A stretch of DNA of 64,000 nucleotides from Halanaerobium kushneri (GTDB lineage Bacteria; Bacillota; Halanaerobiia; Halanaerobiales; Halanaerobiaceae): NCBI RefSeq assembly GCF_900156285.1, contig NZ_FTNC01000003.1:124001-188000 (forward strand). The letters are read 5' to 3'. Both the position numbers and the translations under genes were made by a program. Of this stretch, positions 1 to 64,000 are shown one piece after another (the first letter of the stretch is position 1; every line of letters starts with the position of its first letter). The notes beneath the pieces were generated by a model, which did not search any database, was not told the DNA's origin, and saw only the letters and a list, made by a program, of their open reading frames with translations.

Positions 1-226
1 AAAAGATTTCTTAGCTACTTTAACTAAAAAGGAACTAACTGAAATCAGACAGTACTGGCAGTTTGAGGAAGAGAAAAAACACCTGCAGCCTCTTCCGAAA
101 AACAATCGGGATGGTTCAGTAGGTGAACAGACAGTTGTTAAAGGTGAAAAAGTAGGCAGAAATGATCCCTGTCCCTGCGGCAGCGGCAAGAAATATAAGA
201 AATGCTGTCTGGGTAAGGAAAATTGA
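1..226 (+). CDS. SEC-C motif protein, C-terminal end (partial)
   Basis: Only the last 74 codons are in the window; the reading frame starts at base 2. The protein ends with a SEC-C zinc-binding motif, [18 protein letters not shown], followed by LGKEN and a stop. This C-x-C-x8-CC arrangement coordinates one zinc ion in SecA tails and in many stand-alone proteins. The preceding residues ([18 protein letters not shown]) do not look like SecA, so I read it as a stand-alone SEC-C protein of unknown role. The same KCCLGKEN ending survives in a decayed copy at 11916-12122, which suggests a local paralogue family. Confidence 0.8.
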
Positions 227-304
227 CCCGATTAAAGATTAAGCGGCTGAAAATAATGATAATAAGCTCATAAGTTGAACAAATATAATATTAGTTTTAA
301 TCTG

Positions 305-341
305 AACTCCGAGTCCCTTTTATTAGGTGCTGGGAGTTTTT
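305..341 (+). terminator. Rho-independent terminator
   Basis: The arms AACTCC and GGGAGTT close a stem with an internal loop, followed by a T run. It lies 80 bases after the SEC-C stop and ends that transcript. Confidence 0.6.
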
Positions 342-381
342 AGCTCATTTAATAAAAAAAAAATAAAAAAAAGAAGGAATT

Positions 382-439
382 CAACCACTGGTATGCAATA
401 TAGTATATAGAGGTACCTACCACTGCAGACCAGTGGTTG
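382..439. promoter_or_regulatory. Nested inverted repeats before the GntR-type regulator
   Basis: CAACCACTGGT (382-392) and ACCAGTGGTTG (429-439) are perfect 11-base inverted repeats. A third half-site, ACCACTG (419-425), can pair with the right arm to form a compact hairpin. The element ends a few bases before the ribosome binding site of the regulator, so it is a candidate autoregulatory operator or an alternative-pairing leader. I did not find the same motif before the downstream transporter gene. Confidence 0.5.
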
Positions 440-457
440 AAAAAGGAGATGCTGATT

Positions 458-1564
458 ATGACTCAAGACAAAATTAATAGAGATGACTCTAAATTTATTT
501 ATCAACAGATTTGCGATATTATACTTAACAAAATTAAAAATAGAGAGTATAAAAAAGGAAAGTTAATTCCATCAGAGAGAGAGTTAAGTAATGAATTGGA
601 AGTGAGCAGATATACTATCAGAAAAGCTATAGAAGAATTAGTTCATCAAGGGTATTTATATCGAGTGCAGGGGACAGGTACTTTTGTCTATGATATACAT
701 GGAGAAAGAGATGATAAAGAAAATAAAAGCAAGCAAATTGGAGTTATTATGCCCTATACTGATGGAGTAAATATTGAAATCCTTAACGGTATTGAAAATG
801 CTTTGGATGGAAGTGATTATACCTTTATTTTAAAAGATCATTTTAATGATTATAAGAAAGAAGCTGAAATCATTCAATTTATGAAAAGGCAAATGGTTGA
901 TGGATTAATTATTAACCCTGCTGAAGATCAAAAAGATAGTACAGCTATTTATGATCTGAAATCTGAGGGATTCCCATTTGCTTTAGTTGATAGAAAGCTT
1001 CAGTTTTGTCATACCAGCTGTGTAATGGCAGATAATATAAACGGTAGTTATAAAGCAACAGAATATTTAATTCAATTAGGGCATGAAAACATAATGTTTT
1101 TGAAAGGTCATTATTCCAACACGAGTACTATTGAAGATAGAATTACTGGTTATAAAAGAGCTTTAAGAGAATATGGAATTGAAACAAATAATGTTTTCAC
1201 TTATGATGAACAACAATCTAGAGATAAAATAAATGAACAAATTTATAATCACATAGAAAAGAATAATATCACAGGAGTAATAGCGGTTAATGATATTATT
1301 GTAATAGATTTGATCAAGATGACCAGGAAATATCAAATTGAAATTCCTGAGGAATTATCAGTAGTAAGTTTTGATTATACTGATAAAATAAAACATTTAG
1401 AAATAAAATTAACTACTGTAAATCAACATTCAGATATAATTGGACAGAAATCAGTTAATTTGCTCTTAGAATATATAGAAGAAAATAATCAAGAAAAAGA
1501 AATACAACAAATTTATCAATCGTGTGATCTAGAAATAAGAGATTCATGTAAATCCTTAGATTAA
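458..1564 (+). CDS. GntR-type HTH / LacI-type sensor regulator (AraR-like architecture)
   Basis: A 368-residue transcription regulator. Residues about 8-78 form a GntR winged helix: the FIYQQICDIILNKI helix, PSERELSNELEVSR, then TIRKAIEELVHQG, ending with the GTGTFV wing. Residues about 90-365 form a LacI/periplasmic-binding-protein sensor domain, with GVIMPY at its start, a central DRK segment and GVIAVND near the end. This fusion is the architecture of the Bacillus arabinose repressor AraR. I chose ATG 458 because AGGAG lies about 10 bases upstream; a TTG at 437 would overlap the ribosome binding site. The adjacent importer and mannosidase are the likely targets, with a sugar as effector. 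Regulation of those genes is inferred from position only. Confidence 0.85.
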   Translation: MTQDKINRDDSKFIYQQICDIILNKIKNREYKKGKLIPSERELSNELEVSRYTIRKAIEELVHQGYLYRVQGTGTFVYDIHGERDDKENKSKQIGVIMPYTDGVNIEILNGIENALDGSDYTFILKDHFNDYKKEAEIIQFMKRQMVDGLIINPAEDQKDSTAIYDLKSEGFPFALVDRKLQFCHTSCVMADNINGSYKATEYLIQLGHENIMFLKGHYSNTSTIEDRITGYKRALREYGIETNNVFTYDEQQSRDKINEQIYNHIEKNNITGVIAVNDIIVIDLIKMTRKYQIEIPEELSVVSFDYTDKIKHLEIKLTTVNQHSDIIGQKSVNLLLEYIEENNQEKEIQQIYQSCDLEIRDSCKSLD

Positions 1565-1733
1565 TCTCTTTTTATTTTAAATTTTCAGAATTAATATAAT
1601 TTTAGCAATATAAATTAATTTGTTCTAAAGTCATATTGATGTTAATTCTAATCAAAGGAGGTGAGATTCTATACTTAAGTTCTAGCGGTAATTGTTTGAA
1701 ATTCTACTAATAATAAAGGGGAGATTAACAATT

Positions 1734-3065
1734 ATGAAAAAGAAAACATTACTAATTGCTTTAATTGTATTATTTGCTATGACTTCTGTGTCTTTTGCTC
1801 AAGACTATGAATTAGTTACACCCGAAAGAATTGGTAATCCTGATGCTGAGATAGTATTAACAGCAAACATTCAAAGATCTGATACATTATTTGCGGCAAC
1901 TGATAATAGAAAGGATTATATAAGAAAAGCTGCTGCAGAGTGGGCTAAAGCTCATCCTAATGCCAGAATTGATGTTCAGGTTGCTCCAACAGGACAAATT
2001 TCTATGACAATGGCAACTTTGATGACTCAGGCTGAATCTGGTAATGCACCAGATTTTGCACATATTGATTCCTTTTGGGTAGGTAGATTTATAGATAATG
2101 GTTATACTAAATCATTAAATGAATATATAGGTGAAGATGCAGTTGATGATTTTTATGGTTTTACAAAAGATGTAGTTGTGAGAGATGGGGAAATGCATGC
2201 TATCTGGGGTGAAACAGATGCTCGCTTTCTTTACTATAGAAAAGATTGGATTGAAGAACCACCAAGAACCTGGGATGAAGCAATTGATGTGGCCTTAAAG
2301 ATGAAAGAAGAAAAAGGAGTCCACGGATACATGGCCTGGCTTGGCAGCTGGGAAGGTGCAGTTAATGGTAATGTATGGCCTTCTTTTTGGGCACAGGGCG
2401 GAGAAATGTTTGATGGAAACGGTCGTCCTGTTATAGGTGAAGGGAAAAATAAAGAAGCCTTAGTTAACAGTCTGGGCTTTTTAAAAAGATTAGTTGATAC
2501 AGGAGCAGCTCCAGTAATGGTTTCTTCAATTACAGGTAGTGATCCATTACTAGCTGAAATTCGTTCTGGTAATGTAGCAATGGTAGCAAATGGAAGTTGG
2601 CTTTATAATCAAATTGATGACATAATTGATGATGCTGATGAAAAATGGGACTTTGTTCCTCTTCCACAAATGAAAGCCGACCAAAGAGCAAATAGTAATG
2701 GTGGTTGGACCTGGGCAGTTTTAAGTAATGATCCAGTCAAGCAAGAATTGGCTGCAGATTATATTATGAGAGTAGTAGGTAGTACAGAAGCAATGGCTGA
2801 AAGAACTAAAGTTTATAATTATTTACCTACTCGTGAATCTGTATATGTAACTGACCCTTATTTTTCGGAAAACGAACGCATGCAAAAGTTAAGAGAATCT
2901 TTGGAATATGGTAACGCTCGCCCAGCTAATTCACTATATAATACCGTTTCTGATCTTACTCAAACAGCTTTAGGACGTTTATTAACTGGTCAAACTGATG
3001 ATATTGAGGCTGAAGTTGATAAGATTCAGGAAGAAGCATTAAATGAATGGGAATCAAATAAATAA
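1734..3065 (+). CDS. Sugar ABC transporter substrate-binding protein (family 1)
   Basis: A 443-residue extracellular solute-binding protein for an oligosaccharide ABC importer. The signal peptide MKKKTLLIALIVLFAMTSVSFAQ has a Lys-rich start, a hydrophobic core and an SFA-Q cleavage site, with no lipobox Cys, so the mature protein may be held by other means or be free. The mature chain has family features: PDFAHIDSFWVGRF near the N-terminus, the W-rich WPSFWAQGG region and NGGWTWAV late. ATG 1734 follows AAGGGGAG with good spacing. It is the first gene of the importer/mannosidase operon and is separated from the permeases by a perfect hairpin. The likely substrate is a mannose-containing oligosaccharide, inferred from the GH38 enzyme downstream. 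Confidence 0.85.
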   Translation: MKKKTLLIALIVLFAMTSVSFAQDYELVTPERIGNPDAEIVLTANIQRSDTLFAATDNRKDYIRKAAAEWAKAHPNARIDVQVAPTGQISMTMATLMTQAESGNAPDFAHIDSFWVGRFIDNGYTKSLNEYIGEDAVDDFYGFTKDVVVRDGEMHAIWGETDARFLYYRKDWIEEPPRTWDEAIDVALKMKEEKGVHGYMAWLGSWEGAVNGNVWPSFWAQGGEMFDGNGRPVIGEGKNKEALVNSLGFLKRLVDTGAAPVMVSSITGSDPLLAEIRSGNVAMVANGSWLYNQIDDIIDDADEKWDFVPLPQMKADQRANSNGGWTWAVLSNDPVKQELAADYIMRVVGSTEAMAERTKVYNYLPTRESVYVTDPYFSENERMQKLRESLEYGNARPANSLYNTVSDLTQTALGRLLTGQTDDIEAEVDKIQEEALNEWESNK

Positions 3066-3075
3066 TAAAAATAAT

Positions 3076-3105
3076 ACGAGGGCTTATTTATAAATAAGCC
3101 CTCGT
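3076..3105 (+). other. Perfect intercistronic hairpin after the binding-protein gene
   Basis: Fifteen bases beginning ACGAGGGCTTA are followed directly by their exact reverse complement, giving a 30-base palindrome. No T run follows (TAAATTAGTATG). This fits an mRNA-stabilising or partial-termination structure that keeps binding-protein mRNA more abundant than permease mRNA, as known for other ABC operons. Confidence 0.75.
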
Positions 3106-3138
3106 TAAATTAGTATGTGTTAGGAAAGGATGGCGAGT

Positions 3139-4002
3139 ATGAATAGAAACATTATGGAAAGATGGTGGGTTTGGATAATTCCATTAGCTTTAGTTTTGGG
3201 AATTTTCTTTTTATATCCTTTATTGAATGTCATAAGGCTGAGTTTTAGCAATGCAACAATAGGAACTATAGAAGATGGCTTTACATTTGAAAATTACATA
3301 CATATTCTTACAGGTAGTGGTTTTTGGCAGGTTATGAAAGTTACATTAGTTTTTGTTTTTGCTTCAGTTTTATTTCAATTATTACTTGGTTTAATTACGG
3401 CAATATTAATAAATAAAGACCTATTTGGTAGTTCTTTAGTGAAATTATCTATGATTACTGCCTGGGTGGTTCCTGGTATCATTACTGGAGTCATTTGGAG
3501 CATAATGTACAGCAGTAGTTCGTGGGGTATCTTAAATTATTTTATTAGATTGTTAGGTTTAAATCAAATTCCATTTCTGTATACACCATCCTGGGCTTTG
3601 TTTTCGGTTGTTTTAGCTAATGTTTGGCGTGGAACTGGTTTTAGTGGAATTATGCAGTATGCCGCTTTAAGAGGAATTCCAGATCAATTATATGAAGCAG
3701 CTTCCATAGATGGTGCTTCAACCTGGCAGCAGTTTTGGAATATAACTTTACCCCAGCTAAAACCAATGTTAATGATAAATACAATTTTGATTACTATTTA
3801 TACATTTAATACATATGATTCCATTTTTGCTCTTACACAGGGGGGACCAGGAAATAGCACAACAGTGTTATCACTTGGAGCTTACAAACAGGTATTTAGG
3901 TATTTAAATCTAGGAAGAGGATCGGCATATGCTGTAATTATGTTAATTCTTTCTGGTACATTTACAATACTATATGCATGGTTTATGGGGAGTGATCAGT
4001 AA
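3139..4002 (+). CDS. Sugar ABC transporter permease (MalF-type)
   Basis: A 287-residue inner-membrane permease with six hydrophobic segments. The first is near residues 10-30. The cytoplasmic EAA loop that contacts the ATPase reads YEAASIDGASTWQQFW and is followed by the conserved ITLPQLKPM. The segment TQGGPGNSTTVLS is typical of MalF-type permeases. I prefer ATG 3139: AGGAAAGGA ends at 3130, giving about 8 bases of spacing, whereas the ATG at 3130 would overlap that site. Its stop is directly followed by the GTG of the second permease, indicating tight coupling. Confidence 0.88.
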   Translation: MNRNIMERWWVWIIPLALVLGIFFLYPLLNVIRLSFSNATIGTIEDGFTFENYIHILTGSGFWQVMKVTLVFVFASVLFQLLLGLITAILINKDLFGSSLVKLSMITAWVVPGIITGVIWSIMYSSSSWGILNYFIRLLGLNQIPFLYTPSWALFSVVLANVWRGTGFSGIMQYAALRGIPDQLYEAASIDGASTWQQFWNITLPQLKPMLMINTILITIYTFNTYDSIFALTQGGPGNSTTVLSLGAYKQVFRYLNLGRGSAYAVIMLILSGTFTILYAWFMGSDQ

Positions 4003-4824
4003 GTGGTTAAAAAAATTTCAATTTATATACTGTACGGATTAGTTTCGATATTTTTTTTACTGCCTATTTTATGGATTATTTCTTTATCATTAAAAACAAC
4101 TTCTGAAATTTTTGTTTTTCCACCAACTTTTATTCCAGAAGAAATAACTTTTGATAATTTTTTTTATGTTTTAAAAAACACGACAATGACTACTTATCTC
4201 TGGAATTCTTTTAAGTTAGTTATATATACCGTTTTAGGAACACTCTTAGTAGCTATACCCGCTGCTTATTCTTTTTCCAGATTTGATTTTAAAAATAAAG
4301 CTAAATTGTTATTTGTTATTCTCATATTTCAAATGATTTCACCTATAGTTATTGGTATTCCAATTTATCGTTATTATTCTAATCTAGGATTGCTAAATAA
4401 TTATTTTGGATTATCAATGGTCTATATTGCTATCCAAATACCATTTGCAACCTTTTTATTAAAAGGCGGTTTTGATGCCATACCAAAAGAGTTAGATGAG
4501 GCAGCAAAAATTGATGGAGCATCAAGATTTCAATTATTGCATAAAGTAATTCTACCTGTTGCACTACCTGCTTTAGCAAGTGCTACTATATTTATTTCAA
4601 TTAATGCCTGGTCCCAATTTTTACTTCCCTATTTGCTCTTAGATAGAACCAGTCAATATCCAGTTTCAGTCGGGATCTTAATGACACAGGGTAACTTTCA
4701 ACAAATAAGCACCCATTATTTAGCAGCTGCAAGTATAATAGCATTATTACCTGCAATAGTAATGGTATTTTTATTACAAAAATTTATCCTAAAAGCTCTA
4801 ACTGCTGGAGCAGTAAAGGGATAA
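4003..4824 (+). CDS. Sugar ABC transporter permease (MalG-type)
   Basis: A 273-residue partner permease with six hydrophobic segments. The EAA loop reads KELDEAAKIDGASRFQLL followed by VILPVALPALAS. The C-terminus ends in LTAGAVKG, the usual MalG-type ending. The GTG start follows the upstream TAA with no gap, and GGGGAG (3987-3992) serves as ribosome binding site inside the previous gene. No ATPase gene is present in this operon. Confidence 0.88.
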   Translation: MVKKISIYILYGLVSIFFLLPILWIISLSLKTTSEIFVFPPTFIPEEITFDNFFYVLKNTTMTTYLWNSFKLVIYTVLGTLLVAIPAAYSFSRFDFKNKAKLLFVILIFQMISPIVIGIPIYRYYSNLGLLNNYFGLSMVYIAIQIPFATFLLKGGFDAIPKELDEAAKIDGASRFQLLHKVILPVALPALASATIFISINAWSQFLLPYLLLDRTSQYPVSVGILMTQGNFQQISTHYLAAASIIALLPAIVMVFLLQKFILKALTAGAVKG

Positions 4825-4849
4825 AAATAAAAAAATGGAGTGATTAAAT

Positions 4850-7800
4850 ATGTTTATGAAAGAAGGAAAGATAGACAGATATTTAAAAGATTTAAAGGAA
4901 AATTTAGCTCAGAAAAGTGTTGAAATCGAAGAATTTGAAGTCTACCCAGCAAAATTAGATAATAAAGGATTACCAGATTTTACAAATATGGCTGGCAAAA
5001 AACTTGAAGTTGGTGAAAGATGGGGCGGGAAAAATGTCTGTCAGTGGTTCAATACCAAAGTTAAAGTTCCTAAAGATTGGGATTTAGAAAAAGGTAAAAC
5101 TTATCTTAAAATTATTCCAGGGGCAGGACATTTCGGGAATTTAAGTGGTTCAGAATCATTGCTTTATCTTAACAGTCAACCACTGCAGGGATTAGATAGA
5201 AGTCATTCTTTAGTTTATTTAAGTAAAAAAGAATTAACTTCTGGCTCAGAGCTGGAAATATCTATTAAGGCATTTAGTGGATTAGAAGAAAAAAAGCATG
5301 TTTTTAAGGTAGCAGCTTTAATCTATCGTAATCGGACCGTAGAAGATTATTATCAAAGAGCTAAAATAGTTTTTGAATCAATTAAAACCATGGAAAAAGG
5401 TGAAGATCTAAGAGAAAAGTTATTAAGAGTTTTAGATAAGTCTATAAACATCTTAGATTTCAGAAAAGTTAATTCTAATAAATTTTTGCAGAGTGTTGAA
5501 AAAGCCAATAGTTATTTAAAAGAGGCCCTGCAAGAATTAAAGAGCAAAGATAATTTACCTAAAATTACTGCGGTTGGGCATTCTCATATTGATGTAGCCT
5601 GGTTATGGCAGCTTCTTCATACTAGAGAAAAATGTTCTCGAACATTTTCAACAGTATTAAAATTAATGGATGAATACCCTGAATATACTTATGTACAAAC
5701 AATGCCTCAGTTATATAAATTTATAAAAGAAGATTATCCTGAAATTTATGCTAAAATAAAAGAAAAAATAAAAGAAGGCAAATGGGAAGTTACAGGAGGC
5801 ATGTGGGTAGAGGCAGACTGTAATGTAACTTCAGGTGAATCACTAGTTCGACAATTTATCCATGGGAAAAAGTTCATTAAAGAAGAATTTGATGTTGATT
5901 GGAATATTTTATGGTTACCTGATGTTTTTGGTTATTCATGGGCACTACCACAAATTATTAAAAAAAGTGGAATGGAATATTTTATGACTACAAAAATTAG
6001 TTGGAGTCAATTTAATCGACCTGAGTATGATACTTTCACCTGGAGAGGTATTGATGGTACAGAAGTTTTAACTCACTTTATTACAACACCTGAAATTCAT
6101 AATGATTCACCTTTTTATACCTACAATGGAATTTTAAATCCTGAATCAACTGGAGGTATTTGGGATAATTATAGACAAAAAGATATAAATGATGAACTGC
6201 TGCTTGCCTATGGTTGGGGCGATGGTGGTGGTGGACCTACCAGAAAAATGATAGAGTCAGGTAAAAAAATGCAGGAAGTTCCTGGAATGCCTGAAGTCAA
6301 TTTTGGAAAGTCTGAAGATTATTTTAAAGATTTAGCAGATAAGATGGAAAAAGAAAAAGAACTACCTGTTTGGGATGGAGAATTATATTTAGAGTACCAC
6401 CGCGGTACATATACTTCTCAAGCTGAAGTCAAAAAAAATAATCGTAAAGCCGAAATAATGCTTCATGATGTAGAATTATTTAATAATTTCAGTTCAAAAA
6501 ATAAGCAATTAGATTATCCTGCTGATAAGATTAATGATAATTGGGAGGTCGTATTGAAGAATCAGTTTCATGATATTTTACCTGGATCTTCAATTAAGGA
6601 GGTTTACGAAGATTCTAGAGCGGAGTTTAAAGAACTATTTAATAAGACAGAAACTTTATTAAATAAAAGTTTAGAAGAGATTGCATATCAGATTGAAGGG
6701 GATGGCGAAAAAGTTGTTGTTTATAATTCACTTCCCTGGTCAAGAGATGTATATCTAGATTTAAATAATAAAGAGTACGAAATCAAATCGATTCCAGCAA
6801 ATGGATATTATTCTTTTGAGATTGATAAAGATACATTAGAGCCAGTAATAAAGAAGGATAAAAGAGTAAATAGAAGTTCAGAAAAAGCAGCCGTAAATGA
6901 ATTGAAAGTTGAATCTAAACTAATTGAAAATAAATTTTATAAGATTGAAATGAATGATCAGGGTCAAATTGTTTCTTTATACGATAAAGAATATGAGCGG
7001 GAAGTAATTACGGAAAATGAAATAGGCAATTTATTGCAGGCTTTTGAAGATCGCCCTATGAGATTTAATGCCTGGGATATAGATATTTATTATCAAGATA
7101 AAGAATATATTATTGATGATTTAACAGAAATGAAAATTAATCAAGAAAACGATAAGGTGTTAATCAATTTAGAATGGAGATTTTTGGATTCAATTATTAA
7201 ACAGGATATGATTGTCTATGCTGATAAGCGTCGTATTGATTTTAAAACAGAAGTTGATTGGAAAGAAGAACAGATACTTTTAAAAACCGCTTTTCCAATT
7301 GATGTAAGAACAACTAAAGCAAATTATGAAATTCAATTTGGTAACGTTGAGAGAAATACTCACTGGAATACAAGTTGGGATTATGCTAAATTTGAAGTAG
7401 TTGGACACAAGTGGGCAGATTTGTCAGAAGGAGATTATGGAGTCAGCCTTTTAAATGACTGTAAATATGGATATGATATCAAAGATCAAACAATGCGTTT
7501 AACATTAATTAAATCTGGTGTTTATCCGGATCCGGAAGCTGATCAAGGTCATCACTCATTTACTTATAGTCTTTATCCTCATGGGGGAAGCTGGTTTGAA
7601 GCTGAGACTACAAAAGAAGCTTATGAATTAAATTATCCTATTCAAAATGTTAAAGTTGAAGGAAAAAATGGTACTGAACCAAATGAAAAGTCATATATAG
7701 ATGTAAAAGAACAGAGTACAATTCTAGAAACTGTTAAAAAAGCTGAATATAGTGATAAATTAATTTTGAGATTTTATGAGTATGGAAATAGAAGAGATAC

Positions 7801-7951
7801 TGTGAAAGTAAAATTAGATGATAAAATTAAATCTGTTCATGAATGCAATCTAGTTGAAGAAAATATAGAAGAAGTTGAAAATAATGATTTTGAGTTTGAA
7901 TTTAAAATAAAACCCTATGAAATTAAAACTTTCAAGGTTGAGCTTAGATAG
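4850..7951 (+). CDS. Alpha-mannosidase, glycoside hydrolase family 38
   Basis: A 1033-residue cytoplasmic enzyme (no signal peptide) that removes alpha-linked mannose from oligosaccharides. An N-terminal domain of about 230 residues precedes the catalytic domain. The zinc-binding motif HSHIDVAWLW starts at His244 with Asp248. The nucleophile motif WLPDVFGYS places the catalytic Asp at 358. A Gly-rich YGWGDGGGGPTRKM follows near 455, and HHSFTYSLYPH lies late in the beta-rich C-terminal region. The length and N-terminal domain resemble the vacuolar Ams1-type GH38 enzymes more than the shorter bacterial MngB type. GGAGTGA supports ATG 4850; an in-frame ATG at 4856 is an alternative. It follows the permeases by 25 bases and gives the operon its predicted substrate. 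Confidence 0.92.
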   Translation: MFMKEGKIDRYLKDLKENLAQKSVEIEEFEVYPAKLDNKGLPDFTNMAGKKLEVGERWGGKNVCQWFNTKVKVPKDWDLEKGKTYLKIIPGAGHFGNLSGSESLLYLNSQPLQGLDRSHSLVYLSKKELTSGSELEISIKAFSGLEEKKHVFKVAALIYRNRTVEDYYQRAKIVFESIKTMEKGEDLREKLLRVLDKSINILDFRKVNSNKFLQSVEKANSYLKEALQELKSKDNLPKITAVGHSHIDVAWLWQLLHTREKCSRTFSTVLKLMDEYPEYTYVQTMPQLYKFIKEDYPEIYAKIKEKIKEGKWEVTGGMWVEADCNVTSGESLVRQFIHGKKFIKEEFDVDWNILWLPDVFGYSWALPQIIKKSGMEYFMTTKISWSQFNRPEYDTFTWRGIDGTEVLTHFITTPEIHNDSPFYTYNGILNPESTGGIWDNYRQKDINDELLLAYGWGDGGGGPTRKMIESGKKMQEVPGMPEVNFGKSEDYFKDLADKMEKEKELPVWDGELYLEYHRGTYTSQAEVKKNNRKAEIMLHDVELFNNFSSKNKQLDYPADKINDNWEVVLKNQFHDILPGSSIKEVYEDSRAEFKELFNKTETLLNKSLEEIAYQIEGDGEKVVVYNSLPWSRDVYLDLNNKEYEIKSIPANGYYSFEIDKDTLEPVIKKDKRVNRSSEKAAVNELKVESKLIENKFYKIEMNDQGQIVSLYDKEYEREVITENEIGNLLQAFEDRPMRFNAWDIDIYYQDKEYIIDDLTEMKINQENDKVLINLEWRFLDSIIKQDMIVYADKRRIDFKTEVDWKEEQILLKTAFPIDVRTTKANYEIQFGNVERNTHWNTSWDYAKFEVVGHKWADLSEGDYGVSLLNDCKYGYDIKDQTMRLTLIKSGVYPDPEADQGHHSFTYSLYPHGGSWFEAETTKEAYELNYPIQNVKVEGKNGTEPNEKSYIDVKEQSTILETVKKAEYSDKLILRFYEYGNRRDTVKVKLDDKIKSVHECNLVEENIEEVENNDFEFEFKIKPYEIKTFKVELR

Positions 7952-7995
7952 TATTTTAATTATTAAAAAGTAGATGGATAAAGGAGATTAAAAGC

Positions 7996-8865
7996 ATGAA
8001 GGTTAAAATTGCTTTGGGACAGATTGAGCCGAGTACTTTGAATAAGGAAGATAATTTCATAAAAATGAAAAAATATATCGATCAGGCTGCTAATCAAAAT
8101 GTTAACTTGATTATTTTCCCAGAATTATCTCTAACAGGATATAATTGTGGAGATGCATTTTTTGAAGTTGCTGAAGAAATACCAGGACCTACTGTAAATG
8201 AGTTTGAAGATATAGCCAAAAATAATGATATATATATAATTTGGGGTATGCCAGAAAAAGGTATTGAAGGTGTATTGTATAATGATGCAGTTTTAGTTGG
8301 CCCTGAAGGTTATATTGGCAAATGGAGAAAGCATACATTGCCTGGACATGCAACTGATAAAGTTGGACCAGGTGCTTTTCCTGATAGAAGATATTTTCGC
8401 GCTGGATCAAAGAGTCCTATTTTTAAAACAAAGATAGGTAATATTGGGATGATGGTCTGCTATGATATTTATTTTCCAGAAATATCAAGACTCTTAACTT
8501 TGAAGGGTGCGGACTTATTAGTTGGTATTTCAGGATCTCCTTCATTTGAAAAAGATATATTTGAACCTTTAGTAAAAGCAAGAGCAATGGAAAATGCAAT
8601 CTGGTATGCGTATTGTAATTTAGGTGGAAAAGAAGGGGAAACAGAATATTGGGGTGGGAGCACTATAATTGGACCAGGAGATAAAGAGTCTAAAGTTCCA
8701 GGAGAGCCTATTATCTGTAAAGCCGATTATGATAAAGAAGATCTGATTATTGGTACTATAGATTATGATAAAACAGGTGAATTTCGCCCTTATTTCCCCG
8801 TGTTAAGAGATATAAGATTGGATTTTTATGAAGAATTGTATAAAATTGCTGAGGAAATCACATAA
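7996..8865 (+). CDS. Carbon-nitrogen hydrolase (nitrilase superfamily amidase)
   Basis: A 289-residue member of the nitrilase superfamily, which hydrolyses non-peptide C-N bonds (amides, carbamoyl groups, occasionally nitriles). The catalytic triad is visible: Glu43 in FPELSLTGYN, Lys112 in KWRKHTLPG and Cys155 in VCYDIYFPE. The supporting RAMEN motif follows about 45 residues later. Ribosome binding site AAGGAGA and ATG 7996 are well placed, 44 bases after the mannosidase stop, so it is probably the last intact gene of that operon. The exact substrate is unknown. An amide-bearing aglycone of a mannoside is one possibility from context only. Confidence 0.85.
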   Translation: MKVKIALGQIEPSTLNKEDNFIKMKKYIDQAANQNVNLIIFPELSLTGYNCGDAFFEVAEEIPGPTVNEFEDIAKNNDIYIIWGMPEKGIEGVLYNDAVLVGPEGYIGKWRKHTLPGHATDKVGPGAFPDRRYFRAGSKSPIFKTKIGNIGMMVCYDIYFPEISRLLTLKGADLLVGISGSPSFEKDIFEPLVKARAMENAIWYAYCNLGGKEGETEYWGGSTIIGPGDKESKVPGEPIICKADYDKEDLIIGTIDYDKTGEFRPYFPVLRDIRLDFYEELYKIAEEIT

Positions 8866-8894
8866 CAATTTATGTGAACGATTTTAGTCATTAT

Positions 8895-8909
8895 AATGAA
8901 TCATTCATT
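8895..8909. promoter_or_regulatory. Short perfect palindrome
   Basis: AATGAAT-C-ATTCATT lies between the amidase stop and the broken reductase gene. It could be a binding site for a regulator of the reductase, or chance in A+T-rich DNA. Confidence 0.25.
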
Positions 8910-8979
8910 AAAAACAATGGTGATATTTATTGAATTAAATTCTATAAGCTCAAGTTATTAATAGGGGGGATGTTTCTTG

Positions 8980-9889
8980 ATGGAAAAAAGAATACTTGGA
9001 AAAACTGGACTGGAAATTAGTTTGCTTGGATTTGGTGGTTTCCATCTGGTAGAAATTCCTGCTGACAGAGCACCTTGATATAATTTTTATGCACGGAGTT
9101 GGAGATGAGGCAGACTTAGAAGCAATTTTAAAACCAGGTGGTTCACTGGAAGCAGCTAAAAAAGCAAAAGCAATGGGGAAGGTAAAACATATTGGAATTA
9201 CCGGTCACGGTCAGCCTGATGTGTTAATTAAAGCCTTAAAAACTGATGAGTTTGAAGTAATGATGACCCATTTTAATTACTTTGATAAATTCAACTTTCC
9301 AAAATTAGAAACTGAGCTGCTGCCGCTGCTTAAAGAAAAGAATATTGGAACTCTATGTATGAAACCTCTCGCTGATGGATTTTTATGGCAGAATGTAGAG
9401 GATGCTTTTCGCTATGTTTTTTCTCTGCCTGTTGATACTGTGGTAACAGGAATGAATAATCAGGAAATGCTGGAGATGGATTTAAAACTGGCAGAGGAAT
9501 TTGAGCCAATGACTGAAGCAGAAAAAGCAGAGCTATTTACCAATGCTGAAGAACTGGGAGATTATATCTGCCGTCAGTGTGATAACTGCAGTGTTTCTAA
9601 TAAATTTGGTGAAAATATAAAAGATTTATTTAGAATGGAGGGTTATTTTGATCGTCAGATGTATGATGGCCGGCCTAGAAATCCTGCCGATTATGCTTTA
9701 AGAGATCGCCTTCGTTTCTGGTTTAGCGACAGAGAACTGGCAGAAAAGAGATACAAAAAACTGGAGCTTAAGGCAGCTGATTTATTGGAGAAGGAGGCTG
9801 AATTTAAAGCCTGTAAATATGGGCTTGATGTTAAAAACAAGCTGGAGATAGTGGATTATAAATTGGGTGAAAGTGAAATTATGAAGTGA
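8980..9889 (+). pseudogene. Aldo/keto reductase with 4Fe-4S tail, broken by internal deletion
   Basis: The first 32 codons (MEKRILGKTGLEISLLGFGG to IPADRAP) match the start of aldo/keto reductases and stop at TGA 9076-9078. The family resumes in another frame at 9071 with HLDIIFMHGVGDEA and continues through KHIGITGHG, MMTHFNYFDKFNFPK and CMKPLADGFLW to the C-terminal cysteine region CRQCDNC. The segment that should hold the catalytic Asp/Tyr region, roughly 90-100 residues, is missing at the junction, and the deletion also shifts the frame. The 3' part keeps a long open frame, so the damage looks recent. A GGGGGG-type ribosome binding site remains before ATG 8980. A functional reductase is very unlikely. 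Confidence 0.88.
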
Positions 9890-9892
9890 ATA

Positions 9893-9945
9893 ATAAGTCT
9901 AGTACTTAATTGATATTATATTTTTAAGTGCTAGGCTTATTTATT
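9893..9945 (+). terminator. Rho-independent terminator
   Basis: The arms ATAAGTCTAGTACTTA and TAAGTGCTAGGCTTAT pair with two wobble positions, followed by a short T-rich stretch. It lies directly after the broken reductase. Confidence 0.6.
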
Positions 9946-10022
9946 TAATCCATTTTCTAGTTATTACCCAAAGTTGTATAATAGGTACATAGATAGAGTT
10001 GGGAAAACTGGAGGTATTAAAG

Positions 10023-10309
10023 TGTCTGAAATTAAAGAAATAGTAGATCAGTATAACACAGGTAAAACGCCATTATCTCTACTTAGGTTGGGGTGAAACT
10101 ACCTTAACCGTTATCTGGATGGTGATATTCCTTCAAAAAGTTATTTCGAGACACTTAAAAAGATGAAAAAAGATTATAATTATATGCTCCAGCTGGCAGA
10201 AGAAAAAAGAATTAATTGATCAAGTAAAAATAAGTAAAATAGAAGAATTGAGTGAAAGAATTTCTAAGATTAAAGATTTAAAGGAATTAGAAGAAGCGTT
10301 AAAACAGTA
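10023..10309 (+). pseudogene. Decayed HTH fragment related to the Panacea-type antitoxin at 35605
   Basis: The frame starting GTG 10023 reads VSEIKEIVDQYNTGKTPLSLL, nearly identical to the HTH region of the 35605 protein. It then shifts: two bases are lost before GGTTGGGG and one C is lost in the TTAACC(C)GTTATC stretch. In the restored frames it continues as GWGETTLTRYLDGDIPSKSY and then a short charged tail ending at TAA 10309. Both the N-terminal zinc finger and the C-terminal Panacea domain are absent. GGAGG stands before the new start, but no functional product is expected. Confidence 0.75.
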
Positions 10310-10334
10310 ATTAATTTAAAAATATAGTGCTAAC

Positions 10335-10367
10335 TCCTGGTGGTAATTAAGCTGCCAGGATTTTTTT
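10335..10367 (+). terminator. Rho-independent terminator
   Basis: TCCTGGTGG pairs with the GCTGCCAGGA arm and is followed by seven T. It resembles the terminators at 11849 and 16671. Confidence 0.75.
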
Positions 10368-10431
10368 GTCACTAATGATTTAAAGTTGTATAATAGATAA
10401 AGAATAATAAAATTTAATGGGGGAGCAGTTG

Positions 10432-11208
10432 ATGAAAGAAAATTTATGGTTTGAAGAACTAGATAATATTGAACCGGATGCATGCTATAATCAATTATTA
10501 TCAAATTTCACTAAAAATGAACTGAATGAAATAAGAAAACTCTGGGATTTCCACGGTATTAGTCAGCTTAATAAAGCTGAACTTATTCAAGAATTGACTA
10601 AACGAATTGCTGATAATTTAGAATCCTGGCTTCAATATTTAGGGTCAGAACAAACTGAATTTTTAAAAGAAATAATTATGCAGTGCGAAAAATATTCAGC
10701 AGCCTACATTGAGATTAATGAATTCACTTTTTATCTAGCAGATTATTTTGAAGCCCGGGGAGTAGTGTTTTTAGGTAAGCATCAGGAGATTGCTATTTTT
10801 CTCATACCAGAGGAATTGAGAATTAAAATCAAATCTATTTTAAACAAAAAAAGCATTAAAAAACAAATTCGTTTAAATGACAGTTATATTAAATATGCAG
10901 TTGGTTGTGCAGTTTATTATGGAGTTTTAACTCCTGATCTTTTATATAACTCTTTAGAGAGATATCTGACTCCTGAATGGAGAATTGATCCCTTAGATGT
11001 AGTTTTAGAATTTGGAGAATTTTCGCATTTAGCTTACAGTGCCGGGCCCTTTTTTGTTTTGGGGGCTGTTGAAGATGCGCCTGAGATTCTCATTGAAAGA
11101 GAAGAACGCAGTGATTTAGATTATTATATTCCATCTAAAAAAGAAATAGAAAATGCTTATCAAAATGAACACTCTTCCCTAAAAATCAAGAGAAATATTA
11201 TTTGCTAA
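10432..11208 (+). CDS. Rho-N/SAP-like protein, probably the N-terminal half of a split SEC-C gene
   Basis: A 258-residue protein with no recognised enzyme motif. Residues about 20-55 (LSNFTKNELNEIRKLW to LNKAELIQELTKRI) look like a Rho N-terminal/SAP-type helical element. The rest is a mixed helical domain seen in proteins that usually end in a SEC-C motif. Here the chain ends abruptly after IENAYQNEHSSLK with no SEC-C motif. Matching downstream sequence (RFQKMLINDFELD onward, then KCCLGKEN) lies as a damaged remnant at 11916-12122, beyond an intervening coiled-coil gene. I therefore read it as 3'-truncated by insertion. GGGGGAG supports ATG 10432 rather than 10417. TATAAT at 10389 is a likely -10. 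Function is unknown. Confidence 0.65.
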   Translation: MKENLWFEELDNIEPDACYNQLLSNFTKNELNEIRKLWDFHGISQLNKAELIQELTKRIADNLESWLQYLGSEQTEFLKEIIMQCEKYSAAYIEINEFTFYLADYFEARGVVFLGKHQEIAIFLIPEELRIKIKSILNKKSIKKQIRLNDSYIKYAVGCAVYYGVLTPDLLYNSLERYLTPEWRIDPLDVVLEFGEFSHLAYSAGPFFVLGAVEDAPEILIEREERSDLDYYIPSKKEIENAYQNEHSSLKIKRNIIC

Positions 11209-11271
11209 TCAGGAGCAGTATGCTATATAATATAAACACATGGAGATTAGGAAGAAGGGCAGGTGAATCAG

Positions 11272-11841
11272 ATGCCAGAAGCTAAAATTTTAGAGACACT
11301 TGTCAGCCGTTTTGATGAGTTTGTTAATCGTTTTGACCAGCTGGATAAGAGATTGGATAGTAAATTTTCTCAAATTGATAAGCGCTTTGACAAAATTGAC
11401 AAAAAGCTTACTGATCATGATCAACGATTTGATCAGATTGATAAAAGGCTTGATGAACACGATCAACGCTTTGATCAGATTGACAAACAAATTAATAATA
11501 TTGAAATAAAACTCAATGATTATGATAAGCACTTTGATCAAATTGATAAAAGACTTGCTGATCACGGTAAACGATTAATTAATATTGAAGCCAAATTAAA
11601 TGAACATGATCAACGCTTTGATAAGTTGGATAATATTCTTGCAGAACAGGATATTAAATTATTTAATATCAATAAAACATTAAAAAAACACAGTGATCAA
11701 TTTGATGAGCTTAATTATACAGTAAATAAGATTCACGATCAAACTGCTCGTCTAAGCCTTGAACAAGGAAAATTAGCAATGAAAATTGATCAGCTTAAGA
11801 ATTCAGCGTCTGAAAATAATGAGAAAAAGCAAATAATTTGA
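11272..11841 (+). CDS. Repetitive coiled-coil protein 1
   Basis: A 189-residue highly charged protein, essentially one long predicted coiled coil. It begins MPEAKILETLVSRFDEF and carries successive 14-residue units of the form DQRFDQIDKRLDEH, with a hydrophobic residue at regular heptad positions. The tail (KIHDQTARLSLEQGKLA) resembles that of the 12204 protein, so the two are paralogues. There is no signal peptide or membrane segment; the role is unknown, perhaps scaffold or tether. I prefer ATG 11272 because both paralogues then start with MPE; a GTG at 11263 would overlap the ribosome binding site. It has its own TATAAT (11226) and terminator, so it is a monocistronic unit. Confidence 0.7.
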   Translation: MPEAKILETLVSRFDEFVNRFDQLDKRLDSKFSQIDKRFDKIDKKLTDHDQRFDQIDKRLDEHDQRFDQIDKQINNIEIKLNDYDKHFDQIDKRLADHGKRLINIEAKLNEHDQRFDKLDNILAEQDIKLFNINKTLKKHSDQFDELNYTVNKIHDQTARLSLEQGKLAMKIDQLKNSASENNEKKQII

Positions 11842-11848
11842 TTACTAG

Positions 11849-11885
11849 TCCCGGTGGTTTAGAAATTAAGCTACCGGGATTTTTT
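11849..11885 (+). terminator. Rho-independent terminator
   Basis: TCCCGGTGG pairs with CTACCGGGA around a 13-base loop, then six T. It ends the first coiled-coil gene. Confidence 0.8.
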
Positions 11886-11896
11886 ATTCAACATAG

Positions 11897-11922
11897 GGAG
11901 AATTCTGCGTAGCGCAGATTCC
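11897..11922. repeat. REP-like hairpin at a gene/relic junction
   Basis: GGAGAATTCTGCG-TAG-... pairs with CGCAGATTCC, giving a G+C-rich hairpin that stands out in A+T-rich DNA. Homology to a SEC-C protein resumes at about 11916, so this palindrome sits at the apparent right edge of the inserted segment. Confidence 0.45.
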
Positions 11923-12122
11923 AAAAAATGCTGATCAATGACTTTGAACTTGATAAAAATGAAGCAGAAGATTTACTCTGGCAGCTGATGCCTGATATAA
12001 AAAATGATTTTAGTTCAATGCCTATGCTGCAGGACTTTGCTGATAGATATGAGTTTAAGATGAGGCTCAGACCCAGGAGTTTGTAAGGTAGTTAAATGTA
12101 CTGTCTGGGCAAAGAAAATTAA
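11916..12122 (+). pseudogene. SEC-C protein C-terminal remnant
   Basis: The frame reads RFQKMLINDFELDKNEAEDL through FADRYEF, then needs a +1 shift to continue as DEAQTQEFVR. After a further loss of coding sequence it ends in KCCLGKEN-stop with two extra bases inside the KCC codons. The same ending closes the partial gene at 1-226. It is the likely missing C-terminal part of the 10432 gene. An ATG at 11928 would allow a 52-residue peptide, but no ribosome binding site precedes it. Confidence 0.65.
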
Positions 12123-12203
12123 TGGATCTTATTTGCTAATTACAATCATTTTAAGATATAATATTAATATATGGAGAATACGAAGGGAGGAGGGGTAGAA
12201 AAG

Positions 12204-12707
12204 ATGCCCGAATCTGGAACTTTAGATAAAATTCTAAATCGTATTGGACAGCTTGATGATAAGTTTAGCGCTAAGTTTGAAGAAATAGATCAAAGATTTA
12301 ACAGGGTGGATGAAAGATTTGAAGCGATAGATGATAGATTTGATAAAGTGGATGGGAAATTTGATGAGATAGACGATAGATTTGATAAAGTGGATGGGAA
12401 ATTTGATGAGATAGACGATAGATTTGATAAAGTGGATGGGAAATTTGATGAGATAGACGATAGATTTAATAAAATGGATGGAAAATTTAATGAAATAGAC
12501 GATAGATTTAATAAAGTAGATGATAGATTTGATAAGTTGGATGACCGACTTGATATGATTTATGATCAAACTGTTCGTTTAACTCTCGGCCAGACCGCTT
12601 TGAAAAGGGATATTAATGAGATAAAAAGTGGCTTCAATTATCTTAATAATGAGGTGGCCAGAAATTCTAAGGATATTTATGTTATGAAAAATGAAAAACA
12701 TCAATAG
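12204..12707 (+). CDS. Repetitive coiled-coil protein 2
   Basis: A 167-residue paralogue of the 11272 protein. It opens MPESGTLDKILNRIGQLDDK and is dominated by 14-residue units DRFDKVDGKFDEID, three of them identical even at DNA level (12333-12458). It ends with IYDQTVRLTLGQTALKRD and a charged tail. GGGAGGAGGGG precedes ATG 12204, and TATAAT at 12157 is a likely -10. Coiled-coil structure is clear; function is not known. The identical DNA repeats imply recent expansion, so copy number probably varies between strains. Confidence 0.7.
   Translation: MPESGTLDKILNRIGQLDDKFSAKFEEIDQRFNRVDERFEAIDDRFDKVDGKFDEIDDRFDKVDGKFDEIDDRFDKVDGKFDEIDDRFNKMDGKFNEIDDRFNKVDDRFDKLDDRLDMIYDQTVRLTLGQTALKRDINEIKSGFNYLNNEVARNSKDIYVMKNEKHQ
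12333..12500 (+). repeat. 42-bp in-frame tandem repeat
   Basis: A 42-base unit beginning GATAGATTTGATAAAGTGGA occurs three times without a difference (12333, 12375, 12417) and a fourth time with a few substitutions (12459-12500). Each unit encodes 14 residues of the coiled coil. Confidence 0.9.
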
Positions 12708-12725
12708 TATTCAACTATATTTTTA

Positions 12726-12762
12726 AGAGCAGTTCTCAGAAGATTAAGAGCTGCTCTTTTTA
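12726..12762 (+). terminator. Rho-independent terminator
   Basis: AGAGCAGTTCT and AGAGCTGCTCT form an 11-base stem around a 10-base loop, followed by TTTTTATTT. It ends the second coiled-coil gene. Confidence 0.8.
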
Positions 12763-12854
12763 TTTAAAATAATTTTGAGAAAATTTTCACTAAAAAGCAG
12801 GGAAAATTTAACTGAGCTCGAAATAGGGTTTAAGACTAAAATGGGGTGATAAAA

Positions 12855-13952
12855 TTGAACATTGAATTTCATTATTACATGACCTACCTGATAACAGTCA
12901 GGGCAGGCTTTAAGCCAGCAGAGGCAGAGATAATTGCTTATTCCAGCCAGTATATCGATGATAATGATTTGGTCTATAATATTGATCAGAATTCTAATTA
13001 TGCTTACAGCAATTATATCTCCCAGACTAAAAATATTACCAGACCAAAGAAAAATTTATTCCGCATTTATCCGGTCTTCCACTTTATTCCCGGTGATCCT
13101 CTGGCTGAATCTGCTCGGCGTCGGGATGGTAAACTCCATCTTTTAAATACAACCCCGGACAGCAGAAATGCCAGGCAGGTGCTTAAACTTGGACTTAAGT
13201 CAGATAATTTATATAAAATAGGGCTGGCCATCCACTCTTTTGCTGACAGCTTTGCCCATCAGAACTTTGTCGGTTATTATGATGAGTTTAACCTGGTGAA
13301 GGGAATCCAGCAGAAACTAAGTTCGATTTTTAAGAGATCAGTCTATAAAATTGGGCATGCAGCTGCCGGCCACCGTCCAGATATTCTTCATGCTCTCTGG
13401 AAGGACCCGCGACTCTGCAGGTCAAATTTTCTGTGGGATAATAAGGATCTTTTTTTAAAAGCAGCCGGTAGGATCTTCGAAGAGCTAAAGAAGTACCAGG
13501 ATCCAGCAGCGTCTGAAACAGCTATCAGCTCTGAAAAAGAAGAATTGCTTGCTGACCTGGCTAGAGTGATCGGGAAAAAATCAGAATGCCCGGAATTATT
13601 TAAGGTTAACAGCCGCAAGCGGCGGATTAATTGTTGCCGGAAATTAAGTTTAAAAAAAGAGTATGGAGCAGCAAAGATAAAAGATTATGATCCCTCACTC
13701 TGGTTTAATAAGGCGGTAAAAATAAATACCGATTTTTTTAAAATTGACCGCAATTCAAGCTGGCAGCGCCTGGCTTTGGATTATTTTTCAAAGCGGCTTA
13801 AATTCTTAAAAAGCTGTTACAGCTGGAAGAGCGAAACCTATCAGAAGACTCACTGGTTTAAATTTCAGGAGTCAGTAAAGGAGATGCAGGAGGAGATCAT
13901 TGAGCTTCTTGATCCGCCTGTCTTTGAACGGCTGGAGCTGGCAAACTGGTAA
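12855..13952 (+). CDS. DUF6765 family protein, copy 1
   Basis: A 365-residue protein of the DUF6765 type, recognised from NIEFHYYMTYL at the start, SSQYIDDND, NYISQTKNI, RIYPVFHFIPG and LHLLNTTPDS. Two metal-ligand-like clusters stand out: His127-x3-Asp131-x3-His135 in HSFADSFAHQNFVG, and His168, His173 and Asp176 in GHAAAGHRPD. This resembles zinc-dependent phospholipase C / S1 nuclease-like folds, which is an inference. No signal peptide is seen. TTG 12855 is preferred: GGGGTGAT precedes it and the protein then starts MNIEFHYYM. The close paralogue at 62490 shares a conserved upstream stretch. Confidence 0.8.
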   Translation: MNIEFHYYMTYLITVRAGFKPAEAEIIAYSSQYIDDNDLVYNIDQNSNYAYSNYISQTKNITRPKKNLFRIYPVFHFIPGDPLAESARRRDGKLHLLNTTPDSRNARQVLKLGLKSDNLYKIGLAIHSFADSFAHQNFVGYYDEFNLVKGIQQKLSSIFKRSVYKIGHAAAGHRPDILHALWKDPRLCRSNFLWDNKDLFLKAAGRIFEELKKYQDPAASETAISSEKEELLADLARVIGKKSECPELFKVNSRKRRINCCRKLSLKKEYGAAKIKDYDPSLWFNKAVKINTDFFKIDRNSSWQRLALDYFSKRLKFLKSCYSWKSETYQKTHWFKFQESVKEMQEEIIELLDPPVFERLELANW

Positions 13953-14157
13953 AAAACAGCCCTCGCTCAAGAAAATTAAATGGGCTAAATTCTTCTAGAA
14001 GGATAGTTAAATTAAGTTATCTTTAATTTGGATTTGCTTGCTATCAGACTTTGAAAGTAATATAATTAATTTAGTTAGTAATTATAAAAATAGATAATAA
14101 ATTTAAATAGATTTAAAAAGTTTATGGAGAACAGGTAGAAAGGGGAGTGAAAATGAG

Positions 14158-14577
14158 GTGGCTGAAGATAAGACTTTAAATTTGATCCTTTCTAAGATTG
14201 AAGACCTGGATACTAAATTTGATAAGTTAGATAATAAAGTTGATAAGTTAGATACTAAATTTGATAAGTTAGATACTAAAGTCAGTTTGTTAGACAATAA
14301 AGTTGCAGCTTTAGATTCTCGAGTTGACGGTTTAGAAGGTAATCTTTCAAACTTCCGAGGTGAATTCAACAGCTTTAGAAATAAGACAAATGAAACATTA
14401 GCTCGAATTGAACGGAGAGTTAATGCAACATTTGAGCAGATTGGTGGCTTAAGTGAATATAGAACTAAAACTGAAGCCCAACTTAATAACATTGAATCAG
14501 ATATGTCCTATTATGCCCGCAAGCAAATCGAAAATGAAAAAGAAATATATAAATTAGAGAACAAATTGGCAAAATAG
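14158..14577 (+). CDS. Repetitive coiled-coil protein 3
   Basis: A 139-residue paralogue of the proteins at 11272 and 12204. After GTG it reads AEDKTLNLILSKIEDLDTKF and continues with 7-residue units of the LDNKVDK / LDTKFDK kind to about residue 60. A second helical half follows, ending in a charged tail. It lacks the DQT-RL tail of the other two. AAGGGGAG lies upstream; an ATG at 14153 is out of frame. TATAAT at 14061 may be its -10. Function unknown. Confidence 0.65.
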   Translation: MAEDKTLNLILSKIEDLDTKFDKLDNKVDKLDTKFDKLDTKVSLLDNKVAALDSRVDGLEGNLSNFRGEFNSFRNKTNETLARIERRVNATFEQIGGLSEYRTKTEAQLNNIESDMSYYARKQIENEKEIYKLENKLAK

Positions 14578-14584
14578 CAATTTT

Positions 14585-14625
14585 AAAAGCCTCTCCTCTG
14601 AGCGAAAAGGAGAGGTTTTCTTTTT
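14585..14625 (+). terminator. Rho-independent terminator
   Basis: AAAAGCCTCTCCT pairs with AGGAGAGGTTTT and is followed by CTTTTTAT. It closes the third coiled-coil unit. Confidence 0.85.
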
Positions 14626-14683
14626 ATAATTTTAAAAAACAGCTGGTTTTCTCGCTCTTATTTTCAACAAAGGAATGGTTTTA

Positions 14684-16075
14684 ATGCTAAAATATATAAA
14701 AGAAATATTTAAATATATAGGTATTCTAATATTTATTGTTCTTTTGCTGCTTCCTACCTTTGATGGACTCAGTCTGGCAGGACAGAGGGCACTTGCTGTA
14801 TTTGTACTTGTTTTAACCCTCTGGGTGACTCACGTGCTGCCCCTTTCTGTGACTTCACTTTTAGGGATTGCTTTACTGCCGCTTTTAAATGTAATGAGCA
14901 TTGAATATACCTTTTCTCTTTTTGGCTCAAAGGCAATCTTCTTTATTTTAGGAGCTCTAATCTTAGCCTCCGGTCTTTATCAGACAGGACTCGGTTCCCG
15001 TCTGGCCTTTAAAATAATTTCCTTTAGCGGCAGCAGCCCACTTAAACTTTTATATGGAATCTTATTTGCTGCAGCTTCTTTATCTCTAATTATGCCGGAG
15101 CACGCAGTAGCAGCCCTGCTCTTTCCAATAGTTTTAGAGATTGCAGTCAGCCTGGGCCTTAAACCCTTAGAGAGCAACTACGGAAAACTCCTATTTTTAA
15201 CAATGGCCTGGGGAACAGTTATCGGAGGAATTACAACCTATCTCGGAGGAGCCCGTAATCTTTTAGCAGTGGGGCTTTTAGAAAAACACTATGGGATCAG
15301 CATTGGCTTTTTTGAATGGATTAAATACAGCTGGCCGCTTCCATTCTTACTGATTATTGTTTTTGCATTTATTATTACAAGATTTGCAGATATTGATATC
15401 AAAGATACTTCTCAATCTCTGGAAAAGTTAAAGGAAAAGGCCGAAAAGAGGGGAAGCTTAACTAAAGCTGAAAAGAAGCTGCTCCTTATTTTAGGAGCTG
15501 TAGTTTTCAGCTGGTTATTCTTATCGAATATAGTTCACATAGCAGTCAGTGCTCTTCTTGGAGGAGTTATGATTGTTGCTTTTAAGGTAGTTAGCTGGAA
15601 GGAAGTAGAGGAATATGTCAACTGGGGAGTAATTTTAATGTATGGTGGAGCAATAGTAGTTTCTTCTTCCTTAGTTGAAACAGGAGTAACAGACTGGATT
15701 GCAGCTCGATTCTTTTCTCAGCTTAATTTGCTTCCATTTTTATTTATAATACTTTTGGCAGTCTTTACCTCAATCTTAACTGAGGGGGTAAGTAATATAG
15801 CTTCTGTTGCAGTAATTTTACCATTTGCTTTTAGTGCAGCCGATGCCTATAGTCTTAATCCAATACTGCTGACCTTATCTGTAGCTTTATCAGGAGGACT
15901 TGCCTTTATGCTACCGATGGGAACACCACCAAATGCAATTGCTTTTTCTTCCGGTTATTTTGAGATTAAAGATGCTCTAAAGTGGGGTTTAGTGCTTAAA
16001 ATAATTGGCTGGCTAATTTATATTTTAGTTGCCAGATTCTACTGGCCACTGATCGGTCTTGAAATATTTATTTAA
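14684..16075 (+). CDS. DASS/SLC13-type anion:Na+ symporter
   Basis: A 463-residue polytopic membrane protein with about 11-12 hydrophobic segments. It matches the divalent anion:sodium symporter family (dicarboxylate, citrate, sulfate or phosphate carriers). Indicators are HVLPLSVTSLLGIALLPLL near residue 50, the first half-site WGTVIGGITTYLGGARN near 180, TEGVSNIASVAVILPF near 370 and the C-terminal LPMGTPPNAIAFSSGYF. The usual family SNT motif is replaced by GGARN and GTPPNA forms, both known in the family. ATG 14684 is preferred because AAAGGA abuts the ATG at 14675. The ion and substrate cannot be told from sequence. Confidence 0.88.
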   Translation: MLKYIKEIFKYIGILIFIVLLLLPTFDGLSLAGQRALAVFVLVLTLWVTHVLPLSVTSLLGIALLPLLNVMSIEYTFSLFGSKAIFFILGALILASGLYQTGLGSRLAFKIISFSGSSPLKLLYGILFAAASLSLIMPEHAVAALLFPIVLEIAVSLGLKPLESNYGKLLFLTMAWGTVIGGITTYLGGARNLLAVGLLEKHYGISIGFFEWIKYSWPLPFLLIIVFAFIITRFADIDIKDTSQSLEKLKEKAEKRGSLTKAEKKLLLILGAVVFSWLFLSNIVHIAVSALLGGVMIVAFKVVSWKEVEEYVNWGVILMYGGAIVVSSSLVETGVTDWIAARFFSQLNLLPFLFIILLAVFTSILTEGVSNIASVAVILPFAFSAADAYSLNPILLTLSVALSGGLAFMLPMGTPPNAIAFSSGYFEIKDALKWGLVLKIIGWLIYILVARFYWPLIGLEIFI

Positions 16076-16181
16076 TTTTTTATTTTAAATAATTAAGTTG
16101 ATTAGGTATAATATTTTCTAAATTAAAGAAGTCAAAATTAATCTAAAAAATAGATTTTATATAACTTGTGGGGGATAAATA

Positions 16182-16661
16182 ATGAAAAAATATATGCTGG
16201 TTTTATTTAGTTATTGTGGTTTAAAAAAAATAAGTAAGCACCTGAAAAAGAAGCTGAAGCCTGAAGATAAACTCTTTGTAAGAGCCATAATGCTTGAGGG
16301 AGTACCCAAACTTTCTGAGCATTTAATATCTGATGTTGGAGTTTTAGGTAAGAAAGTAGTAAGTGATCTAGAAAATTCTGTTGTTGATATCTATCAGGAT
16401 AATGCCAAAAATTATCTGGATGAGCTCAAGAAAATGGCGGCAGAAAAGAGCTTCATACTTGATAAGAAGCTGATTCAGCAGCATAATTTAAAGAAATTAA
16501 AAGAAGACATCAAATCTACTGAGCTGGATGGGATATTTATCAACTTCTCCCATAATGAATTTGTTTCAGACCAGGTTAAAGAAGAAGAGATCAAAGAGTG
16601 GCTGGAAAAAATCGAGCTGCCAAAGGATATTTTTTATGATGGGAAAAGGAAAAATAAATAG
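16182..16661 (+). CDS. Small hypothetical protein, weakly UspA-like
   Basis: A 159-residue, lysine-rich soluble protein. A beta strand at the start (YMLVLFSY), a central amphipathic helix (VVDIYQDNAKNYLDELKKMA) and a late IDxxFINFSHNEF-like strand give a faint universal-stress-protein pattern, but no ATP-binding Gly motif is visible. GGGGG and ATG 16182 are well spaced, and TATAAT at about 16111 may be a -10. It sits 106 bases after the anion transporter, and USP-like proteins often accompany transporters, but a link here is only positional. Confidence 0.55.
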   Translation: MKKYMLVLFSYCGLKKISKHLKKKLKPEDKLFVRAIMLEGVPKLSEHLISDVGVLGKKVVSDLENSVVDIYQDNAKNYLDELKKMAAEKSFILDKKLIQQHNLKKLKEDIKSTELDGIFINFSHNEFVSDQVKEEEIKEWLEKIELPKDIFYDGKRKNK

Positions 16662-16670
16662 AAGAAATAT

Positions 16671-16708
16671 TATCCCGGCGTTTTTAATGAGCTGCCGGGA
16701 TTTTTTAA
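16671..16708 (+). terminator. Rho-independent terminator
   Basis: ATCCCGGCG pairs with GCTGCCGGGAT and is followed by TTTTTT. It is closely similar to the terminators at 10335 and 11849. Confidence 0.85.
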
Positions 16709-16833
16709 TACAACATTATACACAAAATGTTGAGGTAGGAGTTTTTAGCCTGCAATAATAGGGAATCTTACTTTGCAATTACCTGTTATTTTAATATAAA
16801 ATAACAAATCAAAAACTGTTGTAAATAATTTTC

Positions 16834-16872
16834 TTGACCAAAAATCAAATTAATTATATAACTACATTGTAG
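16834..16872 (+). promoter_or_regulatory. Promoter with palindrome at the start site
   Basis: TTGACC (16834), 17 bases, then TATAAC (16857). The palindrome CTACATTGTAG (16862-16872) overlaps the expected transcription start and is a candidate operator for the DNA-binding protein encoded next. Confidence 0.65.
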
Positions 16873-16902
16873 GGACATTATTGGTGCAAAAGGAGAAAAA
16901 GA

Positions 16903-17097
16903 ATGAAAATAAAACAATTCCGTATTGATGAGGAAGAATGGAAAAAATTTAAAAAAATTACACATGATTCTGGTAGTAATGCAAGTGTAGAAATAAGAAG
17001 GTTTATTAAAGAATATAATAAAAAGAACAGTCAGGAAGAAATTTTTAATGAGATTTATGAGAATCATAAAGAGGTATTAGATGCTTTAGCTAAATAA
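16903..17097 (+). CDS. Ribbon-helix-helix (CopG-like) small protein
   Basis: A 64-residue protein. The N-terminal strand KIKQFRIDEEEW, helix KKFKKITHDSG and helix NASVEIRRFIKEYNKK match the ribbon-helix-helix DNA-binding fold, followed by a short acidic helical tail. Such proteins act as dimeric repressors, often autoregulatory or as antitoxins. AAAAGGAG precedes ATG 16903. No toxin-like partner gene is adjacent: a terminator follows and the next gene is a sensor kinase. A solitary regulator is therefore the simplest reading. Confidence 0.7.
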   Translation: MKIKQFRIDEEEWKKFKKITHDSGSNASVEIRRFIKEYNKKNSQEEIFNEIYENHKEVLDALAK

Positions 17098-17127
17098 TAA
17101 TATTAAAATCAGTTCCATTTTTTATAT

Positions 17128-17186
17128 GATCCCCTTATTGTAGACAGATTAAATGATAATTTGTCTAAAAGTAAGGGGACTTTTTA
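17128..17186 (+). terminator. Rho-independent terminator
   Basis: A long stem, CCCCTTATTGTAGACAGATT against AATTTGTCTAAAAGTAAGGGG with few mismatches, is followed by ACTTTTTAT. Confidence 0.8.
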
Positions 17187-17304
17187 TGTTTTAAGATTAT
17201 ATTTAGTGGTAGATAAATACCATAAAAAATTTTTGTTTACTTTGATTTGCTGTTATAATGTTAATATATTTTTATCAATGATAATAAGAAAGGTCTGAAA
17301 AAAT

Positions 17305-19071
17305 ATGAAATTAAAAAGCATCCGGCTCCGCCTCTTAGTTCTTATGATCTGTATTACTACAATTCCGATCATAACTGTTACCTGGATTGCAACTAATAAT
17401 ACCCGTGATTCGGTGGAAGAGGAAATTATTAAGGCCAATAACTCGAGAATGGAATGGGCAGATCAGTATTTGAATAAATTGATTGAAGATATTGATGGAC
17501 TTTTTTATTCAATTCACATCAATCAGAAATTAATGGACTCAATTTCTGAAGTTGATAATACTGATTCAAGAATTCAATACGAGATCTATGATTATCTCCG
17601 CCAGACAGTCAACCCTATTTTTTATTCTAATTCCACTATTTTAAAAGAACTCACCCTATATAATCATCAGAGTAAAAAAGCTTTTTTTGTTAACTATGAG
17701 AGAACAGGTACAATTACCGATTTAAATATTGAGCAGGATCAGAGCTGGAATAGATTACTTAAGGGGCCGGTAAATATCTATTTTGAGAGAGCTGATCAAT
17801 CTAAAGCTGTCTCAGTTTATCACAGCATTAATCGCTTTGAAGACCAGGAGTTATTGGGCGGAATATCAGCCCTTATTAACAATGACGTCTGGCTGGAGCT
17901 GAATAAGATATTAAAAAACGGTGAAGAGGCAGACCTTATCTTAATGAATGATCAGCAAGAAATTTTGTATAATACTGAAAATTCCAATAATCCAGAGGTG
18001 GATAAGGTATTAAAAGATGCTGACCTGGCCTCAGCCAACTTAGAATTTTTAAAATCAGAAAATTATTATTTCTGGTTACAAGGTGTAGATGAGGGTAAAT
18101 TATCTCTAGTAAAAATTCTGCCCCGCAGGGTAGTCGCCTACAGTATCTACCCTACTATTAAAGCGGGAATTATAATCGGGATTATTTTTACAATTATTGC
18201 TTTAGTTTTTTCAGTATTAATCAGCCTCAGAATCAGCAGGCCAATTCTAAAACTTGCCAACACGATGAGTAAAACTCAAATAAGAGATTTTGAGGCAAAA
18301 TCAGTCCAGAGTGGGGGAGAAATCGGGATTTTGGAGAGGGATTTTAATTCCCTGATGAAAAGAATTAAAACACTGATCGAAGAAGAGTACCACCGAGAAA
18401 TTGAACTTAAAAAGGCTCAGCTTAAGGCCTTACAGGCTCAGATCAATCCTCACTTTCTGAACAACACCCTGCAGTTTATAGGGGGGATGGCTCTGGAGAA
18501 AGATATTCCAGAGATCTACAGGATTACATGTGTAATAGCCGATCTCTTGCGGTATTCAATTTCAAGTAGAGGAAATTTAGTTACTTTAGCCGATGAGCTC
18601 AAACATACCGAAAATTACATCTATATTCAGGAACAGCGCTTCAGTGACCGGATTCAGACCAATATCTCTGCTGCAGAGAGCTTTGATGATCTAGTTATTC
18701 CCCGTTTTACCCTGCAGCCGATAGTAGAAAATGCCTTTGAATATGGACTGCAGCCCAAAGTAGGTGCCTGGAATCTTGAGGTACATGTTAAAAAAGTAAG
18801 AAGCAGAATAGCAATTATAGTCAGGGATAATGGAGTCGGCTTCACTAAAAGCAAATTAAAAGAAGTCCGCCAAAAACTTAAGGGGAACAGCTGGACAAAA
18901 AATGATGATAAATCTTCTGATTCTCAGGTTAATGACGGAGGAATTGGACTCAAAAATGTCAATAATCGTTTAAAGTTGCATTTTGGCAATAGTTACGGCA
19001 TCAAAATCTTTAGTAAAAAAACAAGGGGTTCACTGATAGTTTTAGTACTGCCGGGAAAGAAGGGAGATTAA
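17305..19071 (+). CDS. YesM/LytS-type sensor histidine kinase
   Basis: A 588-residue membrane sensor kinase. An N-terminal transmembrane helix (about residues 8-30) and a second one (about 285-308, KAGIIIGIIFTIIALVFSVL) enclose an extracytoplasmic sensor region. A HAMP segment follows, then the His_kinase domain with phospho-acceptor His383 in AQINPHFLNN and a C-terminal ATPase domain (NPHFL-type pairing, DNGVGF, GGIGLKNVNNRL). This class typically partners YesN/AraC response regulators to control carbohydrate importers. The regulator gene starts 3 bases after its stop. The importer and glycosidases downstream are the likely regulon. Confidence 0.9.
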   Translation: MKLKSIRLRLLVLMICITTIPIITVTWIATNNTRDSVEEEIIKANNSRMEWADQYLNKLIEDIDGLFYSIHINQKLMDSISEVDNTDSRIQYEIYDYLRQTVNPIFYSNSTILKELTLYNHQSKKAFFVNYERTGTITDLNIEQDQSWNRLLKGPVNIYFERADQSKAVSVYHSINRFEDQELLGGISALINNDVWLELNKILKNGEEADLILMNDQQEILYNTENSNNPEVDKVLKDADLASANLEFLKSENYYFWLQGVDEGKLSLVKILPRRVVAYSIYPTIKAGIIIGIIFTIIALVFSVLISLRISRPILKLANTMSKTQIRDFEAKSVQSGGEIGILERDFNSLMKRIKTLIEEEYHREIELKKAQLKALQAQINPHFLNNTLQFIGGMALEKDIPEIYRITCVIADLLRYSISSRGNLVTLADELKHTENYIYIQEQRFSDRIQTNISAAESFDDLVIPRFTLQPIVENAFEYGLQPKVGAWNLEVHVKKVRSRIAIIVRDNGVGFTKSKLKEVRQKLKGNSWTKNDDKSSDSQVNDGGIGLKNVNNRLKLHFGNSYGIKIFSKKTRGSLIVLVLPGKKGD

Positions 19072-19074
19072 AAA

Positions 19075-20121
19075 ATGTTAAAAGTAATTATTATAGATGA
19101 CGAGCCATGGGCCAGAGAAGTTATTAAGTCACTTGGCAGGTGGGAAAAATACAAACTGGATATAGTCGGAGAAGCTGTTGATGGTCAGAATGGACTTCAG
19201 CTTATCAAAAAAGAAAGACCAGATATTGTGATAACTGATATGCGGATGCCGGCTCTTGACGGGCCTGAACTTTTAAAAACTATAGCAGAAAAATTTCCTG
19301 AGATTAAGATAATAGTTATGAGTGGCTATGATGATTTTGAATATATGCAGCAGGCGATTAGATCTCAGGCTGTTGAATATTTACTAAAGCCAATTAATGG
19401 AGAGGAGCTGAACAGCTCACTGGAAAAATGTGCCCGGATTTTATCAAAAAAGGCAGAGTTATTTTCAAAAGCTAAAGAGCAGGAGAAATACAGTGCCTAT
19501 CGGCAGCGGATAAATGAGTATTTACTCTCCCTTGATAAAGGCTCAATCTTGAGAACATTCAAGCAGCTGGGGAGTTTTATGGAAAAATCCTCTCCAGCAC
19601 TAAAAAAGGAAAAAGGGCTTCTTTTAGTTTTCAATGATTTTAAGCTGATCTTAGATGAATTTTTAAAAAAAGAAGGAGCAGCTTTCAGTGAGGAAGCTAT
19701 AATTCCTGCAGAAATTACAGCTTTAGCCTGGATAAAGTTATTTGAGATTCTTTCAAATCTATATTCTGAAGGGATTGATACTGTTGAAGATTCAATTAAA
19801 AACAGCGGTCAGCTGGAAATCGAAGAAGTAAAAGCCCATATAAACAGCCATTTTCAGGACCCTATCTCCTTAGAAACTCTGGCCCAGCACTTTTTTGTGA
19901 GTAAAGAACATTTAAGCCGAAAATTTAAATCTTATTCTGGGGAGAACATCAGCAGCTATATTATTCGCAAGAGAATGGAAAAAGCAAAACAGTTATTAAA
20001 AGAGGGCAAGCTTTCGATCAAGGAAACAGCTCAGGTTACAGGTTATAATGACCTCGCTTATTTTTACAGGGTTTTTAAGAAATATTATGGAAAAACTCCA
20101 GGCTCCATCTGTGATGAGTAA
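19075..20121 (+). CDS. YesN-type response regulator, AraC output domain
   Basis: A 348-residue two-component regulator. The receiver domain has acidic Asp8 and Asp9, phospho-acceptor Asp55 in ITDMRMP, and Lys105 in YLLKPI. The middle part is a variable linker. Residues about 245-345 form an AraC-type double HTH (ISLETLAQHFFVSKEHLSRK and the IKETAQVTGYNDLAYFYRVF signature). It is translationally linked to the kinase and precedes the sugar importer, whose transcription it most likely activates. Confidence 0.92.
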   Translation: MLKVIIIDDEPWAREVIKSLGRWEKYKLDIVGEAVDGQNGLQLIKKERPDIVITDMRMPALDGPELLKTIAEKFPEIKIIVMSGYDDFEYMQQAIRSQAVEYLLKPINGEELNSSLEKCARILSKKAELFSKAKEQEKYSAYRQRINEYLLSLDKGSILRTFKQLGSFMEKSSPALKKEKGLLLVFNDFKLILDEFLKKEGAAFSEEAIIPAEITALAWIKLFEILSNLYSEGIDTVEDSIKNSGQLEIEEVKAHINSHFQDPISLETLAQHFFVSKEHLSRKFKSYSGENISSYIIRKRMEKAKQLLKEGKLSIKETAQVTGYNDLAYFYRVFKKYYGKTPGSICDE

Positions 20122-20239
20122 TTAAAGAAGTATTTTCTGGATATCAATATAGTACAATAAAGTAGGTTAAATTTGTTAAATGAATATTAAAAATATTTAT
20201 AATATAATCAAAATAGAATAAAAAGGAGGTAATAAAAAA

Positions 20240-21496
20240 ATGAAAAAATTAATTTCTTTAATGCTGGTTTTGGCAGTGGTAACTGCTCTGCTGCCGGGAT
20301 TCAGTCTCGCAGTTAGTGCTCAGGATCAGGTAGAAGAGGTGGAATTAAAGGTATTTATGAGTTTCCCGAGATTTAGAGATCATTTTGAAGAGTATTTTGC
20401 AGAATTCAGAGAGCAGGAAATGAGAGAAAAAAATATTGATGTCAAAATTAAACTGGAGATGCCCAATCCTCAGAATGCAGAGCAGATTTTAAAGACAAGA
20501 CTTGCCTCAAATGATGCCCCAGATATCTTCACCCTGCATGCAATGGCCGATATACCAACATTTTATGAGGCCGGATATTTAACTGATTTATCCGATGAGC
20601 CCTTTGTAGATACACTATATGAGAGTGTAAAAAGAACTGTAACATATGATAATAAGGTAGTTGCCCTACCACTTGAGAGTTTAGCCTGGGGTTATTTATA
20701 CAATAAGGAGATATTTAATGAACTAAATCTAACTCCACCCCAGACTCTAGCTGAAATGAAAGAAACAATTGAAGTTTTAAAAAGTAATGATCATACTCCC
20801 TTTTTACTTTCCTTTAAGGAATCATGGATTCCCCAGTTAATGATGGCCCTCTCACTTGGTGGGGTTGTAAATTCTGAATATCCTGATTTTGTGGTTGATA
20901 TGAATAATAATCAGGCTTCTTATGCAGATGTAATAGAAGTATTTAATATTATAGATTTAATAATGGAAAACGGAACTAAAAAACCCTTTGAAGTTGGCAG
21001 TACAGCCGGTTCAGCAGATTTTGCTAATGGTAGAGCTGCAATGTGGGTTCAGGGTCCCTGGATGGCCGGGTCAATTTTAGAGGCTAACCCTGAAATGGAA
21101 ATTGGAGTTGCACCTTTACCAGTCAGCAATAATCCTGAAGGAACTATGATCAACCTATCTACATCAACTTCACTCGCTGTCTCTAAAAACAGCAAACAGA
21201 AAGAGGTAGCCTATGACCTATTAAACTTCATCCTTGATCAGGAAAAATCCTCAGAGCTTTTTGAAAAATTAAAGTTCAATCCTATTTCTACAGTCCATGA
21301 TTATCAGAGTTTCCCCTGGGTGGAAGAAGCGATGTCATATGCATCTAAAGGCAGGGCCTATCAGGATCTATCTATTCCTGGTGGTGTAACTGACGAAACA
21401 GCAAAGCTTTTACAGAGCTATTATGTGGAGACAGTGAGCAAAGAAGAGATTATTAAATCACTTGATAAAGCCTGGAAAGATTCGATCAGCAAATAG
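20240..21496 (+). CDS. Sugar ABC transporter substrate-binding protein (family 1)
   Basis: A 418-residue secreted binding protein. The signal peptide runs to about residue 28 (LISLMLVLAVVTALLPGFSL, then AVSAQ) with no lipobox Cys. Family features include APDIFTLHAMADIP near residue 95, the hinge-region LAWGYLYNKEIF and the late WVQGPWM. AAAAGGAGG precedes ATG 20240, and two overlapping TATAAT sequences lie at 20198-20208. Position after a YesMN pair and before GH5/GH30 genes suggests beta-gluco-oligosaccharide binding. Confidence 0.87.
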   Translation: MKKLISLMLVLAVVTALLPGFSLAVSAQDQVEEVELKVFMSFPRFRDHFEEYFAEFREQEMREKNIDVKIKLEMPNPQNAEQILKTRLASNDAPDIFTLHAMADIPTFYEAGYLTDLSDEPFVDTLYESVKRTVTYDNKVVALPLESLAWGYLYNKEIFNELNLTPPQTLAEMKETIEVLKSNDHTPFLLSFKESWIPQLMMALSLGGVVNSEYPDFVVDMNNNQASYADVIEVFNIIDLIMENGTKKPFEVGSTAGSADFANGRAAMWVQGPWMAGSILEANPEMEIGVAPLPVSNNPEGTMINLSTSTSLAVSKNSKQKEVAYDLLNFILDQEKSSELFEKLKFNPISTVHDYQSFPWVEEAMSYASKGRAYQDLSIPGGVTDETAKLLQSYYVETVSKEEIIKSLDKAWKDSISK

Positions 21497-21534
21497 AAAG
21501 CATAAATAGGATACACTTTAGTGGGGGATCAACA

Positions 21535-22422
21535 ATGAAATTATCTAAAAGCAAGAAAAAAAAATTAATTATGTTAGCCTTTGTCATGCCGGCCCTTATT
21601 TTTTATACAGCCTTTGTTCTGCTCCCTGCCAGTGGCGGTTTCTGGTACAGCCTGACAAACTGGAATGGACTTAATCCCACCTATAAAATGGTGGGGTTGT
21701 CCAACTATGTGGAAGCATTAACTGATGATATGTATTTTATCAATTCACTGCTCTTTACCTTAAAATTTGTATTTTTTATGGTTTTGCTGCAGAATACAAT
21801 TGCCTTATTGCTGGCTGTTTTAGTTGAATCAAGGCAGAAAAGCAAAGGTTTATTAAGAACAATATTTTTTATGCCGAATATGATTAGTATGATTATCGGT
21901 GGTTTTATCTGGATGTTTATTTTTACAGAAGTACTGCCCTTTATAGCCGCCAACACTATTTTTAAATTCCTTGACCAGTCCTGGATCGGCAATCCTAATT
22001 TTTCATTTTATGCGATCTTAATTGTCTCTCTCTGGGGTGGAGTGGGATATATTATGCTGATTTATATAGCTGCTCTACAGGGGGTACCAAATAATCTTAA
22101 AGAAGCAGCCCGGATTGATGGAGCAAATGATTTTCAGATATTTAGACATATCACTCTGCCCATGATTTTACCGGCGATCACAGTTGGAATCTTTGTAACC
22201 CTCAATTCTTCCTTTAAAGTATTTGATGCAGTATATGCTCTAACAGGTGGTGGGCCCGGGCGTTCTACTCAGGTGATAGCTTTAAATATTTTTGAAGAGG
22301 CCTTCAGCATGAACAATCGATATGGATATGCCAGTGCTAAAGCAATGATCTTATTTACAATTGTGGCCCTGATTACAGTAGTGCAGCTCTCATTAATGAA
22401 AAAGAGGGAGGTTGAGCTCTAA
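21535..22422 (+). CDS. Sugar ABC transporter permease (MalF-type)
   Basis: A 295-residue permease with six hydrophobic segments. The EAA loop reads LKEAARIDGANDFQIFRH followed by ITLPMILPAI, and ALTGGGPGRSTQVIA is the MalF-type signature. GGGGG precedes ATG 21535. The stop overlaps the start of the next permease by one base. Confidence 0.9.
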   Translation: MKLSKSKKKKLIMLAFVMPALIFYTAFVLLPASGGFWYSLTNWNGLNPTYKMVGLSNYVEALTDDMYFINSLLFTLKFVFFMVLLQNTIALLLAVLVESRQKSKGLLRTIFFMPNMISMIIGGFIWMFIFTEVLPFIAANTIFKFLDQSWIGNPNFSFYAILIVSLWGGVGYIMLIYIAALQGVPNNLKEAARIDGANDFQIFRHITLPMILPAITVGIFVTLNSSFKVFDAVYALTGGGPGRSTQVIALNIFEEAFSMNNRYGYASAKAMILFTIVALITVVQLSLMKKREVEL

Positions 22423-23264
22423 TGGAAATAAAGAGTTTTAAGCAGATAAAATTTACCGAACTTTTAGTATATATTGTTCTATTTATATACTTAATCTTCA
22501 CCCTATTCCCTTTATTGATGAGTTTTCTCAACTCGGTAAAGACTGAAGGAGAGATTATGAATAGTATAATCTCCTTACCTTCAAAGCTGCAGTTTAAAAA
22601 TTACATTACTGCCTTTCAAAAAATAAATTTTCTCCGCAGCCTCTGGAATACCCTGGTTGTTACTTCTATCGGGGTCAGCGGTATAGTCTTATTTGGTTCG
22701 ATGGCCGGTTATAAGTTATCTCGTAATTCGGGAAAGCTGAGCAGCTTAATATTTGGCTTATTTGTAATGTCCATGCTGATTCCATTTCATTCAATAATGA
22801 TTACTCTGACAAGTATCAGTAAAAATCTAAGGATTCAGGGTTCTACAGTTGGGCTGGGATTAATCTATATTGGGCTCGGAGTTCCGATGGCAATCTTTTT
22901 GTACCATGGTTTTACAAAATCAATTCCCAGGGAGATAGAAGAGGCAGCAATTATAGATGGCTGTGGTGAGCTTCAGCTCTTTTTTAAGGTGATCTTTCCC
23001 CTGCTGCGTCCTATTTCAGCAACTGTGATGATCCTTAACACTTTGTGGATCTGGAATGATTTTTTACTACCACTTTTAATGTTAGTTGACTCTGATCATT
23101 ATACCCTACTTTTATCAACAAATATGCTTTTTGGTAGATACAACAATGACTGGTCTTCAATACTTGCAGCCTTGATTTTAGCAATGCTGCCTGTTGTTAT
23201 AATCTATCTATTATTACAAAAAAATATTGTCAAAGGTGTGGCTGATGGAGCAATTAAAGGCTAA
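22422..23264 (+). CDS. Sugar ABC transporter permease (MalG-type)
   Basis: A 280-residue permease with an EAA loop REIEEAAIIDGCGELQLF followed by VIFPLLRPI and the C-terminus VKGVADGAIKG. The ATG overlaps the TAA of the upstream permease (TAATG), and AGGGAGG lies within that gene, so translation is coupled. Confidence 0.9.
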   Translation: MEIKSFKQIKFTELLVYIVLFIYLIFTLFPLLMSFLNSVKTEGEIMNSIISLPSKLQFKNYITAFQKINFLRSLWNTLVVTSIGVSGIVLFGSMAGYKLSRNSGKLSSLIFGLFVMSMLIPFHSIMITLTSISKNLRIQGSTVGLGLIYIGLGVPMAIFLYHGFTKSIPREIEEAAIIDGCGELQLFFKVIFPLLRPISATVMILNTLWIWNDFLLPLLMLVDSDHYTLLLSTNMLFGRYNNDWSSILAALILAMLPVVIIYLLLQKNIVKGVADGAIKG

Positions 23265-23284
23265 AATTATGGGAGGAGAATTTA

Positions 23285-24907
23285 TTGAATAAAGTCAAAG
23301 GTTTTTTAAAAAGAGATAAGCAAAAACTTATAAATGGTGCGGGAGAGGAAATACTGCTGCGGGGAGTCGGTTTTGGAAGCTGGCTCTTACCGGAAGGATA
23401 TATGTGGCTTTTTCCTGAAAATGGTGACAGACCCCGCAGAATAGAAAAAATGGTCCGGGAATTAGTGGGCAGTGATCAGGCAGCTGAATTCTGGGATAGC
23501 TATTACAATAATTTCATTAGAGAGGCTGATCTTAAAAAGATTGCTGAGGAAGGCTTTAATTCTATTCGTCTACCGATTAATTCCCGTTTTCTGCTTAAAG
23601 ACAGCAGAGGTCCTATCTATCACGAAGAACACCTGAAGTTAATCGACAGGGTAATTAAGTGGTGTAGGGAAAATAAATTATATGTTATTTTGGACCTCCA
23701 CGGGGCTCCCGGCGGCCAGACGGGGACCAACATCGACGATTCGGAAAATGATCTGCCGGAGCTTTTTCTGGAAGATAAATATAAAGATTTAACCATTGAT
23801 ATCTGGGAAAAGTTGGCTGAGAGATATAAAGATCAGTGGATTGTGGCAGGTTATGATTTATTAAATGAACCACTTCCCAACTGGTTTTCAAAATATAATG
23901 AGCGGCTTTTACCCCTATATCAGGAAATTATTGCAGCTATTAGAAAGATAGACAAAAAACATATGATTATTTTAGAAGGTCTGCACTGGTCAACAGACTG
24001 GTCTATTTTTAAAGAAAAGATTGATCATAATCTGATGCTCCAGTTTCATAAGTACTGGAATAACCCGGATACAGAAAGTATTAGTCAGTATCTTAAAAAG
24101 AGAGATGAGTTAGAGCTTCCTATTTTTATGGGTGAGGGAGGAGAAAATAATAAGGAATGGTATACAGGTGCTTTTCAGCTTTTTGAGGATCATCAAATAT
24201 CCTGGAATTTTTGGACCTGGAAAAAGATGAGCACCAGCAACTCCCCCTGTTCGATAAAAAAACCTGACGGCTGGTCTAAGTTGATAAATTATCTTAATGG
24301 AGGAGCTAAACCTGAAAAAGCTTCAGCAGCAGAAATCCTAGAGGAGTATCTGGATAATATTATTTTTGATAACTGTGTCTACCACCAGGATGTTGTCAGG
24401 GCGATTTTTAGAAGGCCGGCTCTTTTAATTCCAGCTGTTTTTTATAACTATCAGGGTGAAAATAAGAGTTTTTATCTAAAAGAATATAACTCAAGTCAGG
24501 TCGATTTTAGATCTGAAGACAGGACTAAGATTAAATTTATTGATTCTGATCGAAAAAAAGCAAATTTTGAACACCAAAAAGGTGAGGCCTGGAAAAAAGA
24601 AGACTGGCTGGCTCTTCAGTTAGACGAGGATGAGTGGTCAGCCTATGATTTCAATTTAGAAGACTCTTTAGAAAACACTTTTTGCAAAATTGCTTTATCT
24701 TTAAAGGTAAATGGAGATAAAAATGCAGCAGTTGAAATTATTATTGATGACCAGGAAAATGAAGTTATGACTAATCTCTCAAGTAAAAAATGGCTTGAAT
24801 TATCTTTTTCCAAAAAATTTAAACTCTCTCCAGGCAAACATCAAATAGTTGTTAAAACAGCTGCAGGTTCAATAGATTTAAAATGGCTTAAGCTTAAATC
24901 CCTTTAA
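23285..24907 (+). CDS. Glycoside hydrolase family 5 (exo-beta-glucanase-like)
   Basis: A 540-residue intracellular glycosidase with no signal peptide. The GH5 barrel occupies about residues 1-345: RGVGFGSWLLPEG, FNSIRLPINSRF, the LDLHGAPGGQTG motif, acid/base Glu195 in LLNEP and nucleophile Glu284 in FMGEGGE. The HGAPGGQ-type motif resembles exo-beta-1,3-glucanases. Residues about 370-540 form a beta-rich C-terminal domain, with FKLSPGKHQIVVKTAAG at the end as in CBM6/35-like modules. GGGAGGAG and the TTG start fit. It is 20 bases after the permease, so the imported oligosaccharide is its probable substrate. Confidence 0.85.
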   Translation: MNKVKGFLKRDKQKLINGAGEEILLRGVGFGSWLLPEGYMWLFPENGDRPRRIEKMVRELVGSDQAAEFWDSYYNNFIREADLKKIAEEGFNSIRLPINSRFLLKDSRGPIYHEEHLKLIDRVIKWCRENKLYVILDLHGAPGGQTGTNIDDSENDLPELFLEDKYKDLTIDIWEKLAERYKDQWIVAGYDLLNEPLPNWFSKYNERLLPLYQEIIAAIRKIDKKHMIILEGLHWSTDWSIFKEKIDHNLMLQFHKYWNNPDTESISQYLKKRDELELPIFMGEGGENNKEWYTGAFQLFEDHQISWNFWTWKKMSTSNSPCSIKKPDGWSKLINYLNGGAKPEKASAAEILEEYLDNIIFDNCVYHQDVVRAIFRRPALLIPAVFYNYQGENKSFYLKEYNSSQVDFRSEDRTKIKFIDSDRKKANFEHQKGEAWKKEDWLALQLDEDEWSAYDFNLEDSLENTFCKIALSLKVNGDKNAAVEIIIDDQENEVMTNLSSKKWLELSFSKKFKLSPGKHQIVVKTAAGSIDLKWLKLKSL

Positions 24908-24955
24908 AAGAGTTAAATTAAAAGGTCAAAAATTTTTCTTAGTCGAGGTGAGGTA

Positions 24956-26359
24956 ATGGGAGATATAAAAATTTTTCAATCCAGCAAAGATAAAGAACAG
25001 TGGTTTGAAGAATTAACTGATATAAATTTTAGCATAGATGAAAATAACCAGGAAATGCAGCTGGTGATGGTCTACAGCGATATTAGATATCAAAAGATAA
25101 AAGGATTTGGAGGAGCATTTACCCAGGCGGCTGCTTTTAACTATTCGGCAATGAATGAAGAGCAGCAAAAAGAATTTCTCAGATCATATTTTTCAGCTGC
25201 AGGACTAAACTATTCATTTGGCAGAACTCACATTAATAGCTGTGATTTTTCATTTGGCAATTATGCTTACTGTGAAAATGAAGATGACCTTAATCTCAAT
25301 TCTTTCAGTATAAATTGTGAGCAGGATTATTTGATACCATTTATTCAGGCTGCAAAAGAATATAAAGAGGGGAAAATAACAATTATCGCCTCTCCCTGGA
25401 GCCCGCCGGCCTGGATGAAAACAAATGATAGTATGTTAAATGGGGGTAAGCTAAAAAAAGAATATTATGCTCTCTGGGCTGAATACTATGTTAAATATAT
25501 TAAAGAGTATAAAAGTAAGGGTATAGAGATCGAGATGCTGACAGTTCAAAACGAGCCCCTGGCAGTACAGAATTGGGAGTCATGTATCTATACAGCTGAA
25601 GAGGAAAAAATATTTTTAAGAGATTATTTGTACCCGGCCCTCGTCAGCTCAGGACTGGAAGATGTTAAAATATTAATCTGGGATCACAATAAGGAGCGGT
25701 TGTTTGAGCGGGCCAGGCAGATACTGAGTGATCCAGAGACTAATCAAAAGGTTTATGGACTTGCTTTTCACTGGTATTCTGGTGATCACTTTGAAAATTT
25801 GAGTTTATGCAGAGAATTTTTTCCTGATAAAAAGCTTATCTTTACTGAAGGCTGTTTAGAATTAAGCAGCAGAGATACTTCTATGGCAAAAAAGGCAGAG
25901 AAAGTAAGAGCTAATTCAGCAGGAGCGGCAGATTCTCCCTGGGAATTTGGAGAATATTATGCCCATGATATTATTGGTAATTTCAACAGTGGTCTTTCAG
26001 TATATCTGGACTGGAATTTACTTTTAGATGAAAGGGGAGGCCCCAATCATGCAGAGAACTTTTGTAGTGCTCCAATAATTTATGATACTCAGGCAGAGGA
26101 ATTAAGATATCAACCAGCATATTGTTTTATTGGGCATTTTAGCAAATACATAGCTCAGGGCTCAAGGAAAATTGCCAGCAGTAAATATACCGCTGATTTA
26201 GAGATAGCAACTTTTATTAGCCCTGAAGATGAAAAGATTATTGTAGTGTTAAATAAGCAGGATGAGGAAATTGAATTTACTTTAAAAGATGTAGAGACTA
26301 ATAGAATTGCAGATATTAAAATAAAAGCTAAGTCAATTATGACCTTAATCTACAGTTAA
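24956..26359 (+). CDS. Glycoside hydrolase family 30 (glucosylceramidase-like beta-glucosidase)
   Basis: A 467-residue cytoplasmic GH30 enzyme. Key features in order: QKIKGFGGAFTQAAAFN, FGRTHINSCDFS, ASPWSPPAWMKTN, acid/base Glu200 in TVQNEP, the GLAFHWYSGDH strand, nucleophile Glu298 in FTEGC, and a C-terminal beta domain with KIIVVLNKQD. GH30 members cleave beta-glucosides, including glucosylceramide and beta-1,6-glucans. With the GH5 gene before it, a role in beta-1,3/1,6-gluco-oligosaccharide breakdown is plausible. AGGTGAGG precedes ATG 24956. Length is normal for the family. Confidence 0.9.
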   Translation: MGDIKIFQSSKDKEQWFEELTDINFSIDENNQEMQLVMVYSDIRYQKIKGFGGAFTQAAAFNYSAMNEEQQKEFLRSYFSAAGLNYSFGRTHINSCDFSFGNYAYCENEDDLNLNSFSINCEQDYLIPFIQAAKEYKEGKITIIASPWSPPAWMKTNDSMLNGGKLKKEYYALWAEYYVKYIKEYKSKGIEIEMLTVQNEPLAVQNWESCIYTAEEEKIFLRDYLYPALVSSGLEDVKILIWDHNKERLFERARQILSDPETNQKVYGLAFHWYSGDHFENLSLCREFFPDKKLIFTEGCLELSSRDTSMAKKAEKVRANSAGAADSPWEFGEYYAHDIIGNFNSGLSVYLDWNLLLDERGGPNHAENFCSAPIIYDTQAEELRYQPAYCFIGHFSKYIAQGSRKIASSKYTADLEIATFISPEDEKIIVVLNKQDEEIEFTLKDVETNRIADIKIKAKSIMTLIYS

Positions 26360-26457
26360 TATTTGGAGCATTAAATTATCATCTTCCTGTCCGACTTTAC
26401 TGGCTTTTTAAAACTCTGGAAAAAATAAAGAAGAATATATTAAATAAATTATAAATA

Positions 26458-26495
26458 CCCTGCTTTAGAGAAATTATCTCGAGCAGGGCTTATTT
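26458..26495 (+). terminator. Rho-independent terminator
   Basis: CCCTGCTTTAGAGA pairs with TCTCGAGCAGGG and is followed by a weak T-rich stretch (CTTATTTCATTT). It ends the GH5/GH30 operon and starts a gene-free stretch reaching 26883. Confidence 0.65.
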
Positions 26496-26585
26496 CATTT
26501 GATCCTGTCTTATTAAATTCTTAATTAAAATTTTCAGTTAAGATGAAAGCGAGTTCTTTAAAAAAATTAATAATTTGTATTAAAT

Positions 26586-26638
26586 AGGCCTTCTTCTGGG
26601 TTAAGTTTTATTTTTCAGTCCGGAAGGAGGTCTTTGTA
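26586..26638 (+). terminator. Possible second terminator hairpin
   Basis: AGGCCTTCTTCTGG pairs imperfectly with CCGGAAGGAGGTCT and is followed by TTGTATT. It may be a back-up terminator for the upstream operon. Confidence 0.4.
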
Positions 26639-26655
26639 TTAGAATAGTAAAATAT

Positions 26656-26676
26656 TTTAGTAAAAATTTTACTAAA
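26656..26676. promoter_or_regulatory. 21-base perfect palindrome, candidate operator
   Basis: The palindrome has arms TTTAGTAAAA and TTTTACTAAA around a central A. The half-site TAGTAAAA also occurs at 26645, 26822 and 26835, the last two overlapping the spacer and -10 of the promoter at 26814. Candidate binding protein: the LacI-type regulator at 34131. Confidence 0.55.
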
Positions 26677-26813
26677 GAGAACTTTAATTTCATTTATATA
26701 ATAAAGCCCGTTAAAACAAGCTTTAGTGACATTTTTTAATTATTTTTAGATTAATTTTTTTGAATTCAAATCAGTTAAAATAAACAAAAAGGACTATTTA
26801 TTAAAATTTTTAC

Positions 26814-26842
26814 TTGACAAATAGTAAAATAATTAGTAAAAT
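26814..26842 (+). promoter_or_regulatory. Promoter of the galactosidase operon
   Basis: TTGACA (26814-26819), 17 bases, TAAAAT (26837-26842), about 40 bases before the first gene. Two direct TAGTAAAAT repeats overlap it. Confidence 0.75.
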
Positions 26843-26883
26843 TTAAATATGATAAAAATTCAGAATATAAGGAGGTGGATAAT

Positions 26884-27810
26884 TTGGAGACCTGGATTAT
26901 ATTTTTTAGCCTGGGTTCTGGTTTTTTAATAGCCTATTTATCATTGCTTAATAAAAGGCTAATAAAATATAATAAGTATTTAACAAACGGAGGCTTATTG
27001 ATTTTATTATTTTCTATGGGCAGTAAAATCGGAGTAAATGATAAGGTGCTCTCAGAGATCAGCCAGATTGGATTTAAAGCAGTATTATTTGCTTTAAGTA
27101 GTATTATGGGGAGTGTTTTTTTAGTCTATATTTTCAGCCAGAAAAAATCAAAAAACTATGATACTAATCAATTTACTTCTAGAGACAAAGGGGGAGAAAA
27201 AGTAAATTATAAGGATACAATAATTATTGCTTTTACAGTAATAGCAGGTTTGATTACTGGTCTTTTATTTTTGAATAGTGTTCATATCTCTTTAATTAAT
27301 ACTATAAGCAGTTATGCCTTGATTTTACTTTTATTTGGAGTTGGAATAGATATCGGACTAAATAAAGAGATGTTAAAAAATTTAATTAAATATGGCTGGA
27401 ATATAATAATTATTCCAATTTTAATTGCTATTGGTAGTATTTTGGGAACAGTTATTGCTGGTTTTGTAATTGGATTTAGTTTTAATGAATCTGCTGCAGT
27501 GGGAGCTGGTTTTGGCTGGTATAGTCTTTCGGGAATTATTCTTTCTCAATTACATAGTGTAGAACTTGGTTCAATAGCATTTTTAACAAATATTTTTCGA
27601 GAATTCTTGACATTTTTGATTTTACCATTTGTGGTAAAGAAATTTGGAAATTCAGCGGGAATTGCACCAGGAGGAGCAACGACAATGGATGTAACCTTGC
27701 CATTGATAAAAAAAGTTGCAGGAGAAGAAATGGTAATACCTGCTTTAGTAAGTGGTATGGTATTAACAACTTTAGTTCCAATATTAGTGCCATTTTTAAT
27801 AAAATTATAA
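26884..27810 (+). CDS. lysO: LysO-family (DUF340) lysine exporter-like membrane protein
   Basis: A 308-residue integral membrane protein with about eight hydrophobic segments. It matches the LysO/YbjE family, lysine exporters known from Escherichia coli: LLLFGVGIDIGLN, then the conserved GAGFGWYSLSG, IAFLTNIFREF and the ending PGGATTMDVTLP. TTG 26884 is chosen since AAGGAGGTGG ends 6 bases upstream; the GTG at 26875 lies inside that site. It heads an operon with a sugar importer and beta-galactosidase, an unexpected context, so the exported compound may not be lysine. Confidence 0.82.
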   Translation: METWIIFFSLGSGFLIAYLSLLNKRLIKYNKYLTNGGLLILLFSMGSKIGVNDKVLSEISQIGFKAVLFALSSIMGSVFLVYIFSQKKSKNYDTNQFTSRDKGGEKVNYKDTIIIAFTVIAGLITGLLFLNSVHISLINTISSYALILLLFGVGIDIGLNKEMLKNLIKYGWNIIIIPILIAIGSILGTVIAGFVIGFSFNESAAVGAGFGWYSLSGIILSQLHSVELGSIAFLTNIFREFLTFLILPFVVKKFGNSAGIAPGGATTMDVTLPLIKKVAGEEMVIPALVSGMVLTTLVPILVPFLIKL

Positions 27811-27820
27811 GGGGGTAAGA

Positions 27821-28753
27821 TTGGTGGTAAACGGAAATTTACAAGACAGCAAAAACAGGGGTTTAATTTCTAGAATTTTAATCAAACTAAGACCTACACC
27901 TAAGACAGCACCATATTATTTTATTGGACCAACTTTTATTTTATTTTTAACTTTTATGCTTTATCCTATTTTATATTCATTTATTTTAAGCTTTCAAAAA
28001 TTTAATGCGGGAAGTTATGAATTTGTTGGCTTAAAAAATTATTTTAAATTGATTAATGATCCAGTATTTAGAAAGGCATTAGTAAACACGGTAATTTATC
28101 TGATTATTCAGGTTCCCTTTATGATCTTTCTATCATTAATAACTGCTAATTTTCTTAACAATAAGTTTTTAAAATATAAAAAGATTTTTAAAATATCATA
28201 TTTTCTACCTGCTGTAACAAGTCTGGTAGCTTATTCACTGATATTTAAGTTATTATTAAATACTGATTTTGGTTTTGTTAATTATATTTTATCCTTTTTC
28301 TCAATCCCTCAGATTGACTGGCTCAATTCACCAATTGCAGCTAAGTTATCTGTAATACTAGCCATTACTTGGCGCTGGACAGGATATAATATGATAATTA
28401 TGTTGGCCGGACTGCAGAATATACCAAAAGAAATATATGAAGCCAGTGATATTGATGGAGCAAGTCCTATCCAGAAGTTTTTTAGAATTACTCTGCCAAT
28501 GATGAAGCCAATTATCTTATTTTGCACAATTACTTCAACTATCGGTACCTTTAAATTATTCGATGAATCTTACATTTTAACTGGTGGAGGACCAAATAAT
28601 GCTACAATTACAGTAGTTCATTATCTTTATAACAATGGATTTAGATATTTAAAATTTGGTTATGCCTCAGCAATGAGTTATTTATTAGTGTTGTTTATAG
28701 TAGCTTTTTCATTTTTACAATTTAAATTTACAGGGGGAATGGGTGATGAGTAA
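27821..28753 (+). CDS. Sugar ABC transporter permease (MalF-type)
   Basis: A 310-residue permease with six hydrophobic segments and an extended, positively charged N-terminus (about 30 residues before the first helix). The EAA loop reads IYEASDIDGASPIQKFF followed by ITLPMMKPI; YILTGGGPNNATIT is the MalF-type signature. AAGGGGG precedes; TTG 27821 or GTG 27824 could start it. It overlaps the next permease by 8 bases. Confidence 0.88.
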   Translation: MVVNGNLQDSKNRGLISRILIKLRPTPKTAPYYFIGPTFILFLTFMLYPILYSFILSFQKFNAGSYEFVGLKNYFKLINDPVFRKALVNTVIYLIIQVPFMIFLSLITANFLNNKFLKYKKIFKISYFLPAVTSLVAYSLIFKLLLNTDFGFVNYILSFFSIPQIDWLNSPIAAKLSVILAITWRWTGYNMIIMLAGLQNIPKEIYEASDIDGASPIQKFFRITLPMMKPIILFCTITSTIGTFKLFDESYILTGGGPNNATITVVHYLYNNGFRYLKFGYASAMSYLLVLFIVAFSFLQFKFTGGMGDE

Positions 28754-29564
28754 AGTAAATAAGACAATTGTTTATCTACTGGTAATTTTAGGGGCAGTTT
28801 TATCACTTTTTCCCTTTTATGTAATGATCACCTCAGCTACTATGGAATCTGGAGATATTTTTCAATTACCTCCTAAGTTAGGATTTGGCAGAAATTTAGT
28901 TGAAAATTTTATCGATCTCAATGAAAATGTAATGATAAATAGAGCGATAATCAACTCCTTTGTTATTTCTGTAGTTTATACATTTTTTAGTGTTTTATTG
29001 TGTTCGATGGCAGGCTATGCACTGGCTAAATTTAATTTTAGAGGCAAGAATATTATGTTTGCAATAATCATGGGGACTGCAATGCTTCCTTTTCAGGCAA
29101 TGGTGGTACCATTATTTAATATGATGAACAAATTTGGCTGGATTAATTCTTATCAGGCCGTTATATTTCCGTTTTTAGCGAATATTTTTGGAATATTTTT
29201 AATGAGACAGAATATAATATCATTTCCTACTTCAGTAATTGAATCAGCAAGAATAGATGGTTGTGGAGAATTTGGAATATTTTTTAAAGTAGTTGCTCCA
29301 TCTGTTAAACCAGCGATTAGTGTGCTTTCTGTATATATGTTTATGGGGCAGTGGAATAAATTCATGTGGCCTTTAATAATTTTAAGAACAAGAAATATGT
29401 ATACTCTGCCTGTAACCTTATCAACCTTACCTGGAGTTTCAAAAATGGATTACGGTCAGATTATGCTGGGTGCTTTTATCTCGGTATTACCAATTCTAAT
29501 TTTATTTTTGCTTTTCCAAGATTACTTTGAAAAAGGATTACTTGGAGGTGCTGTTAAGGGTTAA
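28746..29564 (+). CDS. Sugar ABC transporter permease (MalG-type)
   Basis: A 272-residue permease. The loop reads SVIESARIDGCGEFGIFFK followed by VVAPSVKPAISV; the Glu-Ala-Ala core is ESA here. The C-terminus is GLLGGAVKG. ATG 28746 is preferred over GTG 28743 because AGGGGGAA then has about 6 bases of spacing. Its start lies inside the end of the upstream permease gene. Confidence 0.88.
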   Translation: MSKVNKTIVYLLVILGAVLSLFPFYVMITSATMESGDIFQLPPKLGFGRNLVENFIDLNENVMINRAIINSFVISVVYTFFSVLLCSMAGYALAKFNFRGKNIMFAIIMGTAMLPFQAMVVPLFNMMNKFGWINSYQAVIFPFLANIFGIFLMRQNIISFPTSVIESARIDGCGEFGIFFKVVAPSVKPAISVLSVYMFMGQWNKFMWPLIILRTRNMYTLPVTLSTLPGVSKMDYGQIMLGAFISVLPILILFLLFQDYFEKGLLGGAVKG

Positions 29565-29645
29565 ATTTAAGACAGAGAAAGGAGGAAAATATTTAAGTTT
29601 GTCCTAATTAAAAGACATTAAATATAAGGGAGGAAATATTTTAAA

Positions 29646-30926
29646 ATGAAAAGAAAAATTAAATCACTATTTATAATTTCTTTAGTTACATTAATGTTGT
29701 TAAGTACAGTAGTCAGTGTAAGCGCTCAAGAAAAATTAAGTGGAGAAATAACAGTCTGGAGTTGGGATGTTGCATATAAATCCCTGAAGGCGGCAGCAGA
29801 AAATTTTGAAGAACTACACCCTGAAACTAATATAATATTACAGGAACTTACTGTAAGTGATTTATATGATAAGCTGGCAGTCAGTCTTTTAACTGGTGTT
29901 GGTCTACCTGATGTAGTATCTTCAGAAGGCAATTACTATAGAACTTTTATAAGCAAGTTTCCGGAAGCTTTTGTAGATTTAACTCAGGTTATTGAGCCAA
30001 TCAAAGATGATTTTTTAGAAAGTAAAATTGCTGAGGCGACAATTGATGGTAAAATAATGGCTTTTCCCTGGGATACCGGTCCTGTAGGTCTTTATTATCG
30101 GGCGGATATTTTTGAAGAAGCCGGTATTAAAGCAGAAGATATTGAAACTTGGGATGATTTTATTGAGGCAGGTAAAAAAGTTGTAGCTTCAACTGATGGA
30201 AAAGTTAAGATGATTGGAATTGATAAAAAAGCAGAAGATGCTACATATAATATGTTATCCCGACAATTAGCTGATACTGTATATTTTAATGAAAATTCTG
30301 AACCAGTTTTAGACAGCAAAGAGTCAATGTTGGTTATGGAAAAGATTGATCAAATGAATAATGCTGGCATTATTTATAATGTCGATGGTTGGGGAGGAAG
30401 AGTACAGGCAAGTGCTAATAGCTTGATTGCTACTTTACCCTATGCTGTCTGGTGGGCAGGTACCCTTCAGGAACAGGCTGCTGATTTACACGGCAAGTGG
30501 AGAGTTATGGAACTACCAAGGTTTAAAGAAGGTGGAGATAGGTATTCTTCCAGAGGTGGCTCTGGTCTAATGCTGACTAAAGATTCTGATAATCCAGAAC
30601 TTGCTAAGGCATTTACCAAATTTGCAATGACTGATGTGGAATCACTGATGGTTGGATTTAATAAATTCGGGTTATATCCTTCTTATAAACCCTGTTATGA
30701 TCAACCTGATTTTGATCAGGAAGTAGCATACTTTGGTGGGCAGAAAATCTGGAAATTTTTCTCTGAAATTTCACCGAAAATGCCAAAAGTTAAATTCACC
30801 CAATATAATTCAGAGATCTGGCCGCTTTTTGCAAGTGCAAAAGCTAAAATTTTACTTGAAAATAAAGAAGTTGAACCAACAATGAAAGAACTACAGCTTG
30901 AAGTTGAAAAATTAATCAGCGAATAA
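29646..30926 (+). CDS. Sugar ABC transporter substrate-binding protein (family 1)
   Basis: A 426-residue secreted binding protein with the signal peptide core LFIISLVTLMLLSTVVSVSAQ and no lipobox Cys. Mature features include ITVWSWDVAYKSLKAAAENF, GLPDVVSSEG and the central FPWDTGPVGLYYR. AAGGGAGG precedes ATG 29646. Here the binding protein follows its permeases, the reverse of the other two sugar importers in the window. It probably binds a galactoside, given the enzyme downstream. Confidence 0.87.
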   Translation: MKRKIKSLFIISLVTLMLLSTVVSVSAQEKLSGEITVWSWDVAYKSLKAAAENFEELHPETNIILQELTVSDLYDKLAVSLLTGVGLPDVVSSEGNYYRTFISKFPEAFVDLTQVIEPIKDDFLESKIAEATIDGKIMAFPWDTGPVGLYYRADIFEEAGIKAEDIETWDDFIEAGKKVVASTDGKVKMIGIDKKAEDATYNMLSRQLADTVYFNENSEPVLDSKESMLVMEKIDQMNNAGIIYNVDGWGGRVQASANSLIATLPYAVWWAGTLQEQAADLHGKWRVMELPRFKEGGDRYSSRGGSGLMLTKDSDNPELAKAFTKFAMTDVESLMVGFNKFGLYPSYKPCYDQPDFDQEVAYFGGQKIWKFFSEISPKMPKVKFTQYNSEIWPLFASAKAKILLENKEVEPTMKELQLEVEKLISE

Positions 30927-30946
30927 AAAGTCAAGATGATATTACT

Positions 30947-30974
30947 GCAGCATCTAATTTAATTTAGGTGCTGC
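30947..30974 (+). other. Intercistronic hairpin after the binding-protein gene
   Basis: GCAGCATCTAA and TTAGGTGCTGC form an 11-base stem with a 6-base loop, followed by A rather than T. This fits mRNA processing or 3'-end protection, not full termination. Confidence 0.6.
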
Positions 30975-30989
30975 AAAAAAATTATTTAA

Positions 30990-34046
<3,057 letters not shown>

Positions 34047-34130
34047 TAAAAATATTTTAAAAATATTTTAATTTCTATAGAATAAAGTTTATAATAGATA
34101 TATAGCAAATTGAGTAGTGGGAGTGATTAG

Positions 34131-35138
<1,008 letters not shown>

Positions 35139-35225
35139 TCTGTGTTTTAATTAAGCTTTTTTATATTTGAAGCTAATTGAGAATGTGAAGATAGTTTATA
35201 AAAAATATGAATACAGTACTTGTTT

Positions 35226-35268
35226 TAAAACCTCTTCCAGCAGAGATAATGGGAGAGGTTTTTGACTT
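35226..35268 (+). terminator. Rho-independent terminator
   Basis: AAAACCTCTTCC pairs with GGGAGAGGTTTT, followed by TGACTTTTT. It lies about 90 bases after the LacI-type gene. Confidence 0.8.
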
Positions 35269-35350
35269 TTTAGATTTCTAAAAAAGTTCAGCGACTAATC
35301 ACCTGCTCATCAAAAACATTAATTCTTAAAGTGATAAATTTCAAAAATAA

Positions 35351-35403
35351 AATGTATTAATTAATACATTTATATTTATTTTTGTGTATTATAGATGTAT
35401 AAT
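35351..35403 (+). promoter_or_regulatory. Perfect 20-base palindrome and -10 before the antitoxin-type operon
   Basis: AATGTATTAATTAATACATT (35351-35370) is an exact palindrome. TATAAT follows at 35398-35403 with only a weak -35 (TTTATT at 35375). Such an arrangement fits autoregulation by the HTH-containing protein at 35605. Confidence 0.5.
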
Positions 35404-35584
35404 TAATATAGAACAAATATTCTTAAGAAAGCATAATCTTATCTCAGATTTTCAACCGCAGAGATATACTGATTTTGAACGTAAAGATATTCTGAAATAT
35501 TTTAAAAAAATTAAAGTTGCTATGGATCAAGAAAGATATAAGTTGGCTATGTATAGAAAAATAATTGAATTTTTATTTAAGTAA
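35384..35584 (+). CDS. Small open frame upstream of the Panacea protein; toxin candidate or remnant
   Basis: An open frame of up to 66 codons ends 20 bases before the 35605 gene. The second half looks coding: DFERKDILKYFKKIK and DQERYKLAMYRKIIEFLFK form charged amphipathic helices. There is no convincing start: GTG 35384 lacks a ribosome binding site and lies within the promoter, and the next in-frame ATG (35521) would leave 20 residues. It is either a small toxin with an unusual start or the 3' end of a decayed gene. I do not recognise its family. Confidence 0.3.
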   Translation: MYYRCIINIEQIFLRKHNLISDFQPQRYTDFERKDILKYFKKIKVAMDQERYKLAMYRKIIEFLFK

Positions 35585-35604
35585 AATTAAGAAGGGGGAG
35601 GAAA

Positions 35605-36594
35605 ATGAAAACTTTTTGTCCTGAGTGCAGAAAGGACGTTGAGTATAAAATTGAGGAGCAGTTTGAGGAGAAGGAAGTTCGTGGATTAAAATTTAAATAT
35701 ACAGCAGAGAGGGCTTATTGTAATGATTGTGGTGAAGAAATTTTTATTTCTAAACTTCATGATCATAATCTTCAAAAAATAGATGATGCATATAGAAAAG
35801 AAGCAGGGATTATTAAAGTTTCTGAAATTAAAGAGATAGTTGATCAATATAATACTGGTAAAAGACCTTTATCATTACTTTTAGGTTGGGGTGAGACTAC
35901 TTTAACCCGTTATCTGGATGGCGATATTCCTTCAAAAAGTTATTCTGAAACTTTAAAAAAGATTAAAGATGATTATAATTATATGAGACAGCTTGCAGAA
36001 GAAAATAGAGATAAAGTTACAGATAAAGCATATAATGATTTTATGGAAGCTATAAAAAAACTACAGCATAATGAGCTAAAAACAGAAAAGAAAATTGATA
36101 GTGTAATTAAGTATCTGCTTAAAGAACTGGGTGAAGTAACTCCTTTAGCACTGCAGAAGTTGCTTTATTATAGCCAGGGATTTTATAAAACATTCTATGA
36201 TGAGTTTTTATTTAATGATAATTGTGAAGCTTGGGTTCACGGTCCTGTTTATAAAGATATATATTTTAAATATAGAAATTTTGGTTATAATCCGATTGAA
36301 GATGAAAGCTTGGAATTTAAAAACATTGAACTTACCGAAGCAGAAGAAGAACTTTTAGATAGTATTATTGATAACTTTGGCTGTTATAGTGCTAAAACAC
36401 TTGAAAAAATGACTCATTCTGAAAGACCATGGCGTTTGACTAGAAAAAATTTAAAAGCAGAGGAAAAAAGTGATGAGATTATAAGTAAAGAACTTATAGC
36501 AGATTATTTTAGAGATGTTAATGATAAATATAAAATGTTAAATGTTGAAGATATTAATGATTATAGTGAACAATTATTCATTAAAATAAAATAG
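35605..36594 (+). CDS. Zinc-finger/HTH/Panacea (DUF4065, SocA-like) antitoxin-type protein
   Basis: A 329-residue three-part protein. Residues 1-50 form an MqsA-like zinc finger with Cys5, Cys8, Cys39 and Cys42. Residues about 70-125 form an HTH (VSEIKEIVDQYNTGKRPLSL, then GWGETTLTRYLDGDIPS). Residues about 165-300 match the Panacea/DUF4065 domain (VTPLALQKLLYYSQGFYK, WVHGPVYKDIY, TLEKMTHSERPW). Panacea is established as an antitoxin domain that neutralises many unrelated toxins, normally encoded next to it. The HTH suggests autoregulation via the palindrome upstream. GAAGGGGGAGG precedes ATG 35605. A decayed HTH copy lies at 10023. Confidence 0.82.
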   Translation: MKTFCPECRKDVEYKIEEQFEEKEVRGLKFKYTAERAYCNDCGEEIFISKLHDHNLQKIDDAYRKEAGIIKVSEIKEIVDQYNTGKRPLSLLLGWGETTLTRYLDGDIPSKSYSETLKKIKDDYNYMRQLAEENRDKVTDKAYNDFMEAIKKLQHNELKTEKKIDSVIKYLLKELGEVTPLALQKLLYYSQGFYKTFYDEFLFNDNCEAWVHGPVYKDIYFKYRNFGYNPIEDESLEFKNIELTEAEEELLDSIIDNFGCYSAKTLEKMTHSERPWRLTRKNLKAEEKSDEIISKELIADYFRDVNDKYKMLNVEDINDYSEQLFIKIK

Positions 36595-36640
36595 TCAGGA
36601 TTATCAATTTTTAAAAATAATATATTTGGGGGAGATAATT

Positions 36641-36703
36641 GTGGTTCATGAATTTCATTATTATATGACTTATCGAGATAGAAGATTTATAAATTTAATA
36701 TGA
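36641..36703 (+). pseudogene. 5' fragment of a third DUF6765 gene
   Basis: After GGGGGAG the frame reads VVHEFHYYMTYR and then unrelated residues to TGA 36703. HEFHYYMTY is the invariant start of DUF6765 proteins (compare 12855 and 62490). Only the ribosome binding site, start and about ten codons remain. Confidence 0.65.
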
Positions 36704-36715
36704 TTGGTGATTTAT

Positions 36716-36745
36716 AACTCTTGGTATTTTAGTAACCAGGAGTTT
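36716..36745 (+). terminator. Terminator-like hairpin between two relics
   Basis: AACTCTTGGT pairs with ACCAGGAGTT (one wobble) around ATTTTAGTA, followed by TCTGCTT. It may be the original terminator of the lost DUF6765 gene. Confidence 0.5.
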
Positions 36746-36753
36746 CTGCTTGC

Positions 36754-36855
36754 GGTTCTATATCCTATTCAATAACAGCTATTATATTTTCTTATGTTCA
36801 AAAATATCTGATTCAGGTCTTAACTTATGGAGCAGTAAAGCTTAGAGTTTATTAA
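36754..36855 (+). pseudogene. 3' fragment of a sugar ABC permease (MalG-type)
   Basis: The frame reads GSISYSITAIIFSYVQKYL, then IQVLTYGAVKL to a TAA. The VQKYLIQ-LT-GAVK pattern is the conserved C-terminal end of MalG-type permeases (compare the ends of the 4003, 22422 and 28746 proteins). No start or upstream part remains. It implies that a sugar importer once preceded the oxidoreductase at 36897. Confidence 0.65.
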
Positions 36856-36896
36856 TAAATAAAAATGATAAAATACAATATACGAGGTGTATAATT

Positions 36897-38153
36897 ATGA
36901 ACAAAATTTCAACAGTTGCAGTTCTTGGAGCTGGTAATAGAGGTCGAGAAGCTTATGGTAAATACATATTAGAACATCCAGGAGATATTAAAGCAGTTGC
37001 AGTAGCTGAACCGAATGCTGATAAGCGGGCTTTTTTTGCAAAAGAACATAAAATTTCTAAAGAGCTGCAGTTTGAAAGCTGGAAAGATTTGTTGGAGAAA
37101 GAAAAGCTGGCAGATGGCATCATAATTGCAACTTTAGATAAGATGCATTTAGAACCAGTTTTAAAGGCTATGGAAAGAGGATATAAGATTCTCTTGGAAA
37201 AACCGATTGCTCCCAATCTTGAAGATTTAATTGAAATTTATAATAAGTATAAAGCTACAGATAGTGATATTTTAGTAGCCCATGTTTTAAGGTACACAAA
37301 TTTCTTTGCTAAAATAAAAGAACTTCTTTCACAAAATATGATTGGAAAGCTAAGATATGTTGATTTAAATGAGAATATTGGCTATTATCATTTTGCCCAC
37401 AGTTATGTCCGGGGAAACTGGAGAAATACTGATTCAGCTGCTCCAATTATTTTAGCAAAAAGCTGTCATGATCTCGATATTTTACACTGGCTTTTAGGAA
37501 CTAAAACTAAAAAGCTCAGTTCCTCAGCTTCTCTAGAAATTTTTAAAGAAGAGTTACAGCCAGAAAATGCTGCTGATAGATGTATTTACTGTGAAATAGA
37601 GGCAGACTGTCCTTATTCGGCACGAAAGATATACCTAGGTGATAATACTGACTGGCCAACTTCAGTAATTACTACTGACTTATCATATGAAGGTAGATTT
37701 AAAGCCTTAAAAGAGGGTCCTTATGGAAGATGTGTCTGGAAATCCGATAATAATGTACCAGATGTGCAGCGGGTAAATATGACACAAAGTGATAACACAG
37801 AAGTTAATTTTACCCTGACTGCTTTTTCAAAAGATATTACCCGAGATATTAAAATTTATGGTTCTTTAGGAGAAATTAAAGGTGATTTTGAAAAAGGAAT
37901 TATTGAACTTTCTGTTTTTGGCAAAAGTAATTCAGTGATTGAAATTGAAGCTGCTTCCGGTCACCATGGAGGAGGAGACAGCGGTTTAATGAATCAATTT
38001 GTTTCTTTGCTTAAAGGTAAAGAAATTGATGCCTGGAGCAGTTCTTTAGAGGAATCGCTGGAGAGTCATTTGATGGCCTTTGCTGCTGAAGAAGCAAGGA
38101 AAAAAGACGAAGTTATTAATTTAAAGCAATGGCGTCAGGATAAATTAAAATAA
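36897..38153 (+). CDS. Gfo/Idh/MocA family oxidoreductase
   Basis: A 418-residue NAD(P)-dependent sugar/inositol dehydrogenase-type protein. The Rossmann motif VAVLGAGNRGREAYG opens the chain, EKP (101-103) is the catalytic-lysine motif, and SCHDLDILHWLLG near residue 190 holds the active-site His. The C-terminal domain carries an unusual cysteine cluster (CIYCEIEADCPYS and a later GRCVW), possibly a structural metal site. AGGTG precedes ATG 36897. The adjacent permease relic suggests it once worked with an imported sugar. The substrate is unknown. Confidence 0.88.
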   Translation: MNKISTVAVLGAGNRGREAYGKYILEHPGDIKAVAVAEPNADKRAFFAKEHKISKELQFESWKDLLEKEKLADGIIIATLDKMHLEPVLKAMERGYKILLEKPIAPNLEDLIEIYNKYKATDSDILVAHVLRYTNFFAKIKELLSQNMIGKLRYVDLNENIGYYHFAHSYVRGNWRNTDSAAPIILAKSCHDLDILHWLLGTKTKKLSSSASLEIFKEELQPENAADRCIYCEIEADCPYSARKIYLGDNTDWPTSVITTDLSYEGRFKALKEGPYGRCVWKSDNNVPDVQRVNMTQSDNTEVNFTLTAFSKDITRDIKIYGSLGEIKGDFEKGIIELSVFGKSNSVIEIEAASGHHGGGDSGLMNQFVSLLKGKEIDAWSSSLEESLESHLMAFAAEEARKKDEVINLKQWRQDKLK

Positions 38154-38230
38154 GTTTAATCTGGTTGAGAAAACTTACGCCTAAATAATATAGTTTGATA
38201 TAGTTAAATATTAGTAACTATTTAATCAGC

Positions 38231-38275
38231 ATCTAAGAGCTTGAGGTTTTCTACAAGTCTTAGGGGCTTTTTATT
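38231..38275 (+). terminator. Rho-independent terminator
   Basis: The arms CTAAG-CTTG and CAAG-CTTAG, each interrupted by one or two unpaired bases, enclose a short loop and are followed by GGGGCTTTTTATTTTTT. Confidence 0.65.
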
Positions 38276-38384
38276 TTTTAATTACTTATAAAGTAATCGA
38301 TTTAGATGTAAAATTATAATTTGATGGATAAAAATAGATTTTATTAATAGAATAAAAAAACTTCAATGGAATATTATTACAATT

Positions 38385-38449
38385 AAAAGTGGAAAACTTT
38401 CCATTTATAAATTAAAAAAACATAAAAAACAGAAAATTTTCCACTTTTT
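38385..38449. promoter_or_regulatory. Pair of inverted operator-like sites
   Basis: AAAAGTGGAAAACTTTCCAT (38385-38404) and, on the other strand, AAAGTGGAAAATTTTCTGT (38429-38448) share AAAGTGGAAAA-TTTC. Site 1 contains the palindrome TGGAAA-AC-TTTCCA. They end 4 bases before the -35 of the ygc-like cluster promoter. The RpiR-type regulator at 49691 is the most likely ligand. Confidence 0.55.
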
Positions 38450-38452
38450 CTC

Positions 38453-38481
38453 TTGACATTGCAAAAAATGAGTATTATAAT
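38453..38481 (+). promoter_or_regulatory. Strong promoter of the ygc-like cluster
   Basis: TTGACA (38453-38458), 17 bases, TATAAT (38476-38481): a full sigma-70/SigA consensus, 66 bases before the first gene. Confidence 0.85.
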
Positions 38482-38547
38482 AAATTTAAATTGAAATAGT
38501 CAAACAAATTCAAAAATTAAAAATCATCAAATTGAGGTGGAAAAAAA

Positions 38548-40044
38548 GTGAGTGTAGTCCAAAAAGAACAGGAAGTTGTTGAGAGTTTAGTTGATTTGTT
38601 GTCAGAAGAGCAGGTGAATACCAATGATGAGGATTTATATGAAGCATCAGTAGACAGATACAAAAAATATGCTTTTGCTCGTAATGTCCTCGATGTTCCA
38701 CAGCCAGTAGCAATTGTTTATCCAGATTCATCAGAGGAAGTAAGCAGTCTTTTACAATTCTGTAATGAGAATGAAATCAATGTTATTCCAAGAAGTGGTG
38801 ATACTTCAACAGAAGGGGGGTTAGAAAACTGGAAAGATTTAACTGTAATAATTGATGCAGAAAATCTTAATAAGATTGTTGATATCGACACTTATAATAT
38901 GCAGGCAACTGTACAGGCAGGTGTGCCGCTGGAAGAATTGGAAGATGAGCTAAGAGAAAAAGGTTTTACTACAGGTCATTCCCCACAGTCAAAACCAGTA
39001 GCTAAAATGGGAGGACTTGTTGCAACCAGAAGTATTGGTCAGCTTTCAACTTTATATGGTGGAATTGAAGATATGGTTATCGGTTTAGAATGTGTATTCC
39101 CTGATGGTCACGTTTCTAAAATTAAAAACGTACCAAGAAGAGCCGGTGGACCTGATATTAGACATATCGCAATTGGTAATGAAGGAACACTTTGTTACAT
39201 AACTGAGGTTACAGTAAAAATATTTAAACACTATCCTGAAAACAATAAATTTTACGGTTATTTAACTGAAGATATTGAAACCGGAATCAAAGTTTTAAGA
39301 GAAGTAATGGTTAATGGTTATCGTCCTTCAGTTGCCAGAGCTTATTCAGAAGAAGATGCAAAACAGCATTTCTATCACTTCAGCAAGGATAAATGTGTTC
39401 TGATATTGATGGCAGAAGGACCAAAAAATATTGTTGAGGCTACCGGAGAAGCAGTAGAAGAAGCGGTAGAGAAATTTGACGAGGGTATAATCGAAGAGGT
39501 TGATAGTGAATTAATTGAAGACTGGTTTAATAATTTAAACTGGTCACAGCAGGATATAGAAGATGAGTATGAAGGTATGATTGAAAATGATTCACATGCT
39601 GGATTTACTACAGAAATTTCTGCTGACTGGGGAACAATACCAGTAATCTATAACAATGTTATGGAAAGAGTTAAAGAAGAGTTCCCACGTGCTCATGAAC
39701 TGACTCTACTGGGTGGACATTCTTCACACAGTTATATAAATGGAACAAACTTATACTTTGTTTACAATTATGAGATCAACTGTGCTCCAGAAGATGAATT
39801 AAGAGTTTACCATCACCCAATTCACAAAATAATTGTTGAAGAAACATTAAAACATGGTGGCTCAATGTGTCATCACCATGGAATAGGGAAATATCGTAGT
39901 GAATGGACAAAAGAAGAACATGGCTCTGCTTATTACATGTTAGAGAAGCTAAAAGAAGTATTTGATCCTAAGGGTATTATGAATTATGGCTCAATATTCC
40001 CTAAAGAAGATGGAATAAAAAAATATATAAATAAAGAAGAGTAA
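38548..40044 (+). CDS. FAD-linked oxidase, AGPS/YgcU-like
   Basis: A 498-residue flavoprotein of the vanillyl-alcohol oxidase type. Residues about 50-230 hold the FAD-binding PCMH domain (QPVAIVYPDSSEEVSSLLQF, VIPRSGDTSTEGG, GHSPQSKPVAKMGGLVATRS). The C-terminal cap domain ends with His442-His443-His444 in CHHHGIGKYR, the signature of alkyl-DHAP synthase-like proteins and of E. coli YgcU. ETF-like subunits downstream probably accept its electrons. The GTG start follows GAGGTGG. The substrate is likely a hydroxy acid or polyol derivative, which cannot be fixed from sequence. It is the first gene of the cluster, under a consensus promoter. Confidence 0.85.
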   Translation: MSVVQKEQEVVESLVDLLSEEQVNTNDEDLYEASVDRYKKYAFARNVLDVPQPVAIVYPDSSEEVSSLLQFCNENEINVIPRSGDTSTEGGLENWKDLTVIIDAENLNKIVDIDTYNMQATVQAGVPLEELEDELREKGFTTGHSPQSKPVAKMGGLVATRSIGQLSTLYGGIEDMVIGLECVFPDGHVSKIKNVPRRAGGPDIRHIAIGNEGTLCYITEVTVKIFKHYPENNKFYGYLTEDIETGIKVLREVMVNGYRPSVARAYSEEDAKQHFYHFSKDKCVLILMAEGPKNIVEATGEAVEEAVEKFDEGIIEEVDSELIEDWFNNLNWSQQDIEDEYEGMIENDSHAGFTTEISADWGTIPVIYNNVMERVKEEFPRAHELTLLGGHSSHSYINGTNLYFVYNYEINCAPEDELRVYHHPIHKIIVEETLKHGGSMCHHHGIGKYRSEWTKEEHGSAYYMLEKLKEVFDPKGIMNYGSIFPKEDGIKKYINKEE

Positions 40045-40065
40045 AAAGCTAAAGGAATAAAAAAA

Positions 40066-40134
40066 GAGGCCTCCTTCTTTGAATTTAGCATTTACTACAG
40101 CAATAGTTTAAGCATTCAAAGAAGGAATCCTCCT
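40066..40134. other. Long hairpin between oxidase and MFS genes
   Basis: GAGGCCTCCTTCTTTGAAT pairs with ATTCAAAGAAGGAATCCTC across a 29-base loop. On the plus strand no T run follows, but on the minus strand the stem is followed by TCTTTTTTT. So it would terminate minus-strand transcription, yet no minus-strand gene is visible nearby. Confidence 0.55.
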
Positions 40135-40299
40135 AAATTATTCTATCAGAAAAATAAATAGATTTAAATAGTTTTCCAGTCTTAAGTTTTTAATTTATAA
40201 AATTTTCTTTTAAAAATTTTGAATCTTATAAATTAAAAATCAAATCAAAATAATTCTGGAAATCAAATAATAATCTTTTTTCTAAATAAGGAGGAAATT

Positions 40300-41598
40300 A
40301 TGTTTGATAATATAAAAAAAGAAGATTTAAATAGATATTTTCAGTTTACTTTAGTTGTTATAGCAGCAGGAGTTATTTATCCTCTGGTATATTTAAGAAC
40401 TCAGTTCCAGGAGACAATTCTTACAGTATTTAATATGACAAATGGACAGTTAAATAATATTTATTCACTTTTAGGTCTGGTTTTTATCTTTGGATATTTA
40501 CCAAGTGGATTATTAAGTGATAAATTTTCAGCGAAAAAGCTTCTTGCTTTATCACTACTTGGTACATCATTAGGAGGATTCTGGTTTGCTCAGGTTCCTG
40601 ATCATCCTCAGGTCCAAATAATCTTTGCTATCTGGGGCTTTTTTACAGTATTTACTTTCTGGAGTGCCCATATGAAGCTTGTGAAAATGCTTTCCACAGA
40701 TAAAGATGAAGGTAAATTTTTTGGTATACTTGATGGTGGTAGAGGGGTTGTAGAAGCTGCCTTAGGAAGTCTGGCAGTATTTATTTTTGCCCAGGTGCTT
40801 GGTGAAGCCACCAATGTAGCTGCAAAAGCAGATGCTTTAATATCTGTTATTTATATGTATTCATTTGTTTTACTTATTTCATCTATTTTAGTATTTTTCT
40901 TTGTTAAAGAACAAAGAAGTTCAGAAGCTAATGAGGATGAAGGATATGAAGCACCTAAATTAAAACTATCTGACCTTAAGGAACTGCTGAAAAATAAATA
41001 TATCTACCTTCAGGGTGGAATTGTATTTATGGGTTATTCCGTATTCTGGACTTCATATTATGTTGGTGGATTTTTGCAAACAAATGTTGGAGCTACAGCT
41101 GTAACAGTAGGTACTGTTATGGGTATAGTACTCTGGATGAGACCTGTTGGTGGATTTTTAGGAGGCTATTTAGCAGATAAGATTGGAAAAGAAAAGACTA
41201 TTGGTGGAGCACTTACAGGGGGAGCAATCTGCTTAATTCTGCTAGCAACTCTACCGGTTTCCTTAAATAATTATGTATTCTATGGTTTAGCTATAATCTT
41301 TGGTGTATTCTACTATGCAATCCGTGGAACATACTGGTCTTTACTTGGAAAAGCAAAAATAGATCCAGTGATTATGGGTTCAGCAATTGGTTTAATATCC
41401 TTAATCGGTTATTTCCCGGATATTATTTTACCACAGATGAACTCCTTCCTCTTTAACACTTTTGGCAGTAATGGTGGGTATAATGCCTACTTTATTGTAA
41501 GTGCTGGTTTAGGAGTTCTTGGTGTAGTAATTGCTACTATCTATTATAGAGTTAATAAGAACGAAATAATGGAAAATTCTGAGGAAGAGGTTGCCTAA
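40300..41598 (+). CDS. Major facilitator superfamily transporter (YqcE/YihN-like)
   Basis: A 432-residue carrier with 12 hydrophobic segments and a central charged loop (about residues 205-230, KEQRSSEANEDEGYE). The MFS signature appears as GLLSDKFSAKKLL after helix 2 and GGYLADKIGKEKTI in the second half. Overall character is that of the YihN/YqcE branch. AAGGAGG precedes ATG 40300. Its place between the YgcU-like oxidase and ETF genes suggests it imports the pathway substrate. Confidence 0.85.
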   Translation: MFDNIKKEDLNRYFQFTLVVIAAGVIYPLVYLRTQFQETILTVFNMTNGQLNNIYSLLGLVFIFGYLPSGLLSDKFSAKKLLALSLLGTSLGGFWFAQVPDHPQVQIIFAIWGFFTVFTFWSAHMKLVKMLSTDKDEGKFFGILDGGRGVVEAALGSLAVFIFAQVLGEATNVAAKADALISVIYMYSFVLLISSILVFFFVKEQRSSEANEDEGYEAPKLKLSDLKELLKNKYIYLQGGIVFMGYSVFWTSYYVGGFLQTNVGATAVTVGTVMGIVLWMRPVGGFLGGYLADKIGKEKTIGGALTGGAICLILLATLPVSLNNYVFYGLAIIFGVFYYAIRGTYWSLLGKAKIDPVIMGSAIGLISLIGYFPDIILPQMNSFLFNTFGSNGGYNAYFIVSAGLGVLGVVIATIYYRVNKNEIMENSEEEVA

Positions 41599-41605
41599 TT
41601 AAACT

Positions 41606-42400
41606 ATGAAAATAATATGCCTTGTTAAATATGTTCCCAATGTAGAAGATATAAAATATGATTATGAAGAAAATGTTCTAATCAGAGATAATGTTAAATT
41701 AATTCTTAATCCGGATGATGCTGCTGCAGTTGCTTTTGCCTTAAAGCTTAAAGATAGTAGGCCCGATCTTGAATTAGAAGTTTTAACGATGGGGCCGAAA
41801 TCTGTTAGGCCTTTTGTAGAAGATCTCTTAAGAAGAGATGTCGATCAGGCGACTATTATCTCAGATACTGCTTTTGCCGGCAGTGATACCTATGCCACTG
41901 CAAAAATACTGGCAGCCTATTTAAAGGATAAGGAATATGACTGTATCTTAACAGGAAGTAAAAGCCTTGATGGAGATACTTCCCATATTCCTGCCCAGGT
42001 TGGGGAAATACTCAATTTAAATCAGATGTCTAATCTGATGAGTATTGAGCAAGATTCATTTACTAAAGACAGAGCAGTTTTTGAGGTTGAAAGTGGAGAT
42101 AAAAGATTAAAATATGAGATTTTATTTCCGGCAGTTTTAAGCCTCAGAAAAGAGAGCGGTTATGAGCTTCCCTATATAAAGTATGAGAATATGTCACTGG
42201 ATGTTAGTGATAAGCTGGACATTATTTCAAATAAAGAACTTGGGCTTGCTGAAGATAGTATAGGACTTAAGGGCTCTCTAACGAGAGTTGCCAATACTTA
42301 TAATAAAAACTTTAAAGAAAAAGATAAAACAGTAGTCAAAAATGATGATCAGGGCATAGATTTCGTATATTCATTTTTAGAAAGGAAAGGCTTTGTTTAA
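41606..42400 (+). CDS. Electron transfer flavoprotein beta-like subunit (YgcR-like)
   Basis: A 264-residue ETF beta/FixA-type protein: KIICLVKYVPNVEDIKYD at the N-terminus, LNPDDAAAVAFALKLKD, LTMGPKSVRPFVEDLLRRDVDQA, then DCILTGSKSLDGDTSHIPAQVGEIL. It binds AMP or FAD together with the alpha subunit and shuttles electrons from a dehydrogenase. The start lacks a strong ribosome binding site and lies 7 bases after the MFS gene, suggesting coupling. It pairs with the next gene. Confidence 0.88.
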   Translation: MKIICLVKYVPNVEDIKYDYEENVLIRDNVKLILNPDDAAAVAFALKLKDSRPDLELEVLTMGPKSVRPFVEDLLRRDVDQATIISDTAFAGSDTYATAKILAAYLKDKEYDCILTGSKSLDGDTSHIPAQVGEILNLNQMSNLMSIEQDSFTKDRAVFEVESGDKRLKYEILFPAVLSLRKESGYELPYIKYENMSLDVSDKLDIISNKELGLAEDSIGLKGSLTRVANTYNKNFKEKDKTVVKNDDQGIDFVYSFLERKGFV

Positions 42401-42401
42401 T

Positions 42402-43358
42402 ATGGAAAAAACTTTAATTTATCTAGATCCTGAAAATATTAAAAATTCAATAGAGCTTTTAGAGGTTGCAGAGCAAATCCATGCTGAAAGTGATTTTGAG
42501 AGTTATGGAGTTATAATTAATGATTCAGCTGCCAGGCAGGAGCTAAATCATTTTGATTATATAATTAAGGTTCAGAATGAGGAACTTAAAAATTATGATC
42601 CTCTTGCTGTCACTGATATTATGGAAGAGATAGAAAATAAATATAACTTTGACAGCATTATTATCCCGGCAACCCACTTTGGTAGAATGCTGGCACCTCG
42701 TCTGGCAATGAGGCTTCATGTGGGATTAGTTGCAGATGTAACTGAAATTAAAAAAGATGGAGATGAATTAGAGCTAGTTAGACCTGCCTTCAGCGGGAGA
42801 ATAATGGCCGGGATTGTAACTGAGGCCAGAAAACCAATTATGTTAAGTGTAAGGCAAAATGTTTTTTCCTATGATTCTCCGCTTGAAAAAAATGTTAAGA
42901 TAATTGATTTTAAACCAGTAGATTATCAAAAGGGAAATATTAAATTATTAGAGAGCAGAAAAAATGAAATATCTTATGATATTAGAGAGAGTGAGATTCT
43001 TGTTTCAGGTGGAGGAGGAACTCTCAAAAATTTTGAAGAGATAAAACTGCTGGCTGATAATTTAAATGCTGAAGTTTCTGCCAGTCGAAAGATTATAGAT
43101 AATGGTAAAGCATCCCGCAATATTCAGGTAGGTCAGTCAGGTAAAACAGTAAGCCCTGATTTATATATAGCTCTGGGAATCAGTGGAGCTATAGAACATG
43201 TTGCAGGGTTAAAAAATATAGAGAATATTATTTCTGTAAATGTTAATAAAAATGCACCGATCTGCAGCCTTTCAGATATTGTTGTTGAAGGTGATGCGAT
43301 GGAGTTTGTTAAAAAATTATCAGCAAAGATTAAAAAAAATAAAAAGCAAAAAAATTAG
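42402..43358 (+). CDS. Electron transfer flavoprotein alpha-like subunit (YgcQ-like)
   Basis: A 318-residue ETF alpha/FixB-type protein. The N-terminal domain includes IIPATHFGRMLAPRLAMRL. The C-terminal FAD domain shows VSGGGGTLKNFEEI, SASRKIIDNG, QVGQSGKTVSPDLYIALGIS and GAIEHVAGLKN, all standard FAD contacts. ATG 42402 is chosen because AAAGGAAAGG then has usable spacing, while the TTG at 42393 is too close. Only one base separates it from the beta subunit stop. Confidence 0.9.
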   Translation: MEKTLIYLDPENIKNSIELLEVAEQIHAESDFESYGVIINDSAARQELNHFDYIIKVQNEELKNYDPLAVTDIMEEIENKYNFDSIIIPATHFGRMLAPRLAMRLHVGLVADVTEIKKDGDELELVRPAFSGRIMAGIVTEARKPIMLSVRQNVFSYDSPLEKNVKIIDFKPVDYQKGNIKLLESRKNEISYDIRESEILVSGGGGTLKNFEEIKLLADNLNAEVSASRKIIDNGKASRNIQVGQSGKTVSPDLYIALGISGAIEHVAGLKNIENIISVNVNKNAPICSLSDIVVEGDAMEFVKKLSAKIKKNKKQKN

Positions 43359-43369
43359 GAGGAATAATA

Positions 43370-44149
43370 ATGGATGTTATGGACTTTAATATGGATATGT
43401 TTAATTTAGAAGGTAAGAATGCTTTAGTTACAGGTGGAAACACCGGACTTGGTCAGGCTTTTGCTACTGCTCTTGCTAAAGGTGGAGCAAATGTAATGGC
43501 AGTTAGTCTGCAGGGTGATGGTGGAGAGACAAAAGAAATGATCGAATCCTGTGGCAGTGAGTATAAGTTTATGAAAGCAGATATTACAGAAGATGGTAAG
43601 TGTAAAAAAGCTGTTGATGCTGTTGTAGATGAGTGGGGAAGCATTGATATTGTAGTAAACTGTGCTGGCATTTCCATTAATGTTAGAGATGTAACCAAAT
43701 ATACCAGAAAAGAATGGGATAAGATGGTTTCTGTAAATCTAACAGCCGCTTTTGAAATGATCCATGAAGCTTCTAAATATATGATTGAGCAGGAAAGTGG
43801 AAAAATTATTAATATCGGTTCACTATTCTCATTCCTGGGTGGACAGTGGTCACCAGCATATGCTTCTACAAAACATGGTATTGTTGGTCTGACAAAGGCT
43901 ATGTGTGATGAATTAGCTCAGTTTAATGTTCAGGTTAATACAATTGCTCCTGGTTATTTTAAGACTAAATTGACAGAAGAAACCAGAAATGATGAAGAGA
44001 AGAATGAAACTATTTTATCTCATATCCCTGCAAATAGATGGGGAGATAAAGCTGATTTAATGGGAGCCTGCGTATTCTTAGCCAGTTCTGCTTCAGATTA
44101 TGTAAATGGAACTGTACTTACTGTTGATGGAGGTTATTTAGTACGATAA
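43370..44149 (+). CDS. Short-chain dehydrogenase/reductase (YgcW-like)
   Basis: A 259-residue classical SDR. The cofactor motif TGGNTGLG is at residues 21-28, NCAGISIN follows near residue 100, the catalytic Ser lies in INIGSLFSF, and Tyr164/Lys168 in YASTKHG. The C-terminal LTVDGGYLV is typical of the sugar-dehydrogenase (KduD/gluconate-5-dehydrogenase-like) branch. AGGAGG precedes ATG 43370. In the cluster it would oxidise or reduce the carbonyl of the pathway intermediate. Confidence 0.9.
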   Translation: MDVMDFNMDMFNLEGKNALVTGGNTGLGQAFATALAKGGANVMAVSLQGDGGETKEMIESCGSEYKFMKADITEDGKCKKAVDAVVDEWGSIDIVVNCAGISINVRDVTKYTRKEWDKMVSVNLTAAFEMIHEASKYMIEQESGKIINIGSLFSFLGGQWSPAYASTKHGIVGLTKAMCDELAQFNVQVNTIAPGYFKTKLTEETRNDEEKNETILSHIPANRWGDKADLMGACVFLASSASDYVNGTVLTVDGGYLVR

Positions 44150-44176
44150 AATATCATTGAAAAGGGGAATTTTAAA

Positions 44177-45604
44177 ATGTCAAAATATATATTGGGGATA
44201 GATCAAGGAACTCAAAGCACCAAAGTAACTATTTTTGATACTTTAGGTCATAAAATTGTGTCCCATACTGAACAGTTAAGAGAAATTCAACTGGGTGATA
44301 ATGGTGAAGCCCTTCATCCAGATGATGACTTATGGACCAGTCTTAAAGAGACCTGTAATAAAGTATTTGAAAAATTTGAAGGAAATAAAGATGATATAAT
44401 AGGAGTTGGCTTATTATCCATTAGATGCTGCCGGGCTCTACTTAAAGAGAACGGAGAGCTTGCATCACCGGTTCAAAGCTGGATGGATATCAGACTTTCC
44501 AGACCATATGAGCCAGAAGATGATGAGGTAAGATACTGTACAACAACAACTGGCTATTTAACTCACAGATTAACTGGTGAAACTAAGGATACAAGGTCAA
44601 ATTATGTGGGGCCCTGGCCTATTGATCCTGAAAATTTAGAATGGTTTGAAGATGAAGAAAAATACACAACCCCAAGAGATATGTTATTTGAATTGGTAGA
44701 TCCAGCAACTGTCTTAGGAGAAGTTACTGCTGAAGCAAGTAAGTTGACCGGGATTCCTGCTGGGATACCAGTTGTTTCTACTTCAAATGACAAAGCTGTT
44801 GAAGGATTGGGAGCAGGAATAACAGATGATGGAACTGTTCTTGTATCCTTAGGTACATATATAACATCAATGATGATGGGAGATGAGTACGACTCTGAAC
44901 CAGAAAACTACTTTACAAATCCAGGTGCTACTCCAGGAGAGTTTCTCTATGAAAGTAGTGGAATTAGAAGAGGTATGTCAACTGTAACCTGGATCAAAGA
45001 TTTATTAGGCAGTGATGTGATAGAAGAGGCAGAAAAGAGAGATATTTCACCGGAAAATTATTTAAATATGCTTGCTGAAGATATTCCTGCTGGAAGTAAT
45101 GGCTTATATACAGTACTCCACTGGCTGCCTAGACCAAATAAACAGCATGAGCGTGGAATTATGATCGGATTTAATGGAACCCACAAAGGACCTCATATGT
45201 TCCGCTCAATACTTGAGGGTATAGCCTTAACAATGTATAATAATTCTCAGGCAATGTGTGATGAGCTGGATATTGATTTAAATGAAATTGTAGTAAGTGG
45301 TGGTGGCTCAAAAGGAGATTTATTTATGCAGATCTTCTCTGATATCTATGGGGTACCTGCCCACAGAAATGAAGTGAATGGAGCTGCTGGACTTGGTTCT
45401 GCTATCTGTGCTGCCTTAGCTCTTGATGTTTATGACAGCAGAGAAGAAGCTATAGAAAAGATGGTAAGACATGAGGATACATTTACTCCAGATCTGGAAA
45501 CTCATGAATTTTATCAGGAAATAAACGAAAAAGTATACAAGCATATTCCACAGCATAATGAACAACTATTAAAAAAATCACATAATATATTAAATGAAGA
45601 GTAA
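44177..45604 (+). CDS. FGGY-family carbohydrate kinase (YgcE-like)
   Basis: A 475-residue sugar kinase of the xylulokinase/glycerol kinase superfamily. ILGIDQGTQSTKVTIFD is the N-terminal phosphate-binding loop. SWMDIR, YLTHRLTG, the conserved SNDKAVEGLGAG region and the C-terminal VVSGGGSKGDLFMQIFSDI plus NGAAGLGSAI complete the ATPase fold. AAAGGGG precedes ATG 44177. A terminator follows, closing the first transcription unit. It phosphorylates the sugar or polyol made by the preceding enzymes; the product may be the RpiR-type regulator ligand. Confidence 0.9.
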   Translation: MSKYILGIDQGTQSTKVTIFDTLGHKIVSHTEQLREIQLGDNGEALHPDDDLWTSLKETCNKVFEKFEGNKDDIIGVGLLSIRCCRALLKENGELASPVQSWMDIRLSRPYEPEDDEVRYCTTTTGYLTHRLTGETKDTRSNYVGPWPIDPENLEWFEDEEKYTTPRDMLFELVDPATVLGEVTAEASKLTGIPAGIPVVSTSNDKAVEGLGAGITDDGTVLVSLGTYITSMMMGDEYDSEPENYFTNPGATPGEFLYESSGIRRGMSTVTWIKDLLGSDVIEEAEKRDISPENYLNMLAEDIPAGSNGLYTVLHWLPRPNKQHERGIMIGFNGTHKGPHMFRSILEGIALTMYNNSQAMCDELDIDLNEIVVSGGGSKGDLFMQIFSDIYGVPAHRNEVNGAAGLGSAICAALALDVYDSREEAIEKMVRHEDTFTPDLETHEFYQEINEKVYKHIPQHNEQLLKKSHNILNEE

Positions 45605-45630
45605 GAATATAAATAGTTTTAAGAAATAGA

Positions 45631-45680
45631 TATAAACTGGCAGAAAAAGTTTTTCTGCCAGTTTATATGATGTTTTTTTG
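45631..45680 (+). terminator. Rho-independent terminator
   Basis: TATAAACTGGCAGAAAAA pairs with TTTTTCTGCCAGTTTATA almost without a loop, followed by TGATGTTTTTTT. It ends the ygc-like unit, though read-through to the BCCT gene is possible. Confidence 0.85.
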
Positions 45681-45742
45681 CTTAAATTATTTAAAATTTT
45701 TATTTGCTGCTATATTCTTTACATATTTTAAGGGGGGTTATT

Positions 45743-47341
45743 TTGGAAAATACTAAATTTAAAAATGAGGAAGAAAAATTTGAAGAAAACTCAGAAGAGG
45801 AAAAGACAGTTCAAAAAATACGGCCATATGTTTTTTATCCCACATTTATTCTGCTGATATCAACAATTATTTTAAACTTTACAAATGAAAAACTATTCTT
45901 AAAAGTTACATCTGTTGCTAAAAATTTTATGGTAGTTGATATGGGCTGGCTCTTTAGTATTACAGGTGGTTTAAGTGTTGTTATAATTGTTTTTGTTTAT
46001 TTTTCACCTCTCGGGGAAGTAAGACTGGGTGGAGAAGATGCTGAACCAATACTTAATCGGCCATCCTGGTTTGCAATAACACTCTGTACAACTATAGCTG
46101 CTGGAATTTTATTCTGGGGTACAGCAGAGCCGATGTGGCATTTTGCCTATCCACCTGAATCTTTAGGAATTGAACCAAGGTCTGTAGATGCAGCAAAATT
46201 TGCGATGGAAACAATGTATCTTCACTGGACATTTATACCCTATGCTATTTATACAGTTCCTACTATAGTTTTTGGCTTTGCCTATTATAATATGAAGCGT
46301 TCATTTAGTGTGGGTTCTCAAATTGCTCCTTTAGTTAAGCAGAAAAAACAGAAAAAGTTCAATAACATAATTGATGCAGTTGTTTTATTTACAGTTGCAA
46401 CAGGTATTTCTTCATCTTTTGGAACAGCTGTTATGAATATGGGTGGAGGAATGAATGCTTTATTTAACATCAATAACAGTAAATCACTCTGGGTAGTGAT
46501 CACAGTAGCCGGAACAATAGCCTTTATTATTTCTTCAGGAACTGGTTTGATGAAGGGTATCAGAGTTCTTTCAAATGTTAATATGTATATTTATTATATA
46601 ATAATTGCTGTATTACTAATATTGGGTCCATCTGTTTATTTTTTGAGAGTTGGAACAGAAACTTTCGGTATATTCTTAGACAATATTTTTAGTAGAGCAC
46701 TTTTTACAGGAGGAGCAGCTGGTGATCAGTGGGCCTCAGACTGGACGATGTTTTACTGGTCTAACTGGATGGCCTGGGCACCGGTTTCTGCAGTTTTTCT
46801 AGCCAGAGTTGCTTACGGATATAAAATTAAAGAAGTTGTATTAATGAATTTTGTTTTCCCAAGTATATTCAGTACTGTCTGGATGACAATACTTTCTGGA
46901 ACTACAATTAATTATCAGATGACAGGTAAGGTAGATGTATTAGGAATAATGAGTGAACAGGGTTCAGGTGCGGCAGCTTATGCCGTTTTAGGAGAGTTAC
47001 CCCTCTCTGGAGTTATAATAGCTATTTATCTCCTGGCTGTTATGATTTCATTTATTACAGCAACTGACTCTACTACAAATGCGATGTCAAGTATCAGTAC
47101 TTCTGGAATTAAGATAGGAGATGAAGAAGCACCACTACCGATTAAATTAATCTGGGGAATTATCATTGGTGGTATTGCACTTGTATTTATAACAACCCTA
47201 GGTTTAGATGGAATAAAAATGATGTCCTATCTGGGAGGATTTCCTGCCCTTTTCTTAGGTTTATTTAGTCTGGCATCACTTGTATTGATGATGAGAAGGC
47301 CCGAAAAATTTGATATCAAAATTAATAAAAAGGATGATTAG
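45743..47341 (+). CDS. BCCT-family transporter
   Basis: A 532-residue carrier with 12 hydrophobic segments and an acidic N-terminal tail (KNEEEKFEENSEEEKT). BCCT members import betaine, choline, carnitine and related solutes. Family features include GWLFSITGG, ILFWGTAEPMWHFAYPP and ATGISSSFGTAV. The signature region reads DWTMFYWSNWMAWAP, where one Trp of the usual WAWW box is Asn, so substrate preference may differ. TTG 45743 is chosen after AAGGGGGG. SurE starts just after its stop. Placement in a catabolic cluster suggests nutrient uptake rather than only osmoprotection. Confidence 0.88.
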   Translation: MENTKFKNEEEKFEENSEEEKTVQKIRPYVFYPTFILLISTIILNFTNEKLFLKVTSVAKNFMVVDMGWLFSITGGLSVVIIVFVYFSPLGEVRLGGEDAEPILNRPSWFAITLCTTIAAGILFWGTAEPMWHFAYPPESLGIEPRSVDAAKFAMETMYLHWTFIPYAIYTVPTIVFGFAYYNMKRSFSVGSQIAPLVKQKKQKKFNNIIDAVVLFTVATGISSSFGTAVMNMGGGMNALFNINNSKSLWVVITVAGTIAFIISSGTGLMKGIRVLSNVNMYIYYIIIAVLLILGPSVYFLRVGTETFGIFLDNIFSRALFTGGAAGDQWASDWTMFYWSNWMAWAPVSAVFLARVAYGYKIKEVVLMNFVFPSIFSTVWMTILSGTTINYQMTGKVDVLGIMSEQGSGAAAYAVLGELPLSGVIIAIYLLAVMISFITATDSTTNAMSSISTSGIKIGDEEAPLPIKLIWGIIIGGIALVFITTLGLDGIKMMSYLGGFPALFLGLFSLASLVLMMRRPEKFDIKINKKDD

Positions 47342-47344
47342 TTA

Positions 47345-48157
47345 TTGTTAAAAAATAATCATAAATATAAACCCTTAATTCTAATAACAAATGATGATGG
47401 AATAAATTCTCCCGGCCTTAACGCCCTTGCAGAAGCAGTATCCCCATTCGCCAGGCTCTTGATTGCTGCCCCTAAAAAGCAGCAGACAGGAATGGGGAGA
47501 GCTTTTCTTAAAGGAGATAAGGTTGGAATGATCGAATCAAAAAATATCAATATTAACGGCAGAACAGTTAAAGCTTATGCGGTTAATGCATCACCTGCAC
47601 AATCTGTGGCCCATGCAGTTTTAGAAATTGCAGCTGAAAAACCAGATTACTGTATAAGTGGAGTTAATTATGGGGAAAATTTGGGTCTTTCCTATACCTG
47701 CAGTGGGACTCTTGGAGCCGCTTTTGAAGCTGATAGTCTTGGGATACCTTCAATAGCATTTTCAAGAGCTTTTCCCTTCAATAAACAGAAATCAAGTGAT
47801 TTTAGTGATTTAGACTGGAAAGTAGAAAAATATCACATCTCTAAGATTGTAAAAAATATAATTGAGTCAGGTTTTCCTGGAAAGACAAGAATTTTAAATG
47901 TTAATTTTCCAAAAAATCTAAAAAGAGAAACTGAGCTAAGGATCACCAGACAGGCATATATGAATTATGCTCGTTATATTAAACCAGCAGATCGAAATTT
48001 TTCTGATGCCCAGAGTTTAAAGTGGGAGCTGAATCCCAGTATAAAAAATGCAGAAAAAGATACTGATATCTATGCAGTTCATTTTGATAATGTTATATCA
48101 TTAACTCCACTGAGCTCAAGGATGTCTGTAGAGGTTGATAACTATTATGGGCGCTAA
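47345..48157 (+). CDS. surE: SurE-like 5'/3'-nucleotidase
   Basis: A 270-residue member of the SurE phosphatase family. The divalent-metal motif is ILITNDDG (Asp17, Asp18), followed by SPGLNAL, SGVNYGENLG and the YTCSGTLGAAFEAD region (normally YSGTVGAA). SurE proteins remove phosphate from nucleoside monophosphates and short polyphosphates. It starts with TTG 3 bases after the BCCT gene and is thus co-translated with it, an unusual partner. It may act on a phosphorylated pathway intermediate. Confidence 0.85.
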   Translation: MLKNNHKYKPLILITNDDGINSPGLNALAEAVSPFARLLIAAPKKQQTGMGRAFLKGDKVGMIESKNININGRTVKAYAVNASPAQSVAHAVLEIAAEKPDYCISGVNYGENLGLSYTCSGTLGAAFEADSLGIPSIAFSRAFPFNKQKSSDFSDLDWKVEKYHISKIVKNIIESGFPGKTRILNVNFPKNLKRETELRITRQAYMNYARYIKPADRNFSDAQSLKWELNPSIKNAEKDTDIYAVHFDNVISLTPLSSRMSVEVDNYYGR

Positions 48158-48240
48158 ATTATTTAGAGCATGCTTTCAACTTTAAATTATAAAATAATTT
48201 TAGTGGCTTTTAAGCTACTCTAAAAAGTTAGGTGAAACAG

Positions 48241-49563
48241 ATGAAAAATGTTGGTGAACTGAATCTCGATTATTTGTGCTTGGGCTGTGGCAGCTGTGAG
48301 GTGGCCTGTCCTGTTGCTGCTGTAGAGATTAAATTAAAAAATAATGTTTATCTTCCTGAAGTTGATAATATTAAATGTATAGAATGTGATAAATGTCTGA
48401 ATGTGTGTCCTGGAACTTCAATTAGTTTAGAGGGATATGCAGATACTCTTTTTGCAGCCGATAATTCGGGCAATAAAGATGAGGTTCTCGGTAGATATTT
48501 ATCAAATTATCTCGCTTATGCAGCTGATCAAAAATTAAGATATGAAGCTGCTTCAGGCGGTCTGGCTACCAGCATTTTAATTTATTTACTTGAAGAGGGA
48601 ATTATTGAGGGAGCAGTAGTGACAAAAATGAGTGAAGAGGATAAAAGAAAAAGTAAAACTTTTATTGCTCAAAGTGCAGAAGAAATCAAAGCTGCAAAAA
48701 ATTCAAAGTACTGCTCAACCCATCCCTTATCAGCCTTAAAGGAGTTAAGAAATTTTGAAAGTGATGCTAAATTTGCATTTGTAGGACTACCCTGCCATAT
48801 TCAGGGCCTGAGGAAACTTCAGCAGCAGGAGAAGTGGCTGCGGAAAAAAATAATATTTTCAATTGGACTTTTGTGTACTCATTCAGTCGATTATTCCGGG
48901 ACAGAAGTTATTTTAGATAAGCTTGCCTCAGGGAGTAAAAATATAAAAAAGCTTGAATACAGGGGCAGTGGTTGGCCCGGCAAGGCAAGTATAGAATATG
49001 AAGATCATAGTTCATCAATTCCCCTTTATGATTACTGGAGTCCCTATTTTGCCTCTTATTTTTTTACACCTTATAGGTGTTTAAGCTGCAGTGATTTGGT
49101 GGGAGAGTTAGCGGATATTTCACTTGGTGATGCCTGGTTAAAGGAGATAGAAGCAGAAGATGATCTTGGTACTTCAATAATCATCAGCAGAACTAAATTT
49201 GCTGAAAAGATTATCAGGGAAATGAAAGTTAATGGTATTATTGCTGCTGAAAAGATTTCAAAAGATAAAATTAAAGAGTCCCAGAAGAAAATTATTATGA
49301 GGAAAAAACATACTATAGCATATAGGTTGAGTTTGTTTAAAATATTTTCTAAAGAAGTTCCTGATTATGGGAAAGCATATGATCTTAGTGATCAATCAAT
49401 TTTTCAAAAGTTTAAAGGATATTTAGGTGCATTTCTGCTCTGGTTTAACTCCTATCTCAGTAAAAAGGAGATCGGAATTAAAATAATTAAGTTTATACCG
49501 AGAAGCATTTTAAAGAAATATTCTTCTTTAGTTAATAAAGCTGCCGGTAGAAAATATGAATAA
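48241..49563 (+). CDS. Iron-sulfur FrhB/FdhB-like oxidoreductase
   Basis: A 440-residue protein with two ferredoxin-type [4Fe-4S] motifs at the N-terminus (CLGCGSCEVACPVAAV and CIECDKCLNVCPG). An FrhB/FdhB-type F420 hydrogenase beta domain follows (ASGGLATSILIYLLE, FVGLPCHIQGLRKLQ, LLCTHSVDYSGTE, YRCLSCSDLVGELADISLGD). Such proteins pass electrons between ferredoxin-like donors and flavin partners; some work in glycan modification. ATG 48241 is preferred to GTG 48232, which lies in the ribosome binding site. It follows SurE by 83 bases. The partner is unknown. Confidence 0.8.
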   Translation: MKNVGELNLDYLCLGCGSCEVACPVAAVEIKLKNNVYLPEVDNIKCIECDKCLNVCPGTSISLEGYADTLFAADNSGNKDEVLGRYLSNYLAYAADQKLRYEAASGGLATSILIYLLEEGIIEGAVVTKMSEEDKRKSKTFIAQSAEEIKAAKNSKYCSTHPLSALKELRNFESDAKFAFVGLPCHIQGLRKLQQQEKWLRKKIIFSIGLLCTHSVDYSGTEVILDKLASGSKNIKKLEYRGSGWPGKASIEYEDHSSSIPLYDYWSPYFASYFFTPYRCLSCSDLVGELADISLGDAWLKEIEAEDDLGTSIIISRTKFAEKIIREMKVNGIIAAEKISKDKIKESQKKIIMRKKHTIAYRLSLFKIFSKEVPDYGKAYDLSDQSIFQKFKGYLGAFLLWFNSYLSKKEIGIKIIKFIPRSILKKYSSLVNKAAGRKYE

Positions 49564-49605
49564 TTATAATCACAAAAATGTATACAAAGATACTTAATAT
49601 ATCAC

Positions 49606-49634
49606 TTGACGTATATAAATCATAATTATATAAT
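49606..49634 (+). promoter_or_regulatory. Promoter of the RpiR-type regulator gene
   Basis: TTGACG (49606-49611), 17 bases, TATAAT (49629-49634). Confidence 0.75.
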
Positions 49635-49690
49635 TAATTACAAATTGTGGGAGAATAATAAAAGTTAAATTATAAGGATTGTGAATTGTA

Positions 49691-50401
49691 TTGATAAATA
49701 TTGATTTAGATAATTTGAATGATTTTGAAAAAGAAATATATGCAAAGCTACTGGAGTATTCAAAAGATCATCCTGCTTTTAAGATAAGAGATGCGGCAGA
49801 AGTATGCGATTGTTCTGTGTCAAAAATTTCTAAATATGTGAAAAAGCTTGGATTTGATAACTATAAACAGTATATAGCCTTTTTATATGATGAAGAGATA
49901 CCCAATAAAGAGCAGTCAGATGAACTAAAAAGAATTAGAAATTTTATTGATGATTTTGATACTTCAATGATAGACGAGTTTATAGAATTGATTGATCAGC
50001 ATGAGAAGCTTGTTCTATTTGGTTATGGCCCTTCAGGCGCTATTACTGAGTATTTTGAATATAAATTTAGGACCTGTACAGATAAAATGGTTGTTTCTTT
50101 ATCAGATGATTCATCTATCTCATCAATGCTTGATGATAAAACACTGCTGATTATTTTTACAGCTACTGGTTCATTTTGTTCATTTAAACCTATTTATGAA
50201 GATGCAAAAGAGCAGGGAGCAAAGGTTGCAATTGTTGTTGAGGAATATAATACCTCTCTTTTCAATCAGTGTGATAAAATTTTCTGGCTTTCTAAATTTA
50301 ATCAGCCAGATTACCTGGAGCCATATCAAAAAACAAGAACAATATTTTTTATATTTATTGAAGAAGTTATACGGAAGATAATATTGAATAATATGGATTA
50401 A
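49691..50401 (+). CDS. RpiR/MurR-type transcription regulator
   Basis: A 236-residue regulator. The N-terminal HTH domain (about residues 10-70) includes FKIRDAAEVCDCSVSKISKY and VKKLGFDNYKQYIAFL, the usual RpiR pattern. The C-terminal SIS domain (about 100-220) shows KLVLFGYGPSGAITEYFEYK, LLIIFTATG and AKVAIVVEE, expected to bind a phosphorylated sugar. The start is TTG 49691 with AAGGA about 11 bases upstream. It has its own promoter and is placed at the end of the ygc-like/BCCT cluster. The inverted sites at 38385-38449 are its predicted operators. Confidence 0.85.
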   Translation: MINIDLDNLNDFEKEIYAKLLEYSKDHPAFKIRDAAEVCDCSVSKISKYVKKLGFDNYKQYIAFLYDEEIPNKEQSDELKRIRNFIDDFDTSMIDEFIELIDQHEKLVLFGYGPSGAITEYFEYKFRTCTDKMVVSLSDDSSISSMLDDKTLLIIFTATGSFCSFKPIYEDAKEQGAKVAIVVEEYNTSLFNQCDKIFWLSKFNQPDYLEPYQKTRTIFFIFIEEVIRKIILNNMD

Positions 50402-50480
50402 AGTACAAGAAAATCATAGAATGAAAATGTTTAAAACAGAAGTTTTGAAAACAATTGTATATTAGATTTATGGATCATTT

Positions 50481-50526
50481 ATCCTGTTATCTTCATAATT
50501 ATATGAGGTTAACAGGATTTTCTTAT
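50481..50526 (+). terminator. Rho-independent terminator
   Basis: ATCCTGTTATCTTCAT pairs with ATGAGGTTAACAGGAT, then TTTCTTATTT. It ends the regulator gene. The 444-base gap to the next gene also holds the promoter at 50649 and a leader of about 160 bases. Confidence 0.85.
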
Positions 50527-50648
50527 TTAAAATTCATGTATACTGAAATATAAGTTAAATACTCTATTGCAATTTCACTATAACTTAAATATTATATAGT
50601 TATTCTAGATAAACAAAGCTATATTTTCATTATAGATAAAAAAAGTGC

Positions 50649-50677
50649 TTGACATTTTAATATTAATTAAATATAAT
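50649..50677 (+). promoter_or_regulatory. Strong promoter of the amino-acid importer operon
   Basis: TTGACA (50649-50654), 17 bases, TATAAT (50672-50677). The start codon is about 160 bases further on, so the mRNA has a long untranslated leader. Confidence 0.85.
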
Positions 50678-50845
50678 CACAATATAGTGAATAGTAAGAT
50701 AATTAAAAATATAATAAATTTTATTATAAATGAAAATTAGCTTTGGGGGGAGGTGCAGCCAAAAAGTAAACTGTACTTATTATTTTGCCTTTGTTAATAC
50801 TGTCTGTTTTACAGAACAAAAAATTATTTAGGGGGAATTACTCCA

Positions 50846-51973
50846 ATGAGAAAAAGTTATCTATTAAGTTTATTAGTCCTGACTGTGATCTTTACGTTTG
50901 TTCTCAGCGCTGGAGCCGCAGAAGATACTGTAAAAATTGGTCTTTCTGCACCAATTACCGGTAACTATGCTGAATTTGGTGAGAACTTTCAGTATTCAGT
51001 AGAAATAGCTGCTGACCGAATAAATGCAAATGGTGGAATTAGAGGTAGAGAAGTCGAGATAATTGTTAGAAACAGTGAAGGTAAACCGAATGTAGCAGCC
51101 AGTATTGCTCAGGAATTTGTACAGAATAAAGAAATAGTTGCCGAAATTGGTGATTTTACAAGTACAAGTTGTCTAGCAGCAGCTCCGATCTATGAGAGAA
51201 ATCAGATGGTTCAGCTTTCTCCAACTTCTTCTCACCCAGATTTTGCTCGCTCAGGTGAGTTTATGTTTGGAATAGTTGGTACTCAGGCTGCTGAAGGACC
51301 ATTTAATGCAGAATATATCGCCAAAGAATATTTGGGTATTGATTCTGTAGCAGTTATTTATATTAATAATGACTGGGGAGTTTCTACAATGGAAAACTTC
51401 GTAGCAGCAGCAGAAAAGGTTGGACTGGAAGTAACCGGTACAGAAGCATTTTTTGGTGGAGAAACTGACTTTAGTGCGATTTTAACAAATGTTAAGCAGA
51501 ATAATCCTGAAGGAGTTTATATTGCAGCAATGTATAATGAAGCATCCCAGGTAGTAAATCAGATCGATAGAATGGAATGGGATGTTGCAAAATTAGCTCC
51601 TAGTTCTGTTTTCTCTGAGCAGTTCTTAAAGTTATCAGGAGAATCAGGAGAAGGTCTGGTTACAAATACTTTCTTTGCTTTAGAGGATCCAAAAGAAAAG
51701 GTGCAGAGCTTTATTGCAGAATTTAGAGAAAGAGCCGACAGAAATCCTAACCTACATGCGGCAGTAGCCTATGATTCCATGATGCTTTTAGCTGATGCAA
51801 TTGAAAGAGCAGGTTTTGATCGAGTAGCAATTAGAGATGCACTAGCAGAAACTGAAAACTTTGAAGGAGTAACAGGAACTATTGAATTTACCGATGTAGG
51901 AGATGTAGTAAGAAGTTATATGATTATGGAAGTTAAAGATGGAGATTGGGTAGTGCAGGAAGATTATAGATAA
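50846..51973 (+). CDS. livK: LIV-type ABC transporter substrate-binding protein
   Basis: A 375-residue secreted binding protein of the leucine/isoleucine/valine type (type I fold). The signal peptide core is YLLSLLVLTVIFTFVL, then SAGAAED, without lipobox Cys. KIGLSAPITGNYAEFGENF and AADRINANGGIRGREVEI open the mature chain; IGDFTSTSCLAAAPIYE and AVAYDSMMLLADAI lie later. AGGGGGAA precedes ATG 50846. Family members bind branched-chain amino acids, amides, urea or aromatic compounds; the ligand here is open. Confidence 0.88.
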   Translation: MRKSYLLSLLVLTVIFTFVLSAGAAEDTVKIGLSAPITGNYAEFGENFQYSVEIAADRINANGGIRGREVEIIVRNSEGKPNVAASIAQEFVQNKEIVAEIGDFTSTSCLAAAPIYERNQMVQLSPTSSHPDFARSGEFMFGIVGTQAAEGPFNAEYIAKEYLGIDSVAVIYINNDWGVSTMENFVAAAEKVGLEVTGTEAFFGGETDFSAILTNVKQNNPEGVYIAAMYNEASQVVNQIDRMEWDVAKLAPSSVFSEQFLKLSGESGEGLVTNTFFALEDPKEKVQSFIAEFRERADRNPNLHAAVAYDSMMLLADAIERAGFDRVAIRDALAETENFEGVTGTIEFTDVGDVVRSYMIMEVKDGDWVVQEDYR

Positions 51974-51984
51974 TAAATCTAATC

Positions 51985-52024
51985 TATCAACCGGTCTTTA
52001 GTAAAGCTGAAGGCTGGTTGATAT
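51985..52024 (+). other. Intercistronic hairpin after the binding-protein gene
   Basis: TATCAACCGGTCTT pairs with AAGGCTGGTTGATA (one mismatch plus a wobble) and is followed by TTTTAAT. It is a partial terminator or stabiliser between livK and livH, as in two of the sugar operons. Confidence 0.65.
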
Positions 52025-52061
52025 TTTAATAGCAGTGCACTGCACAAAAGGGGGTAATTTG

Positions 52062-52934
52062 ATGTTTGGTTTTTATTTAAGTCAGCTTTTTAACGGTATT
52101 ACCCAGGGGTCGATATATGCTTTAATGGCAATTGGTTATTCACTTATTTTTGGAACACTTGGTCTGGTAACCTTTGCTTACGGAGATATAGTGATTTTTG
52201 GAGTTTTTGTTGGCTATTATTTTTATGCCGTTCTTGGTTTAAATTTGATACTTGCAATGTTGCTTGCACTTCCCATAACTTTTTTATTTGGAGTACTGGT
52301 AGAAAAAATATGTTATGAAAAATTCAGAAAAGAAGCTAGGATGCTGATGTTAATAACTACTGTTGGTTTTGGAATATTTTTAAGAAGTGCCTCTCAGATA
52401 ATTTTTGGTACAGGTAATAAGAGTATTCCAACTCTAATTGAGGGTAAAATAGAGATTGGTAATTTAAATATTTTATATATCCAGCTGGGGATAATTATTT
52501 TTACTCTTATTTTCATTTATGCTTTAAGATATTTTCTAAATAACACCAGAACCGGAATTGGGATCAGAGCTTTATCGATGGATCAGGATGCTGCCAAGTT
52601 AGTTGGAGTTAATGTAGACAAATCAATTAAATTCGGCCATTCTTTAGGTGTTGTTCTGGGAGTTTTTGGTGGTATTATGCTTGGTTCTTTCTATAATGCG
52701 ATTAGCCCGATGATGGGTCCAAACCTTGGACTTAAAGCCTTTACTGCTGTAGTTTTGGGAGGAATCACAAGTATTCCAGGTGCAGTAATTGGTGGTTATA
52801 TACTTGGGATCATGGAAAATCTGGCAGTAGCTGTCTTTTCATCAGGCTACAGAGATGTGGTAGCTTTTATTATTTTGATTATTGTTTTAGTAGTAAAACC
52901 TTCAGGGCTTTTTGGTAAGGAAGTTAAATTTTAA
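52062..52934 (+). CDS. livH: LIV-type ABC transporter permease LivH
   Basis: A 290-residue membrane permease with eight or so hydrophobic segments. FNGITQGSIYALMAIGYSLI is the typical LivH start. GIGIRALSMDQDAAKLVGVN and KAFTAVVLGGITSIPGAVIGGY are conserved cytoplasmic regions. AAAAGGGGG supports ATG 52062; a TTG is directly before it. It forms a heterodimer with the next gene product. Confidence 0.9.
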   Translation: MFGFYLSQLFNGITQGSIYALMAIGYSLIFGTLGLVTFAYGDIVIFGVFVGYYFYAVLGLNLILAMLLALPITFLFGVLVEKICYEKFRKEARMLMLITTVGFGIFLRSASQIIFGTGNKSIPTLIEGKIEIGNLNILYIQLGIIIFTLIFIYALRYFLNNTRTGIGIRALSMDQDAAKLVGVNVDKSIKFGHSLGVVLGVFGGIMLGSFYNAISPMMGPNLGLKAFTAVVLGGITSIPGAVIGGYILGIMENLAVAVFSSGYRDVVAFIILIIVLVVKPSGLFGKEVKF

Positions 52935-52972
52935 TTTAAGTATAAATAATATTTGTTATAAGAGGTGAAAAA

Positions 52973-53956
52973 ATGGCTGCTAATATATTTGAAAAAATAA
53001 TTACAAATATTAATAAAAATAAATTAAAGTATATATTTTTATTGATTATTGTTTTATTAATTCTGCCTTTTGTGGTAGAAAATCAGTATGTCTTACACAT
53101 TGCAGTATTAACTTTAATGTATGTACTGCTTTCCAGTAGTCTTAATGTAATTGTTGGCTATACGGGACAGTATAATATTGGGCATGTTGCTTTTTATGCC
53201 ATTGGAGCTTATACAGCTGCAATTATTTCTACCAGATTTAATCTGAATTTTATAATTGTAATTTTAATAAGTGGGTTTGTTGCTTCTTTATTTAGTTTGA
53301 TGCTTGGAATACCTACTTTAAGACTCAGGGGGATATTCTTTGCCTTTACAACCCTTGGCTTTGCAGAAATAACCAGATTGACAATTCTAAACTGGCGGAG
53401 TCTGACCAGGGGTCCTTTTGGAATTCCGGGGGTTCCAATACCTCAAATTTTTGGCATGCGTTTATCAACAAACACCCATTTTTATTTTATGATTTTTATT
53501 CTGCTTTTTTTAATGCTTTTGATGACCTACAGAATAATTAATTCAAGAGTGGGAAGAGCCTGGATCTCAATTAGAGAAGATGAGCAGGCTTCTGCTTCGA
53601 TGGGAGTAGATACATTTAAATACAAGATTATGAATCTGATGTACGGTACTTTCTGGGCCGGAGTTGGTGGAGCATTTTTTGCTTATTTTGCCGGTTATGT
53701 AAGTGCAGATAGCTTTATTTTAGATGAGAGCTTTCGTTTTTTTGCTATGGTTTTAGTAGGAGGTACAGGTACTCTTGCTGGTCCGATTTTAGGTGGAGCA
53801 GTTTTAACCATTCTGCCGCAGGTTTTTAGAAGTTTTGCCCGCTACCAGATGATAATCTATGGTGTGGCAATTTTACTAATAATTCATTATAAACCAGAGG
53901 GGCTTTTGGGAGGCAGAACTTTTAAAAGAGACCTCAGCGAGTCAGAAGATAATTAA
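52973..53956 (+). CDS. livM: LIV-type ABC transporter permease LivM
   Basis: A 327-residue membrane permease. SSSLNVIVGYTGQYNIGHVA is the LivM signature, followed by LGIPTLRLRGIFFAFTTLGF and GRAWISIREDEQASASMGVD. FAMVLVGGTGTLAGPILGG lies near the C-terminus. AGAGGTGA precedes ATG 52973. It is spaced 38 bases from livH and 17 from livG. Confidence 0.9.
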   Translation: MAANIFEKIITNINKNKLKYIFLLIIVLLILPFVVENQYVLHIAVLTLMYVLLSSSLNVIVGYTGQYNIGHVAFYAIGAYTAAIISTRFNLNFIIVILISGFVASLFSLMLGIPTLRLRGIFFAFTTLGFAEITRLTILNWRSLTRGPFGIPGVPIPQIFGMRLSTNTHFYFMIFILLFLMLLMTYRIINSRVGRAWISIREDEQASASMGVDTFKYKIMNLMYGTFWAGVGGAFFAYFAGYVSADSFILDESFRFFAMVLVGGTGTLAGPILGGAVLTILPQVFRSFARYQMIIYGVAILLIIHYKPEGLLGGRTFKRDLSESEDN

Positions 53957-53973
53957 GATTGAGGAGGTGGATT

Positions 53974-54732
53974 ATGACAAAGATACTATCATCCGAAAAT
54001 TTATGTAAATATTTTGGGGGAGTAAGAGCAGTTGACCAGGTTGATTTTAGTGTGGATAAAGGAGAAATCTTTGGAATTATTGGCCCCAATGGAGCTGGAA
54101 AAACAACACTTTTTAATCTTTTAACAGGAACCTTAGGTGTAACCAAAGGTAAAATATATTTTAAAGATGGTGAAATAACAAATTTGCCTCCGCAAAAGGT
54201 AACCAGACTTGGAATAGCTAGGACCTTTCAAAATATTAAGCTCTTTGAAGAAATGGAAGTTTTAGAAAATGTAAAAATAGGCTTTCACACCCAGACTAAG
54301 ACTAATATGCTTGATGCAGTACTTAAAAATAACAAGCTAAAAGAAGACGAAGAAAAAGTTCATTTAGAGGGTTTAAAGCTTTTAGAAAGAGTTAATATGC
54401 TGGATAAAAAAAATAACCTTGCCAAAAATTTATCCTATGGTGATAAAAGGCGTTTAGAAATTGCAAGAGCACTGGCTGTAAAACCCGAAATTCTTTTAGT
54501 AGATGAACCGGCTGCGGGAATGAACCCCCATGAGACTGATGAAGTTGTAGAATTATTAGAGCAGCTTAATAAAGAAGGAATCACAGTTGTAATTATTGAG
54601 CACGATATGAAGGTTATTATGGGGATGTGTGATGAAATTTTAGTTTTAAATAATGGAGTTAAGTTGGCCCAGGGAACAGCAGCCGAGGTGCAGAAAAATC
54701 CGGAAGTAATTGAAGCATATCTCGGTAAGTAA
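53974..54732 (+). CDS. livG: LIV-type ABC transporter ATPase LivG
   Basis: A 252-residue ATPase subunit. Walker A is GPNGAGKTT, the signature motif is LSYGDKRRLEIARAL, Walker B is ILLVDEPAAGMNP and the switch His lies in IIEHDMKVIMG. The LSYGDKR form is characteristic of LivG. ATG 53974 follows GGAGGTGG. Together with LivF it drives uptake. Confidence 0.93.
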   Translation: MTKILSSENLCKYFGGVRAVDQVDFSVDKGEIFGIIGPNGAGKTTLFNLLTGTLGVTKGKIYFKDGEITNLPPQKVTRLGIARTFQNIKLFEEMEVLENVKIGFHTQTKTNMLDAVLKNNKLKEDEEKVHLEGLKLLERVNMLDKKNNLAKNLSYGDKRRLEIARALAVKPEILLVDEPAAGMNPHETDEVVELLEQLNKEGITVVIIEHDMKVIMGMCDEILVLNNGVKLAQGTAAEVQKNPEVIEAYLGK

Positions 54733-54751
54733 AGTGAAGGGAGGTTTTAAA

Positions 54752-55468
54752 ATGCTTAAAGCAGAAGATCTCAAAATACATTATGGTCATGTTGAAGCAG
54801 TAAAGGGAATTTCTTTTGAAGTTGAAGCAGGAGAGATTGTAACTATCATCGGTTCTAACGGAGCAGGTAAGAGCAGCACCTTAAGGGGGATTTCTAATAT
54901 TGAGGATAAGGCTGGAGGTAAGGTCATTTTTCAGGGAGAGGATATAACTTCCTTACCCGCCCATGAGATTGTTGATAAAGGAATCTGCCATGTTCCAGAA
55001 GGAAGACATATTTTTTCACAGCTGACTGTAGAAGAAAACCTATATATGGGAAGCTACAGTAAAACAGATCAGACTAAGGCAGAATACCAGGATAAATTAG
55101 CCAGAATGTATGATATATTTCCCCGTCTTAAAGAGAGAAGAAATCAGGATGGTGGTAATTTAAGTGGTGGAGAACAGCAGATGCTGGCTATTGCCAGAGG
55201 CTTAATGATGGATCCGGTGATTATGATGCTGGATGAACCTTCACTGGGGCTTGCTCCCTTACTTGTTGAACAGATCATCAAATTGATTAAGGAGATTAAT
55301 GAGGACTTAGGAACCACTATTTTGCTGGTGGAGCAGAATGCTCGTAAAGCTCTAAGTATTGCTCACAGAGGTTATGTAATGGAAACTGGAAATATCATAA
55401 TGTCTGACAGAAGAGAAAAACTGATCAACGATCCAAAACTGGCAGAGGCTTATTTAGGTGTGGGTTAA
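54752..55468 (+). CDS. livF: LIV-type ABC transporter ATPase LivF
   Basis: A 238-residue ATPase subunit. Walker A is GSNGAGKSS, the signature LSGGEQQMLAIARGL, Walker B MMLDEPSLGLAP and the switch region LLVEQNARKAL; these are standard for LivF. GGGAGG supports ATG 54752, 19 bases after livG. Confidence 0.93.
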   Translation: MLKAEDLKIHYGHVEAVKGISFEVEAGEIVTIIGSNGAGKSSTLRGISNIEDKAGGKVIFQGEDITSLPAHEIVDKGICHVPEGRHIFSQLTVEENLYMGSYSKTDQTKAEYQDKLARMYDIFPRLKERRNQDGGNLSGGEQQMLAIARGLMMDPVIMMLDEPSLGLAPLLVEQIIKLIKEINEDLGTTILLVEQNARKALSIAHRGYVMETGNIIMSDRREKLINDPKLAEAYLGVG

Positions 55469-55533
55469 GATAGCTTTAGCTTAATCAAAGCTATTTATTT
55501 AAATTTAATTTAAAAATCTAGGAGGAATTGAAA

Positions 55534-56025
55534 ATGACAATTAAAAATGAAAAAAACTTAAGTGATGAGAGAACAGAATTATTAAGAAGTTTTATTGAGC
55601 ACAGAGCAACCTGGTATTATTATCTAGTTGATGAAGCTGAAAAGAAGGGATTAAAAGAAGAAGATTTTGCTCGGGAAGCAATTAGACGCTGTGGTTGTTT
55701 CCATGGTGAAAATAAATTTCCAGATACAGACAGTTTAGAAGAATTTTCTGAAGGCTTTTTACCAGAGGATATCCGTAATGTATTTGAGATGGATGTTGAA
55801 GTTGATGAGGAAGAGCTTGTAGTTACCTTTAATTACTGTCCACTGGTTGCTGCCTGGTTAAAATTAACTGATGATGAAGCTGCAATTGATCAGTACTGTG
55901 ATATTGCTATGGAAGGTGACCGCGGGATTATAAGTACTTATGATGAATTTGAATTTGACCTGCAGAAAACTATTGCAGCTGGCGATAACGACTGCCGACT
56001 TGTGATCTCTAAAAAGAAAAAGTAA
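55534..56025 (+). CDS. L-2-amino-thiazoline-4-carboxylate hydrolase family protein
   Basis: A 163-residue acidic protein resembling the ATC hydrolase family (PF14196-type). It has a helical N-terminus (LRSFIEHRATWYYYLVDEAE), REAIRRCGCFHGENKF with two near-adjacent Cys and a His, FNYCPLVAAWLKL with a third Cys, and QYCDIAMEGDRGI with a fourth. The four Cys and the His could bind metal. The named activity turns a thiazoline into S-carbamoyl-cysteine, but most family members are untested. AGGAGG precedes ATG 55534. It heads the kinase/desulfidase run after livF, with a weak hairpin (ATAGCTTT/AAAGCTAT) between. Confidence 0.65.
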   Translation: MTIKNEKNLSDERTELLRSFIEHRATWYYYLVDEAEKKGLKEEDFAREAIRRCGCFHGENKFPDTDSLEEFSEGFLPEDIRNVFEMDVEVDEEELVVTFNYCPLVAAWLKLTDDEAAIDQYCDIAMEGDRGIISTYDEFEFDLQKTIAAGDNDCRLVISKKKK

Positions 56026-56054
56026 AGTTAAACTGATAAAGGGGGAGTTTTAGC

Positions 56055-57068
56055 TTGAAAAAGATTATAAATAAACCTGAAAACTTTGTTGATGAAATGC
56101 TGAGTGGAATTTTAAAAGCTCATTCTAAAGATTTTAAAAAAGCTGATCAGAGTTTAAGAGAAATTGTAAGAAAAGATGCTCCAGTTGAGGATAAAGTTGC
56201 AATTGCCACAGGAGGTGGCTCAGGGCACCTGCCAGTTTTTTTAGGTTATGTAGGTCATGGTCTCTGTGATGGCTGTGCGGTTGGTAATGTTTTTGCCTCA
56301 CCAAGTGCTGCAGAAATGTATAATGTCACAAAGGCGATCGATTCCGGTAAAGGTGTACTCTACTTATATGGTAATTATGGTGGAGATGTGATGAATTTTG
56401 ATATGGCTGCGGAAATGGCGGCTGCTGATGGGATAGAGGTTAAAACAGTGCTGGTCAGAGATGACCTAGCAACAGGGGAGGATATCTCTAAGAGAAGAGG
56501 TGTGGCAGGACTGTTTTATGCTTATAAAATAGCCGGAGCTGCAGCTGAAAAGGGACTGGACTTAGACGAGGTAGTAGTAGTAACTGAAAAAGCCCTTGCA
56601 AATACCAGAAGTTTAGGTATTGCCTTAAGTCCCTGTGTAATACCGGAATCCCAGAGGCCAACCTTTACAATTGAAGATGATGAAATGGAATTAGGAATGG
56701 GAATTCACGGGGAGCCCGGAATTGAAAGAACAGAGCTTAAAACAGCTGATAAAATAGCAGAGATTATGATAGAGAAAATCTTGGCAGATGGTCCCTATCA
56801 GAGTGGTGACGAAATTTCAATCTTAGTTAATAGTCTCGGAGCAACTCCCAAAGAAGAATTATATATTATTTATAATAAAGTGGCTGATCTTCTGGCAGAA
56901 AAAGAGATCAAAGTTTACAGGAAGTATATAGGTGAATATGCCACCTCAATGGAAATGGCAGGAATGTCGATAACTGTAATTAAATTAGATGAAGAATTAA
57001 AGTCATTACTTGATGCCCCGGCATATTCTCCATTTTTTGAACAGTCAGATATAGTTAACAGGGGGTGA
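56055..57068 (+). CDS. dhaK: Dihydroxyacetone kinase DhaK-like subunit, divergent copy
   Basis: A 337-residue DhaK-type substrate-binding subunit. Conserved residues: Gly-Ser-Gly-His58 in ATGGGSGH, Asp111 in GNYGGDVMNF and the substrate-linking His218 in MGIHGEPG. Next to His58 the usual Glu-Pro is Leu-Pro, and the following loop (FLGYVGHGLCDGCAVGNVF) differs from the canonical HAGYVG..M version in the second copy at 60060. This suggests a different ketose-like substrate. The TTG start follows AGGGGGAG. It overlaps the ribosome binding site of dhaL, so the two products are probably a pair. Confidence 0.85.
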   Translation: MKKIINKPENFVDEMLSGILKAHSKDFKKADQSLREIVRKDAPVEDKVAIATGGGSGHLPVFLGYVGHGLCDGCAVGNVFASPSAAEMYNVTKAIDSGKGVLYLYGNYGGDVMNFDMAAEMAAADGIEVKTVLVRDDLATGEDISKRRGVAGLFYAYKIAGAAAEKGLDLDEVVVVTEKALANTRSLGIALSPCVIPESQRPTFTIEDDEMELGMGIHGEPGIERTELKTADKIAEIMIEKILADGPYQSGDEISILVNSLGATPKEELYIIYNKVADLLAEKEIKVYRKYIGEYATSMEMAGMSITVIKLDEELKSLLDAPAYSPFFEQSDIVNRG

Positions 57069-57070
57069 AG

Positions 57071-57703
57071 ATGGTGGAGTTGAAAATTGAAGATTTAAAA
57101 GAAATATTTGTGGAATTAGAAAAAACAGCCAAAGAAAAAAAGGATATTTTAATTGAATTAGATTCTGCTATGGGAGATGGAGACTTAGGAATTACAATGG
57201 AAAAAGCCTTCTCTGCTGCCAGAGAAGAAGCTGAAAATTATGCGGGAGATAATATCGGAGAACTACTGAAAAAAGCGGGTTTTGCAATGGCAAATAAGGC
57301 AGCAGCAACCATGGGAACACTCACAGCTACAGCATTTATCAGAGCTGCAGCAGCTGCAGATGGAAATAACAGGGTAGATTATGATAAAATAGTTCTAATG
57401 TTTGAAAAAGGTATTGAAGGAATTAAAGAAAGAGGCAAAGCAGAGGTTGGAGATAAGACCATGCTTGATAGCCTGGTGCCAGCTTATAATGCTTTGAAAG
57501 AAAGCAGAGATAATGGTGCTGATTTAAAAGAAGGGATGAAAAAAGCCGTACAGGCTGCCGAAAACGGTGTTGAGCAAACTAAAAATATGGTTTCTCAATT
57601 TGGTCGAGCTCATTATTATGGTGAGAAATCTAAGGGGAAGAAGGATCCTGGTGCAGCAGCAGCTTTCTTCTTTTTAGAAAGTTTCAGCAGATATTTAAAT
57701 TAA
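57071..57703 (+). CDS. dhaL: Dihydroxyacetone kinase ADP-binding subunit DhaL
   Basis: A 210-residue helical subunit that carries ADP/ATP-Mg. Asp31, Asp36 and Asp38 in ELDSAMGDGDLGITM match the Mg-coordinating aspartates of the family. NKAAATMGTLTATAFIRAA and GDKTMLDSLVPAY are also conserved, as is the C-terminal SKGKKDPGAAAA. ATG 57071 is preferred to GTG 57065, which overlaps the DhaK stop. It is the only dhaL in the window and may serve both DhaK proteins. Confidence 0.9.
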   Translation: MVELKIEDLKEIFVELEKTAKEKKDILIELDSAMGDGDLGITMEKAFSAAREEAENYAGDNIGELLKKAGFAMANKAAATMGTLTATAFIRAAAAADGNNRVDYDKIVLMFEKGIEGIKERGKAEVGDKTMLDSLVPAYNALKESRDNGADLKEGMKKAVQAAENGVEQTKNMVSQFGRAHYYGEKSKGKKDPGAAAAFFFLESFSRYLN

Positions 57704-57734
57704 ATTTGTAATTTAATGAGGGGGTGAATACAAA

Positions 57735-58304
57735 ATGGTAACAGAAAAATATAGTTATGTCGGAGAAAAAATTAAACTTGAAAGACTAAATCATGACCTT
57801 ACTTTACAGGAGCTAGCAGATGAAACAGGACTTTCAGTTTCCTTTTTAAGTCAGCTTGAAAATGGGAAAATTGCCCCCTCATTAAAAGCGCTTGATAAAA
57901 TTGCTTCATTTTTTTCTATCCATATTGCCAATTTATTTGTCAAACCTCAGTCTTTAGAGACCTATCATTTTTCTAATTCTGACCATATAGAGGTCGAAAA
58001 TGATAATAAGTTTTTAAAGTTTTTGATGCCCAAGTTAGAAGAGATGGAAGTGGTTTTACTGACTTTAGAAGATCAGAACGAAAATTTTGATTATACAACT
58101 CATAAAGGGGTAGAGTTTGTTTATGTTTTGGAAGGGAAAGTTGTTCTCGATTTTTCTAATAATCAGGAAAAGCTGATCTGTGAAGAAGGGGATTCAATGA
58201 TTTATATAGCTCAGAGACCACACCGAATTTTAAATGCTCATTCAGGTTCTTCTAAGTGCTTTATTATCAACTTAGAAAAAAGCGAATCGATTAATATTAA
58301 GTAA
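57735..58304 (+). CDS. XRE-HTH / cupin regulator
   Basis: A 189-residue regulator. Residues about 10-65 form an XRE-type HTH (IKLERLNHDLTLQELADETG, then LSVSFLSQLENGKIAPS). Residues about 110-185 form a cupin barrel (KGVEFVYVLEGKVVLDF, EEGDSMIYIAQRPHRI) that would bind a small effector. GAGGGGGTGA precedes ATG 57735. It sits inside the run of catabolic genes and probably controls them. Confidence 0.88.
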   Translation: MVTEKYSYVGEKIKLERLNHDLTLQELADETGLSVSFLSQLENGKIAPSLKALDKIASFFSIHIANLFVKPQSLETYHFSNSDHIEVENDNKFLKFLMPKLEEMEVVLLTLEDQNENFDYTTHKGVEFVYVLEGKVVLDFSNNQEKLICEEGDSMIYIAQRPHRILNAHSGSSKCFIINLEKSESINIK

Positions 58305-58322
58305 GATTAGGGGGCCGGTAGC

Positions 58323-59573
58323 TTGAATATCATAAAAGATTTTGTAAAAAAAGAATTAAAGTATGCTAATGGCTGCACTGAACCAGGAGCAGTAGCATAT
58401 GCTGTTGCATCAGCTGCAGAATATTCTAAAGGAGAACTAAATGAAATCATAGTTGAAACTGATGGTTTTGTCTATAAAAATGGAATGACTACTGGGATAC
58501 CAGGAATTAAAAAATACCGCGGCAATAAAATTGCAGCTGCCCTTGGATATTACAGCAAAAATCCTCAGCAGTTAAAACTTGAGGTTTTAGCTGATAATGA
58601 TCAAGAAAAATTAACTAAAGCAGAAAAGATTATTGAAAAAGTCAAACTCAAAATTGTTGACAGATCCACTCCCTATATTAAAGCAACAATTATGGCTGAT
58701 CAGATAACTGAAGCAGTTATCAGCGGAGAACACAGCAACTTGATTTCAATTAAAGTTGATGGTAAAACAGAGTTTGATCTTAATCAAAATAATTTAAAAG
58801 AAAAGGAAGATAATCTGGCTGAGAATATTAAGTCTTTAAATTTTGCTGAGATGATTAAAATGATTGAGGAAAATTATGATTCAGAAATAGAAAGCCTGCT
58901 GCAGGCTGGCTTAGATGCCAATTTAAAACTGGTTGAAGCCTCTAAAGCAGGAAGGGCAAATGACATTGGTTTTAAATATGAAAGTTTGATTTCAGGTGAG
59001 GTAGGAGAGATTGCTGCCAAAATAGCCCATGGAATTGATGCCAGAATGGCGGGTGTTTCACTTCCAGCGCTGGCTTCTTCTGGCAGCGGAGATCAGGGGA
59101 TTACTATTTCTCTTGCAGTCAATGAGACAGCAAAGCTTTTAAATAAAGAAGAAAAGGCACTTAAGGCAACACTTTTAGCTCATTTGATAACCTATTATAT
59201 AAAATTATATATGGGCAAATTATCCTCCCTCTGTGGTTTGATTTCTGCTGCAGCTCCAGGGATTACAGCAGCACTACTTTATCTTGATGGAGAGGAAGGA
59301 AAGATTGAGCTAGCAATTAAGCAGATGATAGGTGACAGCAGTGGTATTATCTGTGATGGTGCTAAATCAACCTGTGCTTTAAAAGCAGTTACCGCCTTTG
59401 AGCAGGCTTACAAGCACTATAAGCTTGCTAAATCCGGTCTGGAACTGGAAACACCTGTAGGAATTGTCAATCACAGTTTAGAAGCCACACTTGAAAACTT
59501 ATCTGAACTTTCAGTACCGAGATTTCAGACTATCAATGATACAATAGTCAGAGTAATTAATGATGGTTTATAA
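58323..59573 (+). CDS. L-cysteine desulfidase / serine dehydratase-alpha-like (CyuA/YhaM family)
   Basis: A 416-residue enzyme of the CyuA/CdsB (UPF0597) type. GCTEPGAVAYA near the N-terminus carries Cys18; Cys304, Cys344 and Cys351 (in CDGAKSTC) are the other likely [4Fe-4S] ligands. LASSGSGDQGITISL is the second family hallmark. Characterised members convert L-cysteine to pyruvate, sulfide and ammonia without PLP. The TTG start is 18 bases after the regulator stop. RidA follows, which fits an enamine/imine product. Whether cysteine is the real substrate is not shown by sequence. Confidence 0.85.
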   Translation: MNIIKDFVKKELKYANGCTEPGAVAYAVASAAEYSKGELNEIIVETDGFVYKNGMTTGIPGIKKYRGNKIAAALGYYSKNPQQLKLEVLADNDQEKLTKAEKIIEKVKLKIVDRSTPYIKATIMADQITEAVISGEHSNLISIKVDGKTEFDLNQNNLKEKEDNLAENIKSLNFAEMIKMIEENYDSEIESLLQAGLDANLKLVEASKAGRANDIGFKYESLISGEVGEIAAKIAHGIDARMAGVSLPALASSGSGDQGITISLAVNETAKLLNKEEKALKATLLAHLITYYIKLYMGKLSSLCGLISAAAPGITAALLYLDGEEGKIELAIKQMIGDSSGIICDGAKSTCALKAVTAFEQAYKHYKLAKSGLELETPVGIVNHSLEATLENLSELSVPRFQTINDTIVRVINDGL

Positions 59574-59643
59574 GAATCATTAAAGATTTTAGCTATATAT
59601 TTTGAAATTAATTAATTTAAATCAAATATAGGAGTTGATATTT

Positions 59644-60024
59644 ATGAAAAAACAGATTACAAGTAAAAAAGCACCGGCAGCTATAGGGCCTTATTCGCAG
59701 GCGATTAAATTCGAAAACTTGCTTTTCAGCTCAGGTCAGATACCGATAGATCCAGAAAGTGGAGAAATGCTGGAAAGTGATATAGAAAAACAGACCAGCC
59801 AGGTCATGAAAAACTTAGCTGAGGTTTTAAAAGAAGCGGGTACAGATTTTGATAGTGTTCTAAAAACAACTATTTTCCTTAAGGATTTAAATGACTTTTC
59901 TAAAGTTAATGAGATCTACAGCTCCTATTTTAAAGACACACCTCCAGCAAGATCAACTGTTGAAGTAAGCAGTTTACCTAAGGATTCTCTGGTTGAAATA
60001 GAAATGATTGCAGCCGCCGAGTAG
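59644..60024 (+). CDS. ridA: RidA family enamine/imine deaminase
   Basis: A 126-residue RidA/YjgF protein. APAAIGPYSQAIKFENLLFS and SGQIPIDPESGEM open the fold. Arg103 in PPARSTVEV and Glu118 near the C-terminus match the carboxylate-binding Arg and the catalytic-site Glu of RidA. It hydrolyses 2-aminoacrylate/iminopropionate made by dehydratases, so pairing with the desulfidase family gene just upstream makes biochemical sense. ATG 59644 follows AGGAG. Confidence 0.93.
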   Translation: MKKQITSKKAPAAIGPYSQAIKFENLLFSSGQIPIDPESGEMLESDIEKQTSQVMKNLAEVLKEAGTDFDSVLKTTIFLKDLNDFSKVNEIYSSYFKDTPPARSTVEVSSLPKDSLVEIEMIAAAE

Positions 60025-60059
60025 CCTTTTCTTGCAAATCAAAATTAAAGGGGTAAATT

Positions 60060-61046
60060 ATGAAAAAGAAATTAATTAATAAGCCGGAAAATGTAGTTAG
60101 TGAGATGATAGAAGGAATTTATCTTGCCAATCAAGATAGATTAAGAAAAATTGATAATTTTAATATAGTAGTTAGAAAGGAGCTCTCAGCAGGCAAAGTG
60201 GCTTTAATCAGTGGTGGTGGAAGTGGTCATGAACCTGCTCATGCTGGTTATGTTGGCAGGGGTATGCTTGATGCAGCAGTATCAGGTGCTGTTTTTACCT
60301 CACCAACTCCTGATGCAATTTATGAGGCTATTAAGGAAGTTGACAGTGGTAGTGGAGTTTTAATGGTTGTTAAAAATTATACTGGTGATGTTATGAATTT
60401 CGAGATGGCAGCTGAGATGGCAGCCATGGATGATATTGAAGTAGAGCAAGTGATTGTTAATGATGATATTGCAGTTGAAGACAGCCTTTATACTACAGGG
60501 CGAAGGGGAGTTGCTGGCACAGTTTTTGTACATAAAATTGCCGGAGCAGAGGCTGAAAAGGGATCAGATCTAAAAAAGGTTGTAAGTACAGCTGAAAAGG
60601 TAATTAAAAATGTAAAAACAAAGGGAGTTGCAATCAATCCCTGCAGAGTTCCTGGAGCTGAAAAGTCAACTTTTTCTCTATCAGAAAAAGAAATAGAAAT
60701 GGGAATTGGAATTCATGGTGAGCCAGGAACTGAAAGACAGGAGATTAGAGAAGTAGATCAGATTGTTGAAGCTATAATTTCAGAACTTCTATCTGAATTA
60801 GATCTCAGGGAAGAATCAGAAGTCGCTTTGATGATCAATGGAATGGGTGGAACTCCCTTAATGGAACTCTATATTGCGAATCGAAAAGCACATCAACTTT
60901 TAGAAGAGCAGGGGATTGCTGTTTATAAGACTTATGTTGGTGAGTATATGACATCACTTGAAATGGCAGGTTTATCAGTAACTTTATTAAAGCTTGATCC
61001 GGAATTAAAAGAATTACTTGATGCTGAGACTGAGATTAATCTATAA
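60060..61046 (+). CDS. dhaK: Dihydroxyacetone kinase DhaK subunit, canonical copy
   Basis: A 328-residue DhaK. ISGGGSGHEPAHAGYVGRGM has the canonical His57-Glu58-Pro; Asp110 lies in NYTGDVMNF and the covalent substrate His219 in IGIHGEPG. AAGGGGT precedes ATG 60060. The neighbouring dhaM suggests PTS-dependent phosphorylation of dihydroxyacetone, with the DhaL at 57071 as partner because none is adjacent. Compare the divergent copy at 56055. Confidence 0.92.
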   Translation: MKKKLINKPENVVSEMIEGIYLANQDRLRKIDNFNIVVRKELSAGKVALISGGGSGHEPAHAGYVGRGMLDAAVSGAVFTSPTPDAIYEAIKEVDSGSGVLMVVKNYTGDVMNFEMAAEMAAMDDIEVEQVIVNDDIAVEDSLYTTGRRGVAGTVFVHKIAGAEAEKGSDLKKVVSTAEKVIKNVKTKGVAINPCRVPGAEKSTFSLSEKEIEMGIGIHGEPGTERQEIREVDQIVEAIISELLSELDLREESEVALMINGMGGTPLMELYIANRKAHQLLEEQGIAVYKTYVGEYMTSLEMAGLSVTLLKLDPELKELLDAETEINL

Positions 61047-61080
61047 AGTAAAAATTAATATTAGATATTGGGGTGAGTTT

Positions 61081-61479
61081 GTGCTGAGTATATTAATTAT
61101 TTCTCACAGTGATAAAATTGCAGAAGGAACTAAAATATTGGCTTCACAGATGATGCAGGCACCTTTAGATATTAGAGCAATTGGTGGTACTGCTGATGGA
61201 GATATTGGAACAGATGTTGATGCAATAGAAAAAGCAATTAAAGATATCAACAAAGAAGATGGGGTTTTAGTTTTAGCTGACCTTGGGAGTGCGGTTATGA
61301 GTTTTGATATGGTTTATGAGTGGCTGGATGATGAAGTCAAGGCTAAAATTAGACTCGCTGATGCTCCTTTAGTTGAAGGAGCAGTAATGGGAGCTGTTGA
61401 AGCAAGCCTGGGAAAAGATATGGAAGCTGTTTTAAAGACTATTGAAAGTAGAGAGATTATAAAGAAAAATAATTCTTAA
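61081..61479 (+). CDS. dhaM: PTS-dependent dihydroxyacetone kinase phosphotransferase DhaM
   Basis: A 132-residue single-domain DhaM (EIIA-Man fold). Phospho-acceptor His9 lies in IISHSDKIAEG; GGTADGDIGTD and VLADLGSAVMS are conserved. It takes phosphate from HPr and recharges DhaL-ADP. GTG 61081 follows GGGGTGA; an earlier ATG at 61018 would overlap dhaK. It implies that the organism has EI and HPr elsewhere. Confidence 0.9.
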   Translation: MLSILIISHSDKIAEGTKILASQMMQAPLDIRAIGGTADGDIGTDVDAIEKAIKDINKEDGVLVLADLGSAVMSFDMVYEWLDDEVKAKIRLADAPLVEGAVMGAVEASLGKDMEAVLKTIESREIIKKNNS

Positions 61480-61491
61480 ATTAAAAATTAT

Positions 61492-61520
61492 AAAAATCCA
61501 GCTTTAGGGCTGGATTTTTA
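61492..61520. terminator. Bidirectional terminator
   Basis: AAAAATCCAGC and GCTGGATTTTT are self-complementary with A and T runs on both sides, ending the dhaM transcript and the convergent HD-domain gene. Confidence 0.9.
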
Positions 61521-62283
61521 AGTTCAGATAGTCTTTGACCTGCTGATAAATTTCCTCTCCCCGCTGATTCTGCTCCATAGAATCATAGATCGTCTCTATA
61601 TACTTTCTCTGCTTAATAATCTCAAGAGTTTCCTTAAAATTAATATCATAGATCCAGCCGAGCTGCATCACCTTTAAATCGTTAATTGTCTGGAGCTTAT
61701 CATAATTGATTGATTCTCTATTTAAAACCTTCTTGTAGATCTCATCATTGACCTCGGGATCAGTCGAGAGTTTGATTACATAATCCTTCTGGCTCCGCTT
61801 TTTATATCTTTCCACAAAAATATTAAAGATATCCAGTTTATCAGCATCTCGGATCAGTTTTGCAAAAAATAACTGTTCTTCACTCTTGAAATTTTCTCGA
61901 TTGAGGTCAGCATTATTGTGTTCTCTGATGGCCTGATAGATAATTTCCTGCTGAGCTTTACTTAAATCTTCAATCAAATTATTTTCCTTAATCACCTGAA
62001 CTCCAAGCTCCCCGTGATCTTCAGACTTATAATCAGAAAAAGTTTTGTACTTTTTATACTGTTTAAAGCGGCCGATATCGTGGTAAAGGGCTATTATTCT
62101 GGCCAGGTATTTATCTTCTGGATTTATATCTAAGTTTTCTATTATTTCTTCCATATCTTGAGTAACTCTTTTGCTGTGTTCAATTTTTAGCTGAATATTT
62201 TTCTGATCCTTTTCAGCTTCCATCTCAAATTGAGCTGTATATGATTCAAACCAGTTTTTTAGTTTCTGATATATCTTTTCCAT
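61504..62283 (-). CDS. HD-domain phosphohydrolase
   Basis: A 259-residue cytoplasmic protein, the only minus-strand gene in the window. Metal ligands of the HD fold are visible: His36 in IEHSKRV, His68-Asp69 in ALYHDIGRF, His90, His122 and Asp146 in IRDADKLDIF. HD proteins hydrolyse nucleotides or phosphate esters; the family is too broad to name a substrate. AGGAGG precedes its ATG on the minus strand. It is convergent with dhaM and divergent from the DUF6765 gene. Confidence 0.85.
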   Translation of the reverse strand: MEKIYQKLKNWFESYTAQFEMEAEKDQKNIQLKIEHSKRVTQDMEEIIENLDINPEDKYLARIIALYHDIGRFKQYKKYKTFSDYKSEDHGELGVQVIKENNLIEDLSKAQQEIIYQAIREHNNADLNRENFKSEEQLFFAKLIRDADKLDIFNIFVERYKKRSQKDYVIKLSTDPEVNDEIYKKVLNRESINYDKLQTINDLKVMQLGWIYDINFKETLEIIKQRKYIETIYDSMEQNQRGEEIYQQVKDYLNLKIQP

Positions 62284-62489
62284 TTTAAATTCCTCCTGTT
62301 ATTCCTAAATTTTATTATAGTTTATATTCTACTCCTTGTAAATTAACTGAAGATTAAATTATGCTAAATAATGAATATTTCAGTTTAAAAATCATCTAAG
62401 TTAAAAGATTGATATTTTTTGAGAAAAATTTCACTAAAAAGAAGGAAAAATTATACTCTTTGGAGAATTAACTTTTAGAGGTGATAAAT

Positions 62490-63587
62490 TTGAATATAGA
62501 ATTTCATTACTATATGACTTATCTGATTGCAGCCAGAGCCGGCTTTTCTTCAGAAGAGGCCAGAACTTTAGCCTATTCCAGCCAGTATATAGATGATAAT
62601 GATATTATTTATAATATTTCTCAAAATAGCAGTGATAATTACAGCAACTATATTTCTCAGACAAAAAATATAACAAAGCCGAAAAAGAAGCTCTTTCGTA
62701 TCTATCCTATTTTTCACTTTATTCCAGGTGAACCGACTGCTGATTCAGCCCGGAGAAAGGATGGCAAACTCCACCTTTTAAATACAACTCCAGACAGTAA
62801 AAATGCCAGAGAAATTCTTAAGCTTGCCTTAAAATCAGATAACCTATATAAAATAGGTCTTGCAGTCCACAGCTTTGCCGATACCTTTGCCCACCAGAAT
62901 TTTGTCGGCTATTATGATGAATTTAATATAGTTAAGGATATTCAAAAAAAGTTAAATTCTTTACTCAACAACTCTCCTTATGAAATTGGCCATGCAGCAG
63001 CAAAACACCGACCGGATATTCCAAATTTAATCTGGGAAGATCCGCGTTTGTGTGATTCCCACTCGCTGAGGGATAATAAAAAGATTTTTCTTAAGGCTGC
63101 CGGGAGAATTTTTAAAGAACTTAAATTATACCAGGAACCTGATTTGAAAAAACATGATTTAAAAAGAGAGAAAAAAGAGCTGAAAAGGGATCTGGCTAAA
63201 GCAATTGGAAGCAGCAGCTGTAACCCAAATTTATTTAATACCAATACTAAAGATCAGAGGCTTGAAAGATATAAAAAGCTTGCCTTAAGAGAAGAATACG
63301 GTGGGGTCGAGCTTAAGGATTATCAGATCTCAGAGTGGTTTAATGAAGTAATTAAGGTTGATTTCAGATTTATGAAAATTGATAACAGCAGTCCCTGGCA
63401 GCGACTCTTTTTGGATCTTTTATCAAGCCATCTAAAGATTTTTAAAAACAGCTACAGCTGGAAAATAGAAAAGTATAAAGAGAGTCACTGGTATAAATTC
63501 CAGCAGGCTGTCAGAGAACTGCAGGAGGAGGCACTTCAAGTATTAAATCCTTTGGTCTTTGATAAGCTTGAGCTGGAGAACTGGTAA
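62490..63587 (+). CDS. DUF6765 family protein, copy 2
   Basis: A 365-residue close paralogue of the 12855 protein, same length. It shares NIEFHYYMTYLIAARAGFSS, SSQYIDDNDIIYNIS, RIYPIFHFIPG, HSFADTFAHQNFVGYYDEFN and IGHAAAKHRPDI. The His-x3-Asp-x3-His and His/His/Asp clusters are conserved between the copies, which supports a metal site. TTG 62490 follows AGAGGTGAT, the same layout as copy 1. A stretch about 75 bases upstream (62415-62453) is also conserved between the two genes. Function unknown. Confidence 0.8.
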   Translation: MNIEFHYYMTYLIAARAGFSSEEARTLAYSSQYIDDNDIIYNISQNSSDNYSNYISQTKNITKPKKKLFRIYPIFHFIPGEPTADSARRKDGKLHLLNTTPDSKNAREILKLALKSDNLYKIGLAVHSFADTFAHQNFVGYYDEFNIVKDIQKKLNSLLNNSPYEIGHAAAKHRPDIPNLIWEDPRLCDSHSLRDNKKIFLKAAGRIFKELKLYQEPDLKKHDLKREKKELKRDLAKAIGSSSCNPNLFNTNTKDQRLERYKKLALREEYGGVELKDYQISEWFNEVIKVDFRFMKIDNSSPWQRLFLDLLSSHLKIFKNSYSWKIEKYKESHWYKFQQAVRELQEEALQVLNPLVFDKLELENW

Positions 63588-63617
63588 CTTAATTTATGAC
63601 AAAGTAAATATTTAAAT

Positions 63618-63672
63618 AAAATCCTCTTTTGCTTGAGTAAAATACTCACTCAAAAAGAGGATTTTTTATTTT
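63618..63672 (+). terminator. Rho-independent terminator
   Basis: AAATCCTCTTTTGCTTGAGT pairs with ACTCAAAAAGAGGATTT and is followed by TTTATTTTT. Confidence 0.88.
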
Positions 63673-63854
63673 TAGCTGGCAGGATTTAACTAATTTATAG
63701 CGAAATATATCATGTAAGGTCTTTTTTTAATATTATAAATTTTCATAATATTATTATAATAATCAAAAAATAAAGTTGTGGATAATATAAATTTATTTTT
63801 ATTAGTGATAAATCTTTAAATATCACTAAGCACATTATACAAGGAGGAGTGAAG

Positions 63855-64000
63855 ATGTTTAAAAGATTGTTGTTTTTGCTTTTGATTACTGCAGTGATTT
63901 TGGGAATGACCGGTTCAGCTCTGGCAGATAACCACGAAGGTCAGTATGGGGGAACACTGATTTATGCTACAGGAGCAGATGCTGATGCATTAGATCCTCA
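63855..64000 (+). CDS. Family 5 (peptide/nickel-type) ABC substrate-binding protein, N-terminus (partial)
   Basis: The first 48 codons are in the window. A signal peptide (FKRLLFLLLITAVILGM, then TGSALAD) is followed by YGGTLIYATGADADALDP, the characteristic start of mature SBP family 5 proteins for peptides, nickel or oligosaccharides. AAGGAGGAG precedes ATG 63855. The gene continues past the right edge. Confidence 0.85.
   Translation, partial: MFKRLLFLLLITAVILGMTGSALADNHEGQYGGTLIYATGADADALDP

Follow-up and report, generated by a model that had tools for sequence, protein, structure and literature searches.

A gene set shared by distant bacteria, its linkage to betaine-type transporters, and a possible role in the catabolism of a glyceryl-ether betaine

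The window, a 64,000-nucleotide stretch of Halanaerobium kushneri DNA, holds six intact, co-directional genes on the + strand (38548-45604), bracketed by a promoter match and a strong hairpin. They encode a FAD oxidase, an MFS transporter, the two subunits of an electron transfer flavoprotein (EtfB and EtfA), a short-chain dehydrogenase (SDR) and an FGGY kinase, in the order and on the strand given by an earlier reading of the sequence alone, and the HHHGIGKYR motif pointed out in that sequence-only reading lies at residues 442-450 of the oxidase. The interval it had drawn takes in these six genes and omits a BCCT transporter and an RpiR/SIS-domain regulator downstream (45743-50401), which are members of the same set. 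The features are:

38391..38402: predicted operator 1, GGAAAACTTTCC, one mismatch to the palindrome GGAAAATTTTCC; conserved in Halanaerobium saccharolyticum
38431..38442: predicted operator 2, AGAAAATTTTCC, on the same basis (palindrome GGAAAATTTTCC, conserved in H. saccharolyticum)
38453..38481, + strand: promoter-like site TTGACA-17-TATAAT, a 12/12 match to a sigma70-like consensus and nothing beyond consensus; kept in Halanaerobium locus L005
38548..40044, + strand: AGPS-like FAD oxidase, YgcU family (Pfam FAD_binding_4 and FAD-oxidase_C)
40300..41598, + strand: MFS transporter, weakly YqcE-like (Pfam MFS_1)
41606..42400, + strand: electron transfer flavoprotein beta (Pfam ETF); closest solved structures CarD and clostridial EtfB
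42393..43358, + strand: electron transfer flavoprotein alpha (Pfam ETF and ETF_alpha); closest solved structures C. difficile-type EtfA, CarE and LctC
43370..44149, + strand: SDR, YgcW family (Pfam adh_short)
44177..45604, + strand: FGGY-family kinase, YgcE family (Pfam FGGY_N/C)
45630..45668: terminator-like 18-pair hairpin 3' of the six genes, with a T-rich tail (+ strand)
45743..47341, + strand: BCCT transporter whose ligand box contains Asn (Pfam BCCT; motif YWSNW)
47345..48157, + strand: SurE-type phosphatase (Pfam SurE), 3 bases 3' of the BCCT gene; conserved in Halanaerobium L005 only
48232..49563, + strand: ferredoxin-FrhB-type oxidoreductase (Pfam FrhB_FdhB and Fer4); conserved in Halanaerobium L005 only
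49691..50401, + strand: RpiR/SIS-domain regulator, predicted operator binder (SIS domain; operator co-occurrence)

H. saccharolyticum has an identical gene order at 77-95% identity, which fits the suggestion that the DNA came from a probable halophilic anaerobe. A neighbouring Gfo/Idh gene (36897-38153) is absent at the corresponding place in H. saccharolyticum and in other loci, and was ruled out as a member of the set. The start of the BCCT gene was placed at the TTG at 45743, after AAGGGGGG, the listed open reading frame starting at 45704.

The proposed resemblance to the E. coli ygc genes is borne out at family level for all six genes. Searched against the K-12 ygc region, which served as the E. 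coli comparison set, three genes emerge as clear candidates for orthology by sequence, with full-length identities of 57% (oxidase and YgcU), 61% (SDR and YgcW) and 46% (kinase and YgcE). The other three are more distant: the MFS protein shares 26% identity with YqcE and joins it in one single-linkage cluster through intermediates only, whereas the window ETF matches YgcQ at 28% over 248 amino acids, no window protein matched YgcR at 1e-3, and the two ETFs fall in separate clusters, so that the window ETF is of a different type from YgcQ/YgcR. The K-12 cluster (ygcNOPQRSUW and yqcE-ygcE) thus shares with the window the YgcU, YgcW and YgcE candidates, an ETF pair and, at a weak level of likeness, a YqcE-like MFS, but its gene order differs, with ygcQRSUW divergent from yqcE-ygcE and with an extra MFS, YgcS. 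It also has no BCCT, RpiR or operator, its transporters being MFS only. Conversely, no YgcN, YgcO, YgcP or YgcS adjoins the window set; homologues of YgcP and YgcS occur in other members of the set, and YgcP, of the glycerol-3-phosphate-responsive antiterminator family (PF04309), was found in 27 of 64 loci. Literature searches by ygc gene name and FGGY kinase, and also by trimethylhomoserine, homoserine betaine and the breakdown of glyceryl ethers, turned up no publication that assigns the ygc gene set a function.

Across those 64 loci, which come from many phyla and share descent, so that the counts are not independent samples, the oxidase is present in 64, the kinase in 62 and the SDR in 59, while the ETF adjoins this core in only 26 and an MFS gene in 28. 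The genome-context survey therefore supports the idea of one pathway kept in distant bacteria for the oxidase, SDR and kinase, whose joint travel makes it well founded, and does not extend it to the ETF and the MFS transporter.

AGPS (alkyl-DHAP synthase) makes glyceryl ethers and forms, with an SDR, a known ether-glycerol enzyme pair. Among solved structures the window oxidase is nearest to AGPS by sequence (173 bits, the next family reaching 102), and AGPS is also its best fold match, judged from a predicted model of moderate confidence (pLDDT 69.9). Window residues R264, Y403 and H442-444 correspond to AGPS Arg419, Tyr578 and His615-617 and are invariant in 12 diverse members; the equivalents of the Arg and Tyr in the Dictyostelium enzyme are reported to be important for catalysis (PMC3509576). 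The likeness thus covers the flavoprotein fold, these residues and the SDR partner; the window protein is shorter, however, and the equivalent of AGPS Arg515 (Dictyostelium Arg447) was not placed, the matching YgcU column being variable and within a weakly aligned stretch, so that binding of a phosphorylated substrate by the oxidase is putative. Since the operon also encodes uptake, a kinase and an ETF, breakdown is suggested rather than synthesis of the AGPS type. The oxidase could also be read as part of a lactate- or glycolate-type D-2-hydroxyacid dehydrogenase-ETF unit such as Acetobacterium LctBCD, in which a FAD_binding_4 oxidase is encoded with EtfB and EtfA, with the kinase and SDR as chance neighbours. 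LctD and GlcD belong to the same superfamily and are among the next relatives, and the window ETF resembles bifurcating ETFs. Yet LctD reaches 73.5 bits where AGPS has 173, the 144.6 bits obtained with the curated GlcD model lie under its cut-off of 567.9, and HHHGIG is constant across the oxidase family, the LctBCD oxidase being of another subfamily with another active-site motif. Nor does LctBCD have a counterpart of the kinase, SDR or betaine transporter, and the kinase and SDR are far steadier neighbours of the oxidase than is the ETF. We consider this reading very improbable and rejected it on scores and motif.

A homologue of the RpiR/SIS regulator is found in 36 of the 64 loci. Of these 36, 32 have the palindrome GGAAAATTTTCC upstream of the core, against 0 of the 28 others, a split that is the fair test because the motif was derived from these same loci; a version with a spacer was weak, and it was the ungapped 12-mer that gave the clear division. 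The two operators predicted here are the sole copies in the 64-kb window. In another locus (L052), three copies stand between divergent operons for an ABC transporter and the core.

The window genome has one BCCT only, the one beside the operon, and it matches the Pfam BCCT profile over its full length (398 bits, profile positions 1-483 of 485). A betaine-type transporter lies within 10 kb of the core in 24 of 53 loci, being a BCCT in 14 and an OpuAC-type ABC system (OpuC/OsmF-like) in 10, never both; the remaining 29 have none within that distance. From per-genome transporter counts 2.16 loci would be expected by chance, and the maximum in 200,000 simulations was 10, the loci again not being independent by descent. 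Such transporters are thus about 11-fold over-represented near the core, and the linkage extends to gut and lactic bacteria. In the ligand box, each of the 17 linked full-length BCCTs has Asn at what we take to be the position of BetP Trp373, whereas all 49 unlinked BCCTs of the same genomes have Trp there, as do DddT and E. coli CaiT, BetT and YeaV. A first control of 25 unlinked proteins (25/25 Trp) favoured top-scoring members, and 24 more, 19 of them lower-ranked, were included in this figure. The linked proteins thus resemble BetP, CaiT and DddT in full-length architecture and in an otherwise kept aromatic box, and differ from them in this one substitution. A literature search on the BCCT Trp box returned nothing.

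These observations bear on the substrate classes that the sequence-only reading put forward for testing, namely sugar acids, polyols or deoxy sugars, imported by the MFS protein, oxidised by flavin through ETF, acted on by the SDR and phosphorylated. On such a sugar-type reading the nearby betaine transporters would serve salt tolerance. The FGGY kinase and the KduD/gluconate-dehydrogenase-like SDR do belong to sugar-type families, SIS-domain regulators usually sense sugar phosphates, an MFS gene adjoins the core in the 28 loci noted above, and a more distant relative of the set (L037, 45%) precedes a sugar-type ABC transporter, which suggests other polyols as possible substrates in the family at large. 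However, the kinase falls under every curated cut-off of the named families (XylB, LsrK, GlpK, GntK and AraB; the best, XylB, at 165 against 380 bits), and the SDR under those of KduD (TIGR01832, 281.7 against 338.9 bits; PRK06935, 329.6 against 369). An ordinary sugar pathway also sits poorly with mutually exclusive betaine transporters that recur in gut and lactic bacteria, with a ligand-box change seen in none of the 49 unlinked BCCTs, with the three L052 operators and with an AGPS-like oxidase. We therefore regard it as unlikely; the evidence, including the amino-acid-betaine module described below, points elsewhere, and the substrate is probably a quaternary-ammonium or betaine-type compound.

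Some bacteria with the set, in few genomes, have in addition a linked Zn-dependent alcohol dehydrogenase (Zn-ADH), a BADH-like aldehyde dehydrogenase (ALDH) and an aspartase-like lyase (module 2), of which the window's genome yielded no copy. The three genes lie directly 3' of the SDR-FAD-FGGY core in locus L022, beside the core and a YgcS homologue (56%) in Priestia L032, and with a BCCT in L077. Compared with aspartase AspB, a member of the same family, these lyases retain T187, K324 and N326, the residues for the alpha-carboxylate, but T101 is replaced, N142 has become Ser or Ala and H188 Cys; in AspB, N142 and H188 contact the amine (PMC11744663). This lyase type occurs in 4 of 53 ygc-positive and 0 of 80 ygc-negative genomes. 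We do not take a lyase-BCCT gene in Peribacillus L073 for a natural fusion: each partner is cut short where the two join, the BCCT has a changed motif, and the gene looks like a deletion relic.

Betaine-type transporters, an AGPS-family oxidase and an amino-acid-betaine module together point to a quaternary-ammonium glycerol ether. It is nearly an even call, in our judgement, that the operon serves the catabolism of a glycerol-ether quaternary-ammonium zwitterion, with glyceryl-N,N,N-trimethylhomoserine (GTS) as the most likely compound; the gene set, its conservation, the transporter and operator linkages and the residue patterns are observed, whereas we infer the substrate, the order of steps and the products. 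That GTS itself, or a closely similar glyceryl-ether betaine, is the substrate we propose with some reserve. GTS is the water-soluble headgroup that remains once betaine lipids (DGTS) lose their fatty acids. Against the proposal stand the 29 of 53 loci that lack a betaine-type transporter within 10 kb, the MFS-only transporters of the E. coli cluster and the small number of genomes with module 2. The trimethyl part of the proposal rests on the transporters and the lyase residues, and other substituted amines would fit too. Indeed, the same transporter linkage and ligand-box evidence would apply to another quaternary-ammonium or sulfonium osmolyte, such as the DGTA or DGCC headgroup or some glyceryl or glycosyl betaine, handled by the same logic with a different nitrogen fragment. 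The lyase residues say only that the leaving group is not plain ammonium, and lyase-linked BCCTs (L077 and a second Vibrio BCCT) have Ser instead of Asn at the key position, which suggests more than a single ligand within a related group. A combination of ADH, ALDH and an aspartase-like lyase with its dicarboxylate-binding residues kept nevertheless suits conversion of an N-substituted homoserine to an N-substituted aspartate better than choline- or carnitine-type fragments, and we think such an osmolyte rather improbable.

For GTS, the BCCT would carry out uptake, a task that would fall elsewhere to a betaine-type ABC transporter or an MFS protein; the FGGY kinase would phosphorylate the free end of the glycerol, and oxidation of the middle carbon by the SDR would yield an alkyl-DHAP analogue. 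In ether-lipid synthesis, AGPS makes alkyl-DHAP, on which its partner SDR then acts. The AGPS-like flavoenzyme would then take the hydrogen beside the ether oxygen, passing electrons to ETF, and the ether would collapse to triose phosphate (or its aldehyde) and trimethylhomoserine. In module-2 bacteria, ADH and ALDH may convert trimethylhomoserine to trimethylaspartate, which the aspartase-like lyase would split into trimethylamine and fumarate. The RpiR/SIS protein may sense a phosphorylated intermediate and bind GGAAAATTTTCC, a GlpP-type (YgcP) antiterminator taking its place in other bacteria. The most speculative claim, and a tentative one, is of a whole bacterial pathway for the betaine-lipid headgroup, in which an AGPS-family enzyme breaks the glyceryl ether, a trimethylaspartate lyase releases trimethylamine, and E. 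coli ygc represents the first half.

Algae, fungi and lower plants contain betaine lipids, which take the place of phospholipids when phosphate is scarce. On the recycling of their ether headgroup, the literature searched yielded no bacterial pathway for a glyceryl-ether betaine-lipid headgroup, and for algal glyceryltrimethylhomoserine a 2024 paper states that further hydrolysis remains to be tested (PMC11711679). If the proposal is true, it would tie membrane lipids of the sea and the diet to osmolyte-type uptake by bacteria and to the release of trimethylamine, and would place the ether-making AGPS family in breakdown as well. New here are the linkage to betaine transporters, the Asn ligand box, the AGPS likeness, module 2 and the tracking of operator with RpiR. 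From this context come a predicted operator, a candidate substrate that is obtainable from a known lipid and, for strains carrying the lyase module, trimethylamine as a predicted product. It also offers a putative first testable function for genes found in over 90% of E. coli genomes, ygcU being carried by 5,041 of 5,426 complete ones.

The six genes at 38548-45604 that the sequence-only reading had likened to the uncharacterised E. coli ygc set were found at those positions, all on the plus strand and closely spaced (in the ORF listing a gap of 255 bases separates the first two genes, and no other gap exceeds 28), and Pfam agrees with the family named for each: an FAD oxidase resembling alkyl-DHAP synthase (AGPS), an MFS transporter, ETF beta, ETF alpha, an SDR and an FGGY kinase. 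Given a promoter match before the genes and a hairpin after them, the six look like one transcription unit, as judged from the following sequence features.

38453-38481, promoter match (12/12), ending 66 bases 5' of the first gene
45630-45668, hairpin of 18 pairs with a T-rich tail, 3' of the last gene

The genome containing the window is 3.22 Mb, and Halanaerobium saccharolyticum has an identical gene order (77-95% identity). A SurE phosphatase and a ferredoxin-FrhB-type oxidoreductase (47345-49563), lying between the downstream BCCT and RpiR/SIS regulator genes, are kept in H. saccharolyticum and not in other ygc loci. Elsewhere in the window, a large beta-galactosidase-like protein was recognised by reading of the sequence (30999-34046) and is followed by a LacI-type regulator scoring above the NCBI EbgR cut-off (34131-35138; 333 vs 330 bits), and the C-terminal half of the protein at 35605-36594 contains a SocA/Panacea antitoxin-like domain.

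Compared with the K-12 ygc region, the oxidase, SDR and kinase share 57%, 61% and 46% full-length identity with YgcU, YgcW and YgcE, respectively. The MFS protein is only 26% identical to YqcE, ETF alpha has a partial-length match to YgcQ (28%), and ETF beta had no match in that region below 1e-3. Thus, the proposed likeness in family composition stands, but clear orthology is restricted to three of the six genes (oxidase, SDR, kinase). The window's ETF is similar to the clostridial/CarDE type and falls in a different cluster from ETFs of the YgcQR type. In E. coli itself, ygcU was found in 5,041 of 5,426 complete genomes, and IS1 interrupts it in some strains (e.g. NZ_AP021891.1 960088-962319).

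Loci were collected by the presence of an oxidase closely related to that of the window: 21 by a single genome-collection scan, 6 annotated plasmid regions, 38 in sampled genomes, and the E. coli K-12 locus; of these, 64 were automatically readable. The gene set is sporadic, occurring in 4/398 sampled genomes of the window's phylum and in 11/295, 22/299, 2/297 and 3/96 genomes of other sampled groups; it is absent from two genomes sampled within the window's genus. With ORFs called greedily and grouped by single-linkage clustering, the kinase accompanies the oxidase in 62/64 loci and the SDR in 59/64, whereas an RpiR/SIS regulator (36/64), a GlpP-type antiterminator (YgcP; 27/64), MFS (28/64) and ETF (26/64) are less frequent. 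This survey bears out the co-occurrence of oxidase, SDR and kinase, which therefore form the core; MFS and ETF, earlier counted in the set, adjoin this core in fewer than half of the loci. Locus L037 (G076:C68:1-6936) carries a 45% oxidase relative directly 5' of a sugar-type ABC transporter and may represent a sister family that uses a different substrate. At three other loci (L021, L048, L049) the core is accompanied by two ETF pairs and by another FAD oxidase, resembling LctD, which could suit the oxidation of an additional hydroxyacid or electron bifurcation.

BCCT or OpuAC-type ABC genes repeatedly adjoin the core. Within 10 kb of it, a BCCT occurred in 14/53 loci, an ABC system in 10 others and both in none, the two types replacing one another across loci. 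Per-genome gene numbers predict 2.16 linked loci, and 200,000 simulations never gave more than 10, under an expectation that assumes uniform gene positions and for loci that are not independent by descent. The loci come from Halanaerobia, Clostridia, Bacilli, Actinomycetes and other groups. The sole BCCT of the window's genome is the linked one. Each of the 17 full-length linked BCCTs carries Asn within the box Y-W/F-x-N-W; Trp occupies the corresponding position in 49/49 unlinked BCCTs taken from the same genomes, as well as in E. coli CaiT, BetT and YeaV. By alignment to DddT, this position is one of the box tryptophans, and we take it to be BetP Trp373.

Loci with an RpiR/SIS regulator mostly carry a palindrome, GGAAAATTTTCC, 5' of the first core gene: allowing one mismatch, it is present in 32/36 of them (exceptions: L013, L014, L016, L051) and in 0/28 loci without the regulator. 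This links the regulator encoded at 49691-50401 with the six genes. The window holds two copies (38391 and 38431) and no more in its 64 kb; locus L052 has three, in the region that separates the core operon from a divergent betaine ABC operon. The motif suggests that core and betaine transporter are under common control.

The nearest solved relatives of the oxidase by sequence are mammalian and Dictyostelium AGPS, and AGPS is also nearest by fold search with a model of moderate confidence, at pLDDT 69.9. AGPS Arg419, Tyr578 and His615-617 correspond to R264, Y403 and H442-444 of the window protein, invariant in 12 members. Among Arg352, Tyr508 and Arg447, reported as important for catalysis in the Dictyostelium enzyme (PMC3509576), the first two have equivalents here, whereas that of Arg447 could not be placed. 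AGPS abstracts a hydrogen from C1 of the DHAP unit; a flavin adduct is proposed to which an alcohol then adds, yielding the ether (PMC3509576). Because the AGPS-type enzyme here sits in an uptake operon, the analogy suggests that glyceryl ether synthesis is reversed or that an ether is opened oxidatively. A glycerol-phosphate-like intermediate would fit the membership of YgcP in the glycerol-3-phosphate-responsive antiterminator family.

The substrate would be a quaternary-ammonium glycerol ether whose other half is an N-substituted homoserine, pointing to glyceryl-trimethylhomoserine (GTS), the headgroup that remains when the betaine lipid DGTS is deacylated. Kinase, SDR and flavoenzyme would act in that order, as ether-lipid synthesis in reverse, with a flavoenzyme step that may be either a hydrolytic exchange or an oxidation passing electrons to ETF; the ETF genes present in 26/64 loci favour oxidation in those organisms. 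In algae, hydrolysis of lyso-DGTS is known to yield free GTS, its subsequent breakdown being left open (PMC11711679), and we found no bacterial pathway for GTS breakdown in the literature searched.

A second module comprises a Zn-ADH, a betaine-aldehyde-dehydrogenase-like ALDH and an aspartase-like lyase. On the clostridial contig L022, a betaine ABC system lies upstream of SDR-FAD-FGGY, which is followed by co-directional lyase, ALDH and Zn-ADH genes; on a Priestia plasmid (L032) these three adjoin the core, as do an IclR regulator and a homologue (56%) of E. coli YgcS, and on a Vibrio plasmid (L033) lyase and ALDH occur together with BCCTs. The module is separate from the core in other ygc-positive genomes, where it accompanies a YgcS-type MFS (L078, L079) or, in L077, a BCCT and a betaine SBP. 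BCCTs linked to this module, namely in L077 and the second one of L033, have Ser at the box position. No lyase of this type was found in 80 ygc-negative relatives (best scores ≤310 bits); those of four ygc-positive genomes scored 349-546 bits with a slightly different query. Alignment to aspartase AspB shows T187, K324 and N326 retained in the lyases and I320-M321 changed to Phe-Phe in 6/7; in all, N142 is replaced by Ser or Ala, H188 by Cys, and T101 is also replaced. AspB N142 and H188 contact the substrate amine (PMC11744663). The lyase sequences fit an aspartate with a substituted nitrogen as substrate, made from a homoserine via ADH and ALDH. In a Peribacillus plasmid relic (L073 13998-16556), the unusual lyase appears to have become joined to a BCCT through a deletion; its annotation names just the BCCT.
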